This document shows positions 1 to 64,000 of a DNA stretch of 64,000 bases, piece after piece. The notes beneath the pieces were generated by a model that was not told where the DNA came from, searched no databases, and worked only from the letters and a program-made list of their open reading frames with translations. Origin of the DNA: Candidatus Gastranaerophilales bacterium (lineage in GTDB: Bacteria; Cyanobacteriota; Vampirovibrionia; Gastranaerophilales; Gastranaerophilaceae); NCBI GenBank assembly GCA_944323705.1, contig CALUTM010000003.1:1-64000 (forward strand), read 5' to 3'. The position numbers were made by a program, and so were the translations under genes. Within the stretch, counting starts at the first letter, position 1. Each line of letters opens with the position of its first letter.

Positions 1-9
1 AACAGTTTG

Positions 10-33
10 TAGGGGAGTTCTGATACTCCCCTA
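10..33. other. Perfect stem-loop at the window edge
   Basis: A 9-bp perfect inverted repeat (TAGGGGAGT / ACTCCCCTA) with a 6-nt loop. It could be the terminator of a gene to the left, but the following T-run is poor on the plus strand. A near-repeat of AACWGTTTGT lies on both sides (1-10 and 52-61). Confidence 0.4.
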
Positions 34-148
34 TAAAAATGGCTATTTATCAACTGTTTGTTGTGACATAGCCAAAAGTATAAAAATGGAGCAATTTTTG
101 TTTCTTAAAATACTTTATATATATAATAGGGGATTTTTAGGAGTTATA

Positions 149-673
149 ATGCCAGAGCCGATTATTAAATACAGTGCATCCGTAAATTCGTTTCAGAGCC
201 TTGATGGCACCAATCAAACCATAAGTGGTATTGAACAAACACTACCTCTTAAGGGGGCTTCTGTTTCGACTTTTTTAGGTGTAGGAACTGATTTCTGCAA
301 AAATACTAATGTGGTTTTGGATTATAAAGCCCGCTTAAACTATGATAAAAACGGACGGTTAAACCAAAATTTGAGAATCAGAAATACGATTGCGGGAGAT
401 AGCAGTGCAACACAAATAAGATATTCACCTCTCAGTATAAATATTCCGTTGGGTAATAATACGGATTTTTATGCTAATCCGCATTATTCGGGAAAATATA
501 TTCATCAAACCGATGAGTGGAAACATAGTATAGGAGTTTTTGCGGGGGTAACACAAAAATTTGACAAGAACCTTTCCATTTCTCTCGAAGCCCAACGGTA
601 TAATTTACAGAATATTAAGGATAATTCCGGTGAAAATTGGAGTATAAACGCAATTATAAGTTATAATTTTTAA
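149..673 (+). CDS. Putative outer-membrane beta-barrel protein
   Basis: A protein of 174 residues with no family I recognise. I chose the ATG at 149 because AGGAG lies 5 nt before it; the frame stays open 63 nt further upstream. The sequence is polar and built of alternating-hydrophobicity strands (for example VVLDYKARLNY, LSISLEAQRY), with no hydrophobic helix. The chain ends in an aromatic-rich strand with a terminal Phe (IISYNF), the usual C-terminal signature of barrels inserted by the BAM machinery. From this I infer an outer-membrane barrel, or the translocator end of a larger protein. No N-terminal signal peptide is visible in this frame, which argues against a simple export model. It is a lone gene, convergent with the large minus-strand gene that follows. 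Confidence 0.6.
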   Translation: MPEPIIKYSASVNSFQSLDGTNQTISGIEQTLPLKGASVSTFLGVGTDFCKNTNVVLDYKARLNYDKNGRLNQNLRIRNTIAGDSSATQIRYSPLSINIPLGNNTDFYANPHYSGKYIHQTDEWKHSIGVFAGVTQKFDKNLSISLEAQRYNLQNIKDNSGENWSINAIISYNF

Positions 674-734
674 CAAATTCCTCACGTCAAACCAGCGGGA
701 AACGACATTGCACTTATCATAATCACAGATAAAA

Positions 735-3335
735 TCAGGCTTTTTTAATCTCCGTTAAAGTCGGATCAAGAAGGCGTCTTCCGATATTATCAAAGTTTAT
801 TGAGAACAGGGTCTTGTTTCCGTATTTAATCATTTTTTCTACAACACCGTTTCCGTATTTAGCATGGAATACCGTATCTCCCTGCTGTATAGGGTCGCTT
901 ACAACCATATCTTCTTGCGGAATATCCGCATCATATACGGGAACTATCGGGGTTGAAGAGTTTCTGGTCTCTAATATTTCAGACTCTTCAGTTTTCTCTT
1001 CCTTGATTTCCTGTTGCTCTGTCGGGCTTACTTCTTCCAAAATTCCGTCATCACCTTCAGACGGCAACTCCTCAAGTTCAACAGGCTCTGCAATTTCCTC
1101 TAAGGCGTCATCACTGTTTAGTTCGTCTATAAAATCCAAATCAGTATCTGAAATATCATCATCTTTTCTTGTCGTAAAGACTTTATCAACGTCTTGAATA
1201 ATCTCGTTGTCAACTTCTTCGGGAAGTTCTCCGTCATCTGTCATATCAATAACAATATCATTTTCGTCGGCTTCACTAGGATCCAGTTCGACTATTTCAT
1301 CAAAATCGAGACTGTCTTCATCCGAAATCGGCAGAACTTCTTGCTCTTGTATCAAGGGCTCTTCTTCTTTTTCATTATTTTCTTGCTCTTCCGCAGGAAT
1401 TTCTTCTTCTAAATCAAAATCGGTGGAAACCTCTATTGTTTCAGGCTCATTACTTTCAAGCTCTGTAATTTCTTCAGGTTCCTCCAATATCTCAGGTTCC
1501 TCTATCGGAGCAGCTAGTTCTTCTAAGGGCTCGGTCGCCTCATTTTGCACATTAAGCTCTTCCTCTCCTAAAAGCTTCGTATCTTCTTGAGAAGCATCAA
1601 GTTCCACTCCTTCCGGGCTTTCTTCTAAGGGCGGGGCATACTCTTCAATTTCTAAGGAAGGATGCACTTCTGTTTCAAAAGACTGTGTTAAAGGAATTTC
1701 TTCCGTCTCTTTTATGTCCTCCAAATCTTTTTCCGATAACTCTTCCAAGGGCTCGGATTCATATTCGGGCAACTCCTCTATAACAGACTGAGAGTCAGAA
1801 ACCGTTTCTTCCGAATCTTGTATATCTTGTATTTCTTGAATGTCTGAGTACTCCATCGGAGCTGAGGGCTCATTTCCCGTTTCAAGCGGGGTTTCCTCCG
1901 CTATTGCTGTTGGTTCTGATTCTTCATTAACTTCTTCGTCACTAATTTCCGACTCTTCATTTTCTTCTTCATCGTCGGTAAACATTTCAAGCGGAGGCTC
2001 AGGAACCGTTTCAAGTTCCAAGTCTTTTATTTCTGGTGCCTCTTCCTCTGTAGCTGCCGACTCTGTTTCTTCTCCTGTTGTTTCCTCTTCCGCAGGTTGT
2101 TCTTCCTGTGCTGAAATTTCTTGAAGTTCTGTCTCTAAATCTATTGTATCGTCAATAATTCCGACTTCCGAGACAAGAGGTATATAATTTACTGCTTCTC
2201 CTGCAATCAAGCACGTTCCTTTGCTCATCGCATTCAAGAATGTTCCGTAAATATTGAAGATTGAATTGTTTGATAATGACGGGAATATTATGAAGTTATC
2301 AAAAATATTCTTGATATCATTCAGGTATTTAAACCTAGAATGAGTAATAAAGGTAGTCGCGACATCTTCATCAGACAGTATGTTTTTAATATTCTTTTTG
2401 CTGACAACGTTAGACAATTCCAAAATTACTTGTGTGTTATTTGCGGTCTTCAGTTTTTCATAAATAAAAGCAAGATACCTGTTTTGAAAAGCCGTATCCA
2501 GTTTTGACAAATCTATTATCGAACATTTTGATGCAAGTATTTTTTCCAGTGCTTCTACTTCTTGCCTGTTTTTGGCAAAATATCCGAGCCTGTCAAACTT
2601 TGCAAGTTTATTTTTTAGAACCAGAAGTTTGAATATGTGGGATTTATCAACCATATCATCAATGATTGTTTTCAAGGCTTCAAACGGTACAAAAGGAACA
2701 GTTCTTGAATATTCTGCCAAATCTTTAAAGATTTCCACGATAAGCGACTTACTGTCAGCCGTTGCATCGTTCAAGCAGTCCTCGTACATAAAAGCAAGTG
2801 ACGCAGTATCAAGCGGCAGCTTGAAATCAACGCCCGCTATATATTTTTTTGCATCAACAATCCCTTGGGTGTCAATTATTATCACATTTTTCTTAAGGTT
2901 GTTAAATTGTTTTACAAGATTTCTTACGAGAATATTATTTTCGGCTTTGTCATCAACGCTTACGAGCATTTTTTTGTCATAAGCAGATTCATCAATAATA
3001 ATATTGAATTTACTCCCCAAAGTTTTGCCCGCTATAATCGGATTGTTTGCCCGGATTGAGTTACTTAGGATATCAAACGTAAATTCTTTAATTTCTGAGT
3101 CCTTTGAAGGAAGCGTTTTGTCATAACTTTGCAGACCGCCGTCATAAAGGAATAAAATTTTTGCATACGCAATGGAATTCTCTCCAGAACGTTTGATTTG
3201 TATGACTTGTGCTACATAGCTTTTCTCAATACCATCAATTTGTACAAATGATGAGAGAAAAGTATTTTTGTCTGCCTCAAATTTTATAAAACCGTCTCTT
3301 ACTTCTATAATCTTCATCACATTAAATATTACCAT
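735..3335 (-). CDS. HerA-like protein with degenerate P-loop, acidic linker and C-terminal Tudor-like domain
   Basis: About 866 residues from the ATG at 3335, chosen because AAAAAGG lies 7 nt upstream; longer frames reach 3374. The N-terminal third resembles a HAS-barrel followed by a HerA/VirB4-type ATPase core. The strand and helix around LVSVDDKAENN and the VIIIDTQG segment sit where Walker A and Walker B belong, but GxxGxGKS is missing, so ATP hydrolysis is doubtful. Roughly residues 410-790 are an extremely Glu/Asp-rich, probably disordered stretch. The last 50 residues (GDTVFHAKYGNGVVEK...INFDNIGRR) resemble the C-terminal Tudor-like domain of PcrA/UvrD helicases, which in PcrA contacts RNA polymerase. 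A DNA-repair or transcription-coupling role is inference. It is divergent from the next gene. Confidence 0.6.
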   Translation of the reverse strand: MVIFNVMKIIEVRDGFIKFEADKNTFLSSFVQIDGIEKSYVAQVIQIKRSGENSIAYAKILFLYDGGLQSYDKTLPSKDSEIKEFTFDILSNSIRANNPIIAGKTLGSKFNIIIDESAYDKKMLVSVDDKAENNILVRNLVKQFNNLKKNVIIIDTQGIVDAKKYIAGVDFKLPLDTASLAFMYEDCLNDATADSKSLIVEIFKDLAEYSRTVPFVPFEALKTIIDDMVDKSHIFKLLVLKNKLAKFDRLGYFAKNRQEVEALEKILASKCSIIDLSKLDTAFQNRYLAFIYEKLKTANNTQVILELSNVVSKKNIKNILSDEDVATTFITHSRFKYLNDIKNIFDNFIIFPSLSNNSIFNIYGTFLNAMSKGTCLIAGEAVNYIPLVSEVGIIDDTIDLETELQEISAQEEQPAEEETTGEETESAATEEEAPEIKDLELETVPEPPLEMFTDDEEENEESEISDEEVNEESEPTAIAEETPLETGNEPSAPMEYSDIQEIQDIQDSEETVSDSQSVIEELPEYESEPLEELSEKDLEDIKETEEIPLTQSFETEVHPSLEIEEYAPPLEESPEGVELDASQEDTKLLGEEELNVQNEATEPLEELAAPIEEPEILEEPEEITELESNEPETIEVSTDFDLEEEIPAEEQENNEKEEEPLIQEQEVLPISDEDSLDFDEIVELDPSEADENDIVIDMTDDGELPEEVDNEIIQDVDKVFTTRKDDDISDTDLDFIDELNSDDALEEIAEPVELEELPSEGDDGILEEVSPTEQQEIKEEKTEESEILETRNSSTPIVPVYDADIPQEDMVVSDPIQQGDTVFHAKYGNGVVEKMIKYGNKTLFSINFDNIGRRLLDPTLTEIKKA

Positions 3336-3418
3336 GAACATGCCTTTTTCAATATATTTTTTTACAATTTGCAACTTTTTTACTATACATTTATGAAGTT
3401 TTGTGATTTAATTCATAT

Positions 3419-4615
3419 ATGAAGGAATTTGTATTAAATAATAATATACAAGCTTGTTTTAAACAAAATAAAAATACTCCGAGGGTGGCTTTAACAATCA
3501 ACTTTTCGATAACGACTCCCGAAAAATATGCAGGTGAGTATTCTTTGATGAACAGATTGCTGCTCAAAGGTACATCGAAGCATTCTGCGGAAGAGCTTTC
3601 CGCTTTACTTGACGAGAATGCTATTGAACTATATACGGAAATGAAATCCGATTATTTGAGATTGCGTTTTGTATGCCTCAATGAGGACTTTGAGCTTGCC
3701 CTTTCAATTTTGAGTGAAATTATACTAAATACAACTTTTGAAGAATTCGAAAAAGAACGTACAAAAATGAAGGGTGAACTTGTTGCGGAATTGGATTCGG
3801 CAAGGGTTAAGGTCTCTGATTTGTTTACAAAAACCATATACAAAAATCATTTTTACGGTCACAGCTATACAAAAGTCTTGGAAGAAATCGACAATATATC
3901 CAAGGATGATGTGATTAATTCTTACAAAAATATCTTACACAATTCAAAAAAGACGTTGGCGTTGGTTGGTGATGCTGACGAAAGTTTATTGGAAAAATAT
4001 TTAGGGGTAATACCTCCTTCAGTTGATTCTTCCGAAAAACTGTCCAAACCCTCACCGCTTGATAGGGAATACGCTGAAGTCATAAAACCGGATGCCAATC
4101 AGGCTCAAATTCTTCAAGGCTGGTTAGTTCCGACGTTGAGTGACCCTGAGTATCCCGTGATGCTGCTTTTGAATGTTATTTTGGGAGCAAGCGGATTGTC
4201 CTCAAGATTGTTTATGGAACTCAGGGAGAAAAAAGGTTTGGCATATACGGTGAGAACTGCTTATGAAATACATTTGCAATCGGCCGTATTCAGCATATAT
4301 ATAGGTACCGAACCTTCCAATACGGAGACTTCTATAGCAGGGTTTAAGGAAGAAATCCAAAAGATTAAGGATATTCAGGTAAGCGAAGAAGAGCTTCATA
4401 ACGCGAAAAATAATTGGATTGGGAAACAACAATTTATAAGCGAAACAAATTCTCAACAGGCAAATTCTATGGCTTACTACTCCATTATGGGTAAAACATT
4501 CGATTACAAAAAAGATATAATACAAATGGTTAAAGAGGTTACTCCCGAACAAATTCAAGCCTGTGCTCGTAAGTATTTTACGGATGATTATGTTTTGGCT
4601 GTAATAAAACCGTAG
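3419..4615 (+). CDS. M16-family peptidase homologue lacking the zinc site
   Basis: The length (398 aa) and both lobes fit an M16B processing-peptidase-like subunit. In active members the N-terminal helix carries HxxEH just before a L-x-K-G-T motif. Here that motif is present (LLLKGT, about residues 47-52) but the zinc ligands are replaced by Ser42, Asn45 and Arg46. The C-terminal lobe keeps the substrate-clamp motif (SSRLFMELREKKGLAY, from about residue 260). Family knowledge says such subunits work as the non-catalytic partner of an active M16 protein, but no partner gene is in this window. It leads a tight operon: 9 nt to the M14 peptidase, then uppS. A weak -10-like element lies just before the ATG. 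Confidence 0.85.
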   Translation: MKEFVLNNNIQACFKQNKNTPRVALTINFSITTPEKYAGEYSLMNRLLLKGTSKHSAEELSALLDENAIELYTEMKSDYLRLRFVCLNEDFELALSILSEIILNTTFEEFEKERTKMKGELVAELDSARVKVSDLFTKTIYKNHFYGHSYTKVLEEIDNISKDDVINSYKNILHNSKKTLALVGDADESLLEKYLGVIPPSVDSSEKLSKPSPLDREYAEVIKPDANQAQILQGWLVPTLSDPEYPVMLLLNVILGASGLSSRLFMELREKKGLAYTVRTAYEIHLQSAVFSIYIGTEPSNTETSIAGFKEEIQKIKDIQVSEEELHNAKNNWIGKQQFISETNSQQANSMAYYSIMGKTFDYKKDIIQMVKEVTPEQIQACARKYFTDDYVLAVIKP

Positions 4616-4624
4616 GCGGTAAGT

Positions 4625-5206
4625 ATGGTTTCTTTGTATATAAATCAACCCCATAATCACATTCTTGTTATCGGATGTTTTCATGGCGACGAACCACAGG
4701 GGCAATATTTGACGGAGGAATATATAAAAGAAAACCCGCATACTAAACTTATGTTTATTCCCTGTCTTAACGAATACGGAGTCAGGAATAAAACCAGAAC
4801 AAACGAAAACGGCGTTGATTTAAATCGAAATTTTCCGGCTCAAAATTGGATATTGTCGGAACGCAATGAGTATTACGGCGGAGAAACTCCCGCAAGCGAG
4901 GAGGAAACAAAGTTTGTTATAGATACAGTGGAAAAATATAAGCCGAAACTTATACTTACTCTTCATGCTCCGTATAAGGTTGTGAATTATGACGGAGACG
5001 GGGAGGAGATTGCAAAAAAAATTTCCGAAATAATCGGCTACCCTGTTGAATCCTCTATCGGTTATCCTACTCCGGGCAGCTTCGGAACTTGGGCTGGTAT
5101 AGAGAAGAAAATTCCGACCATAACTCTTGAATTAGATGAAGAGGTTGATGTAAAATTACTCAAAGAACCTGTTTTTAAGGTGTTTAAATTATTGGAAGAA
5201 TATTAA
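4625..5206 (+). CDS. M14-like zinc carboxypeptidase, MpaA-type murein peptide amidase
   Basis: A compact 193-residue M14 peptidase. Zinc ligands are visible as HGDE (His20, Glu23) and the His of LTLHAP (His114). NRNFP (67-71) is the substrate-binding Asn-Arg motif, and Glu169 in ITLELDEE is placed as the catalytic Glu. The closest family by layout is MpaA, which cuts the gamma-D-Glu-diaminopimelate bond of murein peptides in the cytoplasm; no signal peptide is seen. It lies 9 nt after the M16 homologue and 8 nt before uppS, so cell-wall turnover is a reasonable context. Another M14 carboxypeptidase specificity cannot be excluded. Confidence 0.85.
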   Translation: MVSLYINQPHNHILVIGCFHGDEPQGQYLTEEYIKENPHTKLMFIPCLNEYGVRNKTRTNENGVDLNRNFPAQNWILSERNEYYGGETPASEEETKFVIDTVEKYKPKLILTLHAPYKVVNYDGDGEEIAKKISEIIGYPVESSIGYPTPGSFGTWAGIEKKIPTITLELDEEVDVKLLKEPVFKVFKLLEEY

Positions 5207-5214
5207 GGTATAGA

Positions 5215-5919
5215 ATGGAAAATATAAAAAAGACTGTAGAAGAGTGCGGATTAAAGCACATTGCCATAATAATGGACGGGAACAGAAGATGGGCTAAGTT
5301 AAGAAATCTTCCTTCCGCAGTGGGACATAAAAAAGGTGTGGATGCTTTGAAAGCAGCAATGCGGGCATGTGACGATTTCGGTGTTAAATACCTTACTGTG
5401 TATGCTTTTTCTACGGAAAATTGGAACCGAAAACCCGATGAAGTTAACTTTTTAATGGATTTGTTGGCTCAGACTTTAAAGAATGAATTAAATGAGATGC
5501 ATGAAAATAATGTCGTGATTTCATTTATCGGTGATATATCAAGACTTAATCCAAAACTGCAGAAAATACTTGCACATTCAGTCGAGACGACAAAGAATAA
5601 TACGGGAGTTAATCTTCAGATAGCTTTTAATTACGGTGCAAGGGATGAAATAGTTCATGCAGTGAGGGAAATTATACGTTCGGGTGAAACCGATATAACG
5701 GAAGATACAATATCCAAACATCTGTATACGGCAAATATTCCCGACCCTGATTTATTAATCCGCACGGGAGGCGAAATGCGTGTTTCAAACTTTCTTCTCT
5801 GGCAGATAGCATATTCTGAGTTTATTGTGCTAAAGGAGTTTTGGCCCGAATTTGATAAACAGATTCTGGGTGATTGTATATTGGAATTTGCACGCAGAAA
5901 CAGAAGGTTTGGCGGATAA
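5215..5919 (+). CDS. uppS: Isoprenyl (undecaprenyl) diphosphate synthase
   Basis: A cis-prenyltransferase of normal length (234 aa). It adds isopentenyl diphosphate units to farnesyl diphosphate to make the C55 lipid carrier for peptidoglycan and LPS. The signature MDGNRRWAK (Asp21 as the catalytic Asp, Arg24/Arg25 for the diphosphate) is at the N-terminus, STENWNR follows near residue 75, and the C-terminal LLIRTGGEMRVSNFLLWQ block with YSEF is intact. It is the last gene of the operon with the M16 and M14 proteins. Confidence 0.97.
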   Translation: MENIKKTVEECGLKHIAIIMDGNRRWAKLRNLPSAVGHKKGVDALKAAMRACDDFGVKYLTVYAFSTENWNRKPDEVNFLMDLLAQTLKNELNEMHENNVVISFIGDISRLNPKLQKILAHSVETTKNNTGVNLQIAFNYGARDEIVHAVREIIRSGETDITEDTISKHLYTANIPDPDLLIRTGGEMRVSNFLLWQIAYSEFIVLKEFWPEFDKQILGDCILEFARRNRRFGG

Positions 5920-6007
5920 TAAGACGAGTCTGTGATTATTTTTGATGCAAATTATCTCTGGTGAGCCAAGTGCGGCTTAGCGGTTTTATTAAAATTTGTA
6001 AAAATTA

Positions 6008-6418
6008 TTGTACAAAACGGCAAAAAATACTGCTATTTTGAGCAGATTTAATTACCAGTTTGAACTTGAATTACCGCAGCCCAAATTTATTAAAGAAGCT
6101 TGGGAAAAGTTGGTCAGGACCCAAAGCGGTAAGGCAAAATTCAACAATAGCCAAAACAATATAATTGCACAAAAATTTTATGAACTTGGGATGTCCTACA
6201 GGGATATAAAGAATGCCGCCAATAAAATGAATATTGAAGATGCCGTTGAATATTGCAAAAGCGGGAGTTATGATTCTGCTAAAAACTTAATTAATGTTCT
6301 AAAAAATGATGAAAAAATCGGATATGATGCGGTAAAAAAAGAATCAATATCTTCTGACAGGAAGAAACAGATAATAGATGCTCTGGAAAGCCAACTAAAG
6401 ATTAATACTTTTTATTAA
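6008..6418 (+). CDS. Hypothetical protein
   Basis: A 136-residue frame starting at TTG; an in-frame stop lies 9 nt upstream and no clear ribosome binding site is seen, so the start is uncertain. The protein is basic and helical, with no signal peptide or membrane segment. I do not recognise a family. The first 57 residues contain no Met, so either the TTG start or a later TTG is used. Its 3' end overlaps the convergent gatD gene by 17 bp. Confidence 0.5.
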   Translation: MYKTAKNTAILSRFNYQFELELPQPKFIKEAWEKLVRTQSGKAKFNNSQNNIIAQKFYELGMSYRDIKNAANKMNIEDAVEYCKSGSYDSAKNLINVLKNDEKIGYDAVKKESISSDRKKQIIDALESQLKINTFY

Positions 6419-7106
6419 CAAGTGCATTGTGTGCAACTACTTCAATGCTGTCATCCAGGGGTTCGGGTTTTGTGCCGAGAGCCAATTCTATTAAGTAATC
6501 CGCAAAATGGGGATTTTTAGGTAAAAACGAGCCGTGGAGGTAAGTCCCGAATACGTTTTTATATCGTGCACCCTCTGTTTTATCTTGTCCGTTGTTCCCG
6601 TTACCGACGGTAACAGTTCCGATTGCTTCGGTTTCTCCGTTAATATACGTTAGTCCGCTGTGGTTTTCAAATCCGACAAGAGTATGCGGCTCAACTAAAT
6701 CAGTGTTTACCGTTACATTCCCTATAAATCTTTTGTCACCCGCAACAGTGTAAGCATCTAAAAGGCTAATACCCTCCAGACGGTCGCCGTTATGGGGTTG
6801 ATAGTAATGTCCCATAAGCTGATATCCGCCGCAAATTCCGAGAAAAACCGCCATCCTGCTGCATTCATCCTGCAAAAAGGTTTTGTGCTTTTGCAGCTCC
6901 TTTGAGACTTCAATCTGCTGCAAATCTTGTCCGCCGCCGATAAAATATATATCGTGTTCGCTTATACAATCTCCGATATTTATTTCATCAATTTCTACTT
7001 CAATTCCCCGCCATTCGCATCTCCTTTTGAGGGTAAGAATATTGCCTCCGTCTCCGTAAATATTCAGGAGTTTCGGGTAAAGATGGGCTATACGTACTTT
7101 TTTCAT
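6402..7106 (-). CDS. gatD: Lipid II isoglutaminyl synthase, glutaminase subunit GatD
   Basis: A class I glutamine amidotransferase of the CobB/CobQ type, 234 aa. The nucleophile is Cys92 in FLGICGGYQ and the catalytic His is about His191 in GTYLHGSF. The N-terminal HLYPKLLNIYGDGGN is typical of GatD. With MurT it amidates the alpha-carboxyl of D-Glu in lipid II. MurT is normally encoded next door but is absent here; recO lies immediately upstream with a 4-bp ATGA overlap. A cobyric-acid-synthase-like function is much less likely because the CobQ synthetase half is missing. Confidence 0.88.
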   Translation of the reverse strand: MKKVRIAHLYPKLLNIYGDGGNILTLKRRCEWRGIEVEIDEINIGDCISEHDIYFIGGGQDLQQIEVSKELQKHKTFLQDECSRMAVFLGICGGYQLMGHYYQPHNGDRLEGISLLDAYTVAGDKRFIGNVTVNTDLVEPHTLVGFENHSGLTYINGETEAIGTVTVGNGNNGQDKTEGARYKNVFGTYLHGSFLPKNPHFADYLIELALGTKPEPLDDSIEVVAHNALVNKKY

Positions 7107-7867
7107 ACTGTTATTTCCTTAATAAGTTTTACGGATTTTTGACGCTTGTTTGTATGAATTTTTATATATTCATCCAGAAGCTCAAAGCAAACACTGCAAA
7201 CCTTCTCAGTAGCTTTTCTGTCATAATCGCTTTCAAAATCAAAATCAAATTGGAGCATTGCTTGCAGAAAATCCCGAATTTTATGATGCATCTTTAATTT
7301 TACTCCGAGGTGTTCGTTACACTCTTTGCAAATAATTCCGCCCATAGATGAAGAAAAGTACATATCTTCGTCAAGAACTTGTTCTCTGCAACACAGACAA
7401 GTATCCAACTCTACGCAGAATCCCATTATGAGCAGTATCTTCAGTTGAAATTTTATTGCAGCTATCAACATATCTTTTTTTTCTGTAGAATTAGAGATTC
7501 TGTTGAGAGCCTTGTATAAAAGTTCATAGATTTCCTTGGAGGCTGATTCGGAACCCTCTCCAAAATTCATAACCACTTCCGAGATGTAAGAAGAAAGCAT
7601 AAGTTTGTCCATATCCTCTCTTGTTTTGCGAAAGTGATTTACCGTTTGAGCCTGCACAATGGTATCCATTGAACGTCCTTTTATCAGCTGTAAAGAATTT
7701 GCCACAAGCAAATCCATTCTGGCTCCCAACTTGCTTTTAGGCTTTTTTATTCCCTTTGCAACACCTTTAATAAGCCCGTTTTCTTTAGAATACATAACTA
7801 TGATTTTATCGGCATCGTTAAGGTTGTAAGATTTTAAATTAATTGCTTCCGTTACATAATTATTCAT
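7103..7867 (-). CDS. recO: DNA repair protein RecO
   Basis: From the ATG at 7867 it encodes 254 residues. That start overlaps the pilT stop by 8 bp and begins the OB-fold directly (EAINLKSYNLNDADKI); the longer frame would add 39 unrelated residues. RecO loads RecA in the RecFOR pathway. A Cys cluster at Cys157/159/160 and Cys180/183 forms the zinc knuckle seen in many RecO proteins. It is the middle gene of the operon pilT-recO-gatD. Confidence 0.92.
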   Translation of the reverse strand: MNNYVTEAINLKSYNLNDADKIIVMYSKENGLIKGVAKGIKKPKSKLGARMDLLVANSLQLIKGRSMDTIVQAQTVNHFRKTREDMDKLMLSSYISEVVMNFGEGSESASKEIYELLYKALNRISNSTEKKDMLIAAIKFQLKILLIMGFCVELDTCLCCREQVLDEDMYFSSSMGGIICKECNEHLGVKLKMHHKIRDFLQAMLQFDFDFESDYDRKATEKVCSVCFELLDEYIKIHTNKRQKSVKLIKEITV

Positions 7868-8957
7868 AATAAGCCTTGGTTCCCTGATACACCCCTCTGA
7901 AAATTTTCTCCAACTCGGCTTCATCATTTGAATTTTTAAGAGCTTCTTCCTGGGTAATGCACCCTTTATCGGTAAGTATTGCAAGCGATGTATTCATTGA
8001 AATCATATCGTCAATCGTATTATCTCTTAACAGTTCATAAATTTCTTCCGTGTTGTCTTTTGTAATATAGTCCTTTATAGTGGAAGTCACAACCATTATT
8101 TCGCAGGCAGGATATCTTTTTTGAGCCTGTTCGGAGTATATGAGTTTTTGTGCTATGGTTGCTCTTAGTGTTTCTGCGAGTTGTTTTCTTATAAGATACC
8201 TGTTTGATTCTTCAAACATATTAACGATACGGTTTATTGTTTGTACCGCATCATTTGTATGCAAAGTAGATAAAACAAGGTGACCCGTCTCGGATGCTTT
8301 TAATGCTGCTTCCATTGTTTCTTTGTCGCGGATTTCACCTATAAATATAACGTCAGGGTCCTGTCTCAGTGCGTATTTAATACCGTCTGAAAAAGAATGC
8401 GTATCTACGTTTACCTGCCGTTGAGATACAATGCTCTTTTTGCACTCAAAAACATACTCGATAGGGTCTTCTATTGTAACGATATGTTTTGCTGATGTTG
8501 CATTAATTTGGTTAATCAGCGAAGCGATTGTTGTTGATTTCCCGCTCCCTGTAGGTCCTGTCACGAGAATAATTCCGTTTTGGGACTCAACAATAGAGTG
8601 TAATACTTCGGGCAGAGACAAATCCTTCAGTTCGGGAATTTTGTAAGAAATATTTCTTATAACAAGCCCCGGCATGCCTAATTGTCGGTTATAATTTACC
8701 CTAAATCTTGATGTCCCCTTTATTTGGTACATAAAATCAACATCACAAAGTGTAAGGATTTCATCTCTGATAGCAGTGGGGGCTATTTCCAAAATGGCAT
8801 TATCAAGATCCTCTTTGGTTAGAGGTGCCATATTTGTTTTCATAATAAATCCGTTTTTTCTTATATACGGAGCGTGCCCGACTTTCAGGTGTTCATCAGA
8901 GGCACCTGTTGCAACAGCACTCTTTAAGAAATGTATAATGTTGAAATTCTCTCCCAT
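7860..8957 (-). CDS. pilT: Type IV pilus retraction ATPase PilT
   Basis: 365 residues with the full PilT/GspE ATPase set: Walker A GPTGSGKST (134-142), Asp box IVTIEDPIEY (about 160), Walker B DPDVIFIGEIRD (about 205) and His box GHLVLSTLHTND (about 226). The N-terminal PAS-like domain begins HFLKSAVATGASDEHLKVG, close to the PilT consensus although the usual SDLHL has become SDEHL. The protein powers pilus retraction at the cytoplasmic face. No other pilus gene is in the window. It heads the pilT-recO-gatD operon. Confidence 0.95.
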   Translation of the reverse strand: MGENFNIIHFLKSAVATGASDEHLKVGHAPYIRKNGFIMKTNMAPLTKEDLDNAILEIAPTAIRDEILTLCDVDFMYQIKGTSRFRVNYNRQLGMPGLVIRNISYKIPELKDLSLPEVLHSIVESQNGIILVTGPTGSGKSTTIASLINQINATSAKHIVTIEDPIEYVFECKKSIVSQRQVNVDTHSFSDGIKYALRQDPDVIFIGEIRDKETMEAALKASETGHLVLSTLHTNDAVQTINRIVNMFEESNRYLIRKQLAETLRATIAQKLIYSEQAQKRYPACEIMVVTSTIKDYITKDNTEEIYELLRDNTIDDMISMNTSLAILTDKGCITQEEALKNSNDEAELEKIFRGVYQGTKAYYE

Positions 8958-9001
8958 ACATTAATCGTATCATTATAAGTTTTTTTTGACAATAAATTTA
9001 C

Positions 9002-9032
9002 AAAAAAAATCCGATTTGGATAAATCGGATTT
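9002..9032 (-). terminator. Rho-independent terminator of the Cys/Gly-repeat peptide gene
   Basis: An 11-bp perfect stem (AAATCCGATTT / AAATCGGATTT, loop of 4) is followed on the minus strand by eight T residues. It lies 23 bp past the stop codon of the small gene at 9055-9408. Confidence 0.88.
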
Positions 9033-9054
9033 ACAATTATGTTTAATAAGTTGA

Positions 9055-9408
9055 TTAGCAAGAATAACTGCAACCTCCGCCGGAGAAACCGCCGCCTGAA
9101 GAAACTGAAACGGATGATGCGATAGAACCGCAAGACTCACCACCGCCAGAGTAAGCTATTGACCCGCAAGATTCGCCGCCAGAGTAAGCTATTGAACCTG
9201 CCGTTTCATAGCTTTCACCAAATGCCATTATTGCAGAATCAGAAGGACCAGAATAAAAACTGCAAGTGTCCATTCCGCCATCGCTTATGGTAGGTGCAAT
9301 CAATGATGTGTTATTAGAAATCAAATGTGTTGTTTTAGGAGTTGTGTCTGCTCCGATAAACTTAAAACATGTGCTTTGTTTTTCTTCTGATGAACTTAGT
9401 GTTAGCAT
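9055..9408 (-). CDS. Small Gly/Ser/Cys-repeat protein, possible RiPP precursor
   Basis: 117 residues, with AAGGA about 9 nt before the ATG and its own terminator, so I regard it as a real monocistronic gene. Residues 1-65 are ordinary. The C-terminal half consists of tandem units of the type GSIAYSGGESC (twice, with one Gly inserted in the second) and then a Gly/Ser-rich tail ending FSGGGCSYSC. Such Ser/Cys/Gly-rich C-termini are typical of precursor peptides whose Ser/Cys become azol(in)es or thioethers. That reading is inference: no cyclodehydratase, radical SAM maturase or peptidase-transporter gene is in this window. A surface or metal-binding protein is the main alternative. The upstream region shares the TTGTAA box described in the findings. 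Confidence 0.7.
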   Translation of the reverse strand: MLTLSSSEEKQSTCFKFIGADTTPKTTHLISNNTSLIAPTISDGGMDTCSFYSGPSDSAIMAFGESYETAGSIAYSGGESCGSIAYSGGGESCGSIASSVSVSSGGGFSGGGCSYSC

Positions 9409-9450
9409 AACCTTTAATCCTTACTAAAGTGTTTACATATATATAAAGTA

Positions 9451-9485
9451 AAAAAAACAAGCCTGATTTCACAACTTGTTTTTTT
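9451..9485. terminator. Bidirectional terminator-like hairpin
   Basis: Arms AAAAAAACAAG and CTTGTTTTTTT (11 bp, 13-nt loop) give a T-run on both strands. It separates the membrane-protein gene at 9577 from the small gene that starts at 9408. Confidence 0.7.
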
Positions 9486-9511
9486 CTTTACAATTGTTTA
9501 CAATTAGAGTT

Positions 9512-9570
9512 TGCGAGAAAAATGCATATTTCCCCGCATCCTCCTTAGAATTTGCGGGATATTTTTCGCA
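9512..9570 (-). other. Interrupted long stem-loop after the 9577 gene
   Basis: The outer arms TGCGAGAAAAAT and ATTTTTCGCA pair with one bulge, and the inner arms CCCGCA and TGCGGG pair perfectly. The minus-strand loop displays a strong Shine-Dalgarno-like AAGGAGG. It begins 7 bp past the stop of the membrane-protein gene, and may be a 3' end structure or part of a processed RNA. Confidence 0.5.
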
Positions 9571-9576
9571 TCCTTA

Positions 9577-11001
9577 TTATTTTTTCTGACCTTCAAAATC
9601 GTACAATCCCGGGAAAGCGTCTACGCCTGTAGTTTTTCTTGTAAACCAATATTGGAATTTTGGAATAAGTGTTGATAAGAACGCTGCTGCGACGGCAAAT
9701 CCCGCTGCAAAATTGATTCCGCTATAAATGAGATTTTTTCTTTCAAAGTTCTGTAATGTTGATTTGTTAATCTTGCCGTCTTTTACCGATTTACAAAATC
9801 TTTCCACATAGTGTTCCATCTCTGCTTTTAGGTTATAAAGTTTCTTATTGGAAACATATTTGAATTCGTTTTTATAATCGCCTCCGGTAAAATCATTGAA
9901 TACATTATTTAACAGTTTGGGATTATTGATTTCAGCTTTATTGAAAGCGTCTTTCAACTGTTGTTTGGTCAAAACAGCTTCGCCCTGTCTATCTGGTTGG
10001 AGTTTTGACATTTCCCTTACTCTTTCTAGGATTTCTTTATCTGTTATTAAACCTTCAATTTCCTTTAATTTTATTACCTCAAGTGGTTTTTTCCCTTTTC
10101 CTCTTTCCCAGGTTGATAAGTTTGTTATATTTTCGGGAAGTTCAGCTTCTTTCCCTAATACGGCATTTCTGAATTCGTTTACGCTCATTTCTTTATCACC
10201 GATAAAATCCGTTAAATGTTTGCTTAGAAGCTCTGCCGTACCCGGATTAAGCCGTCTTGCCTTGCCTGTTTCAACAAGGTTCATTAAGTTTCTTACATGC
10301 CCTTGAGCCCACATGTAAAAGTAGATAGAACCGATATCGCGAATTGCAATTTCTCTTCTTTCTTCCTTGCGTCTCGCGTTAAACATACGTCCTCCGGCTA
10401 CACCGACATCACTGGAGAGAAGCTGCCCGGTGTTGGTATTTTCAATCCAATTTGTAAATTTGTTAATTGCTCCTATGGCTCCGCCTTTGAAAGTTGGTCC
10501 GCCTCTTTTTTGTACAGGCGGTGTTTCTTGACCACGCTTACTTCTGATTTTTCTTGTAAGAGCCTGATTGAGAGGCGGGACGATAAAACCTATGAACAGG
10601 TTTGCAAGTATTATACTTGTCAGTACTTTTCCCCCTTTTATGAGTGCAACCTGATTAGGAGTAAAATTTTTGGGAGCTTTTTTCATAAAATTCTCAAAAG
10701 GAGTTCTTAGAACTTTATCTGTGCCTACATCAAAATTGTTTTTTGATTTTAAAATTTTAGCAACTATTTTGTCACCAAGTTTATTAAGATATTTAACTCC
10801 GCATATCCAAACTATTGAACCAATGGTTTCTTCTATGAAACGCTCTCTTGCCTCATCTCCTTTTCCGCGTTTGTATGCTTGATATGTTCTACCTGCCACA
10901 ACTGCCGCTTCCAGTGCTACAATAGGTGCTAAAGCGTCAGCTTTAGTCATCTTTGTTATTACATTTGAAAGTGTAAACTTATTACCAACTGGTTTTATCA
11001 T
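9577..11001 (-). CDS. Membrane protein of an unnamed family (paralogue of the gene at 15201)
   Basis: 474 residues, no known family. Three hydrophobic segments are visible: near residues 25-65 (with SIVWICGVKYLNKLGD), about 125-150 (SIILANLFIGFIVPP), and 430-455 (AAGFAVAAAFLSTLIP). A GPTFKGG motif follows the second segment, and the C-terminus carries a basic RKTTGVDAFPGL block. The same landmarks in the same order occur in the protein at 15201-16454, so the two are paralogues. The central part is helical and charged. Function is unknown. Upstream on the coding strand lie a TTTTTTAGGGA box (about 11038-11050) and a TTTTGTAA box (near 11076-11083) shared with other genes here. Confidence 0.75.
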   Translation of the reverse strand: MIKPVGNKFTLSNVITKMTKADALAPIVALEAAVVAGRTYQAYKRGKGDEARERFIEETIGSIVWICGVKYLNKLGDKIVAKILKSKNNFDVGTDKVLRTPFENFMKKAPKNFTPNQVALIKGGKVLTSIILANLFIGFIVPPLNQALTRKIRSKRGQETPPVQKRGGPTFKGGAIGAINKFTNWIENTNTGQLLSSDVGVAGGRMFNARRKEERREIAIRDIGSIYFYMWAQGHVRNLMNLVETGKARRLNPGTAELLSKHLTDFIGDKEMSVNEFRNAVLGKEAELPENITNLSTWERGKGKKPLEVIKLKEIEGLITDKEILERVREMSKLQPDRQGEAVLTKQQLKDAFNKAEINNPKLLNNVFNDFTGGDYKNEFKYVSNKKLYNLKAEMEHYVERFCKSVKDGKINKSTLQNFERKNLIYSGINFAAGFAVAAAFLSTLIPKFQYWFTRKTTGVDAFPGLYDFEGQKK

Positions 11002-11189
11002 AAAATTTCTTTCATTTAATCGGCTGTTAAAATAAAATCCCTAAAAAATATTTTTTGTTATTTTAACGAAAAATGTTACAAAAGTAAACAAAAAGCGTAA
11101 TTTTTGTAGTTGCTACTTGTATTTGAATTTTGTTTAAATTAATATGAGAATAAAATGTACAAGTAGTCAAAATATAAGGAATAGCAAAA

Positions 11190-11543
11190 ATGAATCCTAT
11201 TATTAAGAATTTAGAAGCAGAATACACAACAAGAGAATTACCTGATATGAATCCCGGTGATACGGTTCGTGTATTCGTTAAAATCGTAGAAGGTAACAAA
11301 GAAAGAATACAGGCTTACGAAGGTACTATTATTGCCGAACACGGTTCAGGTATTAATAAAACCATTACGGTAAGAAAAGTATTCCAGGGTGTTGGTGTTG
11401 AACGTGTGTTCTTAGTATATTCACCGCGTATTGAAAAAATCGTTGTCCAAAGAAAGGGTGACGTAAAACGTGCTAAGTTATACTATTTAAGAGAACGTTC
11501 AGGCAAAGCAACTCGTATTAAAGAAAAAATTGAAAAAAGATAA
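11190..11543 (+). CDS. rplS: 50S ribosomal protein L19
   Basis: 117 residues with the L19 landmarks: [18 protein letters not shown] near the start, [20 protein letters not shown], the [13 protein letters not shown] block, and the basic [18 protein letters not shown] tail. It sits at the 30S-50S interface. A ribosome binding site (AAGGA) precedes the ATG by about 8 nt. rbgA, a GTPase needed for 50S maturation, follows on the same strand, a common arrangement. Confidence 0.97.
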
Positions 11544-11544
11544 C

Positions 11545-11583
11545 GGGGTAAACGCGGGTAAATGTGGTAAAGGGATAAATGGA
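11545..11583 (+). repeat. G-rich GGGTAAATG-type repeat between rplS and rbgA
   Basis: Four G-tracts (4, 3, 2 and 3 G) are separated by TAAA-containing spacers. The units are degenerate copies of the GGGGTAAATG motif that is also repeated at 13869-13958 and inside the U32 gene. It fills most of the short rplS-rbgA spacer. Confidence 0.55.
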
Positions 11584-11600
11584 AAGACAGGTGAAGTGTG

Positions 11601-12443
11601 ATGGCTAAAGAAAAAACACATATTCACTGGTATCCCGGTCACATAGCCAAAGCCGAGCGTCAACTCAAAGAAAAACTTAATCTGGTTGATGTAGTAATTG
11701 AAGTCCGTGACGCGAGGTTGCCCTTATCAAGCAGTTATGCAAACATAGAGAAGCTCTTGGGTGATAAACCAAGGCTTCTTTTGTTGAACAAAGCTGATTT
11801 GACAGACAAAGACGAGTTAAAAAAGTGGGTTAAGTATTTGAAGGAGTCAACCGAATGCCCTGTTTTAATTACGGAAGCCAAGGGCTCAAAGGATTTGAGT
11901 GCGGTTGTAAGAACTGCGGTTGAGTTGAGCGAACCTAAGATTCAGGCATTGATGGCAAAAGGACTCTTAAGACGCCCGGCAAGAGCTATGGTTGTTGGGA
12001 TGCCCAATGTAGGTAAATCAAGTGTCATAAACAAGCTTACGAAATCTTCAAAAACAAAAACAGGTGCAAAAGCGGGTGTAACAAGACAACAACAGTGGGT
12101 GAGAATCAATCCTAAATTAGATTTGTTGGATACACCGGGTATAATTCCGACCAGACAGGATAATCAGGAACAGGCTGTAAAGCTTGCTTTTGTAAGTTCA
12201 GTATCGGAAAATGCATACTCCCCGGAGCCCGTTGCAAAGGCTCTTTTAGAAATGTTAAGAGATGATAATTTTGTTAAAGAGTATTATAAAACCGATGTTT
12301 TAACTCTTGAGAATATTGCGTTAAAAAGAAGTTGGATTTTAAAGGCTGAACAACCCGATACGGAACGGGCCGCTATTTATGTGTTAAAGGACTTTAGAGA
12401 AGGACGCTTGGGAAAATTTATACTGGACGAGGTTCCGCAATGA
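11601..12443 (+). CDS. rbgA: Ribosome biogenesis GTPase RbgA/YlqF
   Basis: A circularly permuted GTPase with motif order G4-G1-G3: NKAD (about 63-66), GMPNVGKSS (about 133-141), then DTPG (about 175). The opening HIHWYPGHIAKAERQLKEKL is the YlqF signature. It acts late in 50S subunit assembly, matching its position after rplS. I prefer the ATG at 11601 over the GTG 3 nt earlier; both are served by AGGTGA. The C-terminal helical domain is complete. The stop overlaps the tag start by 4 bp. Confidence 0.95.
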   Translation: MAKEKTHIHWYPGHIAKAERQLKEKLNLVDVVIEVRDARLPLSSSYANIEKLLGDKPRLLLLNKADLTDKDELKKWVKYLKESTECPVLITEAKGSKDLSAVVRTAVELSEPKIQALMAKGLLRRPARAMVVGMPNVGKSSVINKLTKSSKTKTGAKAGVTRQQQWVRINPKLDLLDTPGIIPTRQDNQEQAVKLAFVSSVSENAYSPEPVAKALLEMLRDDNFVKEYYKTDVLTLENIALKRSWILKAEQPDTERAAIYVLKDFREGRLGKFILDEVPQ

Positions 12444-12982
12444 AAAGATGTTTTTGGGTAGATGAAAAATCTGAAATATATGTAAAGTACCATGATGAAG
12501 AATGGGGAGTTCCAAAGTATGATGACAGAGAACTTTTTGAGCTTCTAATATTAGAATCCTTTCAAGCGGGTCTTGCCTGGATTACTGTTTTAAAAAAGCG
12601 TGAAGCGTTTAGGGAAGCTTTTGACGGATTTGACATAAATAAAGTTGCCGCTTATGATGCAGATAAGATTCAAGAGCTCTTAAGTAATGATAAAATAATC
12701 AGAAGCAGGGGAAAAATTTCTGCTGCAATAAATAATGCCAAGATTTTTATTGAAATTCAAAAAGAATTCGGCTCTTTTTCTAATTACATTTGGGGATTTA
12801 CGGATAATAAAGTTATTAAAAGAAAAGGGGCTGATTTAGCCGTAAGTACGCCGCTATCTGATAAGATTTCAAAAGATTTAAAAAAACGCGGTATGAAGTA
12901 TGTCGGAACGGTCATTATCTATTCTTACCTTCAAGCGATAGGTGTTGTTGATGATCATGATAAAGAGTGCTTTAGGTATTAG
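12440..12982 (+). CDS. tag: DNA-3-methyladenine glycosylase I
   Basis: 180 residues that align end to end with Tag. The zinc ligands are present: Cys4, His18, and His173/Cys177 in DDHDKECF. The substrate-pocket regions YHDEEWG and LILESFQAGLAWITVLKKRE are intact. It removes 3-methyladenine from DNA. It overlaps rbgA by 4 bp and ends 4 bp inside the convergent transporter gene. Confidence 0.96.
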   Translation: MKRCFWVDEKSEIYVKYHDEEWGVPKYDDRELFELLILESFQAGLAWITVLKKREAFREAFDGFDINKVAAYDADKIQELLSNDKIIRSRGKISAAINNAKIFIEIQKEFGSFSNYIWGFTDNKVIKRKGADLAVSTPLSDKISKDLKKRGMKYVGTVIIYSYLQAIGVVDDHDKECFRY

Positions 12983-13794
12983 TTTAAGATTATAAAAGCT
13001 GCACCGATAACCATTATAAGAGAGCCTAATAGCTTTCTTTTAAGACCTTCTTCATTAAATATATTTACACCTAAAAATACGCTTAATATTGTTGAAAGTT
13101 GAAACAGTGCAAGTGCGTATGAAACATTCATCTTTGAGAAAACAAAATTTGTGGAATATTGCATTACGCCTACCGCAAATATGAGCAAAATTTGATATTT
13201 ATATGATTTTATTTCGGGTTTATTTCTTGAAAAAATCAAAAATATAAATGAAAACAATAGTCCGGCAAGAACCCATAATACAAAGGCTTCAGTTATATCG
13301 GTGGCTAATATTATTTTTTTTATAACAATTGCCTCAGAAGCGGAAAAAATAAGGGCTAAAATTCTATATAAAAGAGCCTTTAAATTAATAGTTCCTTTAG
13401 TTCCAAGTATAAAATATGTTCCGATGATTATTAAAATTATTCCGATTAATGCCTGATATGCAGGAATTTCGTTTAGGAAAATTATACCGATGATAAGAGC
13501 AACTACAGGCTTATAGGAATTTATTGGAGCCAAGGTCGAAAGCTCCCCGATAGAGAGAGCCTTTATAATAAAGAAATTCCCTAAAGCTCCCAGAAGCCCC
13601 ATAATTAAGACAAAAGGTATAAGGAGGGTATTTATACCTTTGAATAGAAAACAGACCGCAATAGCGAGTCCTAAATAGGTGTAGAAGTTAACAACTGAAG
13701 ATTTTTGTCCTTTGTTTGTCAAAAGTTTTTGAAAAACATTCAGATAAGAATTTGATATTATTCGGATTAAAATACCAAAACATGTTGTTAGCAT
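12979..13794 (-). CDS. EamA/DMT-family transporter
   Basis: 271 residues with about ten hydrophobic segments arranged as two EamA repeats of five, the standard drug/metabolite transporter layout. The first repeat ends near PAYQALIGIILIIIGTYFILG and the second ends with the C-terminal MVIGAAFIILN. The substrate cannot be told from sequence. TATAAT lies exactly 7 nt before the ATG with no Shine-Dalgarno, so the transcript may be leaderless. Confidence 0.9.
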   Translation of the reverse strand: MLTTCFGILIRIISNSYLNVFQKLLTNKGQKSSVVNFYTYLGLAIAVCFLFKGINTLLIPFVLIMGLLGALGNFFIIKALSIGELSTLAPINSYKPVVALIIGIIFLNEIPAYQALIGIILIIIGTYFILGTKGTINLKALLYRILALIFSASEAIVIKKIILATDITEAFVLWVLAGLLFSFIFLIFSRNKPEIKSYKYQILLIFAVGVMQYSTNFVFSKMNVSYALALFQLSTILSVFLGVNIFNEEGLKRKLLGSLIMVIGAAFIILN

Positions 13795-13801
13795 AGTTCT
13801 T

Positions 13802-13807
13802 ATTATA
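13802..13807 (-). promoter_or_regulatory. -10 box of the EamA transporter gene
   Basis: TATAAT on the minus strand, 7 nt before the ATG at 13794. The spacing places the transcription start at or next to the A of the ATG. No convincing -35 box is seen. Confidence 0.6.
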
Positions 13808-13868
13808 TACCAATTCTTCCGTCAAATCGCTGCTCTTTTTATTCGCATTATCCTAAATTATATTTATT

Positions 13869-13958
13869 CCCCTCCCACTTACTTCCTATTCTTCCCCCCC
13901 TCTCCATTTACCCCTCTCCATTTACCCCTCCCATTTACCCCCCCCCTATTTACCCCCC
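13869..13958. repeat. C-rich/G-rich tandem repeat, G-quadruplex motif on the minus strand
   Basis: The 14-bp unit TCTCCATTTACCCC occurs twice in perfect tandem (13901-13914 and 13915-13928), followed by two decayed units. Five C-tracts of four to nine bases lie within 65 bp, so the minus strand satisfies the G-quadruplex pattern. This is the main landmark of the gene-poor stretch 13795-14288. Confidence 0.85.
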
Positions 13959-13993
13959 AAAAAAAACCACCCGGTGTGTATCGAGTGGGTTTT
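13959..13993 (-). terminator. Terminator-like hairpin
   Basis: Imperfect arms CCACCCG and CGAGTGGG, followed on the minus strand by eight T residues. No annotated minus-strand gene ends here, which points to a short transcript starting from the promoter near 14104-14133. Confidence 0.6.
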
Positions 13994-14097
13994 GTTTTCT
14001 GCATCCTAATGGTCTTTTTAGTGTTTATTATCTAGGAGTTTATATGATTTTTGGGGTTTATATTTGCTATTTAGTGTTTCGGCTACACTTAAAGTGT
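13959..14097 (-). ncRNA. Possible small RNA
   Basis: A TTGACT / 18 nt / TAATAT promoter (14104-14133, minus strand) would start a transcript near 14097, ending about 130 nt later at the T8 hairpin. No reading frame of note is on this strand. The candidate RNA would be antisense to the ribosome binding site and first half of the small plus-strand frame at 14044. It matches no RNA family that I recognise. Confidence 0.35.
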
Positions 14098-14169
14098 GTA
14101 TTTATATTATTGCACATAAGAATTTTAAGTCAAGGGGGTAAATGTATTTTATTGGAAAATTTATCTTAA
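14044..14169 (+). CDS. Possible 41-residue hydrophobic peptide
   Basis: ATG preceded by AGGAG with a 5-nt spacer. The N-terminal 28 residues are strongly hydrophobic with a few basic residues (MIFGVYICYLVFRLHLK...), consistent with one membrane helix, and a short polar tail follows. Size and layout resemble type I toxins, but there is no homology I can name and no clear plus-strand promoter. Confidence 0.3.
   Translation: MIFGVYICYLVFRLHLKCVFILLHIRILSQGGKCILLENLS
14104..14133 (-). promoter_or_regulatory. Strong minus-strand promoter with adjacent palindrome
   Basis: -35 TTGACT (14128-14133), 18-bp spacer, -10 TAATAT (14104-14109), all read on the minus strand. A 13-bp palindrome ACACTTAAAGTGT lies at 14085-14097, where transcription would start, and could be an operator. 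Confidence 0.55.
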
Positions 14170-14229
14170 ATCTTGAAAATACTTACTACTACTTGATTTT
14201 AGCACTTTACAAAACTTAATATTTATAAT

Positions 14230-14274
14230 AAAAAATAAAGGGTATTAATAATTGTAATTAATACCCTTTATTTT
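14230..14274 (-). terminator. lpxA terminator, probably bidirectional
   Basis: A 14-bp perfect stem TAAAGGGTATTAAT / ATTAATACCCTTTA with a 7-nt loop. T-rich runs flank it on both strands. It lies 19 bp after the lpxA stop. Confidence 0.85.
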
Positions 14275-14288
14275 GTGTCATGCTTTTT

Positions 14289-15113
14289 TTATTCTAATGA
14301 TTGATAACCGGATTTATGTGTTTTTAGAAGAACTCCTCTTTTTGAAGTCTGTATAAAATCAATCATTTTTTCTATGTATTCGTTCATCGGAATTTCAGCT
14401 TTAATCTTTTCAATAGCTTGGGTTGTATTATATTCTTCCGAAATCAAAAGCTTAAACGCTTCGTTTGTAGCGGTTCTGATTTCTTGAGAAACACCGCGTC
14501 TTTTCATAGCTATTACATTCAATCCTCTTGGAACCGGCGGTCTGCCTTCTCCTTTGGAGTACGGAAGTATATCCTGACGGGAAGCCGAGAAACCGCTAAT
14601 GATTGCCATGTCTCCGATTCTTATATTCTGGTGGAATACGCTCATACCTCCGACAAAAGCTCCGAACCCGACGTGAACATGTCCTCCCAGGGTTACGAGA
14701 TTGGCTAGTATTACCTGATCAGCAAGTACACAGTTATGTGCAACGTGAGAGCCTACCATCAGCAGACATTTATTGCCTATTCTGGTGGTGAAATCTCCGC
14801 AGGCTGCACCTCTGTGGATAGTAACGTTTTCTTTAATAATAGTTTCATCTCCGATAACGACTTTTGTCGGCTCTCCCTTATAGCCTAAATCCTGCGGTTC
14901 CGAACCTATTGTAGAAAATGGAGATATTGTACAATTTTCACCAATTTCCGCAAACTCAATATATGCATTTGCAATAATTCTGGTACCTTTTCCTATTTTT
15001 ACGCCTTCGCCTATAACAACGTTAGGTCCGATACTAACTCCGTCTGCTATTTCTGCAGAAGGATGAATAACTGCTGACGGGTGAATAACCCCTGTTTTTT
15101 CTAAGACTTCCAT
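14289..15113 (-). CDS. lpxA: Acyl-ACP--UDP-N-acetylglucosamine O-acyltransferase
   Basis: 274 residues: a left-handed beta-helix of hexapeptide repeats (IHPSAVIHPSAEI..., IGPNVVIGEGVKIG) and a C-terminal helical domain. The catalytic His is His126 in VGSHVAHN (His125 in E. coli). It carries out the first step of lipid A synthesis, so the organism should be a diderm able to make LPS. No other lpx gene lies beside it, unlike the lpxD-fabZ-lpxA clusters of many bacteria. Confidence 0.96.
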   Translation of the reverse strand: MEVLEKTGVIHPSAVIHPSAEIADGVSIGPNVVIGEGVKIGKGTRIIANAYIEFAEIGENCTISPFSTIGSEPQDLGYKGEPTKVVIGDETIIKENVTIHRGAACGDFTTRIGNKCLLMVGSHVAHNCVLADQVILANLVTLGGHVHVGFGAFVGGMSVFHQNIRIGDMAIISGFSASRQDILPYSKGEGRPPVPRGLNVIAMKRRGVSQEIRTATNEAFKLLISEEYNTTQAIEKIKAEIPMNEYIEKMIDFIQTSKRGVLLKTHKSGYQSLE

Positions 15114-15200
15114 TCTCTTTCTCCATTTTATGATTCTTACTACTATTCAAGTATAGTATAAAATTTCGCAGAATCTCAAAATATTTATATAATTTTAATT

Positions 15201-16454
15201 TCAAGCATTTCTTACCAAGCCCGGTTCCGCATCTGAACCTGTAACTTTTTTTCTCAGCATAAATGTTACTTTCGGAAGAACTACGGCAAGCAGTATGCTG
15301 CTCAAAGTAACGTTTGCAAGAATGTTACCTGATTTGACAGCCAATGCTTTTTTCGCAAATTTTTCAATATTACCGCTTGATTTTGCTTGTGCGGCAAACT
15401 TTTCAATCTCTTTTTGGAATTTTTGGATTTTTGCTTCGTCTACAAATTCTCTCGGATCTCTGATTCTATTTTTCAGAAATTTTACCCCGCAATATTTTTC
15501 TGCAAGTTGTGAGAATTTGGAATCAGGATTTTTATCAAGAAATTCTATTATATTATCTTTGGGCATTTCGAGCGAACCTTCCTTAATCTTCTTGATAAAA
15601 TCTTTGTCGTTCAAAAGATTCGGGTCGAGGTTTACGTTTGTATTAAAAAGTTTGTTGGAAATCCCGTCAAACCCTTTTGCAATCCAAATCGGTGCAACGA
15701 AATTTAAAAACATCATCATTGTCATCTTAAATCCGAGTTCAAGTTTTTCAAATTTATTACGTCCTGTACCGACTCTTCCTACCGTTAAACCACCGTCCGT
15801 TACCGCCATTTTGTGTACGGTGGACATATTTGCCAGAGTAGCCGTAACTCCCTTAAAAGCCGGTTCTTTAGGTTTTGTGAAGGTTGCTTTTTCTTCTTTT
15901 TCGAGTTCATCAAGAACAGGTTTTATAACTTCCGTAGCATCTGCTTTATCTTGTTTTTTTCGTATTTTATCCGTTAGTGCAAAGTTGAATTTGGGCAGGC
16001 AGTATCCCATTAGCAAAATGGGAATTCCTGTTGATAATACAAATTTTCCTGCTAAAAGTTTTTGGTATGTTGATTTATTTTTTAAGACCTTTTCCATTTC
16101 TTTAACTTCTTTAGGTGCAAGTTCTTTAAATTTGTTGATATTATATTGTATTCCCTGATTAGATTTTTCTTTAAGCAGGTTTATATTAACATTGGGGTTG
16201 TAACCGCATTTTTTTATACCCCAGTTACAAATTGCATCCATTGCGGGAATGCCTCCAAGCCATACAATGGAGGCCCCGTACTCGTCGATAAGACGTTCTC
16301 TTGTTGCGTTAAACGCCATTCTTTTAGAATCTTTAAGATTTTGATTATAGGTCATAGCAACTTTTACGGGATTTTCTATCCCGCAATCTCTTACTATAAG
16401 AGGATAAATACTGCTGTTATTACCTATAGCGGATATTATATTTACAAGTGACAT
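15201..16454 (-). CDS. Membrane protein of an unnamed family (paralogue of the gene at 9577)
   Basis: 417 residues. Landmarks match the 9577 protein in order: an N-terminal RERLIDEYGASIVWLGG segment, a hydrophobic segment ending in basic TDKIRKK, a PAFKGV motif, a GGLTVGR motif, and a C-terminal hydrophobic helix followed by RKKVTGSDAEPGL. Overall identity is low but the co-linear motifs are convincing. Function is unknown. AAAAGGAG sits about 10 nt before the ATG. Upstream lies a structured leader containing a His-rich mini-ORF (see 16502-16612). Confidence 0.75.
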   Translation of the reverse strand: MSLVNIISAIGNNSSIYPLIVRDCGIENPVKVAMTYNQNLKDSKRMAFNATRERLIDEYGASIVWLGGIPAMDAICNWGIKKCGYNPNVNINLLKEKSNQGIQYNINKFKELAPKEVKEMEKVLKNKSTYQKLLAGKFVLSTGIPILLMGYCLPKFNFALTDKIRKKQDKADATEVIKPVLDELEKEEKATFTKPKEPAFKGVTATLANMSTVHKMAVTDGGLTVGRVGTGRNKFEKLELGFKMTMMMFLNFVAPIWIAKGFDGISNKLFNTNVNLDPNLLNDKDFIKKIKEGSLEMPKDNIIEFLDKNPDSKFSQLAEKYCGVKFLKNRIRDPREFVDEAKIQKFQKEIEKFAAQAKSSGNIEKFAKKALAVKSGNILANVTLSSILLAVVLPKVTFMLRKKVTGSDAEPGLVRNA

Positions 16455-16501
16455 TTAAAATTTTCTCCTTTTATCGTACTCTTTACATTCTCCCTAAATA
16501 T

Positions 16502-16568
16502 CCCGAAAGAGCCGAGGTGTAAAGGAGTTTATTCAATCAGGGAACACAAAACTCCAAGCCCTTTCGGG
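16502..16568 (-). ncRNA. Structured leader element upstream of the 15201 gene
   Basis: Nested pairing: CCCGAAAG with CTTTCGGG (outer 8 bp), GC with GC, and GGAGTTT with AAACTCC (inner 7 bp), around an 18-nt loop. On the minus strand the CTCCTTT next to the inner arm could instead pair with the AAAGGAG ribosome binding site of the gene below, which suggests two alternative folds. No T-run follows, so it is not a simple terminator. Confidence 0.5.
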
Positions 16569-16612
16569 TTTGTATGGTGAGTATGATGATGTATTCCTGA
16601 TAAATATGCCAT
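16529..16612 (-). CDS. Possible His-rich leader peptide (27 aa)
   Basis: The frame starts MAYLSGIHHHTHHTN and ends within the loop of the structured element. AAAGGGA lies about 6 nt before the ATG and a TATTAT -10-like box about 20 nt before it. Five His in seven codons recall the his-operon leader peptide, but the gene downstream is an unknown membrane protein. Translation of this frame would interfere with the stem at 16502-16568. Confidence 0.4.
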   Translation of the reverse strand: MAYLSGIHHHTHHTNPKGLGVLCSLIE

Positions 16613-16663
16613 TTTTGTCCCTTTTTACCTATAATATCACGAATTATTTAAAAGTAAAGACTT

Positions 16664-18931
16664 CTAACTGATTCTTTTTAGTATAATAAAGCTGTTTGGA
16701 GCGAGAGACAGTTTTTGGTTCAGATTAGTAATGTCTTTTCTGTCTTCATTGGTGTAACCTGCCCCGCCATATTCTTCCGCATCGCTGTTGAATATTTCCT
16801 CCCAGGTACTGTCTTGCGGGAAGCCAAAGTATTCATAGCTCTTATCAATAAACCCGTCACCAAAATGTTTTATAACAAGCAATTCTTCATCAGGACTTGT
16901 GAGCTTGTGGACATTTACATTATGGTTATAGTCATTATAAAATGCGGTGATTTCACCTTTTTGTAAAGCGGAATGATTTTTAAGCAAATTGCTTAAATCC
17001 TTATTGAATTTTATCATTTGTGCGGGCGTGTCTTTAAACATACCGTCATATTTAATTTTTCCAACAATGCAATCGGGACGTGTAATTTCTTCCAATGTAT
17101 CATACCCTTTTTCCGCCCACATTTTAGGAAGTTCATTGGGGTCATTTGCCCGCTTGTCTCTTGAGTCTGAAAATTCTCTAAAGAATCTGAAGAGTGATAA
17201 GTCTGCCTGGTCATCTCCCTGGAAATACATCTTAGGTCCGGGAGTTGTCATGGACAAACCGAACAAGAGTTTTTGTTTGGCTAATCCCGCTTTGAATACG
17301 TTAATTAGTTCGTCTTTTGAAATGAATCTTTTAAGTCCGCATTCTTTTTCTTCATACTTCATCAGGTCAGCCCTTGAAATCTTGTCAAAATCTTTAGATA
17401 CAATGAGTTCACAGAGTTTTTGGGACGCGTTTGCAGCCTTTTGTCCTCTTACTGAATTACGGTCTTTGTCATCATAATTACCGTCGTCGTCAACATAATT
17501 AGATAACATAAAATGCATTACCATATTTTTGGCTACAAATCTGGTGCCGTCCCAGTTTCCTATTTCATCGTGGCTGTATGCATATTTAACCCTGTGTCTT
17601 GTATCCTTTATATTTCTCTCGACGTTTCCAAGCAGGTTTGAACCCGGTTCAAGTACAGCTTGACTTGCCATATCCTTAAATTTTGAGTCCCACTCACTGT
17701 CATAGCCTATGCCTGCGATGCTTGGACCCCAACCTTTTTGTAAAAGGTCTATTTGGCTGTCGATAAATTCTATTTTTTCATTGTGTGTTGCGTTTACATT
17801 GTCGTGGTACTTTGTTATCTGTTCTCTGTTATCCATATTATCTTCAGCAATTAAAAATACGTCGGGGTTATGTTCATTAAGCTCAAGCGAAATCTGCTTT
17901 AATAGGTAATCGGATCCTGTAGCATGTGTTAAATCAAATCTGATACCGTCAACCTTATACTCATTTGCCCACCATAATGCCGCGTTTGCCATCCAGTCTC
18001 TTACGTATCTGTTATCTTTACCTTCGTAGTTGAATAAATCTCCATACCCCCCTTCAGCTTTAATGTATGGTCCCGTTTCCTTAAGGAAATTGCCGTCCGG
18101 TCCCATGTGATTGGGAACCATATCCATAATTACATTTAATCCTTTGCCGTGAGCGTAATCTATAAAATCTTTTAACTTGTCCGGACCGCCGAGGTTTGTA
18201 TTAACCGCAAATTTGTCAACGCCGTCATACCCCCATTGTTTTGAGAAAGTGTTTTCTACCGGCATGATTTCAATAGCATTTGCAATCCCTCTTTCTGCGA
18301 TAGTATCTACATGTGATTTTGCGGCATCAAAGGTTCCTTCTTCGGAAAGTGTGGGAATATTTATTTCTTCGATTACCAAATTCTCAAGTCCCCTCAACGG
18401 TTCATTCGGCTTTCTTACAATTCTTCTGGGGTCTTTACCTTCAAGCCAGTCAGTGTTTTGCCATTCGTAACCGTCTTGATTATAGACGGAACTCCAACCC
18501 AGTATATTCTCTTGTTTTTTTGCATACGGATCTTTGACAATATTAACATTCTCATCTTGGGTTAAAATGATATATCTGTAACTATCTTCTGGTTTTGCAT
18601 CAATATTTTCGGCGGTAAAAACTCCCTTACCCTGATTTTTCATCGGATATATTTCTGACTTTTCGTCAATGGAGGAAATTACGGCTCCTGCCCCTCCGGC
18701 AGCGAGTACGCTTACTAATCTTTCTTTTATCTTTCCCATATTGCCTGAAAGTTTGTTTGCAACTTCCACAAAGACCGCTTTTGCATCAGGGAAAGTAAAT
18801 AATTTAAAGTTTGTTTTACCCGTTTCTTTAACGTAATTGGCCCCCCAACTTATGTGCTCCTGCCAGGCTCTTTTAAATGAAGGGGTCTTTTTTGTCTGGT
18901 AAAAATTCGAATTAACACTCTGTACTTTCAT
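16664..18931 (-). CDS. GH13 alpha-glucan enzyme, TreZ/GlgB-like, with N-terminal FK tag
   Basis: 755 residues. After a 20-residue leader (MKVQSVNSNFYQTKKTPSFK) comes an N-terminal beta domain and a GH13 barrel. The four conserved regions are visible: DMVPNH (270-275), GIRFDLTHA (nucleophile Asp333), LIAEDN (acid Glu363) and YSHDEIGNW (His454-Asp455). WGYDGVDKFAV, GGPDKLKDF and IAEDN are closest to malto-oligosyltrehalose trehalohydrolase (TreZ). A branching enzyme is the alternative. No signal peptide, so action on intracellular glycogen is inferred. The leader resembles those of the genes at 43782, 48053, 56775 and 58211. Confidence 0.85.
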   Translation of the reverse strand: MKVQSVNSNFYQTKKTPSFKRAWQEHISWGANYVKETGKTNFKLFTFPDAKAVFVEVANKLSGNMGKIKERLVSVLAAGGAGAVISSIDEKSEIYPMKNQGKGVFTAENIDAKPEDSYRYIILTQDENVNIVKDPYAKKQENILGWSSVYNQDGYEWQNTDWLEGKDPRRIVRKPNEPLRGLENLVIEEINIPTLSEEGTFDAAKSHVDTIAERGIANAIEIMPVENTFSKQWGYDGVDKFAVNTNLGGPDKLKDFIDYAHGKGLNVIMDMVPNHMGPDGNFLKETGPYIKAEGGYGDLFNYEGKDNRYVRDWMANAALWWANEYKVDGIRFDLTHATGSDYLLKQISLELNEHNPDVFLIAEDNMDNREQITKYHDNVNATHNEKIEFIDSQIDLLQKGWGPSIAGIGYDSEWDSKFKDMASQAVLEPGSNLLGNVERNIKDTRHRVKYAYSHDEIGNWDGTRFVAKNMVMHFMLSNYVDDDGNYDDKDRNSVRGQKAANASQKLCELIVSKDFDKISRADLMKYEEKECGLKRFISKDELINVFKAGLAKQKLLFGLSMTTPGPKMYFQGDDQADLSLFRFFREFSDSRDKRANDPNELPKMWAEKGYDTLEEITRPDCIVGKIKYDGMFKDTPAQMIKFNKDLSNLLKNHSALQKGEITAFYNDYNHNVNVHKLTSPDEELLVIKHFGDGFIDKSYEYFGFPQDSTWEEIFNSDAEEYGGAGYTNEDRKDITNLNQKLSLAPNSFIILKRIS

Positions 18932-18981
18932 ATACTACACACACTCCTTATACTGTATAAAACTCATAAACAAAAAATTTG

Positions 18982-19878
18982 CTAGTTTTTTTCGGATTTA
19001 TATCCGAAGTTTTCCAAAATTTTATCCTTTTTTCTCCAATCTTTTTCAATTTTGACTTCCAGCCCCAGAAAAACTTTTTTTTCCACTATTTTTTCAAGTT
19101 CGGCTCTTGCTTGCGTACCTATGGTTTTTAACAAGCTTCCGCCCTTTCCGATAAGAATTCCTTTTTGGCTTTTTTGCTCACAATAAATGATTGCATTTAT
19201 TCTGTCGATATCGTCACTTTCTTCATACTTCTCAACTTTTACCGCAACCGAGTGGGGAATTTCGTCTTTTGTGTTTATAAGAATTTTTTCCCGTATGATT
19301 TCTTCCGTAATACTACGCATGTTTTCTTCCGTTACTATATCTTCGGGATACAAATTCTCACCTTCAGGGAGTCTTTTATATATATTTGCAAGCAGCGTAT
19401 CTTTATTTCGTCCGGTTTTTGCGGAAATTCTTACGACGGGTACATTTTCTTTAAACAAGGTTTTGTATGAAATAAGATTTTCTTCAATTTTTTCTTGTTT
19501 TTTTACTAAATCAACTTTGTTAAGCACAATAAGCACAGGGATTTTGATATCTGCAAGGATGTTTTCGGCAATCCATTTATCCCCTTTCCCCGCAGGTTCT
19601 GAGCCGTCAACTAAAAATAATATTACATCCGCATCGGGTACCGCGACCTTGGCTTCGTCAAGTAAAAATTCTCCGAGTTTGTTCAAAGGTCTGTGTACGC
19701 CGGGTGTATCAACAAATATTATCTGTCCTGATTTATCCGTGTATATACCTTTGATTCTCTTTCGGGTAGTCTGAGCCTTATCTGTTGTTATAACTATCTT
19801 TTGTCCCAAAATCTGGTTCAAAAGAGTCGACTTCCCAACATTAGGTCTCCCCAATATTGTCACAAATCCACACTTCAT
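18982..19878 (-). CDS. era: GTPase Era
   Basis: 298 residues: G1 GRPNVGKST (10-18), G2 region TTRKRIKG, G3 DTPG (57-60), G4 NKVD (120-123), and a C-terminal KH domain with GKGGSLLKTIG (about 240). Era binds the 3' end of 16S rRNA during 30S maturation. It is a single gene here. No Shine-Dalgarno precedes the ATG. Confidence 0.96.
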   Translation of the reverse strand: MKCGFVTILGRPNVGKSTLLNQILGQKIVITTDKAQTTRKRIKGIYTDKSGQIIFVDTPGVHRPLNKLGEFLLDEAKVAVPDADVILFLVDGSEPAGKGDKWIAENILADIKIPVLIVLNKVDLVKKQEKIEENLISYKTLFKENVPVVRISAKTGRNKDTLLANIYKRLPEGENLYPEDIVTEENMRSITEEIIREKILINTKDEIPHSVAVKVEKYEESDDIDRINAIIYCEQKSQKGILIGKGGSLLKTIGTQARAELEKIVEKKVFLGLEVKIEKDWRKKDKILENFGYKSEKN

Positions 19879-20002
19879 AATAATACAAGTTTACCAGAAA
19901 AATAATACATATAGAAATGTAAATTTTTATTAAGAAAAGTCAATTTGTGATGTCCCGGAAACTTTATATTAATAAGGGATATTAATTTTTAAGGGAAATA
20001 CA

Positions 20003-21823
20003 ATGACTGATTGGGCAACAAATCAATATTGGAATAACAGTTGGCAGAATTGGTATCAACCTTGGAACAATGTAGGAACATGGAATCAAGGGTGGATGTC
20101 GTATCCGACCTGGAATCAGCCTTGGAGCAGTTCTGTTTCCATGCCCTGGAGTAGTTCCGTCCCATCTTCAAGTACAAGTGATGAAAAGAAGGTCACTTCT
20201 CAAGAAAAAGAGCCTGTATTGAGTTTTTCCGAAAGGGTTGCACAGGTACGGTTTGAAAAGGATAAAGACAAAATTATAAAAGAAATTGATGCTGAAAAGA
20301 ATATTAAAGAATTTGAAGAACAAAAGCAGCAGATAGAAAAAAATAAAAAAGCTGACGGCTCAAGCTCTGTAACTGTATCAACAAAAAAACAAGGTTTTTG
20401 GGGCAAAGCCGGACGTTGGTTATCTAATGCGGGCAGTGCGTTGGCAAATATGGGTAAAAGCTTTGTCGGTATTGAAGAAGACGGCAGTTGGAATTGGAAA
20501 AAATGCCTGAAAAATGTAGGAATTGCGGCAGCCGTTGTCGGTGCTACATTTATTCCTGTTGTGGGACCTGTTATTAGTGCAGGACTTTTGGCGACAGGTG
20601 TTGTAAGCGGAGCTGTCGGAGTCGCAAAAGGTGTATCAAAACTGAATGATGCACGAACGGACGCTGAAGTTGATAAGGCTCAACAAGATATTTGCAGTGC
20701 TGCTTTTGTTGGTTTGGCATCAATATTTGGTCTGCGTGGTCTTGGTAAAGGTTTTAGAACTTCTGCAACTACTGCTTCCCAGGCAAGTTCTGCAGCTGCA
20801 AGGAGCGGAATCGGTAAAGTTGTTGAATCTGCATCTAACTTCGGAAGAGATATGACGGTTAACGCCTTTAAGGCAACCGCAAGTGCCGTTAAGGCGGATA
20901 AGGCAGCTATAGCGGGACAAGGTATTTCGGGCTTCTTTAAGGAATGGGGAACAAAAATGTCAGATTCTTGGAGAAGTTTCGGTGATTGGAAAGAACGATA
21001 CAAAAAGCAGCATAAAGAATTGGAAACTTCGCTGAACAATAAACTCAATGACATTACAAATAAATTAAACACCGAGACTAATGCGGCAAAAAGAGCTTTG
21101 CTTCAGGAAGAAAAATCGATGTTGGAATTAAATTTGGCTGAGTTACGCTCTCTTGGAAGCAGGATTAAAACAAAAGCTGATTATGAAAAATTATTAAAGG
21201 ATAATTCCGCAAAATTCAATAAAGAATGGAGCAGCAGCTATACTCAAAATTCAAGAGGCGGCTATGAAATCAACGGGCGAACAATTGCACCTGAGAGATA
21301 TAACCAATTCTATTCAAGTGTTAATCGTACGCAAAAGCTCTATGAGTCAAGGTTAAAAGACTTAATCAAAACAAAAGAGAATTTAATGCGGCAGTTGGCT
21401 AAGCATCCTGAAAAAAATCTTGCGGAATTAGACGCGTATGTTCCTACGAGAACTGTTTCAAAAAATTGGTTAAAACCGTCAACCTGGAGAAAGAATGAGT
21501 ATCAACTTGCAATAGGCGGGAAAAATCCCGGAAAATATAAAGAGTTATTAGGTGTAACCTTAACTTCACCTGCTGCAATTACTACAGTTTGGACTGACAG
21601 GGCATTTGATGAAACGCCGTTATATTCTACTCCGTTTATGTACGGTCAGGATTTTACACCTGAAGAAACGGAAATGCAGATTCAGGCATTGGAGCAGCAG
21701 ATTGAACAATACAAAACTGCAATATCCGCAATAGAAAATGCTAAAAACAAGGAAGAGTTAAATGCTATAATTGCGGTTTTGAACGGTGAGGGGGAACAGG
21801 GTGCCGAGCAGGAGAATGTATAA
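20003..21823 (+). CDS. Trp/Asn-rich N-terminus, coiled-coil protein of unknown function
   Basis: 606 residues. The first 50 residues are a low-complexity W/N/Q/S/P stretch with a Trp every three to six residues (NNSWQNWYQPWNNVG...). A charged helical segment follows, then a hydrophobic Gly/Ala/Val region at about 170-215 (AAAVVGATFIPVVGPVISAG) that may insert in a membrane. Residues 330-480 form a coiled coil, and the C-terminus is a second coiled coil. AAGGGA lies 8 nt before the ATG. No family is recognised. The 3' end overlaps the convergent U32 gene by 59 bp. Confidence 0.7.
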   Translation: MTDWATNQYWNNSWQNWYQPWNNVGTWNQGWMSYPTWNQPWSSSVSMPWSSSVPSSSTSDEKKVTSQEKEPVLSFSERVAQVRFEKDKDKIIKEIDAEKNIKEFEEQKQQIEKNKKADGSSSVTVSTKKQGFWGKAGRWLSNAGSALANMGKSFVGIEEDGSWNWKKCLKNVGIAAAVVGATFIPVVGPVISAGLLATGVVSGAVGVAKGVSKLNDARTDAEVDKAQQDICSAAFVGLASIFGLRGLGKGFRTSATTASQASSAAARSGIGKVVESASNFGRDMTVNAFKATASAVKADKAAIAGQGISGFFKEWGTKMSDSWRSFGDWKERYKKQHKELETSLNNKLNDITNKLNTETNAAKRALLQEEKSMLELNLAELRSLGSRIKTKADYEKLLKDNSAKFNKEWSSSYTQNSRGGYEINGRTIAPERYNQFYSSVNRTQKLYESRLKDLIKTKENLMRQLAKHPEKNLAELDAYVPTRTVSKNWLKPSTWRKNEYQLAIGGKNPGKYKELLGVTLTSPAAITTVWTDRAFDETPLYSTPFMYGQDFTPEETEMQIQALEQQIEQYKTAISAIENAKNKEELNAIIAVLNGEGEQGAEQENV

Positions 21824-23591
21824 CCATTTCACAATGCTCACAGTCAAACTTTAGCGGATAAATTTGGTTGTACTCATCTCTGAGTCTTAGTGATACAGGA
21901 CTTTTGCACATTTTGAAAGCATATTTTAGACAGTGTTTTGTCCTCATAAGTTCATATTCGTGCGTTGGTTGCTCAGCTTCTACGGCAGGTTCCGTCACTT
22001 TACATCCGCATTCTTCATAAAATGATTTTGCCTTATCATTATAAACATTGGCTCTGTAGTCAACTTCTTGAAGATAATACGGAACAATTTTTAAAGGTTT
22101 TTGAGCAGCTCTTTTATAATTTTTTACCCTTTTCTCCATTAATATATCAAAAGCTTTTCGTCTCAGTTCATTAATGGCACTTACGGGTATAAAAGGCAAT
22201 TGTGCGTTTATTTCGTTGTTTTTAATGTAAAAATCACTGTTTCCTGTCTTTGAGAATTGCTTTATAAATGTCTCTTTCATCTTTTCCTGATTATTTGCAA
22301 CTTCTTCATACAGTATCGGCAGAGTAATCGAAACATTGTCTTCATCCGTCAGTACAAGCCGGAGCTCTTCTGCTCCTTCATTCACCCCTTCATTTACCCC
22401 TACCCCTACCCCGATTTGTCTTTTAACGGGGGATAAAAGCTCTTTTTCAAATTTTACATCAATGTTTCTGTAAACTTTTGCACCGATTTTTAAATCCAAT
22501 TTTTTTGCGGGATAAACAGTGACTTTATTACCCTCGGCAAGGACCTTGTTAACCAGACATCCTTCTTCATTTATCGTAATTCCGTCCTGTGCGTGAATTT
22601 CTTTATTTGTATTCAGTACAAAACAGTCGCCTTTTATTTCTGTAATTTCTCCCAAATACTCCCCTCTTGATTTTGGTGAAACAAAGTTGAAACAATTTGT
22701 GCGTTTTTCCAAAAAGTAGTCCGTAAATCCCCTGTTAAAACTTTTTTCGGGATTTGGCGTAAACGGGTATAAACATCTGCCGGAACTTGTTTTATCCGAG
22801 TATTTGTCCAATTCTTGCCTGTAGTATGCGGTTATGTTTTTAACATAATTTTTCTCTTTTAACCGCCCTTCTATTTTAAAGGAAAAAATCCCCGCATCTA
22901 TCATTTGTTTTAAGTGCTTTGAGGCATTAAAATCTTTCAGACAAAGAGCGGGAAAATCCTTGGCGATAATTTTTCCGTTGCAGTCCTCCAACGTATATTT
23001 TTTTCTGCAAGGCTGTGCACATTCGCCCTTGTTGGCGGAACGTCCTCCGATATAGTGGCTTAGGTAACATTGTCCGCTGTATGAAACACACAGAGCCCCG
23101 TGTACAAAGGCTTCCAACTCCAAATCAGGGTTTGCCTTGTGGATTTGTTCTATTTGTTTTATGGAAAGTTCTCTTGCAAGAACAACTCTGGAAACTCCGA
23201 GTTTGTTGAAAAACTTTATTTTTTCGATATCCCTGTTATCGCATTGGGTGCTTATATGAATCGGAATACTGATATTTTCTTCCATAATCCTTTTAAGCAA
23301 ACCGAGGTCCTGAATAATTATTGCATCAACTCCGATACTATCAAGCTCTTTAACCAGTTTGACCGCTTGCTCCAATTCATTGTTGTCCAGTATGGTATTA
23401 ACGGTAATAAAGACTTTGACCCGGTATTTATGTGCGTAATTTATTACTTCTTTAATATCTTCAATACTGTTTGGGGCATTTTTTCTGGCACCGAAATTAG
23501 CGGCTCCCATATATACGGCATCAGCACCGCAGTTTATGGCTTCAATTGCGGTATTTTTGTCTTTTGCTGGTGCAAGAAGTTCGGTGAGCAA
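21765..23591 (-). CDS. U32-family peptidase / rRNA hydroxylation-type protein
   Basis: I place the start at the TTG at 23591 because AAAGGAG lies 6 nt before it and the product then begins LLTELLAPAKD, as usual for this family; an ATG exists at 23633. The N-terminal U32 domain carries EAFVHGALCVSYSGQCYLSH and GRSANKGECAQPCR, with the family's conserved Cys residues. Relatives (RlhA, TrhP, YhbU types) act in tRNA or rRNA hydroxylation rather than proteolysis. An unusual GVGVGVNEGVNEG insertion is encoded by a G-rich repeat (22385-22412). The C-terminal tail runs 59 bp into the convergent gene. Confidence 0.87.
   Translation of the reverse strand: MLTELLAPAKDKNTAIEAINCGADAVYMGAANFGARKNAPNSIEDIKEVINYAHKYRVKVFITVNTILDNNELEQAVKLVKELDSIGVDAIIIQDLGLLKRIMEENISIPIHISTQCDNRDIEKIKFFNKLGVSRVVLARELSIKQIEQIHKANPDLELEAFVHGALCVSYSGQCYLSHYIGGRSANKGECAQPCRKKYTLEDCNGKIIAKDFPALCLKDFNASKHLKQMIDAGIFSFKIEGRLKEKNYVKNITAYYRQELDKYSDKTSSGRCLYPFTPNPEKSFNRGFTDYFLEKRTNCFNFVSPKSRGEYLGEITEIKGDCFVLNTNKEIHAQDGITINEEGCLVNKVLAEGNKVTVYPAKKLDLKIGAKVYRNIDVKFEKELLSPVKRQIGVGVGVNEGVNEGAEELRLVLTDEDNVSITLPILYEEVANNQEKMKETFIKQFSKTGNSDFYIKNNEINAQLPFIPVSAINELRRKAFDILMEKRVKNYKRAAQKPLKIVPYYLQEVDYRANVYNDKAKSFYEECGCKVTEPAVEAEQPTHEYELMRTKHCLKYAFKMCKSPVSLRLRDEYNQIYPLKFDCEHCEMVIHSPARHPVPPHRSKPQL
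22385..22412 (-). repeat. In-frame G-rich repeat inside the U32 gene
   Basis: Four G4 tracts on the coding strand separated by 2, 2 and 8 nt, directly encoding a GVGVGVNEGVNEG stretch. The TAAATGAA spacer and G-tracts match the intergenic repeats at 11545 and 13869. Confidence 0.75.
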
Positions 23592-23785
23592 ATTTATCTC
23601 CTTTCTCTGTATAAATATCATATCATTAAGCATTCGTTATGTTAACCAAATTAGTCAATATTGTTTGGAAAGAAATTTCGCGTATTAGGGCTGTCGGCTG
23701 ATATTAAAATAAAGCGGTTTTTCATAAAATTTTAACAGGCTGAGGACATAGTTTTTTTACTAACCCACACGTAAATAATTTTAGG

Positions 23786-23791
23786 TATAAT
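23786..23791 (+). promoter_or_regulatory. -10 box of the glycosyltransferase gene
   Basis: A TATAAT hexamer 4 nt before the ATG at 23796, with no Shine-Dalgarno in between. The spacing is slightly short for a leaderless start. Confidence 0.45.
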
Positions 23792-23795
23792 ATAA

Positions 23796-24815
23796 ATGAG
23801 TTATAAAGTTACGATAATAGTACCTGTTTATAATACGGAAGCATTTCTTAAATGTTCTCTGGACAGTTTGGTTAAACAAACATTTAAAGATATTGAAATT
23901 CTATGCGTAAATGACGGCTCTACGGATAAGTCGTCCGATATTTTGCAAGAGTATGCTCAACGTGATGACAGGTTTGTTATTATAGACACTGAGCATGTAG
24001 GAATTGGTCCTGCAAGAAATCTTGCTTTAAAACATGCAAGAGGTGAGTATATTATGTTTGTGGATTCTGACGATTGGGCAGAGCCTGCTATGTGTGAAAT
24101 AATGTATAATACCATAGTCAATAAAAAGGTCGATGCGGTTTTTTGTGCAAATACGACTTGGTATAACGAAACAAGACATGAGATAACTCCTTTGAGTAAA
24201 GGATTTAAGAGACGAACTCTCTGTCTTTCTCCGCTTGAGATGCATACCTTTGAGGACATAGCCCGATATAACCTGATTCTTATGCTTACTCCCTGGGGGA
24301 AAATATTTAACAGAAAGTTTATATTGGATAATAATATTCTTTTTGGGAACTACAGTTGGGGAGAAGACCAATTGTTCAATATTCATGCCCGTTTACTTGC
24401 CAAAATGTGTTATATAGACGATTCTTTGTATAACTACAGAAAAGGACGTGCGGGTAATTCAGGTAAACTTGTAATATCTTATCCGATAAAAACAATATAT
24501 GATGATATAAAAAGTTTGTATTCAATTTATCATAGGGAAAAATATTTGGAAAAAGCTCTGTGTGAATGGGCAAGGGTTTTCCCTGTATGGGGTTATCGGA
24601 AATTGCCCGAGAATATGAAAAAGTCGTATTTACAAGAATGTAAGAGTTTTCTAACAAAATCTCAATATAAAATAATGAAAAGAAAACTCGGACAGGATAT
24701 ATTGGATAATACACTGAAGGCAATTTTTTCCGTTGAAAATGAGTATGAAGGAAAAAATAAATACAAAATAATACGCCTGATGGGAACCCGCGTGAAATTA
24801 AAAAGTTGGCGGTGA
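23796..24815 (+). CDS. Family 2 glycosyltransferase
   Basis: 339 residues with a GT-A fold: the N-terminal VTIIVPVYNTEAFLKCSLDSL nucleotide-sugar-binding strand, CVNDGSTDKS, and the metal-binding DSDDW at about residue 88. The C-terminal third is helical with no membrane segment. Such enzymes usually build cell-surface polysaccharide. It stands alone, so the acceptor is unknown. Confidence 0.92.
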   Translation: MSYKVTIIVPVYNTEAFLKCSLDSLVKQTFKDIEILCVNDGSTDKSSDILQEYAQRDDRFVIIDTEHVGIGPARNLALKHARGEYIMFVDSDDWAEPAMCEIMYNTIVNKKVDAVFCANTTWYNETRHEITPLSKGFKRRTLCLSPLEMHTFEDIARYNLILMLTPWGKIFNRKFILDNNILFGNYSWGEDQLFNIHARLLAKMCYIDDSLYNYRKGRAGNSGKLVISYPIKTIYDDIKSLYSIYHREKYLEKALCEWARVFPVWGYRKLPENMKKSYLQECKSFLTKSQYKIMKRKLGQDILDNTLKAIFSVENEYEGKNKYKIIRLMGTRVKLKSWR

Positions 24816-24834
24816 TATTCTTTTTATGAAGAAT

Positions 24835-26121
24835 TTATTCTCCCATCATTCTTCTGCCGAAAATTTTCTTGAAAAAGCTGCCGAAGCTTCCGTTTTCTGC
24901 CCTGTCTTTAATTTTTTCATAATTTTCCGCAACATACTGATTTTTCGGGTCAATTTCTTTAAGTCTGTCAAGATACTCAAGAGCTCCGTAATTGTCTCCG
25001 ATTGATTCCCTGAATTCCGCAAGCTTCTGTAAGGCATTTCTGTTATTTGCATCTATGTCAGCCAATCTTTCATAGAATTCGCTTGCTTTTGTTTTGTCCC
25101 CCTCCGCTTCCAGAAGAGCAGCAATTGTTTCCGTTAAATCGATATTTTTGTCATTATATCTGTATGCCGTCAGGTACTCGTTTAGGGCAACGTCTTTTTC
25201 TCCTCTCACGATATTATATTTACCCCAATTAACATGCTCGTTAAATGCGTCTCCCTGTTTTTCGTATATGAGAGCTCTCATCTGGTATATTAGAGGTGAG
25301 TTGGCATCAAGTTTTGCAAACTCATCAATTTCTTTAAACGCATCTTCAAACATATCCTTTTGAAAATAATACTGTGCCAGAAGCGAATGGAAAGTTTTTT
25401 CATTTTGATATTTAGACTTATTTTTCATTAAAATCTCATATCCTGCCTCATTTTTGTTCATATCAAACAGAGCTCTTGCTTTTGTAAGTTCATTTTCCGT
25501 AAGCTCCAGTGCCTTCTCCGGCTGAGAATTTCTGATATAATATCCTGCGAGAATTTCTTCAAACCCTTTAATACCCCTGTCTTTTCTGCCTCTTTCAAGT
25601 GTTTCGATAGCAGAGACAAGACCTTCTGTTTTTTCGTAAAGCTCCGCAAGTTTCAGAAAAATTGCGGGGTTTGTTTCGTCGTAATCCGAAATCTTTAGGT
25701 ATTCGTCAATTGCTTCCGTTAATTTCCCCTGCCCCTCGCATAAGCCCGCGTATAAATATCTTGCAGGCAAAGCCTCTTTGGGGTCTTTAGCATGGTCGAT
25801 TGCTTTTTTATAATCACTTCCGGCATGGCTCATCTGCTGCTGTATTGCGTGCAGATTTCCTCTGAACAAATAATATCTGAATTTATCTTCATGAACATAT
25901 ATATCAATCAGCTGTTCGTGTGCCAAAATATTTGCGGGGTCAATTTCCAGGATTTTTGAATAATAGAACTTTGCCTCCTCTTTCTTATCCAATATAAGTG
26001 CAAGATGGGCAAGTTTTGTCAATAAGTCAACATCATCCTGCTTTTTGGCAAGCATTTTTTTATATTCCGCATAAGCTTCGTCGTATTTTTCATTTTGTTC
26101 CAATTGTTCTGCTATGTTCAT
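24835..26121 (-). CDS. Tetratricopeptide-repeat protein
   Basis: 428 residues made of about ten TPR-like helix pairs (for example FYYSKILEIDPANILAHEQL, EYLDRLKEIDPKNQYVAENY). It ends in a short Phe/Lys-rich amphipathic tail (FGSFFKKIFGRR) that might touch a membrane. TPR arrays are protein-binding scaffolds, and the partner is not evident. It is the last gene of the run ffh-pth-TPR, 12 bp after pth. Confidence 0.88.
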   Translation of the reverse strand: MNIAEQLEQNEKYDEAYAEYKKMLAKKQDDVDLLTKLAHLALILDKKEEAKFYYSKILEIDPANILAHEQLIDIYVHEDKFRYYLFRGNLHAIQQQMSHAGSDYKKAIDHAKDPKEALPARYLYAGLCEGQGKLTEAIDEYLKISDYDETNPAIFLKLAELYEKTEGLVSAIETLERGRKDRGIKGFEEILAGYYIRNSQPEKALELTENELTKARALFDMNKNEAGYEILMKNKSKYQNEKTFHSLLAQYYFQKDMFEDAFKEIDEFAKLDANSPLIYQMRALIYEKQGDAFNEHVNWGKYNIVRGEKDVALNEYLTAYRYNDKNIDLTETIAALLEAEGDKTKASEFYERLADIDANNRNALQKLAEFRESIGDNYGALEYLDRLKEIDPKNQYVAENYEKIKDRAENGSFGSFFKKIFGRRMMGE

Positions 26122-26133
26122 ATAAATATTCTC

Positions 26134-26679
26134 CTAGTTAAATTTGTTCTGTGCACTTGCCATACCTTCTTTGAAATAGTATCCGATACCTTCTTTTGCC
26201 CTGGAAAGTACTCCTTTTAAAATCTCAAGTTCTTCTTTTGAAAAATTTTGCAAAACGAACACTTCAGAAGGAATATTAGGCTGCGGCCCGATACCGATTT
26301 TCAATCTTGCAATATTGTTTGTTCCGAGATGTTTTATCACTGATTTTATCCCGTTGTGTCCTCCGTCGGAGCCGTCGGGTCGAAAACGTATTTTCCCGAG
26401 TTCTAAGGATAAATCGTCATAAACGATTAAAACATCCTCAACATTAATTTTATAATAATCCATTACGGCACGTACTGCCTCGCCCGACAGGTTCATAAAT
26501 GTTGTCGGTTTTATAAAATAGTACTCTCCGATATTCGTAATAAGGCATTTTAATCGGGAATTTTCTCTGAACGTTAATCCTTCATTAATTGCAATGCTGT
26601 CAATCAGCATAAACCCTGCATTATGCCTCGTGAAGATGTATTTATCACCGATATTTCCCAATCCTGCAATTAATTTCAT
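26134..26679 (-). CDS. pth: Peptidyl-tRNA hydrolase
   Basis: 181 residues, the usual length. GLGNIGDKY and TRHNAGF carry the catalytic His19 and neighbouring Asn. KPTTFMNLSGEAV, the VYDDLSLELGKIR region with the conserved Asp, and GSDGGHNGIKS are all intact. It frees tRNA from stalled peptidyl-tRNA. It overlaps the ffh stop by 4 bp. Confidence 0.97.
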   Translation of the reverse strand: MKLIAGLGNIGDKYIFTRHNAGFMLIDSIAINEGLTFRENSRLKCLITNIGEYYFIKPTTFMNLSGEAVRAVMDYYKINVEDVLIVYDDLSLELGKIRFRPDGSDGGHNGIKSVIKHLGTNNIARLKIGIGPQPNIPSEVFVLQNFSKEELEILKGVLSRAKEGIGYYFKEGMASAQNKFN

Positions 26680-28049
26680 CTGAATCGTCTCATATTTTTC
26701 ATCATTTGATGTGCCGTCAATTTTGCCTTATTGGGATTTCCGCCGATACTTTTTTTGACGTCGGAGAATCCTTTCATCATCTTACGCATTTGCTCAAATT
26801 GATTGATAAATACGTTTAATTCGTGTAAAGGCAGACCGCAGCCTGCGGCTATACGTTTTTTTCTGGAAGAATTCATAAGCTCGGGGTGCTCTCTTTCTTC
26901 CGGTGTCATACTCTGAATAAAAACCTCTATTCTTTTGAGTTGTTTTTCTCCTTCGTGAGAAAGCATTTGCCTGTCGTCTCTGGATATTTTAAGTCCCGGT
27001 ATCATTCCGAGAAGTTGGTCTATCGAGCCGAACATCTTCATTTGCGATTGCATTTTTAAGAAATCATTGAAAGAAAATTCGGCTTTTGCCATTTTCTTTT
27101 CCATTTCTTTGGCGGTTTTTTCGTCAAATACTTCCTGAGCACGTTCCACAAGGGATACAATGTCCCCCATTCCGAGAATTCTGTCTGCCATTCGCTCGGG
27201 GAAGAAATCTTCAAGAGCGTTGAGTTTTTCGCCTGTTCCTGTAAGCTTTATGGGTTTATGCGTGCAATAAACGACGCTTAGTGCCGCACCGCCTCGAGAG
27301 TCGCCGTCAAGTTTTGTAAGCACAAGCCCCGTGATATTTAGTTGTGCGTCAAAATTTTCCGCAACATTTACAGCTTCCTGTCCGGTCATAGAATCTATAA
27401 CCAATAATTTTTCTGACGGCTTGAAAACTCTGTCTATCAACAGCAATTCCGCCATCATGTCCGTATCAATCTGTAATCTTCCGGCAGTATCAAGGATAAG
27501 GGTATTAAATCCCTTTTCTTTGGCATAATTTATTGCATTTTTTATAATTCCCTGAACATCTTTTGAGTCCTCGGAATATACTTCAGTTCCCGTTTCATTT
27601 CCGAGGGTTTTCAGTTGTGTAATTGCGGCGGGTCTGTATACGTCACACGCAACCAAAAGCGGATTTCTGCCTTCTTTTTTTAACTTGATTGCCAATTTTG
27701 CGGAGGATGTAGTTTTTCCGCTTCCTTGAAGCCCGAGCATCATAATAAGATTCGGATGTCCCGAAAAATCAAGAGGTTTAACTTCTTTTCCGAGTAGTTC
27801 GACCAACTCGTCGTGAACGATTTTAACAAGCTGCTGCGACGGGTTAACTCCTCTGAGTACATTTTCACCTTCCGCACGGTCTTTGATATTGGAAATAAAA
27901 GCTTTTACAACTCTCAGATTTACGTCAGCCTCTAACAAAGCTCTGCGTATTTCTCTCAGAGCTTCCTGCATATTATCCTGCGTAAGCTCTTTTTGCCCTG
28001 CGGTTTTGGCTATTATATCCTGCAATTTATCAGATAAAGAGTCAAACAT
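26676..28049 (-). CDS. ffh: Signal recognition particle protein Ffh
   Basis: 457 residues with N, G and M domains. GTPase motifs: GLQGSGKTTS (about 110), DVYRPAA, DTAGR and TKLDGD. The Met-rich M domain near the C-terminus includes MNSSRKKRIAAGCGL, the RNA-binding helix-turn-helix. Ffh with 4.5S RNA delivers nascent membrane proteins to FtsY. AAGGA precedes the ATG by about 10 nt. It heads the operon with pth and the TPR gene. Confidence 0.97.
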   Translation of the reverse strand: MFDSLSDKLQDIIAKTAGQKELTQDNMQEALREIRRALLEADVNLRVVKAFISNIKDRAEGENVLRGVNPSQQLVKIVHDELVELLGKEVKPLDFSGHPNLIMMLGLQGSGKTTSSAKLAIKLKKEGRNPLLVACDVYRPAAITQLKTLGNETGTEVYSEDSKDVQGIIKNAINYAKEKGFNTLILDTAGRLQIDTDMMAELLLIDRVFKPSEKLLVIDSMTGQEAVNVAENFDAQLNITGLVLTKLDGDSRGGAALSVVYCTHKPIKLTGTGEKLNALEDFFPERMADRILGMGDIVSLVERAQEVFDEKTAKEMEKKMAKAEFSFNDFLKMQSQMKMFGSIDQLLGMIPGLKISRDDRQMLSHEGEKQLKRIEVFIQSMTPEEREHPELMNSSRKKRIAAGCGLPLHELNVFINQFEQMRKMMKGFSDVKKSIGGNPNKAKLTAHQMMKNMRRFR

Positions 28050-28105
28050 TGATTACATATCCTTATATTCAACAATACAAGGATTATGATACCATAAACA
28101 AATTA

Positions 28106-29608
28106 TTATGCGAATATACCAAAGTTTCTTTCGCCGTTATCATCACGTACCGTCTCAATACCTTTAATCATTTCGGTAATTGCGGATTGTTCCGTTTGTA
28201 AATTTTGCATTCGGGTATCTATTCGGCTTTCTTTTTCATTTATAAGGCTCTTTTGATATTCATATTCTATTTGGGCCTCTTCCTGTGCGTCAGAGTCGTT
28301 AACCGTAAATATTTGGTCAAAGTTAGAGGCGATGTTGCTGCTGTATTCGTAATAAATTTCGCCTTCTTCGTCTTCAGCGGAGGTCATTGTTGTAATATAA
28401 TACTGGTTGTTTTGTAACATTTGGTTTAAATAATCGGTGTCACTGACCTGAGAGTTTCCGACCCATCCTTTATCGGCGATTGCCGTGAAGATTTGGTCAT
28501 AGAAAGCAATTTGGGTTTCTTCTGCAGAAGTCAGTACCTGATTATCCTCATCTACAGCGGTATTATGTTCCCCTTTTGCAGCTTCCAGTTCCTCTAATTT
28601 TGCAAGATAGTCACTATATTCAGTTGAGTTTCTGTCTATACACATATAATAATATTTTGACGTATCGACATCACTTTGGGCATAACTTCCACCTGCACTT
28701 CTATAAGCTCCCATTAATGAATCGATAAAGTTATCAACCCTTATTCCAAAATAACCGTTACTGCTAAATTTTGACACTGCGACTTGTTCATTATCAGAAT
28801 CTGCGGAGTTAGCTGTATCAATATATGTGCAATATGCGTTATATGTGCTGTCGCAAGCCTCTACGAAAGCCTCATAATCATCATCACTTAGGCTATTGAA
28901 GACGTTTTCTTTTAATTGTTCTAGTAATTCTTTCAATTGGTTTTTAGAACTGGTAGCATCTTGTCCTAAACGCCAATGTCCACTATTGTGGCTTTGCGTA
29001 TATTCATAATCATCTCCAACATTTGTCGAAGCTGCTCCGTCCCACTGGAAACCACTGCCGATATTGCCTAGGCAATTTTTAAAAAAGTCGTCATAATACA
29101 CTTTTTCAGTGCACTTACTTTCTAGTATATCTGCTTCTTCTTGAAGTGTGTTAATTTTTTCTTCTGCAGCGGTAACCGTATTGCTTGTGTTGACTCCATT
29201 CTCAATCTTGTCGGCAGAAATTCCTGTCAGAGATTCAAGAATGGCGGTTCTGTTAGATTCGTAATCCCCGCCTGCGGCACCATCCGGCGAAATCATTTCC
29301 GCATATTTTTTGTACTGATTATCAATAACCACCTTACCTGCACTGTTGGTAATAAGATAGGGTTTGTTCTGGTTTGCACTGCCCGGTCTCATTAAGTTAG
29401 CATAACTCAGGTCAACATACGTTGCACCTGAGTTGTTAGACCATTTTAAAGTTTTGCTGCTTAGAGCATTTTGATAATTTAGTGTAACCTTCTGCATATC
29501 ACGGGAAAGTGCCATTTTTTGCATAGACAAGTTTTCCAACTGCCACCCGATTGAGTTCTTTCGGCTGGTCAGCTGCAAAAGTCTAACTTGTGATGCTGCC
29601 ATTCCCAT
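28106..29608 (-). CDS. Protein with coiled-coil termini, function unknown
   Basis: 500 residues. The first 60 residues (GMAASQVRLLQLTSRKNS...) and the last 60 (KESRIDTRMQNLQTEQSAI...) are amphipathic helices likely to pair with each other. The centre is Asp/Ser/Tyr-rich and beta-like. Helical termini that pack together are the architecture of flagellar axial and needle proteins, but no specific family is identified, so that is only an analogy. AAAGGAAAG precedes the ATG. The coding strand carries the TTAAGTTTTGTAA box 83 bp upstream. Confidence 0.7.
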   Translation of the reverse strand: MGMAASQVRLLQLTSRKNSIGWQLENLSMQKMALSRDMQKVTLNYQNALSSKTLKWSNNSGATYVDLSYANLMRPGSANQNKPYLITNSAGKVVIDNQYKKYAEMISPDGAAGGDYESNRTAILESLTGISADKIENGVNTSNTVTAAEEKINTLQEEADILESKCTEKVYYDDFFKNCLGNIGSGFQWDGAASTNVGDDYEYTQSHNSGHWRLGQDATSSKNQLKELLEQLKENVFNSLSDDDYEAFVEACDSTYNAYCTYIDTANSADSDNEQVAVSKFSSNGYFGIRVDNFIDSLMGAYRSAGGSYAQSDVDTSKYYYMCIDRNSTEYSDYLAKLEELEAAKGEHNTAVDEDNQVLTSAEETQIAFYDQIFTAIADKGWVGNSQVSDTDYLNQMLQNNQYYITTMTSAEDEEGEIYYEYSSNIASNFDQIFTVNDSDAQEEAQIEYEYQKSLINEKESRIDTRMQNLQTEQSAITEMIKGIETVRDDNGERNFGIFA

Positions 29609-29768
29609 TTTTTCTTTCCTTTACGATTTTCCCTTGTTAATATGTATTACGGCTAAATTGGGCAAAAACTTTAATTTTTATGGAAAATTGTTACAAAACT
29701 TAATATATATAACCTTGATTTATTATTTTAGCCCTAATGGTGCTAAAATAAAGAAACAAGGAGTAACT

Positions 29769-30032
29769 ATGAAAGTAGATAAAGTCGGTACAACGAATTT
29801 TCAGGCGGTAAATCAAAAATATTTGCAAAAAGCTATTAAGGAGTACAACTATCTTGGCAGTTGTACAGGTGAGTTGATGGAAAGCTTAAGGACAAAAGTA
29901 TTTTTTAGACGAATATCCGCTCAAGATGGCTTAGATACCTTAGAGGCGATACGTCCGTATGCACCGTTAGGGATTGATTTTTTAGATCATGTAAAAGAGA
30001 ATTTTGAAGCTTTGTTGAAACGAGGTTATTAA
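29769..30032 (+). CDS. Small protein, copy 1 of a tandem pair
   Basis: 87 residues, AAGGAG 6 nt before the ATG (the frame is open further upstream but without support). It starts MKVDKVGTTNFQAVNQ, resembling the N-terminal tag of the GH13 proteins, and the remainder is soluble and helical. It differs from the next gene at 8 of 87 positions. No known family. Confidence 0.8.
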   Translation: MKVDKVGTTNFQAVNQKYLQKAIKEYNYLGSCTGELMESLRTKVFFRRISAQDGLDTLEAIRPYAPLGIDFLDHVKENFEALLKRGY

Positions 30033-30060
30033 ATTCCCCGAAGAGTTTTAAGGAGTAAAT

Positions 30061-30324
30061 ATGAAAGTAGAAAAAGCAGGTACAACAAATTTTCAGGCAG
30101 TAAACCAGAAATATTTGCAAAAAGCTATTAAGGAGTACAACTATCTCGGCAGTTGTACAGGTGAGTTGATGGAGTGTCTTAGAACAGATGTCTTTTTTAG
30201 AGCCATATCTGCCCGTGACGGTTTAGATACAATAGAAGCGATACGTCCGTATGCACCTTTGGGAATTGATTTTTTAGAACATGTAAAAGAGAACTTTGAA
30301 GCCTTGTTGAAACGAGGGTATTAG
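30061..30324 (+). CDS. Small protein, copy 2 of a tandem pair
   Basis: 87 residues, 28 bp after copy 1, with the same AAGGAGTAA-type ribosome binding site. Changes against copy 1 are mostly charge changes (for example Lys43 to Asp, Arg48 to Ala) and Ser39 to Cys. The N-terminal MKVEKAGTTNFQAV is conserved. This is a recent duplication of unknown function. Confidence 0.8.
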   Translation: MKVEKAGTTNFQAVNQKYLQKAIKEYNYLGSCTGELMECLRTDVFFRAISARDGLDTIEAIRPYAPLGIDFLEHVKENFEALLKRGY

Positions 30325-30473
30325 GCTAAGGCTCTTGAGGTTAAAGCTCCCAGAACAGCACCTCCTCCGGTTCCGATAAATGAGCCCGCGGCACCTCCGT
30401 ATTTAGCTCCTATTGCCCCTAATACACCCGCTCCGGCAGGTTTGAGGATGATTGTATATTTTTTTGCAAACAT
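30321..30473 (-). CDS. Possible 50-residue glycine-zipper peptide
   Basis: The frame begins MFAKKYTIILKPAGAG and continues with GxxxG-type repeats of Gly and Ala through to ALTSRALA. This pattern packs as a membrane helix pair and is seen in two-peptide bacteriocins and glycine-zipper proteins. GGGG lies 8 nt before the ATG. The stop overlaps the tandem-pair gene by 4 bp. Codon content is clearly protein-like, but no homologue is known to me. Confidence 0.5.
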   Translation of the reverse strand: MFAKKYTIILKPAGAGVLGAIGAKYGGAAGSFIGTGGGAVLGALTSRALA

Positions 30474-30577
30474 AAATATTTACCCCATTCGGAGGATTTA
30501 CTCGGTTTTTTATTAAAGAAATATGACTCTTTGTCGAAAAGGATAATATAAACGAGAAATTTTGGTTCGGAGAGAAT

Positions 30578-32218
30578 ATGACAAATACCCCGGTTGTAAC
30601 ATTGGAAAATGATGCGAGCTTTATATTGGAAGAGGCAAGAGAAGCTCATGAAAAATACCTTATAAAACAGCAGGATGCAGACTTGGAAAAGGCAATCGAA
30701 TGCTATATTGATGCCATAAAGATTAACCCTGCAATACCTGAATCTTATTACAGGTTGGCAAGTTTGCTTTTGATGAAGGGGCAAATATCCGTTGAGGGTG
30801 CTCTGGAGCAGTGTCAGACTGCTATTACGCTTGAACCTGATAATGTGAATGCTCATATTTATTCCGGCTATTTTAAGTGTTTAAACGGTGATTTTGATGA
30901 GGCGGAGAAGGAATTCCAATTCGCGGTGACAAGGGCTGGTAAAAATTCCGCAAGACCCCGTCTGTTTCTTTCAAAACTTCTGTTTTCCCGTATTAAAAAT
31001 CATAATTCGTCCGTAAAAGATATTATGAGATTTTTGTACTACTTTTTGTCAGGGAGCATGATGATTATGTGGGATTGTCCTTCTTTGAAAATGTTTTATA
31101 AATTTTTGGCAAACGATTTTTCCGTGTTTTCATACAAAACTTTGGGTGAAACGTTTGAAAAAATGAAACTGTTTCCTTCTGCTCTTGAAGCGTATACGAA
31201 AGGGCTGGAAAAAACTTCGCAGGGTAATCTTTTTTATCAAAAGATGGGCGATTTATCACTTGAGTGTAATGATATTGACGCAAGCGTAGAATTTTATAAA
31301 AAAGCTTATGAGTTGAACCCTTCTGACAGAGAGGTTCTGATTAAGCTTGCTACAATAAATCAGACATACTATCCCGAAAATATTGATGCAACAATTGATT
31401 ACTATAACTCTCTGTTGGAGTTTGGAATTGATTTGGACAAAATTTATTATGAGCTCGGACATTTGTATTTGAATAAATCGGATAAAATACATGCCGTAAC
31501 GGCTTTTAAATTAGCACAAGAACTTAACCCTGAAAATCCATACTATAACAATTCATTGGCTTACTCCTATATTAAAGCCGAACTTTATGACGATGCAATT
31601 GAGTATTATCAGCATGCCATAAAACTTAACCCTGATGCTCAATGGACTTCCATAGTATGTCACGCACTGGGAGCTATATATGCGGAAGTCAAAAATAATT
31701 TTGAAGCAGCGGAAGCAACTTTTAATGCAGGGATGGTTCTTGATCCCAACAATGTTGATATTCAGCTTTCATTGGGTGACTTGTACATGGCACAAGGTGA
31801 TTTGGACAAAGCTATCAAGACCTATTGTGATGCGATTGCTGTAGAACCTGAAAATTATTTGACCTATGCAAAAACGGGGTTAGCATTGTGGGAAAAAGAC
31901 TATTTGGAAGAATCCATTGTTGCATTCCACAAATCAATAGAGCTGAATCCAGATTTTGAGATTGCTCAGAATAATCTGGGTGTGGTGTACTTAGACGGAA
32001 TCGGCGATCCGAAAGAATCTGTCGAATACTTTAAAACTGCTATTAATATTAATCCGAACTATACTTTGGCATACTTTAATTTGGCAAGAGCATACCAAGC
32101 AATGGATGACAAGGCTTTGGCAGCAGAGTATTACCAGATGACAATGGATTTAAATAAGATTACCGAGGAATTGTCAGAAAAAGACATTCGTCAAAGGTTG
32201 TACGATTTGTTTAATTAA
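30578..32218 (+). CDS. Tetratricopeptide-repeat protein
   Basis: 546 residues of TPR units of 34 residues, with consensus ends such as YRLASLLLMKG, LAQELNPENPYYNNSLAY and IELNPDFEIAQNNLGVVY. No signal peptide or enzyme domain is seen. GGAGAG precedes the ATG. This is a scaffold with unknown partners. The stop overlaps convergent tlyA by 8 bp. Confidence 0.9.
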   Translation: MTNTPVVTLENDASFILEEAREAHEKYLIKQQDADLEKAIECYIDAIKINPAIPESYYRLASLLLMKGQISVEGALEQCQTAITLEPDNVNAHIYSGYFKCLNGDFDEAEKEFQFAVTRAGKNSARPRLFLSKLLFSRIKNHNSSVKDIMRFLYYFLSGSMMIMWDCPSLKMFYKFLANDFSVFSYKTLGETFEKMKLFPSALEAYTKGLEKTSQGNLFYQKMGDLSLECNDIDASVEFYKKAYELNPSDREVLIKLATINQTYYPENIDATIDYYNSLLEFGIDLDKIYYELGHLYLNKSDKIHAVTAFKLAQELNPENPYYNNSLAYSYIKAELYDDAIEYYQHAIKLNPDAQWTSIVCHALGAIYAEVKNNFEAAEATFNAGMVLDPNNVDIQLSLGDLYMAQGDLDKAIKTYCDAIAVEPENYLTYAKTGLALWEKDYLEESIVAFHKSIELNPDFEIAQNNLGVVYLDGIGDPKESVEYFKTAININPNYTLAYFNLARAYQAMDDKALAAEYYQMTMDLNKITEELSEKDIRQRLYDLFN

Positions 32219-33020
32219 GTGCAGAGTGTGCCGTTTCAACAACGCCGTTAATATCCGTTTGAATTTCTTCCCCCTCTGTCGCAAACCATGCCAGATATTC
32301 AATGTTTCCTGCCGGACCCTTTACGGATGAGTATGTAAGTCCCCTAATTACGTAGTTCAGGGATTTGATGCAGTTCAATACATTTGTAATAACGAGTTTA
32401 TGAGTATTTGGGTCCTTTACGACTCCGCCTTTCTCAACAAGCTCTTTCCCCGCCTCAAATTGCGGTTTTATAAGGCATATCATTTCGTGAAATTCTGAAG
32501 CAAGGAGCGTCTTAAGGTTCGGAAGCACTTTTTCAAGAGAAATAAAAGATAAGTCCGAAACCAATAAGTCTGCAACAGGCTCATTTTCCCCGTATATATC
32601 GTTAAAAGAACAAATTTTTAAATTTGTTTTCTCAATGGTTTTTACCTTCTCGGAACTTCGAATTTTCCAGTCTAATTGTCCGTAGCCCACATCAACCGCA
32701 TAGACAAATTTTGCCCCGTTTTGCAGCAGGCAGTCCGTAAAACCTCCCGTTGAAGCCCCCGCATCAAGACAAATTCGGTCTTTTACTTTTACATCAAAGC
32801 TCTCAAGTGCTTTTTTTAATTTAAACCCGCCTCTTGAGACAAACGGCATGGATTTGACCTTAAAATCATATTCTTTTTGGGGATTAAGCTGGTACCCCGC
32901 TTTTGTTATAACTTCCGTACCAATCATCACATTCCCCGCAAGAATTGCTGCGGAAGCTTTACTTTTATTCTCAAAATACCCTAAATCAACTAAAATTTTA
33001 TCCAAGCGTTCTTTTTTCAA
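32211..33020 (-). CDS. tlyA: TlyA-family rRNA 2'-O-methyltransferase
   Basis: 269 residues: an N-terminal S4 RNA-binding domain (ERLDKILVDLGYFENKSKA) then an FtsJ-like Rossmann methyltransferase with the SAM motif LDAGASTGGFTD. Relatives methylate 16S/23S rRNA, and some are called hemolysins. It overlaps tatD by 4 bp and ends the pfkB-nuclease-tatD-tlyA run. Confidence 0.92.
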   Translation of the reverse strand: MKKERLDKILVDLGYFENKSKASAAILAGNVMIGTEVITKAGYQLNPQKEYDFKVKSMPFVSRGGFKLKKALESFDVKVKDRICLDAGASTGGFTDCLLQNGAKFVYAVDVGYGQLDWKIRSSEKVKTIEKTNLKICSFNDIYGENEPVADLLVSDLSFISLEKVLPNLKTLLASEFHEMICLIKPQFEAGKELVEKGGVVKDPNTHKLVITNVLNCIKSLNYVIRGLTYSSVKGPAGNIEYLAWFATEGEEIQTDINGVVETAHSALN

Positions 33021-33775
33021 ATCTTAAAAAACCTTTCTGCATTAACCGTCGTTATATCAATCAGTTCTTCTAACGGCATTTCTCTCAGTTTTGCGATTTC
33101 TTCCGCCACATATCTGACGTAAGCGGGAGTGTTCGGCTTTCCCCGATAAGGAACGGGGGTAAGGTAAGGTGCATCGGTTTCAAGAACGAGTTTATCAAGC
33201 GGGACCTCTTTTGCAACCTCTTTCATTTTAACCGCATTTTTAAATGTAACAACTCCGCCGAGAGCTATATACCACCCCTTTTTAACGCATTCTCTCATAA
33301 ATTCCGTACTGCCTGAAAAACAATGAAAAAGTACGTCTGAGTCTTGATTTTCGGAAGATAAAATATCAAAAACATCTTTGTGTGCTTCCCTGTCGTGTAC
33401 GACAATCGGCAGATTAAGCGTGTTGGCAAGTCTTATTTGTTTGGCAAAAACTTCTTTTTGCAGTTCGTTAAAACTTCTATCCCAATAATAATCAAGCCCT
33501 ATTTCACCTATTGCTTTGACCTTCGGATTTTTGGCAAGTCTTTTTATAAGTTCTTCAACTTCCGATGAATATGTTTTTGCCTCTGACGGAAAGATTCCGA
33601 GCATTGTGTATATATTTTCATTAGAATCTGCAATTTTAATAATTTTTTCCATCGTTGAAATTTCAACGGACGGAATAATAACTTTTTTAACTCCGAACTT
33701 GCTCATTTTTTCCAAAGTGTCGGGTTCTTCAAGCATATCAAGGTGTGCATGTGTATCAATTAAATAGTCTTTCAT
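33017..33775 (-). CDS. tatD: TatD-family metal-dependent hydrolase
   Basis: 252 residues with the DTHAHLD metal motif at 7-13, EIGLDYYW (metal Glu), VVHDREAH, the FHCFSG strand and LETDAPYLTP. TatD-type deoxyribonucleases act as 3'-5' exonucleases or D-aminoacyl hydrolases. Although it follows the nuclease gene at 19 bp, a TATAAT lies exactly 7 nt before its ATG, so it may have its own leaderless transcript. Confidence 0.95.
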   Translation of the reverse strand: MKDYLIDTHAHLDMLEEPDTLEKMSKFGVKKVIIPSVEISTMEKIIKIADSNENIYTMLGIFPSEAKTYSSEVEELIKRLAKNPKVKAIGEIGLDYYWDRSFNELQKEVFAKQIRLANTLNLPIVVHDREAHKDVFDILSSENQDSDVLFHCFSGSTEFMRECVKKGWYIALGGVVTFKNAVKMKEVAKEVPLDKLVLETDAPYLTPVPYRGKPNTPAYVRYVAEEIAKLREMPLEELIDITTVNAERFFKI

Positions 33776-33782
33776 ACAGAGA

Positions 33783-33788
33783 ATTATA
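33783..33788 (-). promoter_or_regulatory. -10 box of tatD
   Basis: TATAAT on the minus strand with a 7-nt gap to the ATG at 33775 and no Shine-Dalgarno between them. The -35 region is weak. Confidence 0.55.
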
Positions 33789-33793
33789 CCACG

Positions 33794-34417
33794 CTAATAA
33801 CAGAGTAATGAGTATTCGCATTTACATTCTTCTTTTTTTGCAGAAAAATCGTCGCCTTCAATCCGTGAACTTATTGCAAGCAGTTTTTCGCGGTATTCTT
33901 TTTCAAGCTCCGAACCAAATTCTATTTTTACTTCGTTTTTGTTTCTTAAATCCAAATAAACAAATGTTATATTATCCGTTTTGAAAAATTCTTTCACCGC
34001 TAAAAGATAAATTATTGTTTGATAGTCATATTTGGCATTTTTAGGTGCGGCACCTGTTTTGTAGTCAAGGATGAAGTAATTTTCTCCATCTTTTACCAAG
34101 GCATCCAATCTGCCTCCGAAAAAGTGTGCTCCTACTTTTACGGAGAGATTGTATTCGGTATTTATAACCTCATAGGCGAAGTATTTTGTACTTTTAAGGT
34201 AATCCCAAACAAGCCTTTCCCTTTCGGTTAAAGTATTTTCCATTTTATCTATGTTTTCACTTCTCAAGTAATAGGAGGCAAGGGCGTGAATATTCTTACC
34301 AAACTCAAAAATATCATCGTTTACGGGCATAGTGATATTTTTAACATACCTGAAATAGAACTTTCTCGGACAAAGTTCATAAGTTTTCAGCATATTAGGC
34401 GAAAATACTTTAAACAC
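33794..34417 (-). CDS. PD-(D/E)XK nuclease, RecB/Cas4-like with probable Fe-S cysteines
   Basis: 207 residues starting at GTG, with AAGGAG 6 nt upstream. Nuclease motifs: FGKNIHALA (His), GGRLDALV (Asp), FILDYKTG (Asp-x-Lys) and QTIIYLL (QxxxY). A Cys in YELCPRKFYFRY near the N-terminus and three Cys in the last residues (ECKCEYSLLCY) match the four-cysteine 4Fe-4S frame of AddB and Cas4. No cas gene is nearby, so a repair role is more likely. It follows pfkB closely. Confidence 0.88.
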   Translation of the reverse strand: MFKVFSPNMLKTYELCPRKFYFRYVKNITMPVNDDIFEFGKNIHALASYYLRSENIDKMENTLTERERLVWDYLKSTKYFAYEVINTEYNLSVKVGAHFFGGRLDALVKDGENYFILDYKTGAAPKNAKYDYQTIIYLLAVKEFFKTDNITFVYLDLRNKNEVKIEFGSELEKEYREKLLAISSRIEGDDFSAKKEECKCEYSLLCY

Positions 34418-34426
34418 AGATTCTCC

Positions 34427-35470
34427 TTAAGCTTGCAGGAACGTGTATTCAGGGTTGGCATTGAGTCTTTCTTCAATCTGTTCAAATGTTGACAAGCCCT
34501 CTGTCGCTCCAAATTCCGAAACAACGCTTGCAGAGTTAACAGAAGCATACATTAATGATAATCCTACATTAAGCCTTGTTCTCTGAAGTGCAGCACAGAA
34601 GGTTGAAGCAAAAGCGTCTCCTGCACCAAGTGTTGACACTACAGGGGACGGAAATACAGGACAGTAGTAGAAAGTCTTGCCGTCATACGCGTATGCCCCT
34701 CTGCCGCCATCTGTTATAACAATGATTTGATAGTCCATGACTTTCATTGAAACAAGCATCTTTTTTACATCGGGATGAATAAGCTCTTGCGAAAATTTTT
34801 CTGTTTTTGTATCCGGTCTTACTTGAATACCTGTTGTCATACTTGCTTCTTCCTTGTTCATAACAACAATATGTGCCGATTTAAGTATTGTTTTTATATG
34901 CTCAAACCCTCTTTTAATACTTGTAGTTCCTGCATTAAAACATATTCTTGTCCCGTGTTTGTGTGCGTATGCGACAATCGGCTCCAATACTTTGTTTGAT
35001 TCTCCGTTAAGCGGGGCAACGTACATAAAATCCGCATCCTTTATTGCTTCAAAATTGATTTCATCCTCTTTGATTTGTGCGTTTGCACCTCTGTGTGCTA
35101 GAACTGTTCTGTCGCCCTGAAAACTTACCAGTATTATGGAAAAACCCGTTGAGGTATCTTCTTTTTGTATGATATTATCAAGTTTTACATTTTTACTCTT
35201 GAACGAATTAAGTATCCCCTCGGAGTATATATCTTTACCGATTTTAAATATTGCGGAAGTTTCAAAGCCCAAATTTGCGAAATTGCAAGCTGTGTTAACT
35301 CCGCCACCGCCGACATTGGAAGAGAATGTTGTGATATCAATTTTAGAACCGTAGGGATAACTCATAAAGTCTGAGTTTTTGTTCTTAGAGCAAACTGATA
35401 CTATATTGGCGTCGTCACATTCTACGAAAACATCCATTGTTGCACTTCCGATTGTAATAATTTTAGTCAT
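34427..35470 (-). CDS. PfkB-family sugar kinase
   Basis: 347 residues with the ribokinase fold. The N-terminal block runs GGGGVNTACNFANLG, and the C-terminal signature VVSTLGAGDAFAS supplies the catalytic Asp and anion hole. The substrate is a sugar or nucleoside and cannot be fixed from sequence. GGAG lies 7 nt before the ATG. It is first in the run with the nuclease, tatD and tlyA. Confidence 0.93.
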   Translation of the reverse strand: MTKIITIGSATMDVFVECDDANIVSVCSKNKNSDFMSYPYGSKIDITTFSSNVGGGGVNTACNFANLGFETSAIFKIGKDIYSEGILNSFKSKNVKLDNIIQKEDTSTGFSIILVSFQGDRTVLAHRGANAQIKEDEINFEAIKDADFMYVAPLNGESNKVLEPIVAYAHKHGTRICFNAGTTSIKRGFEHIKTILKSAHIVVMNKEEASMTTGIQVRPDTKTEKFSQELIHPDVKKMLVSMKVMDYQIIVITDGGRGAYAYDGKTFYYCPVFPSPVVSTLGAGDAFASTFCAALQRTRLNVGLSLMYASVNSASVVSEFGATEGLSTFEQIEERLNANPEYTFLQA

Positions 35471-35507
35471 AATCTTTCTCCATTCTTTCCCTTTATTATT
35501 TTTATTA

Positions 35508-35513
35508 TATAAT
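35508..35513 (+). promoter_or_regulatory. -10 box upstream of the 35534 gene
   Basis: A canonical TATAAT hexamer 20 bp before the ATG at 35534, followed by the AAAGGAG ribosome binding site. Confidence 0.55.
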
Positions 35514-35533
35514 ACATATAAAAGGAGTACAAA

Positions 35534-35941
35534 ATGAATTTAACAATCAACACCCAGTCTTTTTGCGGAAAAAAAGAAGTTATGTATGGTATAAAACGTG
35601 CAGCTTATGAAGCAAGAAATGCAGAGATAAGCCGTTCATATCAGTTTGGTCCGAGACCTGCCTCAAGAGAGTGGGAAGTTAAGTTTGCTTCCGGTGCTTT
35701 GTCCGCATATTCCGATATGGTTGTGAATGATTCTACTTTTTTACGTTCCGTTAAGAAAATCGGAAAAAATGATGATTTTATGTATTCTTTGCTGCAAATA
35801 TTGCAACCGAAGAATTTACAGTATGGTGAAATTTCACCGTTTGAGAAATTTAGTGAAAGTATGCTAAAATCTGCTAAAAATACGGACAAGACGGATATAA
35901 TAGTCGGAATGAAAGAGTTTATTGACAAAATCGGTTTGTAA
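35534..35941 (+). CDS. Hypothetical protein
   Basis: 135 residues, AAAGGAG before the ATG and a canonical -10 upstream. The N-terminus MNLTINTQSFCGKKE resembles the FKG-tag pattern (Phe, one residue, Gly after a Val/Ile/Leu-rich start). The rest is soluble and helical. No family is recognised. It precedes the flagellin gene but is separated by a promoter. Confidence 0.75.
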   Translation: MNLTINTQSFCGKKEVMYGIKRAAYEARNAEISRSYQFGPRPASREWEVKFASGALSAYSDMVVNDSTFLRSVKKIGKNDDFMYSLLQILQPKNLQYGEISPFEKFSESMLKSAKNTDKTDIIVGMKEFIDKIGL

Positions 35942-35992
35942 ATAATTGTAAAAATATAGTTGGTTGTTGGTGTATTTTTTATAGAGTTATTC

Positions 35993-36010
35993 TATAATGT
36001 TTGTATACAA
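35993..36010 (+). promoter_or_regulatory. Flagellin promoter and palindrome
   Basis: TATAAT at 35993-35998, then the perfect 10-bp palindrome TTGTATACAA at 36001-36010 spanning the expected transcription start. The implied leader is about 95 nt and contains two TTAGGGA copies and a GTGC/GCAC hairpin. No clear sigma-28 type box is seen. Confidence 0.5.
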
Positions 36011-36098
36011 GGGTATGTGATTTATATATAGTTAAAAGAGAGAACTAAGATTAGGGAAATCAGTGTGCGGTTGCACGCAGAGTCGGAAAGGTTAGGGA

Positions 36099-36944
36099 AT
36101 GGCTCTTACAATTAATACAAATTTGTCGTCATTAATAGTTCAAAGTAACTTGAACTCGGCTACCACAATGTTGAGTCAGGCAATTGAACGCATGACAACG
36201 GGCTACAGAATTAACCATGCAAAAGACGATGCTGCAGGCTATTCAATTGCAGCTGATTGGAATACAAAACTAAGTTCTTTAGATATAGCTTCACAAAATA
36301 CATCTATGGGTATTGACTTGCTGACAACTGCTGAAGAGAATTATGCATTGATTACATCACACCTGCAACGTGTAAGAGATTTGACGGAACAGGCTGCAAA
36401 CGGTACGTACGGCTCAAGCTCTTTGAATGCAATAAATGCGGAAATTACGGCAAGATTGGAAGAAATCGACAGGGTTGCTTCTAACGCAGAGTTTAATGGT
36501 ATTGCTCTGATGTCGGCAGATGCTGTTGATATAACATTGCAGGTTGGAATATATGCCGATGCAAACAGCCAAATATTACTGGATGCGGGTTTATTTGGAG
36601 CTGCTACTTCGTCGGCACTTCTTGGTATGGAAATTGCTGATTTTGCAGCTGCGTGCACTACGGCTGATACCGCTGCGGCTCAGTTGACGGTAATTGATAG
36701 GGCTATTACAAATCTTTCCGACAGAACTACAGATATTGGTGCTGCACAAAACAGACTTGAATCTGCTGCAACTTCAATTGAAGTTCAGACAGAAAATTTA
36801 ACCTCATCACTGTCTACAATTCGGGATGCCGATATTGCGGAGGTTTCTTCGAATTATATACAGGCACAGATTTTACAGCAGGCGTCTGCAACATTGTTGG
36901 CGACTGCGAACCAAACGCCAAGTATAGCGTTAAACTTGATTTAA
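36099..36944 (+). CDS. fliC: Flagellin
   Basis: 281 residues. The N-terminal D0/D1 block (INTNLSSLIVQSNLNSA, RMTTGYRINHAKDDAAGYSIA) and the C-terminal D1/D0 block (IRDADIAEVSSNYIQAQILQQ) are typical. The centre is short, so the outer D2/D3 domains are essentially absent, giving a minimal filament subunit. It has no signal peptide, consistent with export by the flagellar type III system. AAAGG precedes the ATG by about 7 nt. A terminator follows at 36977. The Maf-like protein at 52013 could glycosylate it. Confidence 0.94.
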   Translation: MALTINTNLSSLIVQSNLNSATTMLSQAIERMTTGYRINHAKDDAAGYSIAADWNTKLSSLDIASQNTSMGIDLLTTAEENYALITSHLQRVRDLTEQAANGTYGSSSLNAINAEITARLEEIDRVASNAEFNGIALMSADAVDITLQVGIYADANSQILLDAGLFGAATSSALLGMEIADFAAACTTADTAAAQLTVIDRAITNLSDRTTDIGAAQNRLESAATSIEVQTENLTSSLSTIRDADIAEVSSNYIQAQILQQASATLLATANQTPSIALNLI

Positions 36945-36976
36945 ATTGTTGTTGATTGGGATATGTACTTATATAT

Positions 36977-37006
36977 GAGCTTGATTCTTCAAGCTCTTTT
37001 TATTTT
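36977..37006 (+). terminator. Flagellin terminator
   Basis: An 8-bp stem GAGCTTGA / TCAAGCTC with a 4-nt loop, followed by TTTTTATTTT. Confidence 0.9.
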
Positions 37007-37098
37007 GGAGGCGGTTGTATTATATGTGGATATATTGCTTTCGTTTTGTGTTTTTGGTATCCTTATAGGGTAGAATTAGTATAAGAGGAGTTTTATTT

Positions 37099-37902
37099 AT
37101 GGATTTGATGAAGGGAAAAAAAGGTATAATTTTTGGAGTTTCTAATACCCATGGTATAGCTTACGGTATTGCAAAACAATTGTTTGACGCCGGAGCAGAT
37201 ATTGCATTTACTTATGCCGGTGAGGCTATGGAAAAACGTGTAAGACCTATTGCAGAGAGTATGAATGCAAAATTAATAATGAGTTGCGATGTTACGAAAG
37301 AAGATGAGGTTGAAGCAGTTTTTAAAGAATGTGAAAAAATCTACGGAAAGTTGGATTTTGTTGTACATGCCGTAGCTTTTGCTCCGAAAGAAGATTTGAT
37401 GGGCAGGTTTGTAGATACTTCAAAGCAAGGTTGGGATATTGCATTAGGCGTAAGTGCATATTCTTTGGTTTCTATATGCCGCCATGCCGAACGTCTTATG
37501 AACGAAGGCAGTTCAATATTTGCTCTTACATATCTCGGCTCGGTTCTTTCTGTTCCAAGCTATAATGTAATGGGTGTTGCAAAAGCCGCATTGGAATCAG
37601 CAATGAGATTTCTTGCAGTGGATTTGGGACCGAAGGGTATAAGAGTTAACTGTTTATCATCCGGTCCTGTTAAGACTCTTGCCTCCATGGGTATTGCAGG
37701 ATTTACCAAAATGTTAAAAGCAGGAGCTATGAGAGCTCCGTTGAAAAGAAATGTTTCTTTGGATGATGTCGGTAAAGCAGGATTGTATCTTGCATCAGAC
37801 TTGTCAAGCGGTACGACCGGTGAAGTTATATACGTGGATTGCGGATGTCATTCCGCTTATGCTTCGGCAGAAGAGATGGATGTTATTTCCAAAGCTGAAT
37901 AG
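37099..37902 (+). CDS. fabI: Enoyl-ACP reductase (NADH), FabI type
   Basis: 267 residues, a divergent short-chain dehydrogenase. GIIFGVSNTHGIAYGIA is the FabI cofactor loop, and the catalytic pair is Tyr and Lys in YNVMGVAKAALE (Tyr-x6-Lys). It reduces the trans-2 double bond in the last step of fatty-acid elongation and is the triclosan target. AGAGGAG precedes the ATG. A terminator follows at 37916. Confidence 0.96.
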   Translation: MDLMKGKKGIIFGVSNTHGIAYGIAKQLFDAGADIAFTYAGEAMEKRVRPIAESMNAKLIMSCDVTKEDEVEAVFKECEKIYGKLDFVVHAVAFAPKEDLMGRFVDTSKQGWDIALGVSAYSLVSICRHAERLMNEGSSIFALTYLGSVLSVPSYNVMGVAKAALESAMRFLAVDLGPKGIRVNCLSSGPVKTLASMGIAGFTKMLKAGAMRAPLKRNVSLDDVGKAGLYLASDLSSGTTGEVIYVDCGCHSAYASAEEMDVISKAE

Positions 37903-37915
37903 TTTATTTATCTGC

Positions 37916-37946
37916 GGCGGACTTGAGAGAATCAAGTCCGCCTTTT
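37916..37946 (+). terminator. fabI terminator
   Basis: An 11-bp perfect stem GGCGGACTTGA / TCAAGTCCGCC with a 5-nt loop, followed by four T residues. AAAGGAG of the next gene follows directly. Confidence 0.9.
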
Positions 37947-37960
37947 AAAGGAGTTATTAT

Positions 37961-38338
37961 ATGTATAAGAAATTGTTGTTTTTATTGGTATCGGCATTAG
38001 TATTTGCAGGTTCTGCCAACGCTATGAAATATGAAGAGTCCTTATCTTCCTCAAAACCTTCGGCAATGCTTATTTATGCGGATTGGGCAGACGGGCTTGC
38101 TCCTGTTATGCAAAACTTTACTGCTATGGAACAGCAATACGGCGACCGTTATAATTTTGTTCGTCTCAATATTGCAAGTCCCGAAACAAAGGCTTTTAAC
38201 CAAAAATATCATATTTATCCTAACTTACCGTATGTCCTTTTATTCAGAGACGGTGGTAAAGTTTCAAGATACTTGCAGAAAAATTGTATCAATGATACCG
38301 CCTGCTTTACGGAGAGACTCGACTTTTTTAATCGTTAG
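37961..38338 (+). CDS. Exported thioredoxin-fold protein without CxxC
   Basis: 125 residues with a clear signal peptide (MYKKLLFLLVSALVFAGSANA, cut after AxA). The mature part resembles a thioredoxin fold: MLIYADWADGLAPVMQNF occupies the place of the WCxxC helix, and PYVLLFRDGGKV carries the cis-Pro strand and turn. The active-site cysteines are absent, so it cannot act as a classical oxidoreductase. Two Cys near the C-terminus could form a disulphide. AAAGGAG precedes the ATG. The end overlaps convergent tolC by 4 bp. Confidence 0.75.
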   Translation: MYKKLLFLLVSALVFAGSANAMKYEESLSSSKPSAMLIYADWADGLAPVMQNFTAMEQQYGDRYNFVRLNIASPETKAFNQKYHIYPNLPYVLLFRDGGKVSRYLQKNCINDTACFTERLDFFNR

Positions 38339-39693
38339 AGATTTTCCGCTTTTGTATAATCAATTCCGCCGACTGCCTTATATAGGGAGATTGTCGCAAC
38401 AATGTTGTCTATTTTAGACTTAATATTGCGTTGCCTTACGATAAGCAGATTAACGTTTGATTTTAGTTCATCAAGCTTGGATGCATCCCCAATAGTGAAT
38501 TGTTTCTCGGCAAGGATGTGCTTCTCCTGTTCTATGGATAAATCTTCGTCTGCTTTTATAAGGTTTGCTTTAGCGGTTTTTGTTTCTACAAGAGCATTAT
38601 TTACTTCTTGTATTGAGGTAAGTACAGTTTTTTCATACTGTTCTACTGCTTTTTTGTATTCATATTTATTAATTCTGTATCTGGCAAGTTTTGCTCCGCC
38701 CGTAAAGATATCCCAACTCGGAGCTATCCCGATATTTGACAGAAATGTCTCCGGGGCAAACATTCTGTTCCATCTGTATGCATTAAATCCCAAATTCCCG
38801 TACAGGAAAAATTTAGGAAGAAATTCTCTTCTTGCAACTCTTACATCAAGTCCGGCTTTTTGTGCGTACTCTTCAGAACTTATCAAATCCGGTCGATGTT
38901 GTATTATAGTTGTTGATAACGAATCAGGTGTTGCGGGATAAGAAATTGAGTCAAAGTCCGCATGCTCCACTTCTTTATCTGTATTGAGCCCCAAAAGAAC
39001 CGTAAGTTCATTGTTTAAAACTTTTTTACTCTCTTGCAGACTGTTTAAGTCCTGTTCAAATTTAACAAGTATTTGTTTTTGAGAAAGAAGTTCATTAATC
39101 GGAGCAAGTCCTGCATTATATTTTCTTTCCGTCATGTTTACGATTTGTGTTTGCAAATCTATGATTTCACATATTGTCTTTTCCAACTCATCAGCCTTAA
39201 TTAAGTTATAATAATCAGCCGCAAAAACGGATGTAATATAGATATAAGTAGCCCGTTCCTGCTCTTGGGTAATTTCTTTTTGTTTTTTTGCACTTTTTCT
39301 GTTTAAGTAATTTTGTCCCCATATATCAATTTCGTACGAAGCACTGAGTGGGAGCAAAAATTCATTTTGCGAATACTCGGGTATAATCACATTGCCGAAC
39401 TCTGTTTGTGCTCCGCTCAAGACTCTGGAAAGGCTGCCGTCAAAACCTACCTGTGGTAATTGGTTTGAACCAATAAGTCTTACGTTTTCTTCCGATTGTT
39501 TTGTTTTAAGAGCTGCAATCTTCAGGTCATGGTTATTTTTATAAAGAGTCTGCATGTGATTTAATAAAATTTCGTCATTATAATTTTTCCACCAGTCCAA
39601 ATTGATGTACATGAGCTTGTCTGTGCTTTCTTTTGCAAAGCACGGGAGTGAGATTAATAAAATTAATATTGTAAAAAATTTTTTTATTGTCAT
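38335..39693 (-). CDS. TolC-family outer-membrane efflux protein
   Basis: 452 residues from the ATG at 39693, where GAAGGA lies upstream and a signal peptide begins at once (MTIKKFFTILILLISLPCFA). Two OEP repeats with long helices follow, and motifs such as YNAGLAPINELLSQKQ and FTIGDASKLDELKSN are typical of TolC/NodT-type channels. It forms the outer-membrane exit duct of a tripartite pump. It is divergent from marR-emrA-emrB, which supply the regulator, adaptor and inner-membrane pump. Confidence 0.93.
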   Translation of the reverse strand: MTIKKFFTILILLISLPCFAKESTDKLMYINLDWWKNYNDEILLNHMQTLYKNNHDLKIAALKTKQSEENVRLIGSNQLPQVGFDGSLSRVLSGAQTEFGNVIIPEYSQNEFLLPLSASYEIDIWGQNYLNRKSAKKQKEITQEQERATYIYITSVFAADYYNLIKADELEKTICEIIDLQTQIVNMTERKYNAGLAPINELLSQKQILVKFEQDLNSLQESKKVLNNELTVLLGLNTDKEVEHADFDSISYPATPDSLSTTIIQHRPDLISSEEYAQKAGLDVRVARREFLPKFFLYGNLGFNAYRWNRMFAPETFLSNIGIAPSWDIFTGGAKLARYRINKYEYKKAVEQYEKTVLTSIQEVNNALVETKTAKANLIKADEDLSIEQEKHILAEKQFTIGDASKLDELKSNVNLLIVRQRNIKSKIDNIVATISLYKAVGGIDYTKAENL

Positions 39694-39712
39694 ATTTACA
39701 CTTATCCTTCTT

Positions 39713-39730
39713 GTGTTATTATGATAACAC
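39713..39730. promoter_or_regulatory. Probable MarR operator between tolC and marR
   Basis: An 18-bp inverted repeat with 7-bp arms (GTGTTAT / ATAACAC) and a 4-bp centre. It lies 12 bp before the marR ATG and 19 bp before the tolC ATG. A TATGAT -10-like hexamer (39720-39725) for marR and a CATAAT on the other strand fall inside it, so bound repressor would block both promoters. Confidence 0.75.
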
Positions 39731-39741
39731 AAAGGGATTTT

Positions 39742-40200
39742 ATGAGACAAGAAATTTTATTAAATCAAAAAATAGGGTTGCGTTTATCTCGGGCAGGGAT
39801 GCTGTCAAAACTTTTTGCAAATCAGATTTTTGCAAAAAATGGTGCGGTGATTCGTCCCGAGCAGTTTACGGTTTTGTATGCTTTAAAAGAAAATAATGGC
39901 ATGTTCTTGCGTCAGCTTGCCAACATAACTTTTAAGGACAGACCGAACATGACAAGAATTGTGACCATCCTTGAAAACAACGGCTATGTTACTTCTGCAC
40001 TTGAGGCTGAAGGTCGTCAGGTCAAGAAATTATATATAACGGAAAAGGGCAGCCGTTTGTGTGAGGAGATTTTACCTACGATACTCCAAATTTGGCAGGA
40101 AACAGCGGCGGGAATTTCGGAAGAAGAAATTAATAATTTTTTGATTACGTTGAATAAAATTGAATCAAATATGAGGGAAAAGACAATTATTCAGGTTTAG
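39742..40200 (+). CDS. MarR-family transcriptional regulator
   Basis: 152 residues from the ATG at 39742, selected because AAAGGG lies 5 nt before it. The winged-helix core is intact: TVLYALKENNGMFLRQLANI, then the wing DRPNMTRIVTILENNGYV and the basic Lys/Arg hairpin. It is probably an autorepressor of the efflux locus, binding the palindrome 12 bp upstream and released by a drug-like ligand. emrA follows 8 nt later. Confidence 0.92.
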   Translation: MRQEILLNQKIGLRLSRAGMLSKLFANQIFAKNGAVIRPEQFTVLYALKENNGMFLRQLANITFKDRPNMTRIVTILENNGYVTSALEAEGRQVKKLYITEKGSRLCEEILPTILQIWQETAAGISEEEINNFLITLNKIESNMREKTIIQV

Positions 40201-40208
40201 GTGGTATT

Positions 40209-41300
40209 ATGGCAAAAAGACATGAAGACAAACATGACAAAGAATTTATAAAAGAAGCAAAAAAACGTCTGAAAAAAAGACGACCGGAATATAAGAAAAA
40301 GCGTGTAATAGTTCCTACGTTTACGGCGATAGTACTTGTTATATTAGGAATTATTGCGGCAGTTCATTCAACTTATTTCCAATCTACGGATGATGCATTT
40401 GTGGAAGGACGCTTGGTTTCCGTAGCACCGAGGGTCGCTGCCCCTGTTATTAATCTTCTTGTAGATGATAACCAGGTTGTAAAAGAGGGAACTTTACTTG
40501 TGGAATTGGATCCCAAGGATTTTGAAGTAGCTTTGGCTCAGGCAGAGGCAAAACTTGCGGAGGCTAAGGCGGGATTAAACATGTCGGAAAAGAAAGTTGA
40601 TGAAAGCGTATCAAAGGTAAATAAGTCTTTTGAAGATATAAGTTCGGCTTCATCAAGGTTAGATTTTGCACAAAGAGATTTTGCCCGTTATAAAGATTTG
40701 TATAAGGATGGGATTGTTTCCAAGCAGGATTTTGAAAAGAGCAAAACCGCTTTGGATGTAGCACAGGCAGACTTCAATGCTGCTCAGGAAAATTCCATGG
40801 CTTCACAACATGCACTGGATTCAGGGCGTGCAAAGGCTAAGGCTGATGAGGCAACAATAAAAAAACTTGAGGCAGAAGTTGAGCAGGCAAAGTTAAATCT
40901 TGCGTATACAAAAATTTACGCACCTCAGGACGGCAAAGTCGCAGCAAGAAGCGTCGAAAAGGGTAATTATGTAAATGTCGGGCAGCCGTTAATGAATATT
41001 GTACCTGAACAGGTGTGGGTGGTTGCAAATTTCAAGGAAATTCAGCTTACAAATATGAAGCCCGGGCAGCCGGTAAGAGTAAAAGTTGATACGTATCCCC
41101 AAAAACGTTTTAAGGCACATGTTGAAAGTATACAACGTGCGACCGGAGCAAAATCAAGCTTATTCCCGCCTGAAAATGCAGTGGGAAGTTACGTAAAAAT
41201 TGTACAGAGAGTTCCCGTTAAAATTGTTTTTGATGAAGATATATCAAATTATAATATTGTTCCGGGGATGTCTGTAGTTCCAAAGGTTAAAATAAAGTAA
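40209..41300 (+). CDS. emrA: HlyD/EmrA-type membrane fusion protein
   Basis: 363 residues. A very basic cytoplasmic start (RLKKRRPEYKKKR) is followed by one membrane helix (about 36-55), a lipoyl half (STDDAFVEGRLVSVAPRVAA), a coiled-coil hairpin (about 100-225), and the second lipoyl half (IYAPQDGKVAARSVEKGNYV). It bridges the EmrB-like pump and the TolC-like channel across the periplasm. emrB starts 1 nt after its stop. Confidence 0.93.
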   Translation: MAKRHEDKHDKEFIKEAKKRLKKRRPEYKKKRVIVPTFTAIVLVILGIIAAVHSTYFQSTDDAFVEGRLVSVAPRVAAPVINLLVDDNQVVKEGTLLVELDPKDFEVALAQAEAKLAEAKAGLNMSEKKVDESVSKVNKSFEDISSASSRLDFAQRDFARYKDLYKDGIVSKQDFEKSKTALDVAQADFNAAQENSMASQHALDSGRAKAKADEATIKKLEAEVEQAKLNLAYTKIYAPQDGKVAARSVEKGNYVNVGQPLMNIVPEQVWVVANFKEIQLTNMKPGQPVRVKVDTYPQKRFKAHVESIQRATGAKSSLFPPENAVGSYVKIVQRVPVKIVFDEDISNYNIVPGMSVVPKVKIK

Positions 41301-41301
41301 T

Positions 41302-42852
41302 ATGGAAGATGTAGTTACAGAACAGGAAGACAGTAAGGTTAACCCTTATATAGTTGCAATTGCGGTTTTGCTGCCGTCGTTTTTGGCACTGGCAGCATCT
41401 TCGGGAACCAATGTAAGCCAGCCGCACATTGCAGGGTTTTATGGTGCGACACAGTATGAAACAAATACTGTTATTACCTGTTATATTATATCAGGCGGCT
41501 TGATGCTTCCTGTAACGGGTTATCTTGTAAGACTCATGGGTAAAAAACTCCTGTTCATGTACAGTATTATAGTTTTTACATTGGGTTGCTTTTTATGCAT
41601 TATTTCTCCAAACCTGATATCTTTGATTCTTGCAAGACTTATTCAGGGGATTGGAAGCGGCAGTATTTTACCTTTATGTCAGGCAATCCTTCTGGAGGTA
41701 TTTCCGCCCGAGCAAAGGGGTGTTGCAATGGGCTTGTTTGGTGTTGCTGCTATGTTTTCACCGCTTGCGGGACCGTTTATGGGTGGTTATTTGACTGATA
41801 ACTTTTCATGGCAGTGGATTTTTATTGTAAATATCCCTCTATGTTTATTATCTTTGATATTGGTTAAATTTTTGGTTAAGGATGATCCTCCTCCAAAACT
41901 CAAATATAATAAACGATTTGATATTGTCGGATATACATCGGTTGTGATTGCAATGGCTTGTATGCAAATCGTTTTGGACAAGGGACAGCAGCATAATTGG
42001 TTTGATGAAACCTGGATTTGTTGGCTTACTGGAATTTGTATTTTCTCATTCGTATTTTTCTACGTTTGGGAACTTGAATACAAGTATCCTGTTATAGATA
42101 TAAGGGTTTTTAAAGACAGGAATTTTTTGTTCGGTACAATAGCAAGTTCATTTATAAATATGATGATATATTCGACACTGCTTCTTGTTCCGATGTTTAT
42201 ACAAAGTCTTATCGGTTATAGTCCTTCCATGTCGGGCTTGACAATGTTTCCGAGAGCAATAATATGTTTTATCGGACTTTTGGTCGTCGGTGAGATTTCA
42301 AAATATGTGGAGAGTCGTATTTTGGCGGCAACAGGATTTATAATAATGGCTGCAGCGGTCTTGATGTTAACTCAGATGAATCCGAATTCTTCTATGGAAA
42401 GTATAATTTTGCCGAATATTTTGTTGTGTATCGGAGTGCCTACGGCATTTGTACCTATAACGGCTCTTTCTTTTCAGACACTTCCCGCTTCCAAAAATGC
42501 AGATGCAGCTTCTTTGCATGCATTATTTAAAAACATCGTAACCGCAGTTTCAACATCGGCAGCTTCAACTTTCATCGCAAGAGTTTCTCAGGTGTATCAG
42601 AATTATTATGTTGCAAATTTGGCTCCGCATAATCCTATGTTCAGAATTAAATTTGCGGCTTTACAAACTAAGTTTATGCATTATTATCCGGCAGTTACCG
42701 CCTCAAGAAAAGCAAACGGAATGTTGTATAAAGAACTCTTAAATCAGGCAAGGTTGGGTGCTTTCTTTGATATCTTTACGGTACTTGCCGTACTTATGAT
42801 AATAATAATTCCGCTTATTTTTATACTGAAAAACAAGCCAAAGAAATGTTAA
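41302..42852 (+). CDS. emrB: DHA2-family multidrug transporter, EmrB-like
   Basis: 516 residues with about 14 membrane segments, the DHA2 major-facilitator layout. The motif A-like GYLVRLMGKKLL loop and the motif C-like GLFGVAAMFSPLAGPFMGGYL are visible. It exports hydrophobic compounds by proton antiport through EmrA and the TolC channel. It is the last gene of the marR-emrA-emrB operon. Confidence 0.93.
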   Translation: MEDVVTEQEDSKVNPYIVAIAVLLPSFLALAASSGTNVSQPHIAGFYGATQYETNTVITCYIISGGLMLPVTGYLVRLMGKKLLFMYSIIVFTLGCFLCIISPNLISLILARLIQGIGSGSILPLCQAILLEVFPPEQRGVAMGLFGVAAMFSPLAGPFMGGYLTDNFSWQWIFIVNIPLCLLSLILVKFLVKDDPPPKLKYNKRFDIVGYTSVVIAMACMQIVLDKGQQHNWFDETWICWLTGICIFSFVFFYVWELEYKYPVIDIRVFKDRNFLFGTIASSFINMMIYSTLLLVPMFIQSLIGYSPSMSGLTMFPRAIICFIGLLVVGEISKYVESRILAATGFIIMAAAVLMLTQMNPNSSMESIILPNILLCIGVPTAFVPITALSFQTLPASKNADAASLHALFKNIVTAVSTSAASTFIARVSQVYQNYYVANLAPHNPMFRIKFAALQTKFMHYYPAVTASRKANGMLYKELLNQARLGAFFDIFTVLAVLMIIIIPLIFILKNKPKKC

Positions 42853-42949
42853 GTTTTGTAAAATTTTTGCCAAATTCTGCAATTATCATCCGTAAAAATA
42901 CTTTATTAATATATAAGATATATACGATGATATAAGAAAGGACATAATT

Positions 42950-43117
42950 ATGGAATTTGGAAATGTTAATATGCCAAGTCACATAAAAGATTTGGATAAT
43001 GCACAAGCTGGTGGTGCATATTTGTCACAGTTACAACCTCAACCTCCGATTTCGCTTTATGGTGATACGGGTGTTCAATTAACAGATAAACAGAAGGATG
43101 TCAGTGTATTCTGCTAA
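42950..43117 (+). CDS. 55-residue protein of unknown function
   Basis: The frame starts MEFGNVNMPSHIKDL, has AQAGGAY near residue 20, a Gln/Pro-rich middle (LQPQPPIS), and ends SVFC with a C-terminal Cys. GAAAGGA lies 7 nt before the ATG and a strong terminator follows 24 bp after the stop, so it is very probably a real gene with its own transcript. The Gly-Gly and terminal Cys recall secreted peptide precursors, but the leader lacks the usual hydrophobic positions. The upstream TTAAGTTTTGTAA box is shared with other genes here. Confidence 0.65.
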   Translation: MEFGNVNMPSHIKDLDNAQAGGAYLSQLQPQPPISLYGDTGVQLTDKQKDVSVFC

Positions 43118-43140
43118 AACTGTTAAGAGATTTATTATAT

Positions 43141-43173
43141 AAGGAGATTTTGTTTTACAAAATCTCCTTTTTT
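43141..43173 (+). terminator. Terminator after the 55-residue gene
   Basis: A 13-bp perfect stem AAGGAGATTTTGT / ACAAAATCTCCTT with a 3-nt loop, followed by T residues. Confidence 0.93.
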
Positions 43174-43175
43174 GA

Positions 43176-43181
43176 TACAAT
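43176..43181 (+). promoter_or_regulatory. -10 box of the acetyltransferase gene
   Basis: TACAAT 6 nt before the ATG at 43188, with TTTACA about 16 nt upstream overlapping the preceding terminator loop. There is no Shine-Dalgarno, so a leaderless start is likely. Confidence 0.45.
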
Positions 43182-43187
43182 TTTTCT

Positions 43188-43739
43188 ATGGAAGAGTTTA
43201 ATAAAATGATTAGCGGGGCGAATTATTTTCCCATGACTGAATATTTAATCGGTTTAAGAGACCGTACAAGAGCATTAGTTTCTGATTTTAATTTAGAAAA
43301 GGATGAGAAGAAGCGTGAGGAGATATTAAAATCCCTTGTCGGCAAGATGGGTCGCGGTTGTTATATTACTCCTAATATATTTTTTGATTACGGTTGTAAC
43401 ACGGAATTGGGGGATAACGTTTATTTTAATGCAAATTGTGTTGTTCTTGATTGTGCAAAAGTAACAGTTGGGAGCAATACATTTGTGGGTCCTAACGTAC
43501 AGTTTTATACTCCAATCCATCCGTTGGATTATAAGACAAGAAATACTTTTGTCGAGTCCGCAAAACCCATAACTGTCGGTAAAAATTGTTGGCTCGGCGG
43601 CAGCGTGATTATTCTTCCCGGAGTTACAATTGGTGACGGGTGCGTAATAGGAGCGGGAGCCGTAGTAACGAAAGACATTCCTGCAAACTCACTTGCCGTT
43701 GGTAATCCTGCTAAAGTAATAAAGACAATTGAGCAATAA
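43188..43739 (+). CDS. Hexapeptide-repeat acetyltransferase (maltose/galactoside O-acetyltransferase type)
   Basis: 183 residues. A short helical start (MISGANYFPMTEYLIGLRDR) precedes a left-handed beta-helix. The catalytic His is in YTPIHPLDYKTR, and GKNCWLGGSVIILPGVTIGDG is the acetyl-CoA site. The family (Maa, LacA, NodL) moves acetyl from acetyl-CoA to sugar hydroxyls; the acceptor is not determined. It is a single gene between two terminators. Confidence 0.93.
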   Translation: MEEFNKMISGANYFPMTEYLIGLRDRTRALVSDFNLEKDEKKREEILKSLVGKMGRGCYITPNIFFDYGCNTELGDNVYFNANCVVLDCAKVTVGSNTFVGPNVQFYTPIHPLDYKTRNTFVESAKPITVGKNCWLGGSVIILPGVTIGDGCVIGAGAVVTKDIPANSLAVGNPAKVIKTIEQ

Positions 43740-43764
43740 AAAAGCGGTTAAACCGCCTTTTTAT
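43739..43764. terminator. Bidirectional terminator
   Basis: A GCGGTT / AACCGC hairpin with A-run and T-run on opposite sides. It serves the acetyltransferase (plus) and the convergent GH13 gene (minus). Confidence 0.85.
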
Positions 43765-43781
43765 GTTTATTTAATGTTTGC

Positions 43782-45539
43782 TCAATCATTTACTTTCTGT
43801 TTGAAAACATGTCCTTTTCTGTCTTCTTCTATATTTGGCGTATCGATTTCAAAGACGTAAGCATCACAGGGTGCCAAATTTACTCTTAGTTCATTCGTAG
43901 CGGCTTGAAACTCACTCTTTTCGCCATATTCGGGAACCATATTTTTGAGTTCTTGAGTCTCTTTAAACCCCGGAATTTCGACAATCCCGGTTACGTTTCT
44001 GTTGGGGTTTTTGTTGGCAACCACAAGAATTGTACGTCCGTTATTATGTCTTGCGTATGCTATAATCTGGTCGTTTTTATCGTTTCTTTTGTCCAGTTCA
44101 ATAAAGCTGCTGTTTCTGTTTGCAAGAACGTCGAGATTTTCTTCTCTCATTTTAAGCGTTCCACGCATAACCCTTTCTATGTCAGGCGAATTCCCGCCGG
44201 GTTTTCTTGCAAGGTTAAACAGTGAGAGTTTATTTTTATGGTCATTCATCTCATTATTGGGTCTGTCGGTGTATGACTCAATATTGCTTTTACCTATATA
44301 TTTGTAGTTATAATAGTCGCCCGTTTGGAAACCGTCAACAAAGTACGGATTACACATCGGAATGGTTGACTGTAATATTGTTGTTAATTTGCAGAAATTT
44401 TCTCCGCCGTGAAGCATCGATGATACGTCATCGTGGGTCAGGAATGAGCCGATTACACTCTTTCCTGCTGGGAGTCTGTGTGATAAGTCCAAATTGAACT
44501 TGACATAATCGTTAAATTCGGAAGCCGTCCTCCAGTCGTGGAAGATGTGATATTGTCCATAGTATTCGTCAAAACCTGCTCTTAACAAATCTTCCGGCCT
44601 GTCATACGGCATATTTACCATTGGTGAAGCACATTCATACGTGTAACTCTCGGCAAGCCATCCGAATTCGGGGTCTTTTTCATGAGAGTATTTTATCAAT
44701 ATGTCCCAAAATTCCGGCGGTTTAGCTCTTGCTACGTCGGCTCTTATGCCGTCAATCCCCAAATCTATACAGGCATCAATATACTGTTTGTGCATTTCTA
44801 ACAATTTCGGATTCAAAGTTCTTTTGCTTTCATCTTCCCAAGGATTGAACATTCTTATATCTTCCCAACCCTGAGGGGTTTTATCTTCGCCGTTTCTTCC
44901 GAATGCCATTAGTTCCTCTTCTGCCTCAAACATGTCTACTGAAGCACAGCTCGGAAGGTCAAGCATAACCTTTATACCTCTTTTATGACATTCATCAATA
45001 AAAGCTTTAAATTGTTCGTCGGGACTTCTGGGGTCATCCTTCTCAATAATCATCGGGTCAATAGCCAGATGCCCGTCTTCTGTCACATACTTGGCGGGAG
45101 AATATATAGACCCTGCGGTTCCCATTGCGTTTTTCTTCCCTGTCGGGTGGATTGGCAGTATATGAATTGTATTTATTCCGCCTTTTTTTAGTTCGTCTAA
45201 TCTTGATATTGCACTCAGGAGCGTACCGTTTTTCTCGCCCGTTGTAAGCGTAACTATGTCATCTCCGTTCAAATCCTGTGCGGTGAACGTTCTGGGAACA
45301 ATCGCCATCATGACAACTTCGTTGTTTTGAATCATGGAACGCAGATTATTTTTATATGGCTGTTGAGCTTTTGAATTTAAATCAACTTTTTTTACTGCAG
45401 GAGCATTCATCATAGCAAGATTGGCGAGGTATTTATCCGATACTTCGCTGTTATATTCACTTCTGTGTTTCTTATGTTTTACGGAAGTCTGTTGTTCTGC
45501 TGCTCTGAAATTTACTGTTTGAATTCTACTTACTTGCAT
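43782..45539 (-). CDS. GH13-like protein with altered active site and N-terminal FR tag
   Basis: 585 residues from the ATG at 45539 (AGGTGAG fits this start better than the ATG 3 nt earlier). The leader MQVSRIQTVNFRAAEQ matches the tag family. A GH13 barrel follows: GIRADVARA carries the nucleophile Asp (about 268) and WLAESY the acid Glu (about 297). Region I is DLPSCAS without the usual Asn-His, and region IV is LTHDD. KPPEFW after region II recalls GlgE maltosyltransferases, but the match is distant. It is the last gene of a trio with 48053 and 45526, overlapping the latter by 14 bp. Confidence 0.78.
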   Translation of the reverse strand: MQVSRIQTVNFRAAEQQTSVKHKKHRSEYNSEVSDKYLANLAMMNAPAVKKVDLNSKAQQPYKNNLRSMIQNNEVVMMAIVPRTFTAQDLNGDDIVTLTTGEKNGTLLSAISRLDELKKGGINTIHILPIHPTGKKNAMGTAGSIYSPAKYVTEDGHLAIDPMIIEKDDPRSPDEQFKAFIDECHKRGIKVMLDLPSCASVDMFEAEEELMAFGRNGEDKTPQGWEDIRMFNPWEDESKRTLNPKLLEMHKQYIDACIDLGIDGIRADVARAKPPEFWDILIKYSHEKDPEFGWLAESYTYECASPMVNMPYDRPEDLLRAGFDEYYGQYHIFHDWRTASEFNDYVKFNLDLSHRLPAGKSVIGSFLTHDDVSSMLHGGENFCKLTTILQSTIPMCNPYFVDGFQTGDYYNYKYIGKSNIESYTDRPNNEMNDHKNKLSLFNLARKPGGNSPDIERVMRGTLKMREENLDVLANRNSSFIELDKRNDKNDQIIAYARHNNGRTILVVANKNPNRNVTGIVEIPGFKETQELKNMVPEYGEKSEFQAATNELRVNLAPCDAYVFEIDTPNIEEDRKGHVFKQKVND

Positions 45540-48051
45540 CATCGCTCACCTGCTTTTTCATATTATGCGGATTTCTAATTCGTCCGAACGTGAACAAAGG
45601 TATCAAAACTGTAGCCCCGAGAACGGTTCCGCCTATGGCAGAAGCTATTCTCAGCCATTTTTGGTTTCCGTATCTTCTTGCTGCCGCATTCTTCACCGTA
45701 TCAACAGAGGTCTGGGCTACAAGATTAAATTTTGCCATCCTTGTTCTTTCTGATTTTGTATAGTTCTTAAACTCTTCCCCGAGTTTGTGCTCAGGTTTTG
45801 TGAAGTCTATATCATTATTACCGATTATATCTCTGAAACGTTTTATATATGCCTGATATCTGTCAAGAAGAGCTCCGGTCTTCTCCTCTTTATATTTTTC
45901 AAGTGCATTTTTTGTCTCAGGAGCCATATTGTCGGACCAAGTGGTTTTCATTATATCCCTGTATAAATACGGGTTGTTCGGAGTATTCAGCTTTAATGTA
46001 TGTTCGGCAGAAGTAGCTGATAGAAGAACATCTTTTCCTTTTTGGATAAGATTTGGATCGTTGCCGCCTTTTGCAGTCTGTTTATAGAAATCAAAGAGGT
46101 GTATAATCCTTCTGAATGAGTTGTTTGCACCCTGATATCTTTCTACTATTCTTGAAATAACTTGATTTTTAGAAGAGCCTACTCCTTTGGCATTTGCTTT
46201 TACATACTCAATGCCTTTTAAATTACCATCGGGTTTAATTGTTCCGTCAAGCAAAGCATATAAGTCTTTGCGTGTATCCAATGCTTGGGAGACTTTTTTA
46301 TCAGGGGCTAAATTTTGTATCTCTTCCGTAACATCAGCTTTAACCAACCTGTCAATCGTATTTTGGAATTTACCTATTTTATTAAGACGCTTTGCAGTGT
46401 TGTCATAGTTATTTTCTACTGCATTAATAATGTCTTTTAAGAAAGTGCGGTCTCCATTTCCGTTGAGTTTTACTTCCGTTTCGGACATAACTTTTGCAAG
46501 CTTATCAATGGCTTTCTGATATTTTGCATCATCTTTTACAAGCTCTGATAACTTTTTATCCACAAGCTCTTTTGTTAACTTCTCGGAATCTTTAATTTCT
46601 TTAAGGTCTTTGTATTTAATACCAAGAACATCAAGAAGTGTATTTTCAAATTTTGCATACGAACGTGCAAGGACCGTTTCGTTAGTATATTCAATCTTGA
46701 AGCTCTTACACTTATCTATGGCTTTATAGTTTTCTTTAAATTCTCCGAGTACTTTGGCAAAATCAACCGTTGCTTTCAGATTCTCATCATTTATGTACCT
46801 GCCGCCGTTGAGTTTAATTTTTTGTGAAATTTTTTCTACAAGTCCGTTTTGATAAGCTTCTAAGAACGCCTTATTTGAACCTGACTCATTTGCGATTTTT
46901 CCTGAGTACAATTTCTTTAACTTATCTCTTATTGTACCCAAATCATCACTGTTAAGGATTTCCGTTAATTCTTCTTTTGTCGGAACGAAGACCTTTTCAA
47001 GAAGATTTTTATTTCTGTTGGGTATACCGTCTTTGATTGATAACAGAATATCGTCTACTGTCTGCTTATTGGCTTCTGATTTTAATTCCGGCTTGAACAA
47101 AGCTTTTAAGTCCTCTTTTATCCCTTCAGAAGCATTTGCATCCATCTCTTTGGTTAAAAGTTCTACAAGATTATCAAATTCGGCTTTGGGAAGTTCTTTT
47201 CCTTTATAGTCGGCAAGAAGCTTTTCAACCTGTTTGCTGAGCTTGTTGGGCTTAATTTCCGATACATTTAAATCCATTGCCTTGGTCTTATCAAGAGCAT
47301 GTATAATTTTGGAATTGTAATTCATATCTCTTACTTTTTCGACCGCCGGTGCGATTAATTTCTCTAAGCCGCAGCAGATTAATGCAGTCATAACAGGGGT
47401 TGCAAATCCCGCGGTCAGCATCCACCAGGTATTGCATTGTGTCGCAATTTTTCTCATTTGTTCTTTGGTAATGTCATCACGATTTTTGACATCTCTGGGA
47501 ATTCCAAGTTTATCTGCAATTACATTGAAATCCTGACTCGGATAATCGCCTCTGTACATGTCAAACGGTATATAGTTACTGTCTTGGAAAACTGATTTTT
47601 TACGACCCTGATCATCAATGTATTCAAGTCCGGGATCAAAGCCAAAGCGTGCTCTTGCAGGAGCCTGAATTGCTATTTTGGGGAACAAGGACATTGAAGC
47701 CAGAAAAGCTCCGAGTCCTACGTATTCCATAATTCTGCCCATTGGATTTGTAGTCCTTGCTGCAAGCATTGTTGCAATACCGATACCGCCAAATTTGAGC
47801 CCTACATCATTCAGTCTGCCGGATTGATGGTCATTCGCATTTCCTTTGAAACCGTCTTTTACAGCCTTCATGTCATACATAAAATCTTTGAAAAAGAATT
47901 TCGGCATTGAAAATAATCTGTCATGGATTAAATGACCTTGCGGCGGGAGCGGTTTTACGTTATTCGTGGTTTTTATCAAACCTTTTGCTTCTTTATAAGG
48001 TCTGTGAGATTTAGCATTATCAACATTTGTTTGTATAGGATGTACTGTCAT
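45526..48051 (-). CDS. Large helical membrane-anchored protein of unknown function
   Basis: 841 residues. Two hydrophobic segments lie at about 85-120 (GIGIATMLAARTTNP...) and about 205-225 (MLTAGFATPVMTALICCG), then some 550 residues of charged helical or coiled-coil sequence, then a C-terminal membrane helix (SAIGGTVLGATVLIPLFTFG) with a basic tail. A KDGFKGNAND motif before the first segment parallels KGMRGDVNSD in the neighbour at 48053; the IADKLGI motif parallels VAKKLGM there. The two are probably distant paralogues. It starts 1 nt after its neighbour's stop. No family is recognised. Confidence 0.72.
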   Translation of the reverse strand: MTVHPIQTNVDNAKSHRPYKEAKGLIKTTNNVKPLPPQGHLIHDRLFSMPKFFFKDFMYDMKAVKDGFKGNANDHQSGRLNDVGLKFGGIGIATMLAARTTNPMGRIMEYVGLGAFLASMSLFPKIAIQAPARARFGFDPGLEYIDDQGRKKSVFQDSNYIPFDMYRGDYPSQDFNVIADKLGIPRDVKNRDDITKEQMRKIATQCNTWWMLTAGFATPVMTALICCGLEKLIAPAVEKVRDMNYNSKIIHALDKTKAMDLNVSEIKPNKLSKQVEKLLADYKGKELPKAEFDNLVELLTKEMDANASEGIKEDLKALFKPELKSEANKQTVDDILLSIKDGIPNRNKNLLEKVFVPTKEELTEILNSDDLGTIRDKLKKLYSGKIANESGSNKAFLEAYQNGLVEKISQKIKLNGGRYINDENLKATVDFAKVLGEFKENYKAIDKCKSFKIEYTNETVLARSYAKFENTLLDVLGIKYKDLKEIKDSEKLTKELVDKKLSELVKDDAKYQKAIDKLAKVMSETEVKLNGNGDRTFLKDIINAVENNYDNTAKRLNKIGKFQNTIDRLVKADVTEEIQNLAPDKKVSQALDTRKDLYALLDGTIKPDGNLKGIEYVKANAKGVGSSKNQVISRIVERYQGANNSFRRIIHLFDFYKQTAKGGNDPNLIQKGKDVLLSATSAEHTLKLNTPNNPYLYRDIMKTTWSDNMAPETKNALEKYKEEKTGALLDRYQAYIKRFRDIIGNNDIDFTKPEHKLGEEFKNYTKSERTRMAKFNLVAQTSVDTVKNAAARRYGNQKWLRIASAIGGTVLGATVLIPLFTFGRIRNPHNMKKQVSDDASK

Positions 48052-48052
48052 A

Positions 48053-49126
48053 CTAAATCACCGTACTTTCTTTTGTCTTATCGATATTATCTTTATTTGC
48101 TGTTTTGCCCATCTTTCTTGCCCTGTATATTACATTTGCAGTACTTCCGACAGTTAAAGCAAGTGTTGCAAGAATCCAGCCTTTGCCGGCATGTTTCATG
48201 AAACCTGATGTTCCTGCCTCACCTGTCCACAAAGTCTTACAAGCTTTTACGAATGAAGACCCGAAGCTTTTTGATATATTTACAAAGTTTTCTCCCGCAT
48301 TCTTCATACGACTGCCGATTTTAGTCAGGAACCCTTCTCCCGGTTTCGGTACGTGACGTTTTCTTTTGGAAATTGAGTTAAAGAAACCGTTCCAAGAGTC
48401 TTGTACCGCAAGCCCGACTCCGAGACCTGCCCAGGCGTATGACGATAAACTCTTGGCGGTTTTTGTCATGGAAACGATACTCTGAATAATCGGTGTTGTT
48501 TCCGTTGCCGCATCATTTAAGTTTTCGCCCATGCCGAGTTTTTTTGCGACATTATCATAGTAAGAAGGACCAATGTCTTCTTGTATCAAGTCTTTTCTGA
48601 AAAATTCCCTGCTGTCATATACCTTTCTCTGTTGTATTTGCGGCATAGGATTTGCAAGTTCATCGCGTTCTTTCGGAAGCGGTGTGTAGACATGCTGTAC
48701 GGGCATTTCAATATCTACACCTGTACCCCAGGCAACGGGTCTGGTAACCAGGTCGTTGGAAAGGGTCTTAAATAACCCGTACATAACAACACCCAATGCC
48801 ATTTTCTTGCCGTTTATGCCTGCAAGAACCTGCGATTTCGGGGCTAAGTCCTTGAGGAGGTTAAACATAACCATAAACATAGCACTACCTGCCAGATAAG
48901 GAATTATACCCATTGATAAAAATTCATAAAAATCTGAATTTACATCGCCTCGCATGCCTTTAATCGGGTATTCCAAAAATGCATTTGTTGTTTTATGGAA
49001 CTTTTGGTGAATTCTGGTGCTCAATGTATTGGGTAAAATCTTAGAATCCGGTTTCGGCTTCTGTACTTCTTGCTGTTGAGCTTTGAACCCTAAATTATTA
49101 TCTGTTGATTTCACTGGTCTTATCAT
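48053..49126 (-). CDS. Membrane protein with N-terminal FKA tag
   Basis: 357 residues. The leader MIRPVKSTDNNLGFKAQQQ fits the tag pattern. Hydrophobic segments lie near residues 70-95 and 105-125, with a last helix near 315-335 (WILATLALTVGSTANVIY). A long polar loop with PVQHVYTPLPKE lies between. It is first gene of the trio with the 841-residue protein and the GH13-like protein. The upstream region has both the TTTTAGGGA box and the ATTGTAA box. Confidence 0.72.
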   Translation of the reverse strand: MIRPVKSTDNNLGFKAQQQEVQKPKPDSKILPNTLSTRIHQKFHKTTNAFLEYPIKGMRGDVNSDFYEFLSMGIIPYLAGSAMFMVMFNLLKDLAPKSQVLAGINGKKMALGVVMYGLFKTLSNDLVTRPVAWGTGVDIEMPVQHVYTPLPKERDELANPMPQIQQRKVYDSREFFRKDLIQEDIGPSYYDNVAKKLGMGENLNDAATETTPIIQSIVSMTKTAKSLSSYAWAGLGVGLAVQDSWNGFFNSISKRKRHVPKPGEGFLTKIGSRMKNAGENFVNISKSFGSSFVKACKTLWTGEAGTSGFMKHAGKGWILATLALTVGSTANVIYRARKMGKTANKDNIDKTKESTVI

Positions 49127-49275
49127 ACGAACCCCACTGGTACCTATATATTAAAAGTCCCTAAAACATTTTTTTTTGCTAGTTAAAGTGCATGAACTTA
49201 ACATTTTTTTACAATGTTTTATAAAATAAAAACACACACACAATTAATTTATCAAAAACAAAAAAAATATACAAG

Positions 49276-49303
49276 AAAAAAGGACTTTTAAAAGTCCTTT
49301 TAT
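49276..49303 (-). terminator. dfx-ferritin terminator
   Basis: A palindrome AAAAGGACTTTT / AAAAGTCCTTTT with a T-run on the minus strand, 5 bp past the ferritin stop. Confidence 0.88.
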
Positions 49304-49305
49304 TT

Positions 49306-49794
49306 CTATGTACGTTCGCCTAATTCTTTATCCATAAGGAATAGAGATGTTTTATCGTCTCCAAAAAGCTCAAGTCGCTTTATTATATTTTTTACGTTTT
49401 GTTCTTCTTCTATTTGCTCGTTTATGAACCAATCAATGAAAGACAGTGTTGTCCTGTCGCATTCTTCCTCCGCTGCTTTTGCAATTTTCATGACTGAGGA
49501 CGTTATACATTTTTCGTGCTCATATATGTGATTAAATATTGAAATTATGCCATTAAATTCAAACTCCGGTGTTCTGATTTGTTTTAGTGTTACAAAACTG
49601 TTTCTTTCGATAAGATAATCAAATAATTTGAGTCCGTGTTCTACCTCTTCTTTGGCTTGCAGTCTTGTCCAGGAGGCAAATCCGAACAGACCGAGCTCTT
49701 TAAGGTGGGCAGACATTGATAAGTACAGATATCCTGAATAAAACTCTTTATTAATTTGTTCGTTAATGATGTTGTTAATAGTTTCGCTAATCAT
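49306..49794 (-). CDS. Ferritin
   Basis: 162 residues from the ATG at 49794, which overlaps the dfx stop by 8 bp. The four-helix bundle shows the ferroxidase residues: the Glu of NEQINKEFYSGYLYL, KEEVEHGLKLF (ExxH), and the Glu cluster EEECDR and NEQIEEEQ. It belongs to the non-haem bacterial ferritin (Ftn) type, storing iron and removing Fe(II) that would feed Fenton chemistry. It is translationally coupled to desulfoferrodoxin. Confidence 0.94.
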   Translation of the reverse strand: MISETINNIINEQINKEFYSGYLYLSMSAHLKELGLFGFASWTRLQAKEEVEHGLKLFDYLIERNSFVTLKQIRTPEFEFNGIISIFNHIYEHEKCITSSVMKIAKAAEEECDRTTLSFIDWFINEQIEEEQNVKNIIKRLELFGDDKTSLFLMDKELGERT

Positions 49795-50179
49795 TTTTAT
49801 CCTCCCCCCAAAGTCCATGAATATTACACATTTCAACTGTTTCAATTTCGTCGTTCGTATAACTTATGTCAAATTCGGGGACATCGTTGGGTTTGAAGTA
49901 TTTGAGATGCAGCTCTGTTTTATCTTTTTTGTAAACTTCAATAAACTGTATGTAATGCTCCATAATCATGGGGTGAGTTTTTACCTGAACATATTTTTTA
50001 TTTTCGCGAAATTCCAGTTTCGGGGCATGTTTTTCTCCGATTTCGTTTTTGTCATGTTGTGGAACTTGCAGCTTCATCGGCTGACCGCAGCAAACAAGTT
50101 CTCCTGCTCCTTCGAGTATAACCTGAACCAGATTCCCGCAGATATCACATTTGTATAGTTGTAATTTTTCTGTTGACAT
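49787..50179 (-). CDS. dfx: Desulfoferrodoxin (superoxide reductase)
   Basis: 130 residues with two iron centres. The N-terminal desulforedoxin-type site uses Cys11, Cys14, Cys30 and Cys31. The catalytic site uses His51 (HAPKLE), His69, His75 and Cys118/His121 (MCNIHGLW). It reduces superoxide to peroxide without making oxygen, a hallmark of anaerobes. It is the first gene of the dfx-ferritin operon. Confidence 0.96.
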   Translation of the reverse strand: MSTEKLQLYKCDICGNLVQVILEGAGELVCCGQPMKLQVPQHDKNEIGEKHAPKLEFRENKKYVQVKTHPMIMEHYIQFIEVYKKDKTELHLKYFKPNDVPEFDISYTNDEIETVEMCNIHGLWGEDKND

Positions 50180-50235
50180 GGTTTAATCCTTTCTTTTTAA
50201 GCATTATTATTTTATCTTCTTAATTTTTATTCTCA

Positions 50236-50264
50236 TTGCCGAAAGGGGCTATTTATGGTATTAT
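50236..50264 (+). promoter_or_regulatory. Promoter of the ykgJ-rlmN operon
   Basis: TTGCCG (50236-50241), a 17-bp spacer, TATTAT (50259-50264), then exactly 7 nt to the ATG at 50272. No Shine-Dalgarno, so a leaderless transcript is predicted. Confidence 0.6.
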
Positions 50265-50271
50265 CTCTTGT

Positions 50272-51000
50272 ATGAGTAACTTTTTTTCTTCATCTGAAAC
50301 ACCTTTAAATACCCAGTATGATAATTTGAAGGACAATTATGAGAAAATTTTTGTGGAAGCTGCGGAAAGTATAAGAAGGGATCTTGATACTTTTAAACCC
50401 CAAAATCCTTGTGATAAGTGTGCGATAAAAGAGTGTAAAATTGAAAAGAAGGATATTTTTGCTCCGTATCCGCCGGGGTGTAAATACAGAGATTGGCAGT
50501 TGCAGGCTCTAACATACTTGGCAGGCGATTACAGGCAGAAATTAAAGGCAGTTTATAAAAGTATAATGGACAAAAAGAGTGAATATTCCTGCTGCCAATG
50601 TGCTTCTTGCTGCAAACTTGCAACAAGTCCATATTCTTATGAACAGCTCAAGCAAAAAGCATTGAGAGGGGATAAATTTTCAAAGGATTTTGTTTCCGTT
50701 TTTGTTCCCTACAAGACGGAGGAGGATGCAAAGGCTGCAAACCCTGAGTATTTTGAGCTTTTAAATAAACTTGTTGAGGACGAAAAAATATATTATTACT
50801 ATTGTCCGAAACTTAACGGAAACCTGTGTTCTGATTATGAAAACAGACCGGATGTATGTAAGGATTTCCCTCATAACCCGTTGAAACTTTTGCCTTCCAA
50901 ATGCTCATTTAATGCCTGGAAAAATGAAGTTGCCCATGATGCTATGCTGCTTAAGGCAAAGGTTGATATAATTGATTTTTACGGGAGTAAATTAAAGTAA
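50272..51000 (+). CDS. YkgJ-type cysteine-cluster protein
   Basis: 242 residues from the ATG at 50272. Cys motifs: CDKCAIKEC near residue 45, CCQCASCCK near 115, YCPKLNGNLCSDY and RPDVCKDFP near 195. The CxxCxxCC cluster defines the YkgJ/zinc-or-iron-binding family, whose function is not settled. It leads the run rlmN-maf-dtd, overlapping rlmN by 1 bp. Confidence 0.88.
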   Translation: MSNFFSSSETPLNTQYDNLKDNYEKIFVEAAESIRRDLDTFKPQNPCDKCAIKECKIEKKDIFAPYPPGCKYRDWQLQALTYLAGDYRQKLKAVYKSIMDKKSEYSCCQCASCCKLATSPYSYEQLKQKALRGDKFSKDFVSVFVPYKTEEDAKAANPEYFELLNKLVEDEKIYYYYCPKLNGNLCSDYENRPDVCKDFPHNPLKLLPSKCSFNAWKNEVAHDAMLLKAKVDIIDFYGSKLK

Positions 51001-52013
51001 TGATACTAGCAGGAATGAGTCTCGAAGAGTTGGAAGAGTTGATGTCGACGCTTGGTGCTACAAAGTTTCGGGCGAAACAAATTCATAATTGGATTTATGC
51101 AAAGTCTGTTTCAACCATTGACGAGATGACGGACTTGTCTTTAAAATTTCGGGAGCAGCTAAAAGAAACGGCTGTGGTTACGGATACAAAGATTAAGGTA
51201 AAGCAGGTTAGTAAAGACGGGACAATTAAATATTTGGTGGAGTATCCTGACGGAGAGTGTGTTGAAACCGTCCTTATGAGGTTTGATAATAGGGCTAATC
51301 TTACGGCATGCGTGAGTTCTCAGGTCGGATGTGCTGTGAACTGTTCTTTCTGTGCAACGGCAAAAGGCGGTTTTAGAAGAAATCTTACGTATAAAGAAAT
51401 TGTGGAGCAGGTGCTTATTATTCAGCGTGATACGGGTTTGAAGGTTACGAATATTGTTTTTATGGGACAAGGGGAGCCGCTTTTGAATCTTGATAACGTG
51501 CTCAAGGCTCTTGAGATATTTAACAGAGATTTTCAAATAGGAGCAAGAAGGATTACTATATCTACGAGCGGTATTATTCCGGGTATTAACAGACTTGCCG
51601 ATTTGAATTTGCAGTCGACGCTTGCGATATCTTTGCATGCTCCGACGCACGAACTTAGAAAAGAAATTATGCCGATAGAAAATAAATATAATATTACCGA
51701 TTTAAAAACCGCCTTAAAAAGTTATGCGGATAAAACGGGCAGAAGAGTTACGGTTGAATACATATTGATACACGGATTTAATGATACTCCGCGGGTTGCA
51801 AAAGAGCTTGCATATTTCTTAAAAGATTTGAAATGTAATATTAATCTTATCCCTTATAATTCGGTTGTGGAAAATGATTATAAAAAGCCGTCAACCGATG
51901 ATATAATGAAGTTTAAATATCTGTTGGAACATTCGGGCAAGAAAGTGACGGTCAGACTGGAACGCGGTGCCGATATAGATGCGGCTTGCGGGCAGCTCAG
52001 GGGGAAGCACTGA
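51000..52013 (+). CDS. rlmN: 23S rRNA (A2503-C2) / tRNA (A37-C2) methyltransferase RlmN
   Basis: 337 residues, a radical SAM enzyme. CAVNCSFCAT supplies the 4Fe-4S cysteines (CxxxCxxC), FMGQGEPLLN the GGEP-like motif, and ACGQLRGKH near the C-terminus the methyl-carrying Cys. The paired Cys in LTACVSSQVG is also present. It methylates A2503 in the peptidyl-transferase centre. Coupled by 1-bp overlaps on both sides. Confidence 0.97.
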   Translation: MILAGMSLEELEELMSTLGATKFRAKQIHNWIYAKSVSTIDEMTDLSLKFREQLKETAVVTDTKIKVKQVSKDGTIKYLVEYPDGECVETVLMRFDNRANLTACVSSQVGCAVNCSFCATAKGGFRRNLTYKEIVEQVLIIQRDTGLKVTNIVFMGQGEPLLNLDNVLKALEIFNRDFQIGARRITISTSGIIPGINRLADLNLQSTLAISLHAPTHELRKEIMPIENKYNITDLKTALKSYADKTGRRVTVEYILIHGFNDTPRVAKELAYFLKDLKCNINLIPYNSVVENDYKKPSTDDIMKFKYLLEHSGKKVTVRLERGADIDAACGQLRGKH

Positions 52014-53902
52014 TGAGTGTTTTTGAAAATAATATAAATGCTCTTGCACTAAAAGACAAGGATTTAGCGTCAAAAATTGCCGCTCATATAGTAAGCGATG
52101 TGCCGCAATTGGTCTGTGAGAACGGGTTTTATAATATAATTTATAAAAATATATATCTGCATAATCGTGAAAATCCGCTCGGAGAGGCAAAAGAAATCTT
52201 TATGCGGGCTGAAAATACACCAGTTACAATACATTTGATTTACGGACTTGGCTTGGGATATTTGTTTCAGGTTGCGGCGGCTAATTCCAAAGGCACGGTT
52301 ATATTGTACGAGCCGGATTTGAATCTGCTTAAAATCGTATTTAATTTGGTTGATTTTTCAAAAGATATTTTAAAAAACAATGTTTTTATTGCAAATACGT
52401 TGGATAAAGCGGGAGAGTATATCTATCAAAAATCAAATACCAAAAATACACCGCTTATGCTAACGACAAATTCTTATATGGATTTAAACGGTGCAGGATT
52501 TAACGAACTTGTGGAGAAACTCAGAAGAATGGTCGGTTCGTATACTCTGGATTTAAAATATACGAAGAAGAAGTTTTTCCCGCAACTGTCGATGATGATA
52601 AACAATATTCCAAGTTTGATAAAAGAGACTCCTCTTACCGCTGTAAAGGATTTTTATAAAGGAAAAACTGCGGTTGTTGTTTCTGCGGGTCCGACGCTTG
52701 ATAAAAACATAGATACTTTGAAAAGGTACAGAGATAATTATGTTTTGTTTGTTGTCGGAACTGCAATGAAAACTCTTGCAAAACACGGTATCAAACCCGA
52801 TTTTCTCTGTATTATAGAGTCTTATGATTCAACAAAACAAATTGAGGGGTTGGATTTATCAGAGGTTAATTTCATAACGGAACCTTATTCCCATCCGAAT
52901 TTAAGAAAATTTCAATTCAGGAAAGTTTTTTCACATATTTCTGCCAACATGCCGATAAATTTTCTCTGGAGTGACATGTGCGGTGAAAATATTGAAGAAT
53001 ACTGGTCAAAGGGAACGGTCTCTTATACGGCGATAAATGCTGCAAGGATTTTGGGCTGTTCAAAAATCGTACTGGTGGGGCAGGATTTAGCGTATATTGA
53101 GGGACAGTGTTACAGTAAGGATTCTGCATACAAGGATTTGGTTTGCTCCTATAATAAGGAGTTGGGCAAGTGGGAGATTGCGGCTAAAGATTTTGAAAAA
53201 TTTGCGGCTTCGTTGAGCAATTCACCTGATGCCGAGACAAGGAAAAGAGTGGCAACAAACAGGCTTGTAAATTTGAATAAATCGCTTTATTACGTAAAAG
53301 GTATTAAAGGTGATATGATACCGACCGAGTCGGTTTATGCGGCGTTTATAAAACCGTTAACGGAGTTTACCGAAAAATTTAATGACAGAATTTATATCAA
53401 TACATCTCTGGTTGGAGCACAAATAGACGGTTTTGCAAATATGTCTCTTGAGGATGCTTTAAAAGATTCAAAGCCTGTCGGGGATAGGAATATCGGTGTT
53501 GATTATAAGTATGATACGGAGAAAATTGTGAATAAGCTGCAAGGTGCTCTTGATGAGTTTAAGCAGATAGCAGCGAAGCTTGAAAGCGGCAAGGGAATTT
53601 TAAAGAATTTGAAAAATGAATTTGAACGTCATAAGGCGGTTTCGGTTGACGTTTTGAAATGCTTAAAAAAACTTTCGATAAACTACTATGATTTAAGCAC
53701 AAATTATAAGAATACGTTTTTCGATTTTATAATTGCTGCCGAACGTATAGATTTGGATTATGAAATGAAGATGACAAAAGAATTTACGCAGGAAACGGTA
53801 AGTAATTATATAGCAAAGATGACAAATTTTTATGAACAAGCCGAAAAAAAGATGAAACTGACGGAGCAAAGAATAACTAATGTTATAAAGGAGATAGAAT
53901 GA
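52013..53902 (+). CDS. Maf-type motility-associated glycosyltransferase (DUF115)
   Basis: 629 residues; the ATG at 52013 overlaps the rlmN stop (TGATG). The central domain is the DUF115/MAF fold: TAVVVSAGPTLDKNIDTL, FVVGTAMKTLAKHGIKPDF, and ARILGCSKIVLVGQDLAY. Maf proteins add nonulosonic acids such as pseudaminic or legionaminic acid to flagellin, and a flagellin gene lies at 36099. The C-terminal third is coiled-coil. That this one modifies flagellin is inference; no sugar-biosynthesis genes are in the window. Confidence 0.88.
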   Translation: MSVFENNINALALKDKDLASKIAAHIVSDVPQLVCENGFYNIIYKNIYLHNRENPLGEAKEIFMRAENTPVTIHLIYGLGLGYLFQVAAANSKGTVILYEPDLNLLKIVFNLVDFSKDILKNNVFIANTLDKAGEYIYQKSNTKNTPLMLTTNSYMDLNGAGFNELVEKLRRMVGSYTLDLKYTKKKFFPQLSMMINNIPSLIKETPLTAVKDFYKGKTAVVVSAGPTLDKNIDTLKRYRDNYVLFVVGTAMKTLAKHGIKPDFLCIIESYDSTKQIEGLDLSEVNFITEPYSHPNLRKFQFRKVFSHISANMPINFLWSDMCGENIEEYWSKGTVSYTAINAARILGCSKIVLVGQDLAYIEGQCYSKDSAYKDLVCSYNKELGKWEIAAKDFEKFAASLSNSPDAETRKRVATNRLVNLNKSLYYVKGIKGDMIPTESVYAAFIKPLTEFTEKFNDRIYINTSLVGAQIDGFANMSLEDALKDSKPVGDRNIGVDYKYDTEKIVNKLQGALDEFKQIAAKLESGKGILKNLKNEFERHKAVSVDVLKCLKKLSINYYDLSTNYKNTFFDFIIAAERIDLDYEMKMTKEFTQETVSNYIAKMTNFYEQAEKKMKLTEQRITNVIKEIE

Positions 53903-54339
53903 AGCTTTTAATTCAACGCGTGAAGAGTGCATCCGTTACAATAGACGGACAGTTGTATTCCTCTGTAGGTGCAGGAATTTTGGCTTTGTTGGGTGTTGAA
54001 AAAGGCGATACAAGTGAATGCGTACAAAAGCTTGCTAAAAAGGTCGTCAATTTAAGAATTTTCCCCGACGAAAATGATAAAATGAATAAATCATTACTCG
54101 ATATACAAGGTGATATGCTTATAGTTTCTCAATTTACGCTTTGCGGTGACTGCAAGAAAGGTACGCGACCGAGCTTTGACGGGGCTGCTCCCCCGGAGAT
54201 TGCAAACGAACTCTATGAGGCTTTTATAGAAGAAATAAAAGGCTACGGGATAAATACAAAAACGGGTAAATTTGGAGCAATGATGGAAGTCGGGCTTATA
54301 AATGACGGTCCCGTAACATTTATGCTTGAAGTTTATTAA
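53899..54339 (+). CDS. dtd: D-aminoacyl-tRNA deacylase
   Basis: 146 residues, full length. SQFTLCGDCKKGTRPSF contains the catalytic Thr region, and NDGPVTF is the Gly-cisPro motif that rejects L-amino acids. It removes D-amino acids (and Gly) from mischarged tRNA. It overlaps the maf gene by 4 bp. Confidence 0.97.
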   Translation: MKLLIQRVKSASVTIDGQLYSSVGAGILALLGVEKGDTSECVQKLAKKVVNLRIFPDENDKMNKSLLDIQGDMLIVSQFTLCGDCKKGTRPSFDGAAPPEIANELYEAFIEEIKGYGINTKTGKFGAMMEVGLINDGPVTFMLEVY

Positions 54340-54376
54340 ATTTATTCAAAAGGTTTATAAACTTATAAACGTATGA

Positions 54377-54382
54377 TAAAAT
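54377..54382 (+). promoter_or_regulatory. -10 box of rsmH
   Basis: TAAAAT 6 nt before the rsmH ATG at 54389; TATGAT 5 nt further upstream is an alternative. No Shine-Dalgarno. Confidence 0.4.
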
Positions 54383-54388
54383 TTTTGT

Positions 54389-55318
54389 ATGAGCGATTTT
54401 AAACACTATACGGTAATGCTAAATGAAGCTGTCGACGCCTTGGAGTGTCGGGACGGAAAAATTTACATTGATTGTACACTAGGAGGCGGCGGACACAGCG
54501 AATTAATACTTCAAAGAATTTCTCCAAGCGGCAGACTGATTGCGTTTGATGTTGATGAAGAGGCAATCAGGTATGCAAGTGAAAGATTGAAAGGGTATAA
54601 AAATCTGACTATAGTCAAATCTTCATATACAAATTTAAAATCAGAGCTTGCAAAATTGGGTATTAAAAAGATAACGGGCGGGGTCATTTTGGATTTGGGT
54701 GCTTCATATCATCAACTAACCAAAAGGGAGAGAGGTTTTTCATTCTCAAAGGACGCCCCTCTTGATATGAGGTTTGATACCGACAGCGACTTTTCTGCGT
54801 ATGATGTAGTGAATAATTATTCGGAAGATGATTTGGTGAGGATTTTTAGTGAATATGGTGAAGAAAGATTTTCAAAACGTATTGCAAAGAAGATTGTTGA
54901 AACTAGAAGGGCTGCAAAGATTGGAACAACGAAAGAACTTGCTGATATTATTATCTCTGCTACTCCTAGGATTAAATCTAATATACACCCTGCTACAAGA
55001 GTGTTTCAGGCTATTCGTATAGAGGTTAACAATGAGTTAAAAAATGTAAACATTGTACTGCATGATATATTGGATTTATTGGACAATGGTGGTATAATTT
55101 CTGTAATAAGTTTTCATTCTTTAGAAGATAGAATTGTAAAACAAATCTTCAAATATGAAAGCAGTAAGTGCAGATGCAATGATATGATTTGCAAATGCCC
55201 GCCGCCGAGAATAGAGTTGGTCAACAAGAAACCTATCACGGCAAGCGAAGAGGAGATAAAAGAAAATCCACCGTCACGTAGTGCTAAATTAAGGGGCGCA
55301 AGGAGAATAAATGCTTGA
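54389..55318 (+). CDS. rsmH: 16S rRNA (C1402-N4) methyltransferase RsmH
   Basis: 309 residues. The SAM site is YIDCTLGGGGHSE near residue 25, then LDLGASYHQL (family norm LDLGVSSxQL), and RGFSFSKDAPLDMRFD. The C-terminal SFHSLEDRIVK and PSRSAKLR are conserved. It methylates C1402 of 16S rRNA and normally opens the division/cell-wall cluster. Here it is followed by the FtsL-like gene. Confidence 0.97.
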   Translation: MSDFKHYTVMLNEAVDALECRDGKIYIDCTLGGGGHSELILQRISPSGRLIAFDVDEEAIRYASERLKGYKNLTIVKSSYTNLKSELAKLGIKKITGGVILDLGASYHQLTKRERGFSFSKDAPLDMRFDTDSDFSAYDVVNNYSEDDLVRIFSEYGEERFSKRIAKKIVETRRAAKIGTTKELADIIISATPRIKSNIHPATRVFQAIRIEVNNELKNVNIVLHDILDLLDNGGIISVISFHSLEDRIVKQIFKYESSKCRCNDMICKCPPPRIELVNKKPITASEEEIKENPPSRSAKLRGARRINA

Positions 55319-55345
55319 CGGTGCGGGGTGTGAGGAGTAGCAAAT

Positions 55346-55873
55346 TTGGTTTCGGCTTTAAGAATCAACAACAAGAGAGAAAATAATTTAAACAGTAGAA
55401 AAATATTAGGTGGAGCAAAGAGGGAGTATGTAACGGAGGATTCTCCGAAAAATAAATCTTTTGTGGATTCATCTGTTCAAAATTTGGCTGTTAATAGTAT
55501 AATAGAAGGGTACTTTCCTAAGGAGAATTTTGTAAGAGATATGGCAATAAAAAGAGTGAATAAAACATTATGTGTCATATTAAGTTTGCTTATAGCGGTC
55601 GTTGTTGTGAGCTATTATTTTGTCATATCTTGCGAGGTTAAACTCAATGATTTAAGCCGCCAGACAATTATTTTGAATAATGAGAATGAAGAATTACAAA
55701 ATAAGTTGGATAGTTTAAAGTCGTTTAATAATGTGGATAAAACCCTCCAACAGAATAACATGTTGCAGCGTGCGGGGCGTGTAATAGAAACACCGGAGAT
55801 TACTGTTGACACTACGGCTTCTGCAAAACATTTAAAGTCTAAGAAAATATTTAAGTACGCCATAGGTTTTTGA
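55346..55873 (+). CDS. FtsL-like cell-division protein
   Basis: 175 residues from the TTG at 55346, which has GAGGAG about 8 nt upstream. There is a long basic cytoplasmic part, one membrane helix at about 75-95 (CVILSLLIAVVVVSYYFV), then a periplasmic leucine-zipper-like coiled coil (LSRQTIILNNENEELQNKL). Topology and place directly after rsmH match FtsL, the FtsQLB partner, whose sequence is always weakly conserved. FtsI and the mur genes do not follow; an LdpA-like gene does. Confidence 0.75.
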   Translation: MVSALRINNKRENNLNSRKILGGAKREYVTEDSPKNKSFVDSSVQNLAVNSIIEGYFPKENFVRDMAIKRVNKTLCVILSLLIAVVVVSYYFVISCEVKLNDLSRQTIILNNENEELQNKLDSLKSFNNVDKTLQQNNMLQRAGRVIETPEITVDTTASAKHLKSKKIFKYAIGF

Positions 55874-55876
55874 TGA

Positions 55877-56791
55877 ATGTTTAAGCTTGTTTGCGGTGCG
55901 GGAAATGAAGATTGTGAAAGCGTAAAAAGGTTAATTTATGTTTACGCAAAAGCAGGATGTAAATATTTTGACATCTCGGCTAATAAAGAAATTTTGGAGG
56001 CTGCAAAAGAGGCTGTTTCTTTGGCAGAGCTTGATGAATATCATTTTTGCGTGAGTGTGGGGATAAAAGGTGATCCGCACATTACCAAAGCAAAAATAAG
56101 AGAGAGCGTATGTATAAAATGCGGTAATTGTCTCCGCCATTGCCCGAATGATGCTATTTTATCCTCTATAATCGTTGATGAAAAGAGGTGTATCGGATGC
56201 GGTACGTGTGCCAAAAAGTGCCCGACAGGTGCTGCAACTATGTATGAAAAGGATGTCAACGTAAAAGATATACTTCCTTATATGGTAGAAAACGGAGTCG
56301 AGATTTTGGAATTACACATTATGGGGCATGATAGAAAGGATTTGGAGTATAAATGGAATGTTATTAACGAGTGCAATCCCAAATACGCTTCAATCTGTAT
56401 AGACAGGGAAAATTTCGGCAATAAGGAAGTCCTTGCAAGAATACGGAGTATGATTGCACACAGAAAACCTTATACAACAATAATTCAGGCGGACGGAATT
56501 CCGATGAGCGGTTCCGATGACAGTTACAAAACAACATTACAGGCTGTAGCGATGGCAGAGATTATACAGAATGCAAATTTACCTGTGCATATAGTTTTGT
56601 CCGGCGGAACAAATTCCAAAACCGCAGAACTTGCCAAACTTTGCGGTATTAATTATATGGGAATTGCAGTAGGCTCATGGGCGAGAAAAATCGTAAAACC
56701 GTATATTAATTCTTCAAACTTCTGGACAAATCAGGAAGGGCTTAAATTGGCTGTTGCAAAGGCTTCGGAGCTGGTTAAAGCTTCTGCTTAA
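55877..56791 (+). CDS. LdpA-like protein with two 4Fe-4S clusters
   Basis: 304 residues. The start LVCGAGNEDCESVKRLIYVY and KYFDISANKEIL match my memory of cyanobacterial LdpA, the light-dependent-period protein that feeds redox state to the Kai clock. Ferredoxin-type ligands are Cys79/82/85/89 and Cys105/108/111/115. The C-terminal domain is barrel-like, with a phosphate-loop-like VLSGGTNSKTAELAKLCG. The role outside photosynthesis is unknown; a redox-sensing or radical/flavin-linked function is possible. It follows the FtsL-like gene by 3 nt and overlaps the convergent AAA+ gene by 17 bp. Confidence 0.82.
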   Translation: MFKLVCGAGNEDCESVKRLIYVYAKAGCKYFDISANKEILEAAKEAVSLAELDEYHFCVSVGIKGDPHITKAKIRESVCIKCGNCLRHCPNDAILSSIIVDEKRCIGCGTCAKKCPTGAATMYEKDVNVKDILPYMVENGVEILELHIMGHDRKDLEYKWNVINECNPKYASICIDRENFGNKEVLARIRSMIAHRKPYTTIIQADGIPMSGSDDSYKTTLQAVAMAEIIQNANLPVHIVLSGGTNSKTAELAKLCGINYMGIAVGSWARKIVKPYINSSNFWTNQEGLKLAVAKASELVKASA

Positions 56792-58193
56792 CAATTCTTT
56801 CGACAGCCTTTAGTAAATCATCTTTGTTAATCATAATTTCTTTTAAGTCATTATAACAGAATGTTTTGGCATCCATTTTTTTATTCATACCCATACGCTC
56901 AAGGGCATTAAAGTAGCTATCCGTAACCGTTTCTGCGACATCAGAGCCGTTAAATTTATTATCAAACATTTTTTTGATAATTTCGGATATTGGTGTGGAT
57001 TCTTCTATCGGCTGATTTTTGGAATGAATTTTAAAAATCTGTTTTATGCCCTCAAGGTTTGGCATTGGTATTTCAAGATGAAGTCCGAATCTTCCGGTTG
57101 CAAGTAAGGCTTTATCAATCAAAGACTTCATATTTGTTGCGGCTACTATAAAAGCGGGAACCTTAGTTTTTTCCAGGTCACTCATGCATCCGAGCAGCTG
57201 ATTAACCATTGCATCGTCAAATCTGGCATTAGAAGAGCCGTCTCTCTTTTTTGCAATTGAGTCTAATTCATCTATAAAAGTTATTGATGGTGCGTCTGCA
57301 ATCGCTTGTTTAAAAAGCTTCCTGATTCTACTCTCTGAGCCCCCGACTTCTCCCGTTTTAAGCTCATTGGCATTACATTCAATGTATTTCGCATTGCATT
57401 CATTTGCAAGAGCCTTTCCTAAAAGAGTTTTGCCACATCTTGGCGGTCCATAAAGCAGTATTCCCTTGTTTAATCGAATGTTACTATATACCTGAGGATA
57501 ATTTATCGGCCGGACTACATATTGCTTAAGTTTTTCAATAACACCATCCAGGCCGCCGATATCGCAGAATCTAAATTCCTGATTTGTTGTAATTTTAGGT
57601 CTCGATTCTGACATAGCTGCTATGGTACGTTTGTTGAACTCATGAATTTGGGTTGGATTTTCTACCGAGGATTTTACTTCAAGGTATTTTGCTGCACGCT
57701 CCGGGTTATAACAGGGTTTTTTGAATATAAATTTATCTTTTTCTCCTTTGTATGAATAAATCGATTCTCCCGTTTCTATTATGCTTCCTTCTTCTAATTT
57801 TGTTATTTCACCCGGTTTAAACATGTGTTTTTGCGGATTAAATTCCCCGTTTCTGACAACCAGAAGGTCAAAAGTGTTACCGATATTTAGAACATAGTAA
57901 CCGTCATTTTTTTTGAATATTGCAAAATTGGCTTTAAGTTCGTTTTGGTTTTTCAGGTCGGACGGTGTGACTTTGAGTGTATATTTTTTGAGTATCGGGA
58001 CGTCTATTTTGTCAGAGTATAGTTCCAGCATCATATCCGAACTCTCTGCATTACTTGTTACCGTCAAAATGGAGTTATTGTCCAGTGCTTCCAGTCCAAA
58101 GCGAAATTTGTCGGATATGTTCGGCGTGTTTTGGAATAGTCCTCGAAAAGTTGTTCTATTATATATAGAACGATTTATTGCTGCGACTCTCAT
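56775..58193 (-). CDS. AAA+ ATPase with FHA-like domain and N-terminal FRG tag
   Basis: 472 residues in three parts. Residues 1-20 are the tag (MRVAAINRSIYNRTTFRG). About 40-155 resemble an FHA fold (GYYVLNIGNTFDLLVVRNG, LEEGSIIETG). From about 205 a Cdc48/FtsH-type AAA module follows: Walker A GPPRCGKT (249-256; the second half of the usual GPPGTGKT is altered), Walker B ITFIDE (304-309), sensor AATN (351-354), and Arg finger GRFG (367-370). It starts 17 bp after the giant GH13 gene in the same direction, so the two are probably co-transcribed. A remodelling or segregase role on tagged proteins is inference. Confidence 0.82.
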   Translation of the reverse strand: MRVAAINRSIYNRTTFRGLFQNTPNISDKFRFGLEALDNNSILTVTSNAESSDMMLELYSDKIDVPILKKYTLKVTPSDLKNQNELKANFAIFKKNDGYYVLNIGNTFDLLVVRNGEFNPQKHMFKPGEITKLEEGSIIETGESIYSYKGEKDKFIFKKPCYNPERAAKYLEVKSSVENPTQIHEFNKRTIAAMSESRPKITTNQEFRFCDIGGLDGVIEKLKQYVVRPINYPQVYSNIRLNKGILLYGPPRCGKTLLGKALANECNAKYIECNANELKTGEVGGSESRIRKLFKQAIADAPSITFIDELDSIAKKRDGSSNARFDDAMVNQLLGCMSDLEKTKVPAFIVAATNMKSLIDKALLATGRFGLHLEIPMPNLEGIKQIFKIHSKNQPIEESTPISEIIKKMFDNKFNGSDVAETVTDSYFNALERMGMNKKMDAKTFCYNDLKEIMINKDDLLKAVERIVKQKL

Positions 58194-58210
58194 TTTATCC
58201 TCGTGTCTTA

Positions 58211-61200
58211 TTATTTAGAAATTATGGATAATTTCTTTCCTGTCTCAACAGGAACTTCGTTGTGTTTGTAGGGATTAGAAACGATATTGTATTGAGAACT
58301 TGGATTCTTGCCCCTGAAAGCCAGTTTTTTGAGAATCATAACACCATTCTTTGCAGTAACTCCGTCCATTACGATTTTACCGCCGTCTTTGCGGAAGATT
58401 CCGAATTTATTGCCAATCTGTTTGACTACATATTCCGCTTTATCTTTTGCATTGGCATTGGCAAAAATTGTACCTGCGGGGATTGCAATTCCTGCTCCTA
58501 TTAAGATACAGTCTAATTCGCTTTTGGGCTGAATTGGTACATACCTGTTGTTAGGATTAATTGATTCAATATTATTCTCTGCAAAGAACTTTTTACGATC
58601 GGCTTCGGTTTTTATGCCGTAATCGTTTTCTAAATCTTTAAAGTAGTCATGCCTACTGTCATGATTGATATTTCCCGCATTAAACACCGTAACCGTCATA
58701 TCGCCGTTAGCACTCTGCATCATGCAGGCAATTTTTGCCAGTTCTTTTGTAAGTTGTCTGCGTTCTTTTTCAAGAGCATCTTTATTCGCAGGGTTTGTTT
58801 GCAGTTCTTTGTTGATTTCCGCGATTCTTTTTTGAACGTCATCACGATTTCGTCCGTCAACCATAACATCCATCATATAAGGAGTTCCATCATTAAGGGA
58901 ATGAAGAGTCGGATTACTTCTGTCTGCCAAGGCTCCGTTTATGGCTCCAATAATTGATTTTCTGTAATTTCCGATGATGGAATCTTCATCAAGGTCCGAC
59001 CAGGGCAATGCATTTCTGTTTTGAAGATATATGTTTTTAGCTTTTTCTTCATAACCTGTTGCCCCTAATTCGTCTCCGGCGTATGTCGTAGGAATACCCG
59101 GAAGTCCTTTAAAAAATTCGGTAATCATGGCTGCTTTAACAACGGCGGGTTCTGTCGCTGCTTTGAACGCTGAATCAATAACCGCTTCTTTATTTGGAAT
59201 GGTTTTTCCTGTCTTGTATTCAGCCTGTTTCAAAGCCATTTTTATTGCAACTTTTATGTCTCTTGCAGCATAACCGTTCTTCCTTCTGCTCATACTCGGG
59301 TCTTCAAATCTCGGGAGCTCAGTTGTTTTCTTTCTTACGGTTTCTCTGTTATACTTTTCGACAAAATCCGTTAATGCCGATTTAATTGCGGCTTCGGCAT
59401 TCGGCATTTTTTGAGATTCTTTATAAGCATCTCTGAGAAGTCGGGCTAACTGTATTGATAACAAACTGTAGCTTTTATGGTAACCGCTTGTACCGAGTAA
59501 ATCGCTTGCAGCCGCTTCATTGAAATGTTTTACGTCGTCACTTATGCCTTTATCCCAGTCTAAGTCGCCGAGAACACGGTAATTTGATAAATCAAGAGTG
59601 TTTGCCTTTTTAACCACGTCTTGAATAAGTTGTTTCCGTTCCGTATCGGACAATTTTAAGCCGTGGTTTTCAGCCATTTTCAGTATCGTCTCAAATGCCT
59701 TTTCAAGTGATGTTAACTCTTCTATAGCCAATGTCTGATAGTTAATGTTCTTACCGACTCCCAGATAGTTTCCGTTTGTCAGGTCTAAGATTGCATCATT
59801 GATATTTTTAAGGTCATCTTCCGACAACATTGATTTGATATCCTGATTGAATACATCAAGCAGCAGTCTGCTCATTGCGGCGGCTCTGGTGCTTGCTGTT
59901 CTCATGTAGTCATCATTATCTATGTTTAATCTTATGTTAATAGGAATGTCTTCAATGGATTTAGCTCCCGTTAACACTTGTAAAGTCTTAAGTCTGTTAT
60001 TATGTACATTCCCGCTATTATGGAATAATTCCATATCAAGAGCTAAACCGTGAATCATACGAGGCTTGTCGTGGCAGTCCATAAACGTCCAGAGGTTTCT
60101 CAAGTAATCCGCACTTCTTGTTTGCAAGAGGAGTTCCAATCTCGGTTTGAAGCTGTCATGCGTCATACTTGCACCGTTTCCGGTATCAAAAGCTTGAGAG
60201 AATACCTGTAAAAGATTAGTGAAGAAGTAAGAATACCCTGCTTCTGATGTGACCCCGGTCTCATTGAAAAACTTCGCGAAAGCATCGGGTTCACCGTTGA
60301 ACTTCTGACCAATATTAGTTTCACCATTATAAGGGCAGGAGTCAGTACCGTATGTATCACGCATCAAATCGGGAATATCCGTAATTTCAGCTACAATGTA
60401 TGAATTCGGGTCTTCGGATTTTACTGTTTGTACAAACTTTTTCCAGAATGCCATTACATTGTCAAATCCGTCATCAAAAGCATCATCTTCATTTCTGATA
60501 GCATCCATGTCCATCATATCTTTTGCAGCATCAAGCCTCCAATTCATTCCTAAGCTTGAGCGGTCTGTTATTGCTTCTGCAAGTCTGAAGCTTGAAGTGT
60601 CCGTATTTGCAATTCTTTTGGCTATTGAATCGGCAACGTAAGAAATATCCGTATCGGAAAGTTTTTTCAAACCTTTTCTGATTTTCTTTTCAAGTTGTTC
60701 TGCTTCATCTTCAGGTGTGTTTGCATTGATATTCAACGCTTTAAGCGTAGTGCCTTCTTTCAAGGTTTCATAATCATACGTAATTTCACCGCTTTGAAGT
60801 GTTTTGACCTTAAAGCTGTCGCCTCCGAGAGATTTTAACCAGGCGTATTTTGCGATATCCTGTCCGACCAGTTCCATTACATATTCGCCGTATTCGGTGT
60901 AATCACCGTTTGCATCCAAAAGCTTTTCATCAGACTTATCATTCACTTTAGCAATGATTGCATCTGCAAAATCTTTCAGTTCGTTATTAAACAGGCTGTT
61001 TACCTTTTTGTAAGTTTTTGTATAAGGTTCAACAAGGTGCGGGTTATTTTGTTTCATTAAATCAAATCTTGAAACCCCGATTGTTTCGTCTGTTGTTGCC
61101 CTGTTAGAGAAGTACGAAGTCGAAAGTACACCGACCGTATTTTCACCGAGCTCCAGTGCATCAAGAGGCATTCTCATCAAGGCTCTAACCGTGATATCGT

Positions 61201-63022
61201 CTTTGTTGTCAATTCCTTTCGGTGCAAGCATATAAGTTCCGTTCAGAATGTTGTTCAACACTTCATTGCTGATGCTTGCTTCTTGCGGAAGTTTACCGTC
61301 TTTTATTAAGTTCTCTATTGCTTGAGTTGTTTTTGCTTTACCAATCGTTTGTGCAATATACATAGTTTGAATATCTTTGACTTTGCCCGTCCAGTATTTG
61401 CCTGACTGGATTGCCATGTCTTGTGCTTCTCTTGCACCTCTTTCAATCATCTGTTTTTCATAATCACGTTGTGACAAATTCGGGATTGCTTGAAGAATCT
61501 TTTCATCATAGCCTGATATGTGATAATTCATTTTGGCAAGGTCTGTGTTGGCATCCCAGGTAACAAATCCGCCTTCTGTCTTCTTGTCAAACTTGAAGTT
61601 TGAAAATTCACAAGCCATTATTGTACCGTCAGGTGTATCCAATTTTATATTCTTACCGAATTTTTTATTCAGTTCATTGATTACCTTAATCCTGTTAGCA
61701 TATTCCTTTGGATTAATTTGCATTACGAAGTTTATAACCGTATCATCATGGTCAATAATGTCAAGTACATTGCCTTTTGTAAGCTTTTCATAATTGATAA
61801 TCGCTTTATCTAATTTATTGAGCTGTTCATCGCTTGCTTGTGAAGCATCGTAGATTTGAACGAGCGTTTCTTTTTCACTGTTATAATCGGGATTTTCGAC
61901 GGCTTTATAAGTTCCGTCAGATTGAAGCTCATAATTATAAGGAGCATTTATAATTCTGTGTCTCAGGTTTTCTTTATTTTGAGGAACAACTCCGAGTCCA
62001 AGGGTTGAATCTTTAAGAGCACTCATTTTGAACCAGTAATATGATTGCGGTTTCTGGTGTGCCCATCTTAACGCGTATTGGAAGTGAATACCCTCTAAAC
62101 CTTCTGAGGTAAATGTTCCGTCATATACATATTTGATACCGTTTTTGTATAAATCTCTGAAAAATGAAGCAAAGTTTTCCGTATTGCCGATATTTGGGGA
62201 TACTTGCATGTTATTTTTGTTCCAGTAGCCCAATGACCATCCTTTTGCACCGTTTGCAATCGGGTTTGTGAATAATACCTTTGTACCGTTTTGTTTAAGG
62301 TAAGGAATCATACGCTGTAAACCTGCAAGATTCCCGCCATAGATGTTTGAGAAATTCTTGACAACGCCTTCCATTTTCTTTTGGTATTCTTTATCGTAAT
62401 AGATTTCGCCCGTATTCGGGTCATCAAACCCCTTGTATTTTGCTCCGGGCATGAAAGAATCAGGAGCTATAAGGTAGCCCGCTCCCTGCGTCATCGGAGT
62501 TGTACCTTTTCGGGTTACAAGAGTATGAGTGTAATTGGAAACAGAATCTGCGTAATCAATAGTCTCATAGCTAAACAATTTCTCTGATGTATTATTGCCC
62601 TCCGCATCTTTTTTAAATACATCCTGATATCTTCTGCCGTCACTGTTTCTGAAAACATATTCTCCGTTTTCCTGCGGTTTTATTTTTACCCCGGTATCTG
62701 CTGTTTCTATAACTTCGCCCGTTTGTTTATTTTTTCTTACGACTTTGTATGCAAAAGCATCCTCTTTGCCGAGGTTTGTGACTGTTTGCAGATTAACTTC
62801 AACCCCTTCGGGCTTTAGTGCAAATTTATAAATCGGGCTGTCAGAAAGCTTGTAGTTGTAATTAGCCGTGGGGGTTGCTTTATATATGTGTATTTCACAA
62901 TCCTCATTTTTATAGTCGTAAGGATAATTGAACTTTAATACGGTCTCCCCAACGTCATTTTTTACGTGCTGATAGCCTTTAAACCCTAAATTTGTTACAC
63001 CGTTAATCTTATTTACAAACAC
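58211..63022 (-). CDS. Giant GH13-type alpha-glucan protein with FKG tag
   Basis: 1603 residues starting at GTG, with AAGGAG 9 nt upstream. The leader MFVNKINGVTNLGFKGY carries the tag. N-terminal beta domains lead into a GH13 barrel interrupted by long helical insertions. NWRLDAAKD (about 825-833) supplies the nucleophile Asp, IVAEITD (about 877) the acid Glu, FMDCHDKPR (about 980) the region IV His-Asp, and GIPTTYAGDELG (about 1312) the late-barrel motif. No signal peptide, so intracellular. It is two to three times the usual GH13 length. Specificity is unknown. Probably co-transcribed with the AAA+ gene. Confidence 0.82.
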   Translation of the reverse strand: MFVNKINGVTNLGFKGYQHVKNDVGETVLKFNYPYDYKNEDCEIHIYKATPTANYNYKLSDSPIYKFALKPEGVEVNLQTVTNLGKEDAFAYKVVRKNKQTGEVIETADTGVKIKPQENGEYVFRNSDGRRYQDVFKKDAEGNNTSEKLFSYETIDYADSVSNYTHTLVTRKGTTPMTQGAGYLIAPDSFMPGAKYKGFDDPNTGEIYYDKEYQKKMEGVVKNFSNIYGGNLAGLQRMIPYLKQNGTKVLFTNPIANGAKGWSLGYWNKNNMQVSPNIGNTENFASFFRDLYKNGIKYVYDGTFTSEGLEGIHFQYALRWAHQKPQSYYWFKMSALKDSTLGLGVVPQNKENLRHRIINAPYNYELQSDGTYKAVENPDYNSEKETLVQIYDASQASDEQLNKLDKAIINYEKLTKGNVLDIIDHDDTVINFVMQINPKEYANRIKVINELNKKFGKNIKLDTPDGTIMACEFSNFKFDKKTEGGFVTWDANTDLAKMNYHISGYDEKILQAIPNLSQRDYEKQMIERGAREAQDMAIQSGKYWTGKVKDIQTMYIAQTIGKAKTTQAIENLIKDGKLPQEASISNEVLNNILNGTYMLAPKGIDNKDDITVRALMRMPLDALELGENTVGVLSTSYFSNRATTDETIGVSRFDLMKQNNPHLVEPYTKTYKKVNSLFNNELKDFADAIIAKVNDKSDEKLLDANGDYTEYGEYVMELVGQDIAKYAWLKSLGGDSFKVKTLQSGEITYDYETLKEGTTLKALNINANTPEDEAEQLEKKIRKGLKKLSDTDISYVADSIAKRIANTDTSSFRLAEAITDRSSLGMNWRLDAAKDMMDMDAIRNEDDAFDDGFDNVMAFWKKFVQTVKSEDPNSYIVAEITDIPDLMRDTYGTDSCPYNGETNIGQKFNGEPDAFAKFFNETGVTSEAGYSYFFTNLLQVFSQAFDTGNGASMTHDSFKPRLELLLQTRSADYLRNLWTFMDCHDKPRMIHGLALDMELFHNSGNVHNNRLKTLQVLTGAKSIEDIPINIRLNIDNDDYMRTASTRAAAMSRLLLDVFNQDIKSMLSEDDLKNINDAILDLTNGNYLGVGKNINYQTLAIEELTSLEKAFETILKMAENHGLKLSDTERKQLIQDVVKKANTLDLSNYRVLGDLDWDKGISDDVKHFNEAAASDLLGTSGYHKSYSLLSIQLARLLRDAYKESQKMPNAEAAIKSALTDFVEKYNRETVRKKTTELPRFEDPSMSRRKNGYAARDIKVAIKMALKQAEYKTGKTIPNKEAVIDSAFKAATEPAVVKAAMITEFFKGLPGIPTTYAGDELGATGYEEKAKNIYLQNRNALPWSDLDEDSIIGNYRKSIIGAINGALADRSNPTLHSLNDGTPYMMDVMVDGRNRDDVQKRIAEINKELQTNPANKDALEKERRQLTKELAKIACMMQSANGDMTVTVFNAGNINHDSRHDYFKDLENDYGIKTEADRKKFFAENNIESINPNNRYVPIQPKSELDCILIGAGIAIPAGTIFANANAKDKAEYVVKQIGNKFGIFRKDGGKIVMDGVTAKNGVMILKKLAFRGKNPSSQYNIVSNPYKHNEVPVETGKKLSIISK

Positions 63023-63168
63023 TTTCGAGTACTCCTTCTACATATATAAAGAATGTAAAAAAATTTTTTTTGCTTTTTTTTAGATAATTAAAATAAAATT
63101 TTTACAAAATTTAATATTGTATATAATACACATTATCACTTAATTTCACATTTAATTATATAATAAAA

Positions 63169-63190
63169 AAATAAAATTTCAATTTTATTT
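63169..63190 (-). terminator. AT-rich terminator of the glgA-fusion gene
   Basis: A 10-bp stem AAATAAAATT / AATTTTATTT with a TC loop, then a T-run on the minus strand. It overlaps the stop codon. Confidence 0.5.
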
Positions 63191-64000
63191 TACATAGTGT
63201 CTGCCTGAATAGACCACTTCTTTAAGGTTTTTGAGGTCCTTAAATTTTTGCAGAATGTTTTTTGTATGTTCGGCAAATGAATATATAAGATTAGGATTTA
63301 CGGAAACAAGTTCGCCGAGAGAGATTTTTGTAATGTCATGCCCGTATTTTTTGCCGAGTATTGAAAGTTTTACCATTATATTTTTAATTTTTTCTTTATC
63401 TCCCCATATAACATCATAGAAATCTTTTTCTCTTTCCGTCCATATTTTTTGCATAATGTTGTCGAGGTTTGCAGAAGTCTTGTAAGCAAGATAAAAGCAG
63501 GCAAGTATGGATTTGTTATTTTTGCCCGGAATTTCGTTTATGAAACTTTTTTCTTCTTGATTTTCGATTTCCCTGAGAAGCTTGAGCGTACTTTCTTCAT
63601 TGGGAGTATCTCCTAATTTAATATTTATATATTTTATTCCCGATTTTTGTGCGGCTTGCTTAATTTGCGGGTCCTCTTCATCTATCTGTATAATCCTGCT
63701 GAAGCCTTTGTGTTTTAAAAATTCAATATCTTCCCGTATTTTCTTCGGACTGCCCGTAGAAATTGCACCTGTACTGAAGTTTGAGTCCAGATAATACAAA
63801 TCTTTTATGTTGCTGTAATTTTTAGGGTTAAATACGGTTTCCATATATTTTTTTGCGGGCAAATCCCAGGTTCTTTTGTATCTTAGACAATTTAAAACCA
63901 TTTTATCCCATTTTTCGGGTTGATTTTTATAAACGTCCAGAGCTCTTTTTATTGTATAACAATAAGCTTCATACGGATTATCCTCCAAAAACAAGGATTT
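63185..64000 (-). CDS. Glycogen synthase C-terminus fused to a phosphatase-like domain (partial)
   Basis: The 5' part lies beyond the window; the frame is open to base 64000. The first 60 residues visible (FLEDNPYEAYCYTIKRALDV, then TWDLPAKKYMETVF) match the extreme C-terminus of GlgA-type glycogen synthases. About 210 further residues follow that GlgA does not have. They resemble a dual-specificity phosphatase: IREDIEFLKHKGFSRIIQID, then PNEESTLKLLREIEN, then a loop NEIPGKNNKSILACFYLAY where the HCxxGxxR signature should be. The catalytic Cys and Arg are missing, so it would be a pseudophosphatase. Confidence 0.72.
   Translation of the reverse strand, partial: KSLFLEDNPYEAYCYTIKRALDVYKNQPEKWDKMVLNCLRYKRTWDLPAKKYMETVFNPKNYSNIKDLYYLDSNFSTGAISTGSPKKIREDIEFLKHKGFSRIIQIDEEDPQIKQAAQKSGIKYINIKLGDTPNEESTLKLLREIENQEEKSFINEIPGKNNKSILACFYLAYKTSANLDNIMQKIWTEREKDFYDVIWGDKEKIKNIMVKLSILGKKYGHDITKISLGELVSVNPNLIYSFAEHTKNILQKFKDLKNLKEVVYSGRHYVK

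Follow-up and report, generated by a model that had tools for sequence, protein, structure and literature searches.

The sequence at the end of the window, i.e., the whole 64,000-base stretch analyzed here, raises the question of whether a gut bacterium of the Candidatus Gastranaerophilales, an order of non-photosynthetic relatives of cyanobacteria, has joined a glycogen synthase (GlgA) to a phosphatase-like domain and, if so, what such a protein would do. Glucan phosphatases and their noncatalytic relatives (laforin, SEX4 and LSF1) are known from eukaryotes, and no direct match to a GlgA-phosphatase fusion was found in open-access papers. The contig is 78,046 bases long, with the window as its bases 1-64000, and belongs to a genome of 1.93 Mb (99% complete). 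On the minus strand of the window, a frame that encodes residues 599-869 and the stop codon (63185..64000) is open to the window edge; the preliminary description took it for a glycogen synthase fused to a laforin-like pseudophosphatase domain.

One reading frame for both parts

Extension along the contig confirmed that the frame continues beyond base 64000: a single 869-aa open reading frame spans contig positions 63185-65794 on the minus strand, and no stop or frameshift separates the two parts. GlgA/GT5-like sequence occupies residues ~39-655 and is followed by a dual-specificity phosphatase (DSP) fold of ~210 residues. Of the GlgA part, no more than 45 residues fall in the window (residues 599-643, 63866..64000, minus strand), where they are followed by a TVFNP linker, the DSP-like domain and a helical C-terminal tail (residues 644-869, 63185..63865, minus strand); the evidence for this region comes from a pairwise match to an intact DSP, AlphaFold and Foldseek. 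The GlgA-like C-terminal pattern noticed at the start of the frame proved to be part of a homology that extends over residues 1-~655 in Pfam and TIGR02095 comparisons. Glyco_transf_5 matches residues 39-214 (E=5.6e-20, above the Pfam cutoff), Glyco_trans_1_4 matches residues 466-587 (E=2.8e-15), and the E. coli GlgA (2qzs) aligns to residues 460-656. The glgA profile TIGR02095 matches residues 327-652 (E=4.6e-57), with a score of 193.8 bits that is below the family cutoff of 328.45.

An artificial joining of two genes at the window end was ruled out by the full frame on the contig and by the presence of the fusion in five other genomes. All the named source records are metagenome assemblies, which would be the ground for suspecting an assembly or frame artefact; nevertheless, six genomes share the identical junction; they belong to two genera, and several stem from separate projects. 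The fusion is therefore not an assembly error, and we consider this explanation practically negligible.

Orthologous fusions were identified in four genomes of the same genus (G003, G019, G214 and G357, with 63-74% identity in the C-terminal part) and in one genome of another genus (G251, 35%). We searched 241 genomes from the order and 383 from the family; six family genomes, the window genome included, carry a fusion. When the genomes of 84,980 species were scanned with a pattern, possibly without the records near the window genome, six loci were recovered, all of this fusion type. They lie in five genomes that match those named above; the records bear the title Candidatus Gastranaerophilales or uncultured bacterium, and one of the former is from red deer. 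The GlgA-DSP fusion is therefore rare. A profile search across 289 genomes of the class recovered many standalone DSPs and, among the matches listed, no other fusion-sized frame with a DSP match, while phyla beyond the class were covered by the pattern scan only. The viral contigs searched contained no relatives of the fusion. Several very long frames of 1948-4398 aa, from other families within the class, also contained DSP-domain matches (L099 and others), and G088 encodes a fusion between a DSP domain and DUF6829 (L098:2895-4736, E=2e-69).

The C-terminal domain and its relation to laforin and SEX4

Residues 644-869 (226 aa) matched no Pfam family directly, and the C-terminus alone gave nothing significant against Pfam, NCBIfam or the PDB sequences, the sole PDB match being a DSP with E=0.4. 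The DSP homology was reached via the sequences of relatives. Genome G251 encodes a second, paralogous fusion (G251:C2) with the intact loop HCRAGVDRTG, whose DSP domain matches the Pfam families PTP-NADK (E=1.4e-15) and DSPc (E=1.4e-9), and standalone relatives with the intact loops HCRAGRDRTG and HCHMGHDRTG are encoded in G037 and G214. These intact-loop relatives match Pfam DSP-PTPase families (PTP-NADK, E=1e-10 to 1e-16). In 164 aligned columns, the window domain shares 26% identity with the intact domain of G251:C2 (single-pair BLASTP, E=2e-13), which was also found in the genome search (E=5e-8), and it matches a standalone intact DSP with E=5.5e-8.

Based on the alignment with the intact relatives L038 and L037 and on the AlphaFold model, we localized the degenerate signature loop, N753-E754-IPGKN-N760-K-S, at 63509..63538 on the minus strand. 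As the relative reads H-C-RAGVD-R-T-G at this site, Cys and Arg are both absent, and the DSP-type layout with a signature loop devoid of these residues, as initially described for the last ~210 residues, is borne out. The orthologs carry the loops NESTGKNNKS, NETGGKNNKS and NENRESDNKS; thus, NE-x5-NKS is kept in every window-type ortholog read, in two genera and down to 35% identity. The Asp of the relative's PMDGG motif (general acid) aligns to a gap in the window domain, and a shifted Asp in the sequence GDTP may be a candidate general acid.

The AlphaFold model of the C-terminal domain, computed from a seven-sequence alignment, has a mean pLDDT of 75 and a pTM of 0.70, and places the loop between a strand (107-110) and a helix (117-130), in a PTP-like arrangement. 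Its best Foldseek match is the archaeal SsoPTP (2i6i, E=7.6e-6, probability 1.00), and the 29 matches at E<=0.001 all have a PTP/DSP fold. The model thus agrees with the expected PTP/DSP fold rather than with one unrelated to phosphatases; because its alignment included an intact relative, this evidence is not independent of the homology. Since NEIPGKNNKS replaces HCRAGVDRTG, the domain is, as judged from its alignment and model, a pseudophosphatase of the STYX-like type, with the predicted fold, a substituted loop and conservation across species. The animal precedents STYX and MK-STYX likewise have the DSP fold and a catalytic loop with substitutions that are conserved across species (PMC8907265); however, these eukaryotic proteins retain the Arg (HGX5R and FSX5R), which the fusion has also lost. 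PTP-NADK (PF22741) and DSPc (PF00782) share with the domain the fold and, via the intact fusion paralog and the standalone DSPs, homology, whereas they have HC-x5-RTG in place of NE-x5-NKS.

A functionless, decaying domain, retained through its attachment to the synthase part, would be a different explanation of the C-terminal part, in keeping with the faster evolution of the DSP part. Its identity is 74% to G003 and 35% to G251:C8, compared with 81% and 67% for the GlgA part. Between G214 and G019, the dN/dS ratio is ~0.03 in the GlgA part and 0.13 in the DSP part, the latter value coming from few changes, while synonymous sites are saturated in more distant ortholog pairs. The fusion is under purifying selection, which is weaker on the DSP part. 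Nevertheless, the domain has its full length and an open frame in all six genomes, its substituted NE..NKS loop is conserved, the C-terminal sequence VYSGRHY[VI]K is almost invariant across the genus and the PTP/DSP fold is predicted, so that we regard a mere relic as quite unlikely.

The description of the domain as laforin-like was not supported as a statement of family membership. No carbohydrate-binding module (CBM20/CBM48) was detected when the entire protein was compared with Pfam at E<=1. The intact relative (loop CRAGVDRTG) has its best Pfam families in PTP-NADK, Tc-R-P and other general DSP-PTPase families, and in a PDB sequence search with it general DSPs lead, while LSF2 reaches only E=0.1. 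From the GlgA context, the DSP fold and the fifth Foldseek match, the plant phosphatase 4kyr (E=1.6e-4), which we take to be the glucan phosphatase LSF2, one could envisage a bacterial counterpart of laforin and SEX4 that would dephosphorylate glycogen by another chemistry. However, the loop has neither Cys nor Arg, the CBM is absent, LSF2 is one match among many, and other DSPs match equally well or better; we therefore hold this explanation to be highly improbable. Laforin and SEX4 themselves share with the fusion the DSP fold and the glycogen or starch context, but they have an active CX5R motif and a CBM, and their sequences are not especially close. On these comparisons, "laforin-like" should be replaced by "pseudo-DSP".

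The glycogen-synthase-like half and a proposed role

To compare its residues, the synthase half was aligned with two canonical GlgA proteins, one from its own genome and one from a relative. In the glycogen synthases of E. coli and A. tumefaciens, ADP-glucose is contacted at positions H161, R300, K305, E377 and G380 (PMC7137382; PMC6210743). In the fusion, the equivalents of the donor-site residues K15, R300 and K305 are kept (in KTGG and TRYDPQQKG), while H161 is replaced by N, E377 by A553 and G380 by E556, so that EPxG now reads APxE. Additionally, the DWH triplet reads EWT, with loss of its His. E377 is essential for the activity of the E. coli glycogen synthase, and to our knowledge a Glu at this position is near-universal in GT5; no direct match for E377 kinetics was found in the papers searched. 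The canonical GlgA is encoded separately in the same genome (G000:C35) with all these donor-site residues intact, and two additional GlgA-like proteins of 615 and 918 aa are also encoded there.

The full-length AlphaFold model is weak (mean pLDDT 64, pTM 0.42), and for this reason neither the domain arrangement nor the active-site geometry can be read from it. Its Foldseek matches are GlgA and starch synthases by E-value (4e-18), with a TM of only ~0.2 by query length, so that the homology of the synthase half is drawn from the profiles. Of the earlier name "glycogen synthase", the GlgA homology therefore stands, whereas the plain label is probably wrong, given the altered H161, E377 and G380 and the separate canonical GlgA. 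The sub-cutoff score, insertions and the C-terminal DSP domain also set the fusion apart from GlgA (GT5; E. coli 2qzs, TIGR02095), and judging from the alignment this half should rather be named a degenerate or altered glycogen-synthase paralog.

In the contig, a gene for an NAD-dependent epimerase lies upstream and overlaps the start of the fusion frame, itself preceded by a small open reading frame and a FliI/EscN-type ATPase gene. Downstream, the minus strand encodes a GH13 alpha-amylase-family protein of 1603 aa (58211..63022; Pfam Alpha-amylase, E=6.9e-12) and then an AAA+ ATPase (56775..58193; Pfam AAA, E=9.3e-33), which is also a neighbor in loci L045 and L042. An epimerase-sized frame, the fusion and a GH13-sized frame occur together in G003, G019, G214 and G357 (loci L044, L045, L042 and L086), while the G251 locus has kept the epimerase and not the GH13 gene.

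We propose, with about even confidence, that the protein unites a GlgA paralog without catalytic activity and a pseudophosphatase, and acts as a glucan- or partner-binding scaffold or regulator in alpha-glucan metabolism, a reading based on sequence, models and analogy. Both glycogen synthesis and phosphate removal by the fusion would have been lost. The synthase half, with its equivalents of the donor-phosphate-contacting residues K15, R300 and K305, may sense alpha-glucan or ADP-glucose, the pseudo-DSP would be a module on which a phosphorylated partner or a partner protein docks, and the fusion could thereby work alongside the co-encoded epimerase and alpha-amylase-family protein. As no CBM was detected, the suggestion of glucan binding comes from homology. 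Plant starch metabolism offers noncatalytic precedents in BAM9 and in LSF1, a nonenzymatic SEX4 homolog of the DSP type that has been proposed as a beta-amylase scaffold (PMC8774843). LSF1 differs in having a CBM and no synthase part, and a specific sequence kinship to the fusion is not shown. By this analogy, the fusion hints at noncatalytic regulators in bacterial glycogen metabolism.

The ancestor would probably have been a GlgA-like protein with an active DSP, a form that persists in one relative. The window fusion and the G251:C2 fusion have the linker TVF(D)NP in common, and their pairwise match (E=2e-13), which includes this linker, indicates that they probably derive from one event. 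A tree of the GlgA part (14 rows, midpoint root) agrees with a single fusion origin (support 94/95). The active-looking and pseudo-DSP forms among close relatives may represent a small natural series from an enzyme pair to a regulator.

The same tree bears on the possibility of a synthase half still active as a transferase, with an altered chemistry or acceptor, in which the Glu shifted by three positions replaces E377 and the pseudo-DSP helps to bind a phosphorylated acceptor. APxE is invariant in all the fusions and in a separate GlgA-like family of ~875-963 aa, and both APxE groups are sister to proteins that keep EPCG; the change has thus occurred at least twice, if E is ancestral. As a conserved pattern that arose twice by the tree, APxE could count against lost catalysis and speak for a changed one instead, and the lineage of the window retains K15, R300 and K305. 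On the other hand, the fusions have lost H161 and the His of the DWH triplet, the replaced Glu is otherwise near-universal, as noted above, and the models are too weak for placing the new Glu. We consider this alternative, the main one, doubtful, though deserving of some weight. The broader idea that the two EPxG to APxE exchanges in the Gastranaerophilales founded GT5 subtypes with a new chemistry or acceptor, the former phosphatase domain recognizing the acceptor or a phosphorylated partner, is speculative, and we think it rather unlikely.

Additional observations in the window and related genomes

The ~875-963-aa family mentioned above (L091:3269-6004, which is G000:C8, and L093, L094, L095 and L096) has SRFAPCELTDLE where the EPCG motif would stand. 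All three aligned members retain the H161, R300 and K305 equivalents, and the members read to the end have a hydrophobic stretch near the C-terminus. Another GlgA-like family, of ~596-673 aa (L090:1768-3612, which is G000:C1, and relatives), occurs in many genomes of the genus; its one aligned member has lost nearly all the donor-site residues (no KxGG, R300, K305 or E377).

Two more alpha-amylase-family proteins are encoded at 16664-18931 and 43782-45542, which gives three in the 64 kb. In G214, the standalone intact DSP gene (L043:7659-8375) is convergent to and abuts the canonical glgA (L043:8376-9815). In G037, the standalone intact DSP follows a weak protein-kinase-like gene (L046:24-728 and 771-2381; Pkinase E=3e-5, sub-cutoff), and the two, which both bear a variant of the N-terminal motif described below, are a possible kinase-phosphatase pair. 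Near the intact-DSP fusion of G251, a 1220-aa protein (L041:3237-6899) has a glycosyltransferase-like C-terminal part, while its N-terminal part has no Pfam match.

Many proteins begin with a short Asn/Ser/Ile-rich N-terminus that ends in a [ST]F[KR]G-like motif, such as MFVNKINGVTNLGFKGYQ, NRTTFRGLF and NTTFKGIYDP. It was located at 58211-63022, 56775-58193, 43782-45542 and 48053-49126 in the window, and at L002:5765-6823, L041:6903-7376 and L091:3269-6004. Of 184 open reading frames (orthologs included), 33 have F[KR][GA] within their first 60 residues, compared with 38 of 963 internal 60-residue stretches. All four genes of the fusion cluster have the motif or a variant of it, and the canonical GlgA is without it. 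The motif is possibly a sorting or export tag.

Elsewhere in the window, a 606-aa protein (20003-21823) has an N-terminus rich in Trp, Asn and Gln (MTDWATNQYWNNSWQNWYQPWNN...). A flagellin gene is located at 36099-36944 (Flagellin_N, E=3e-31), which indicates that the organism is probably flagellated.
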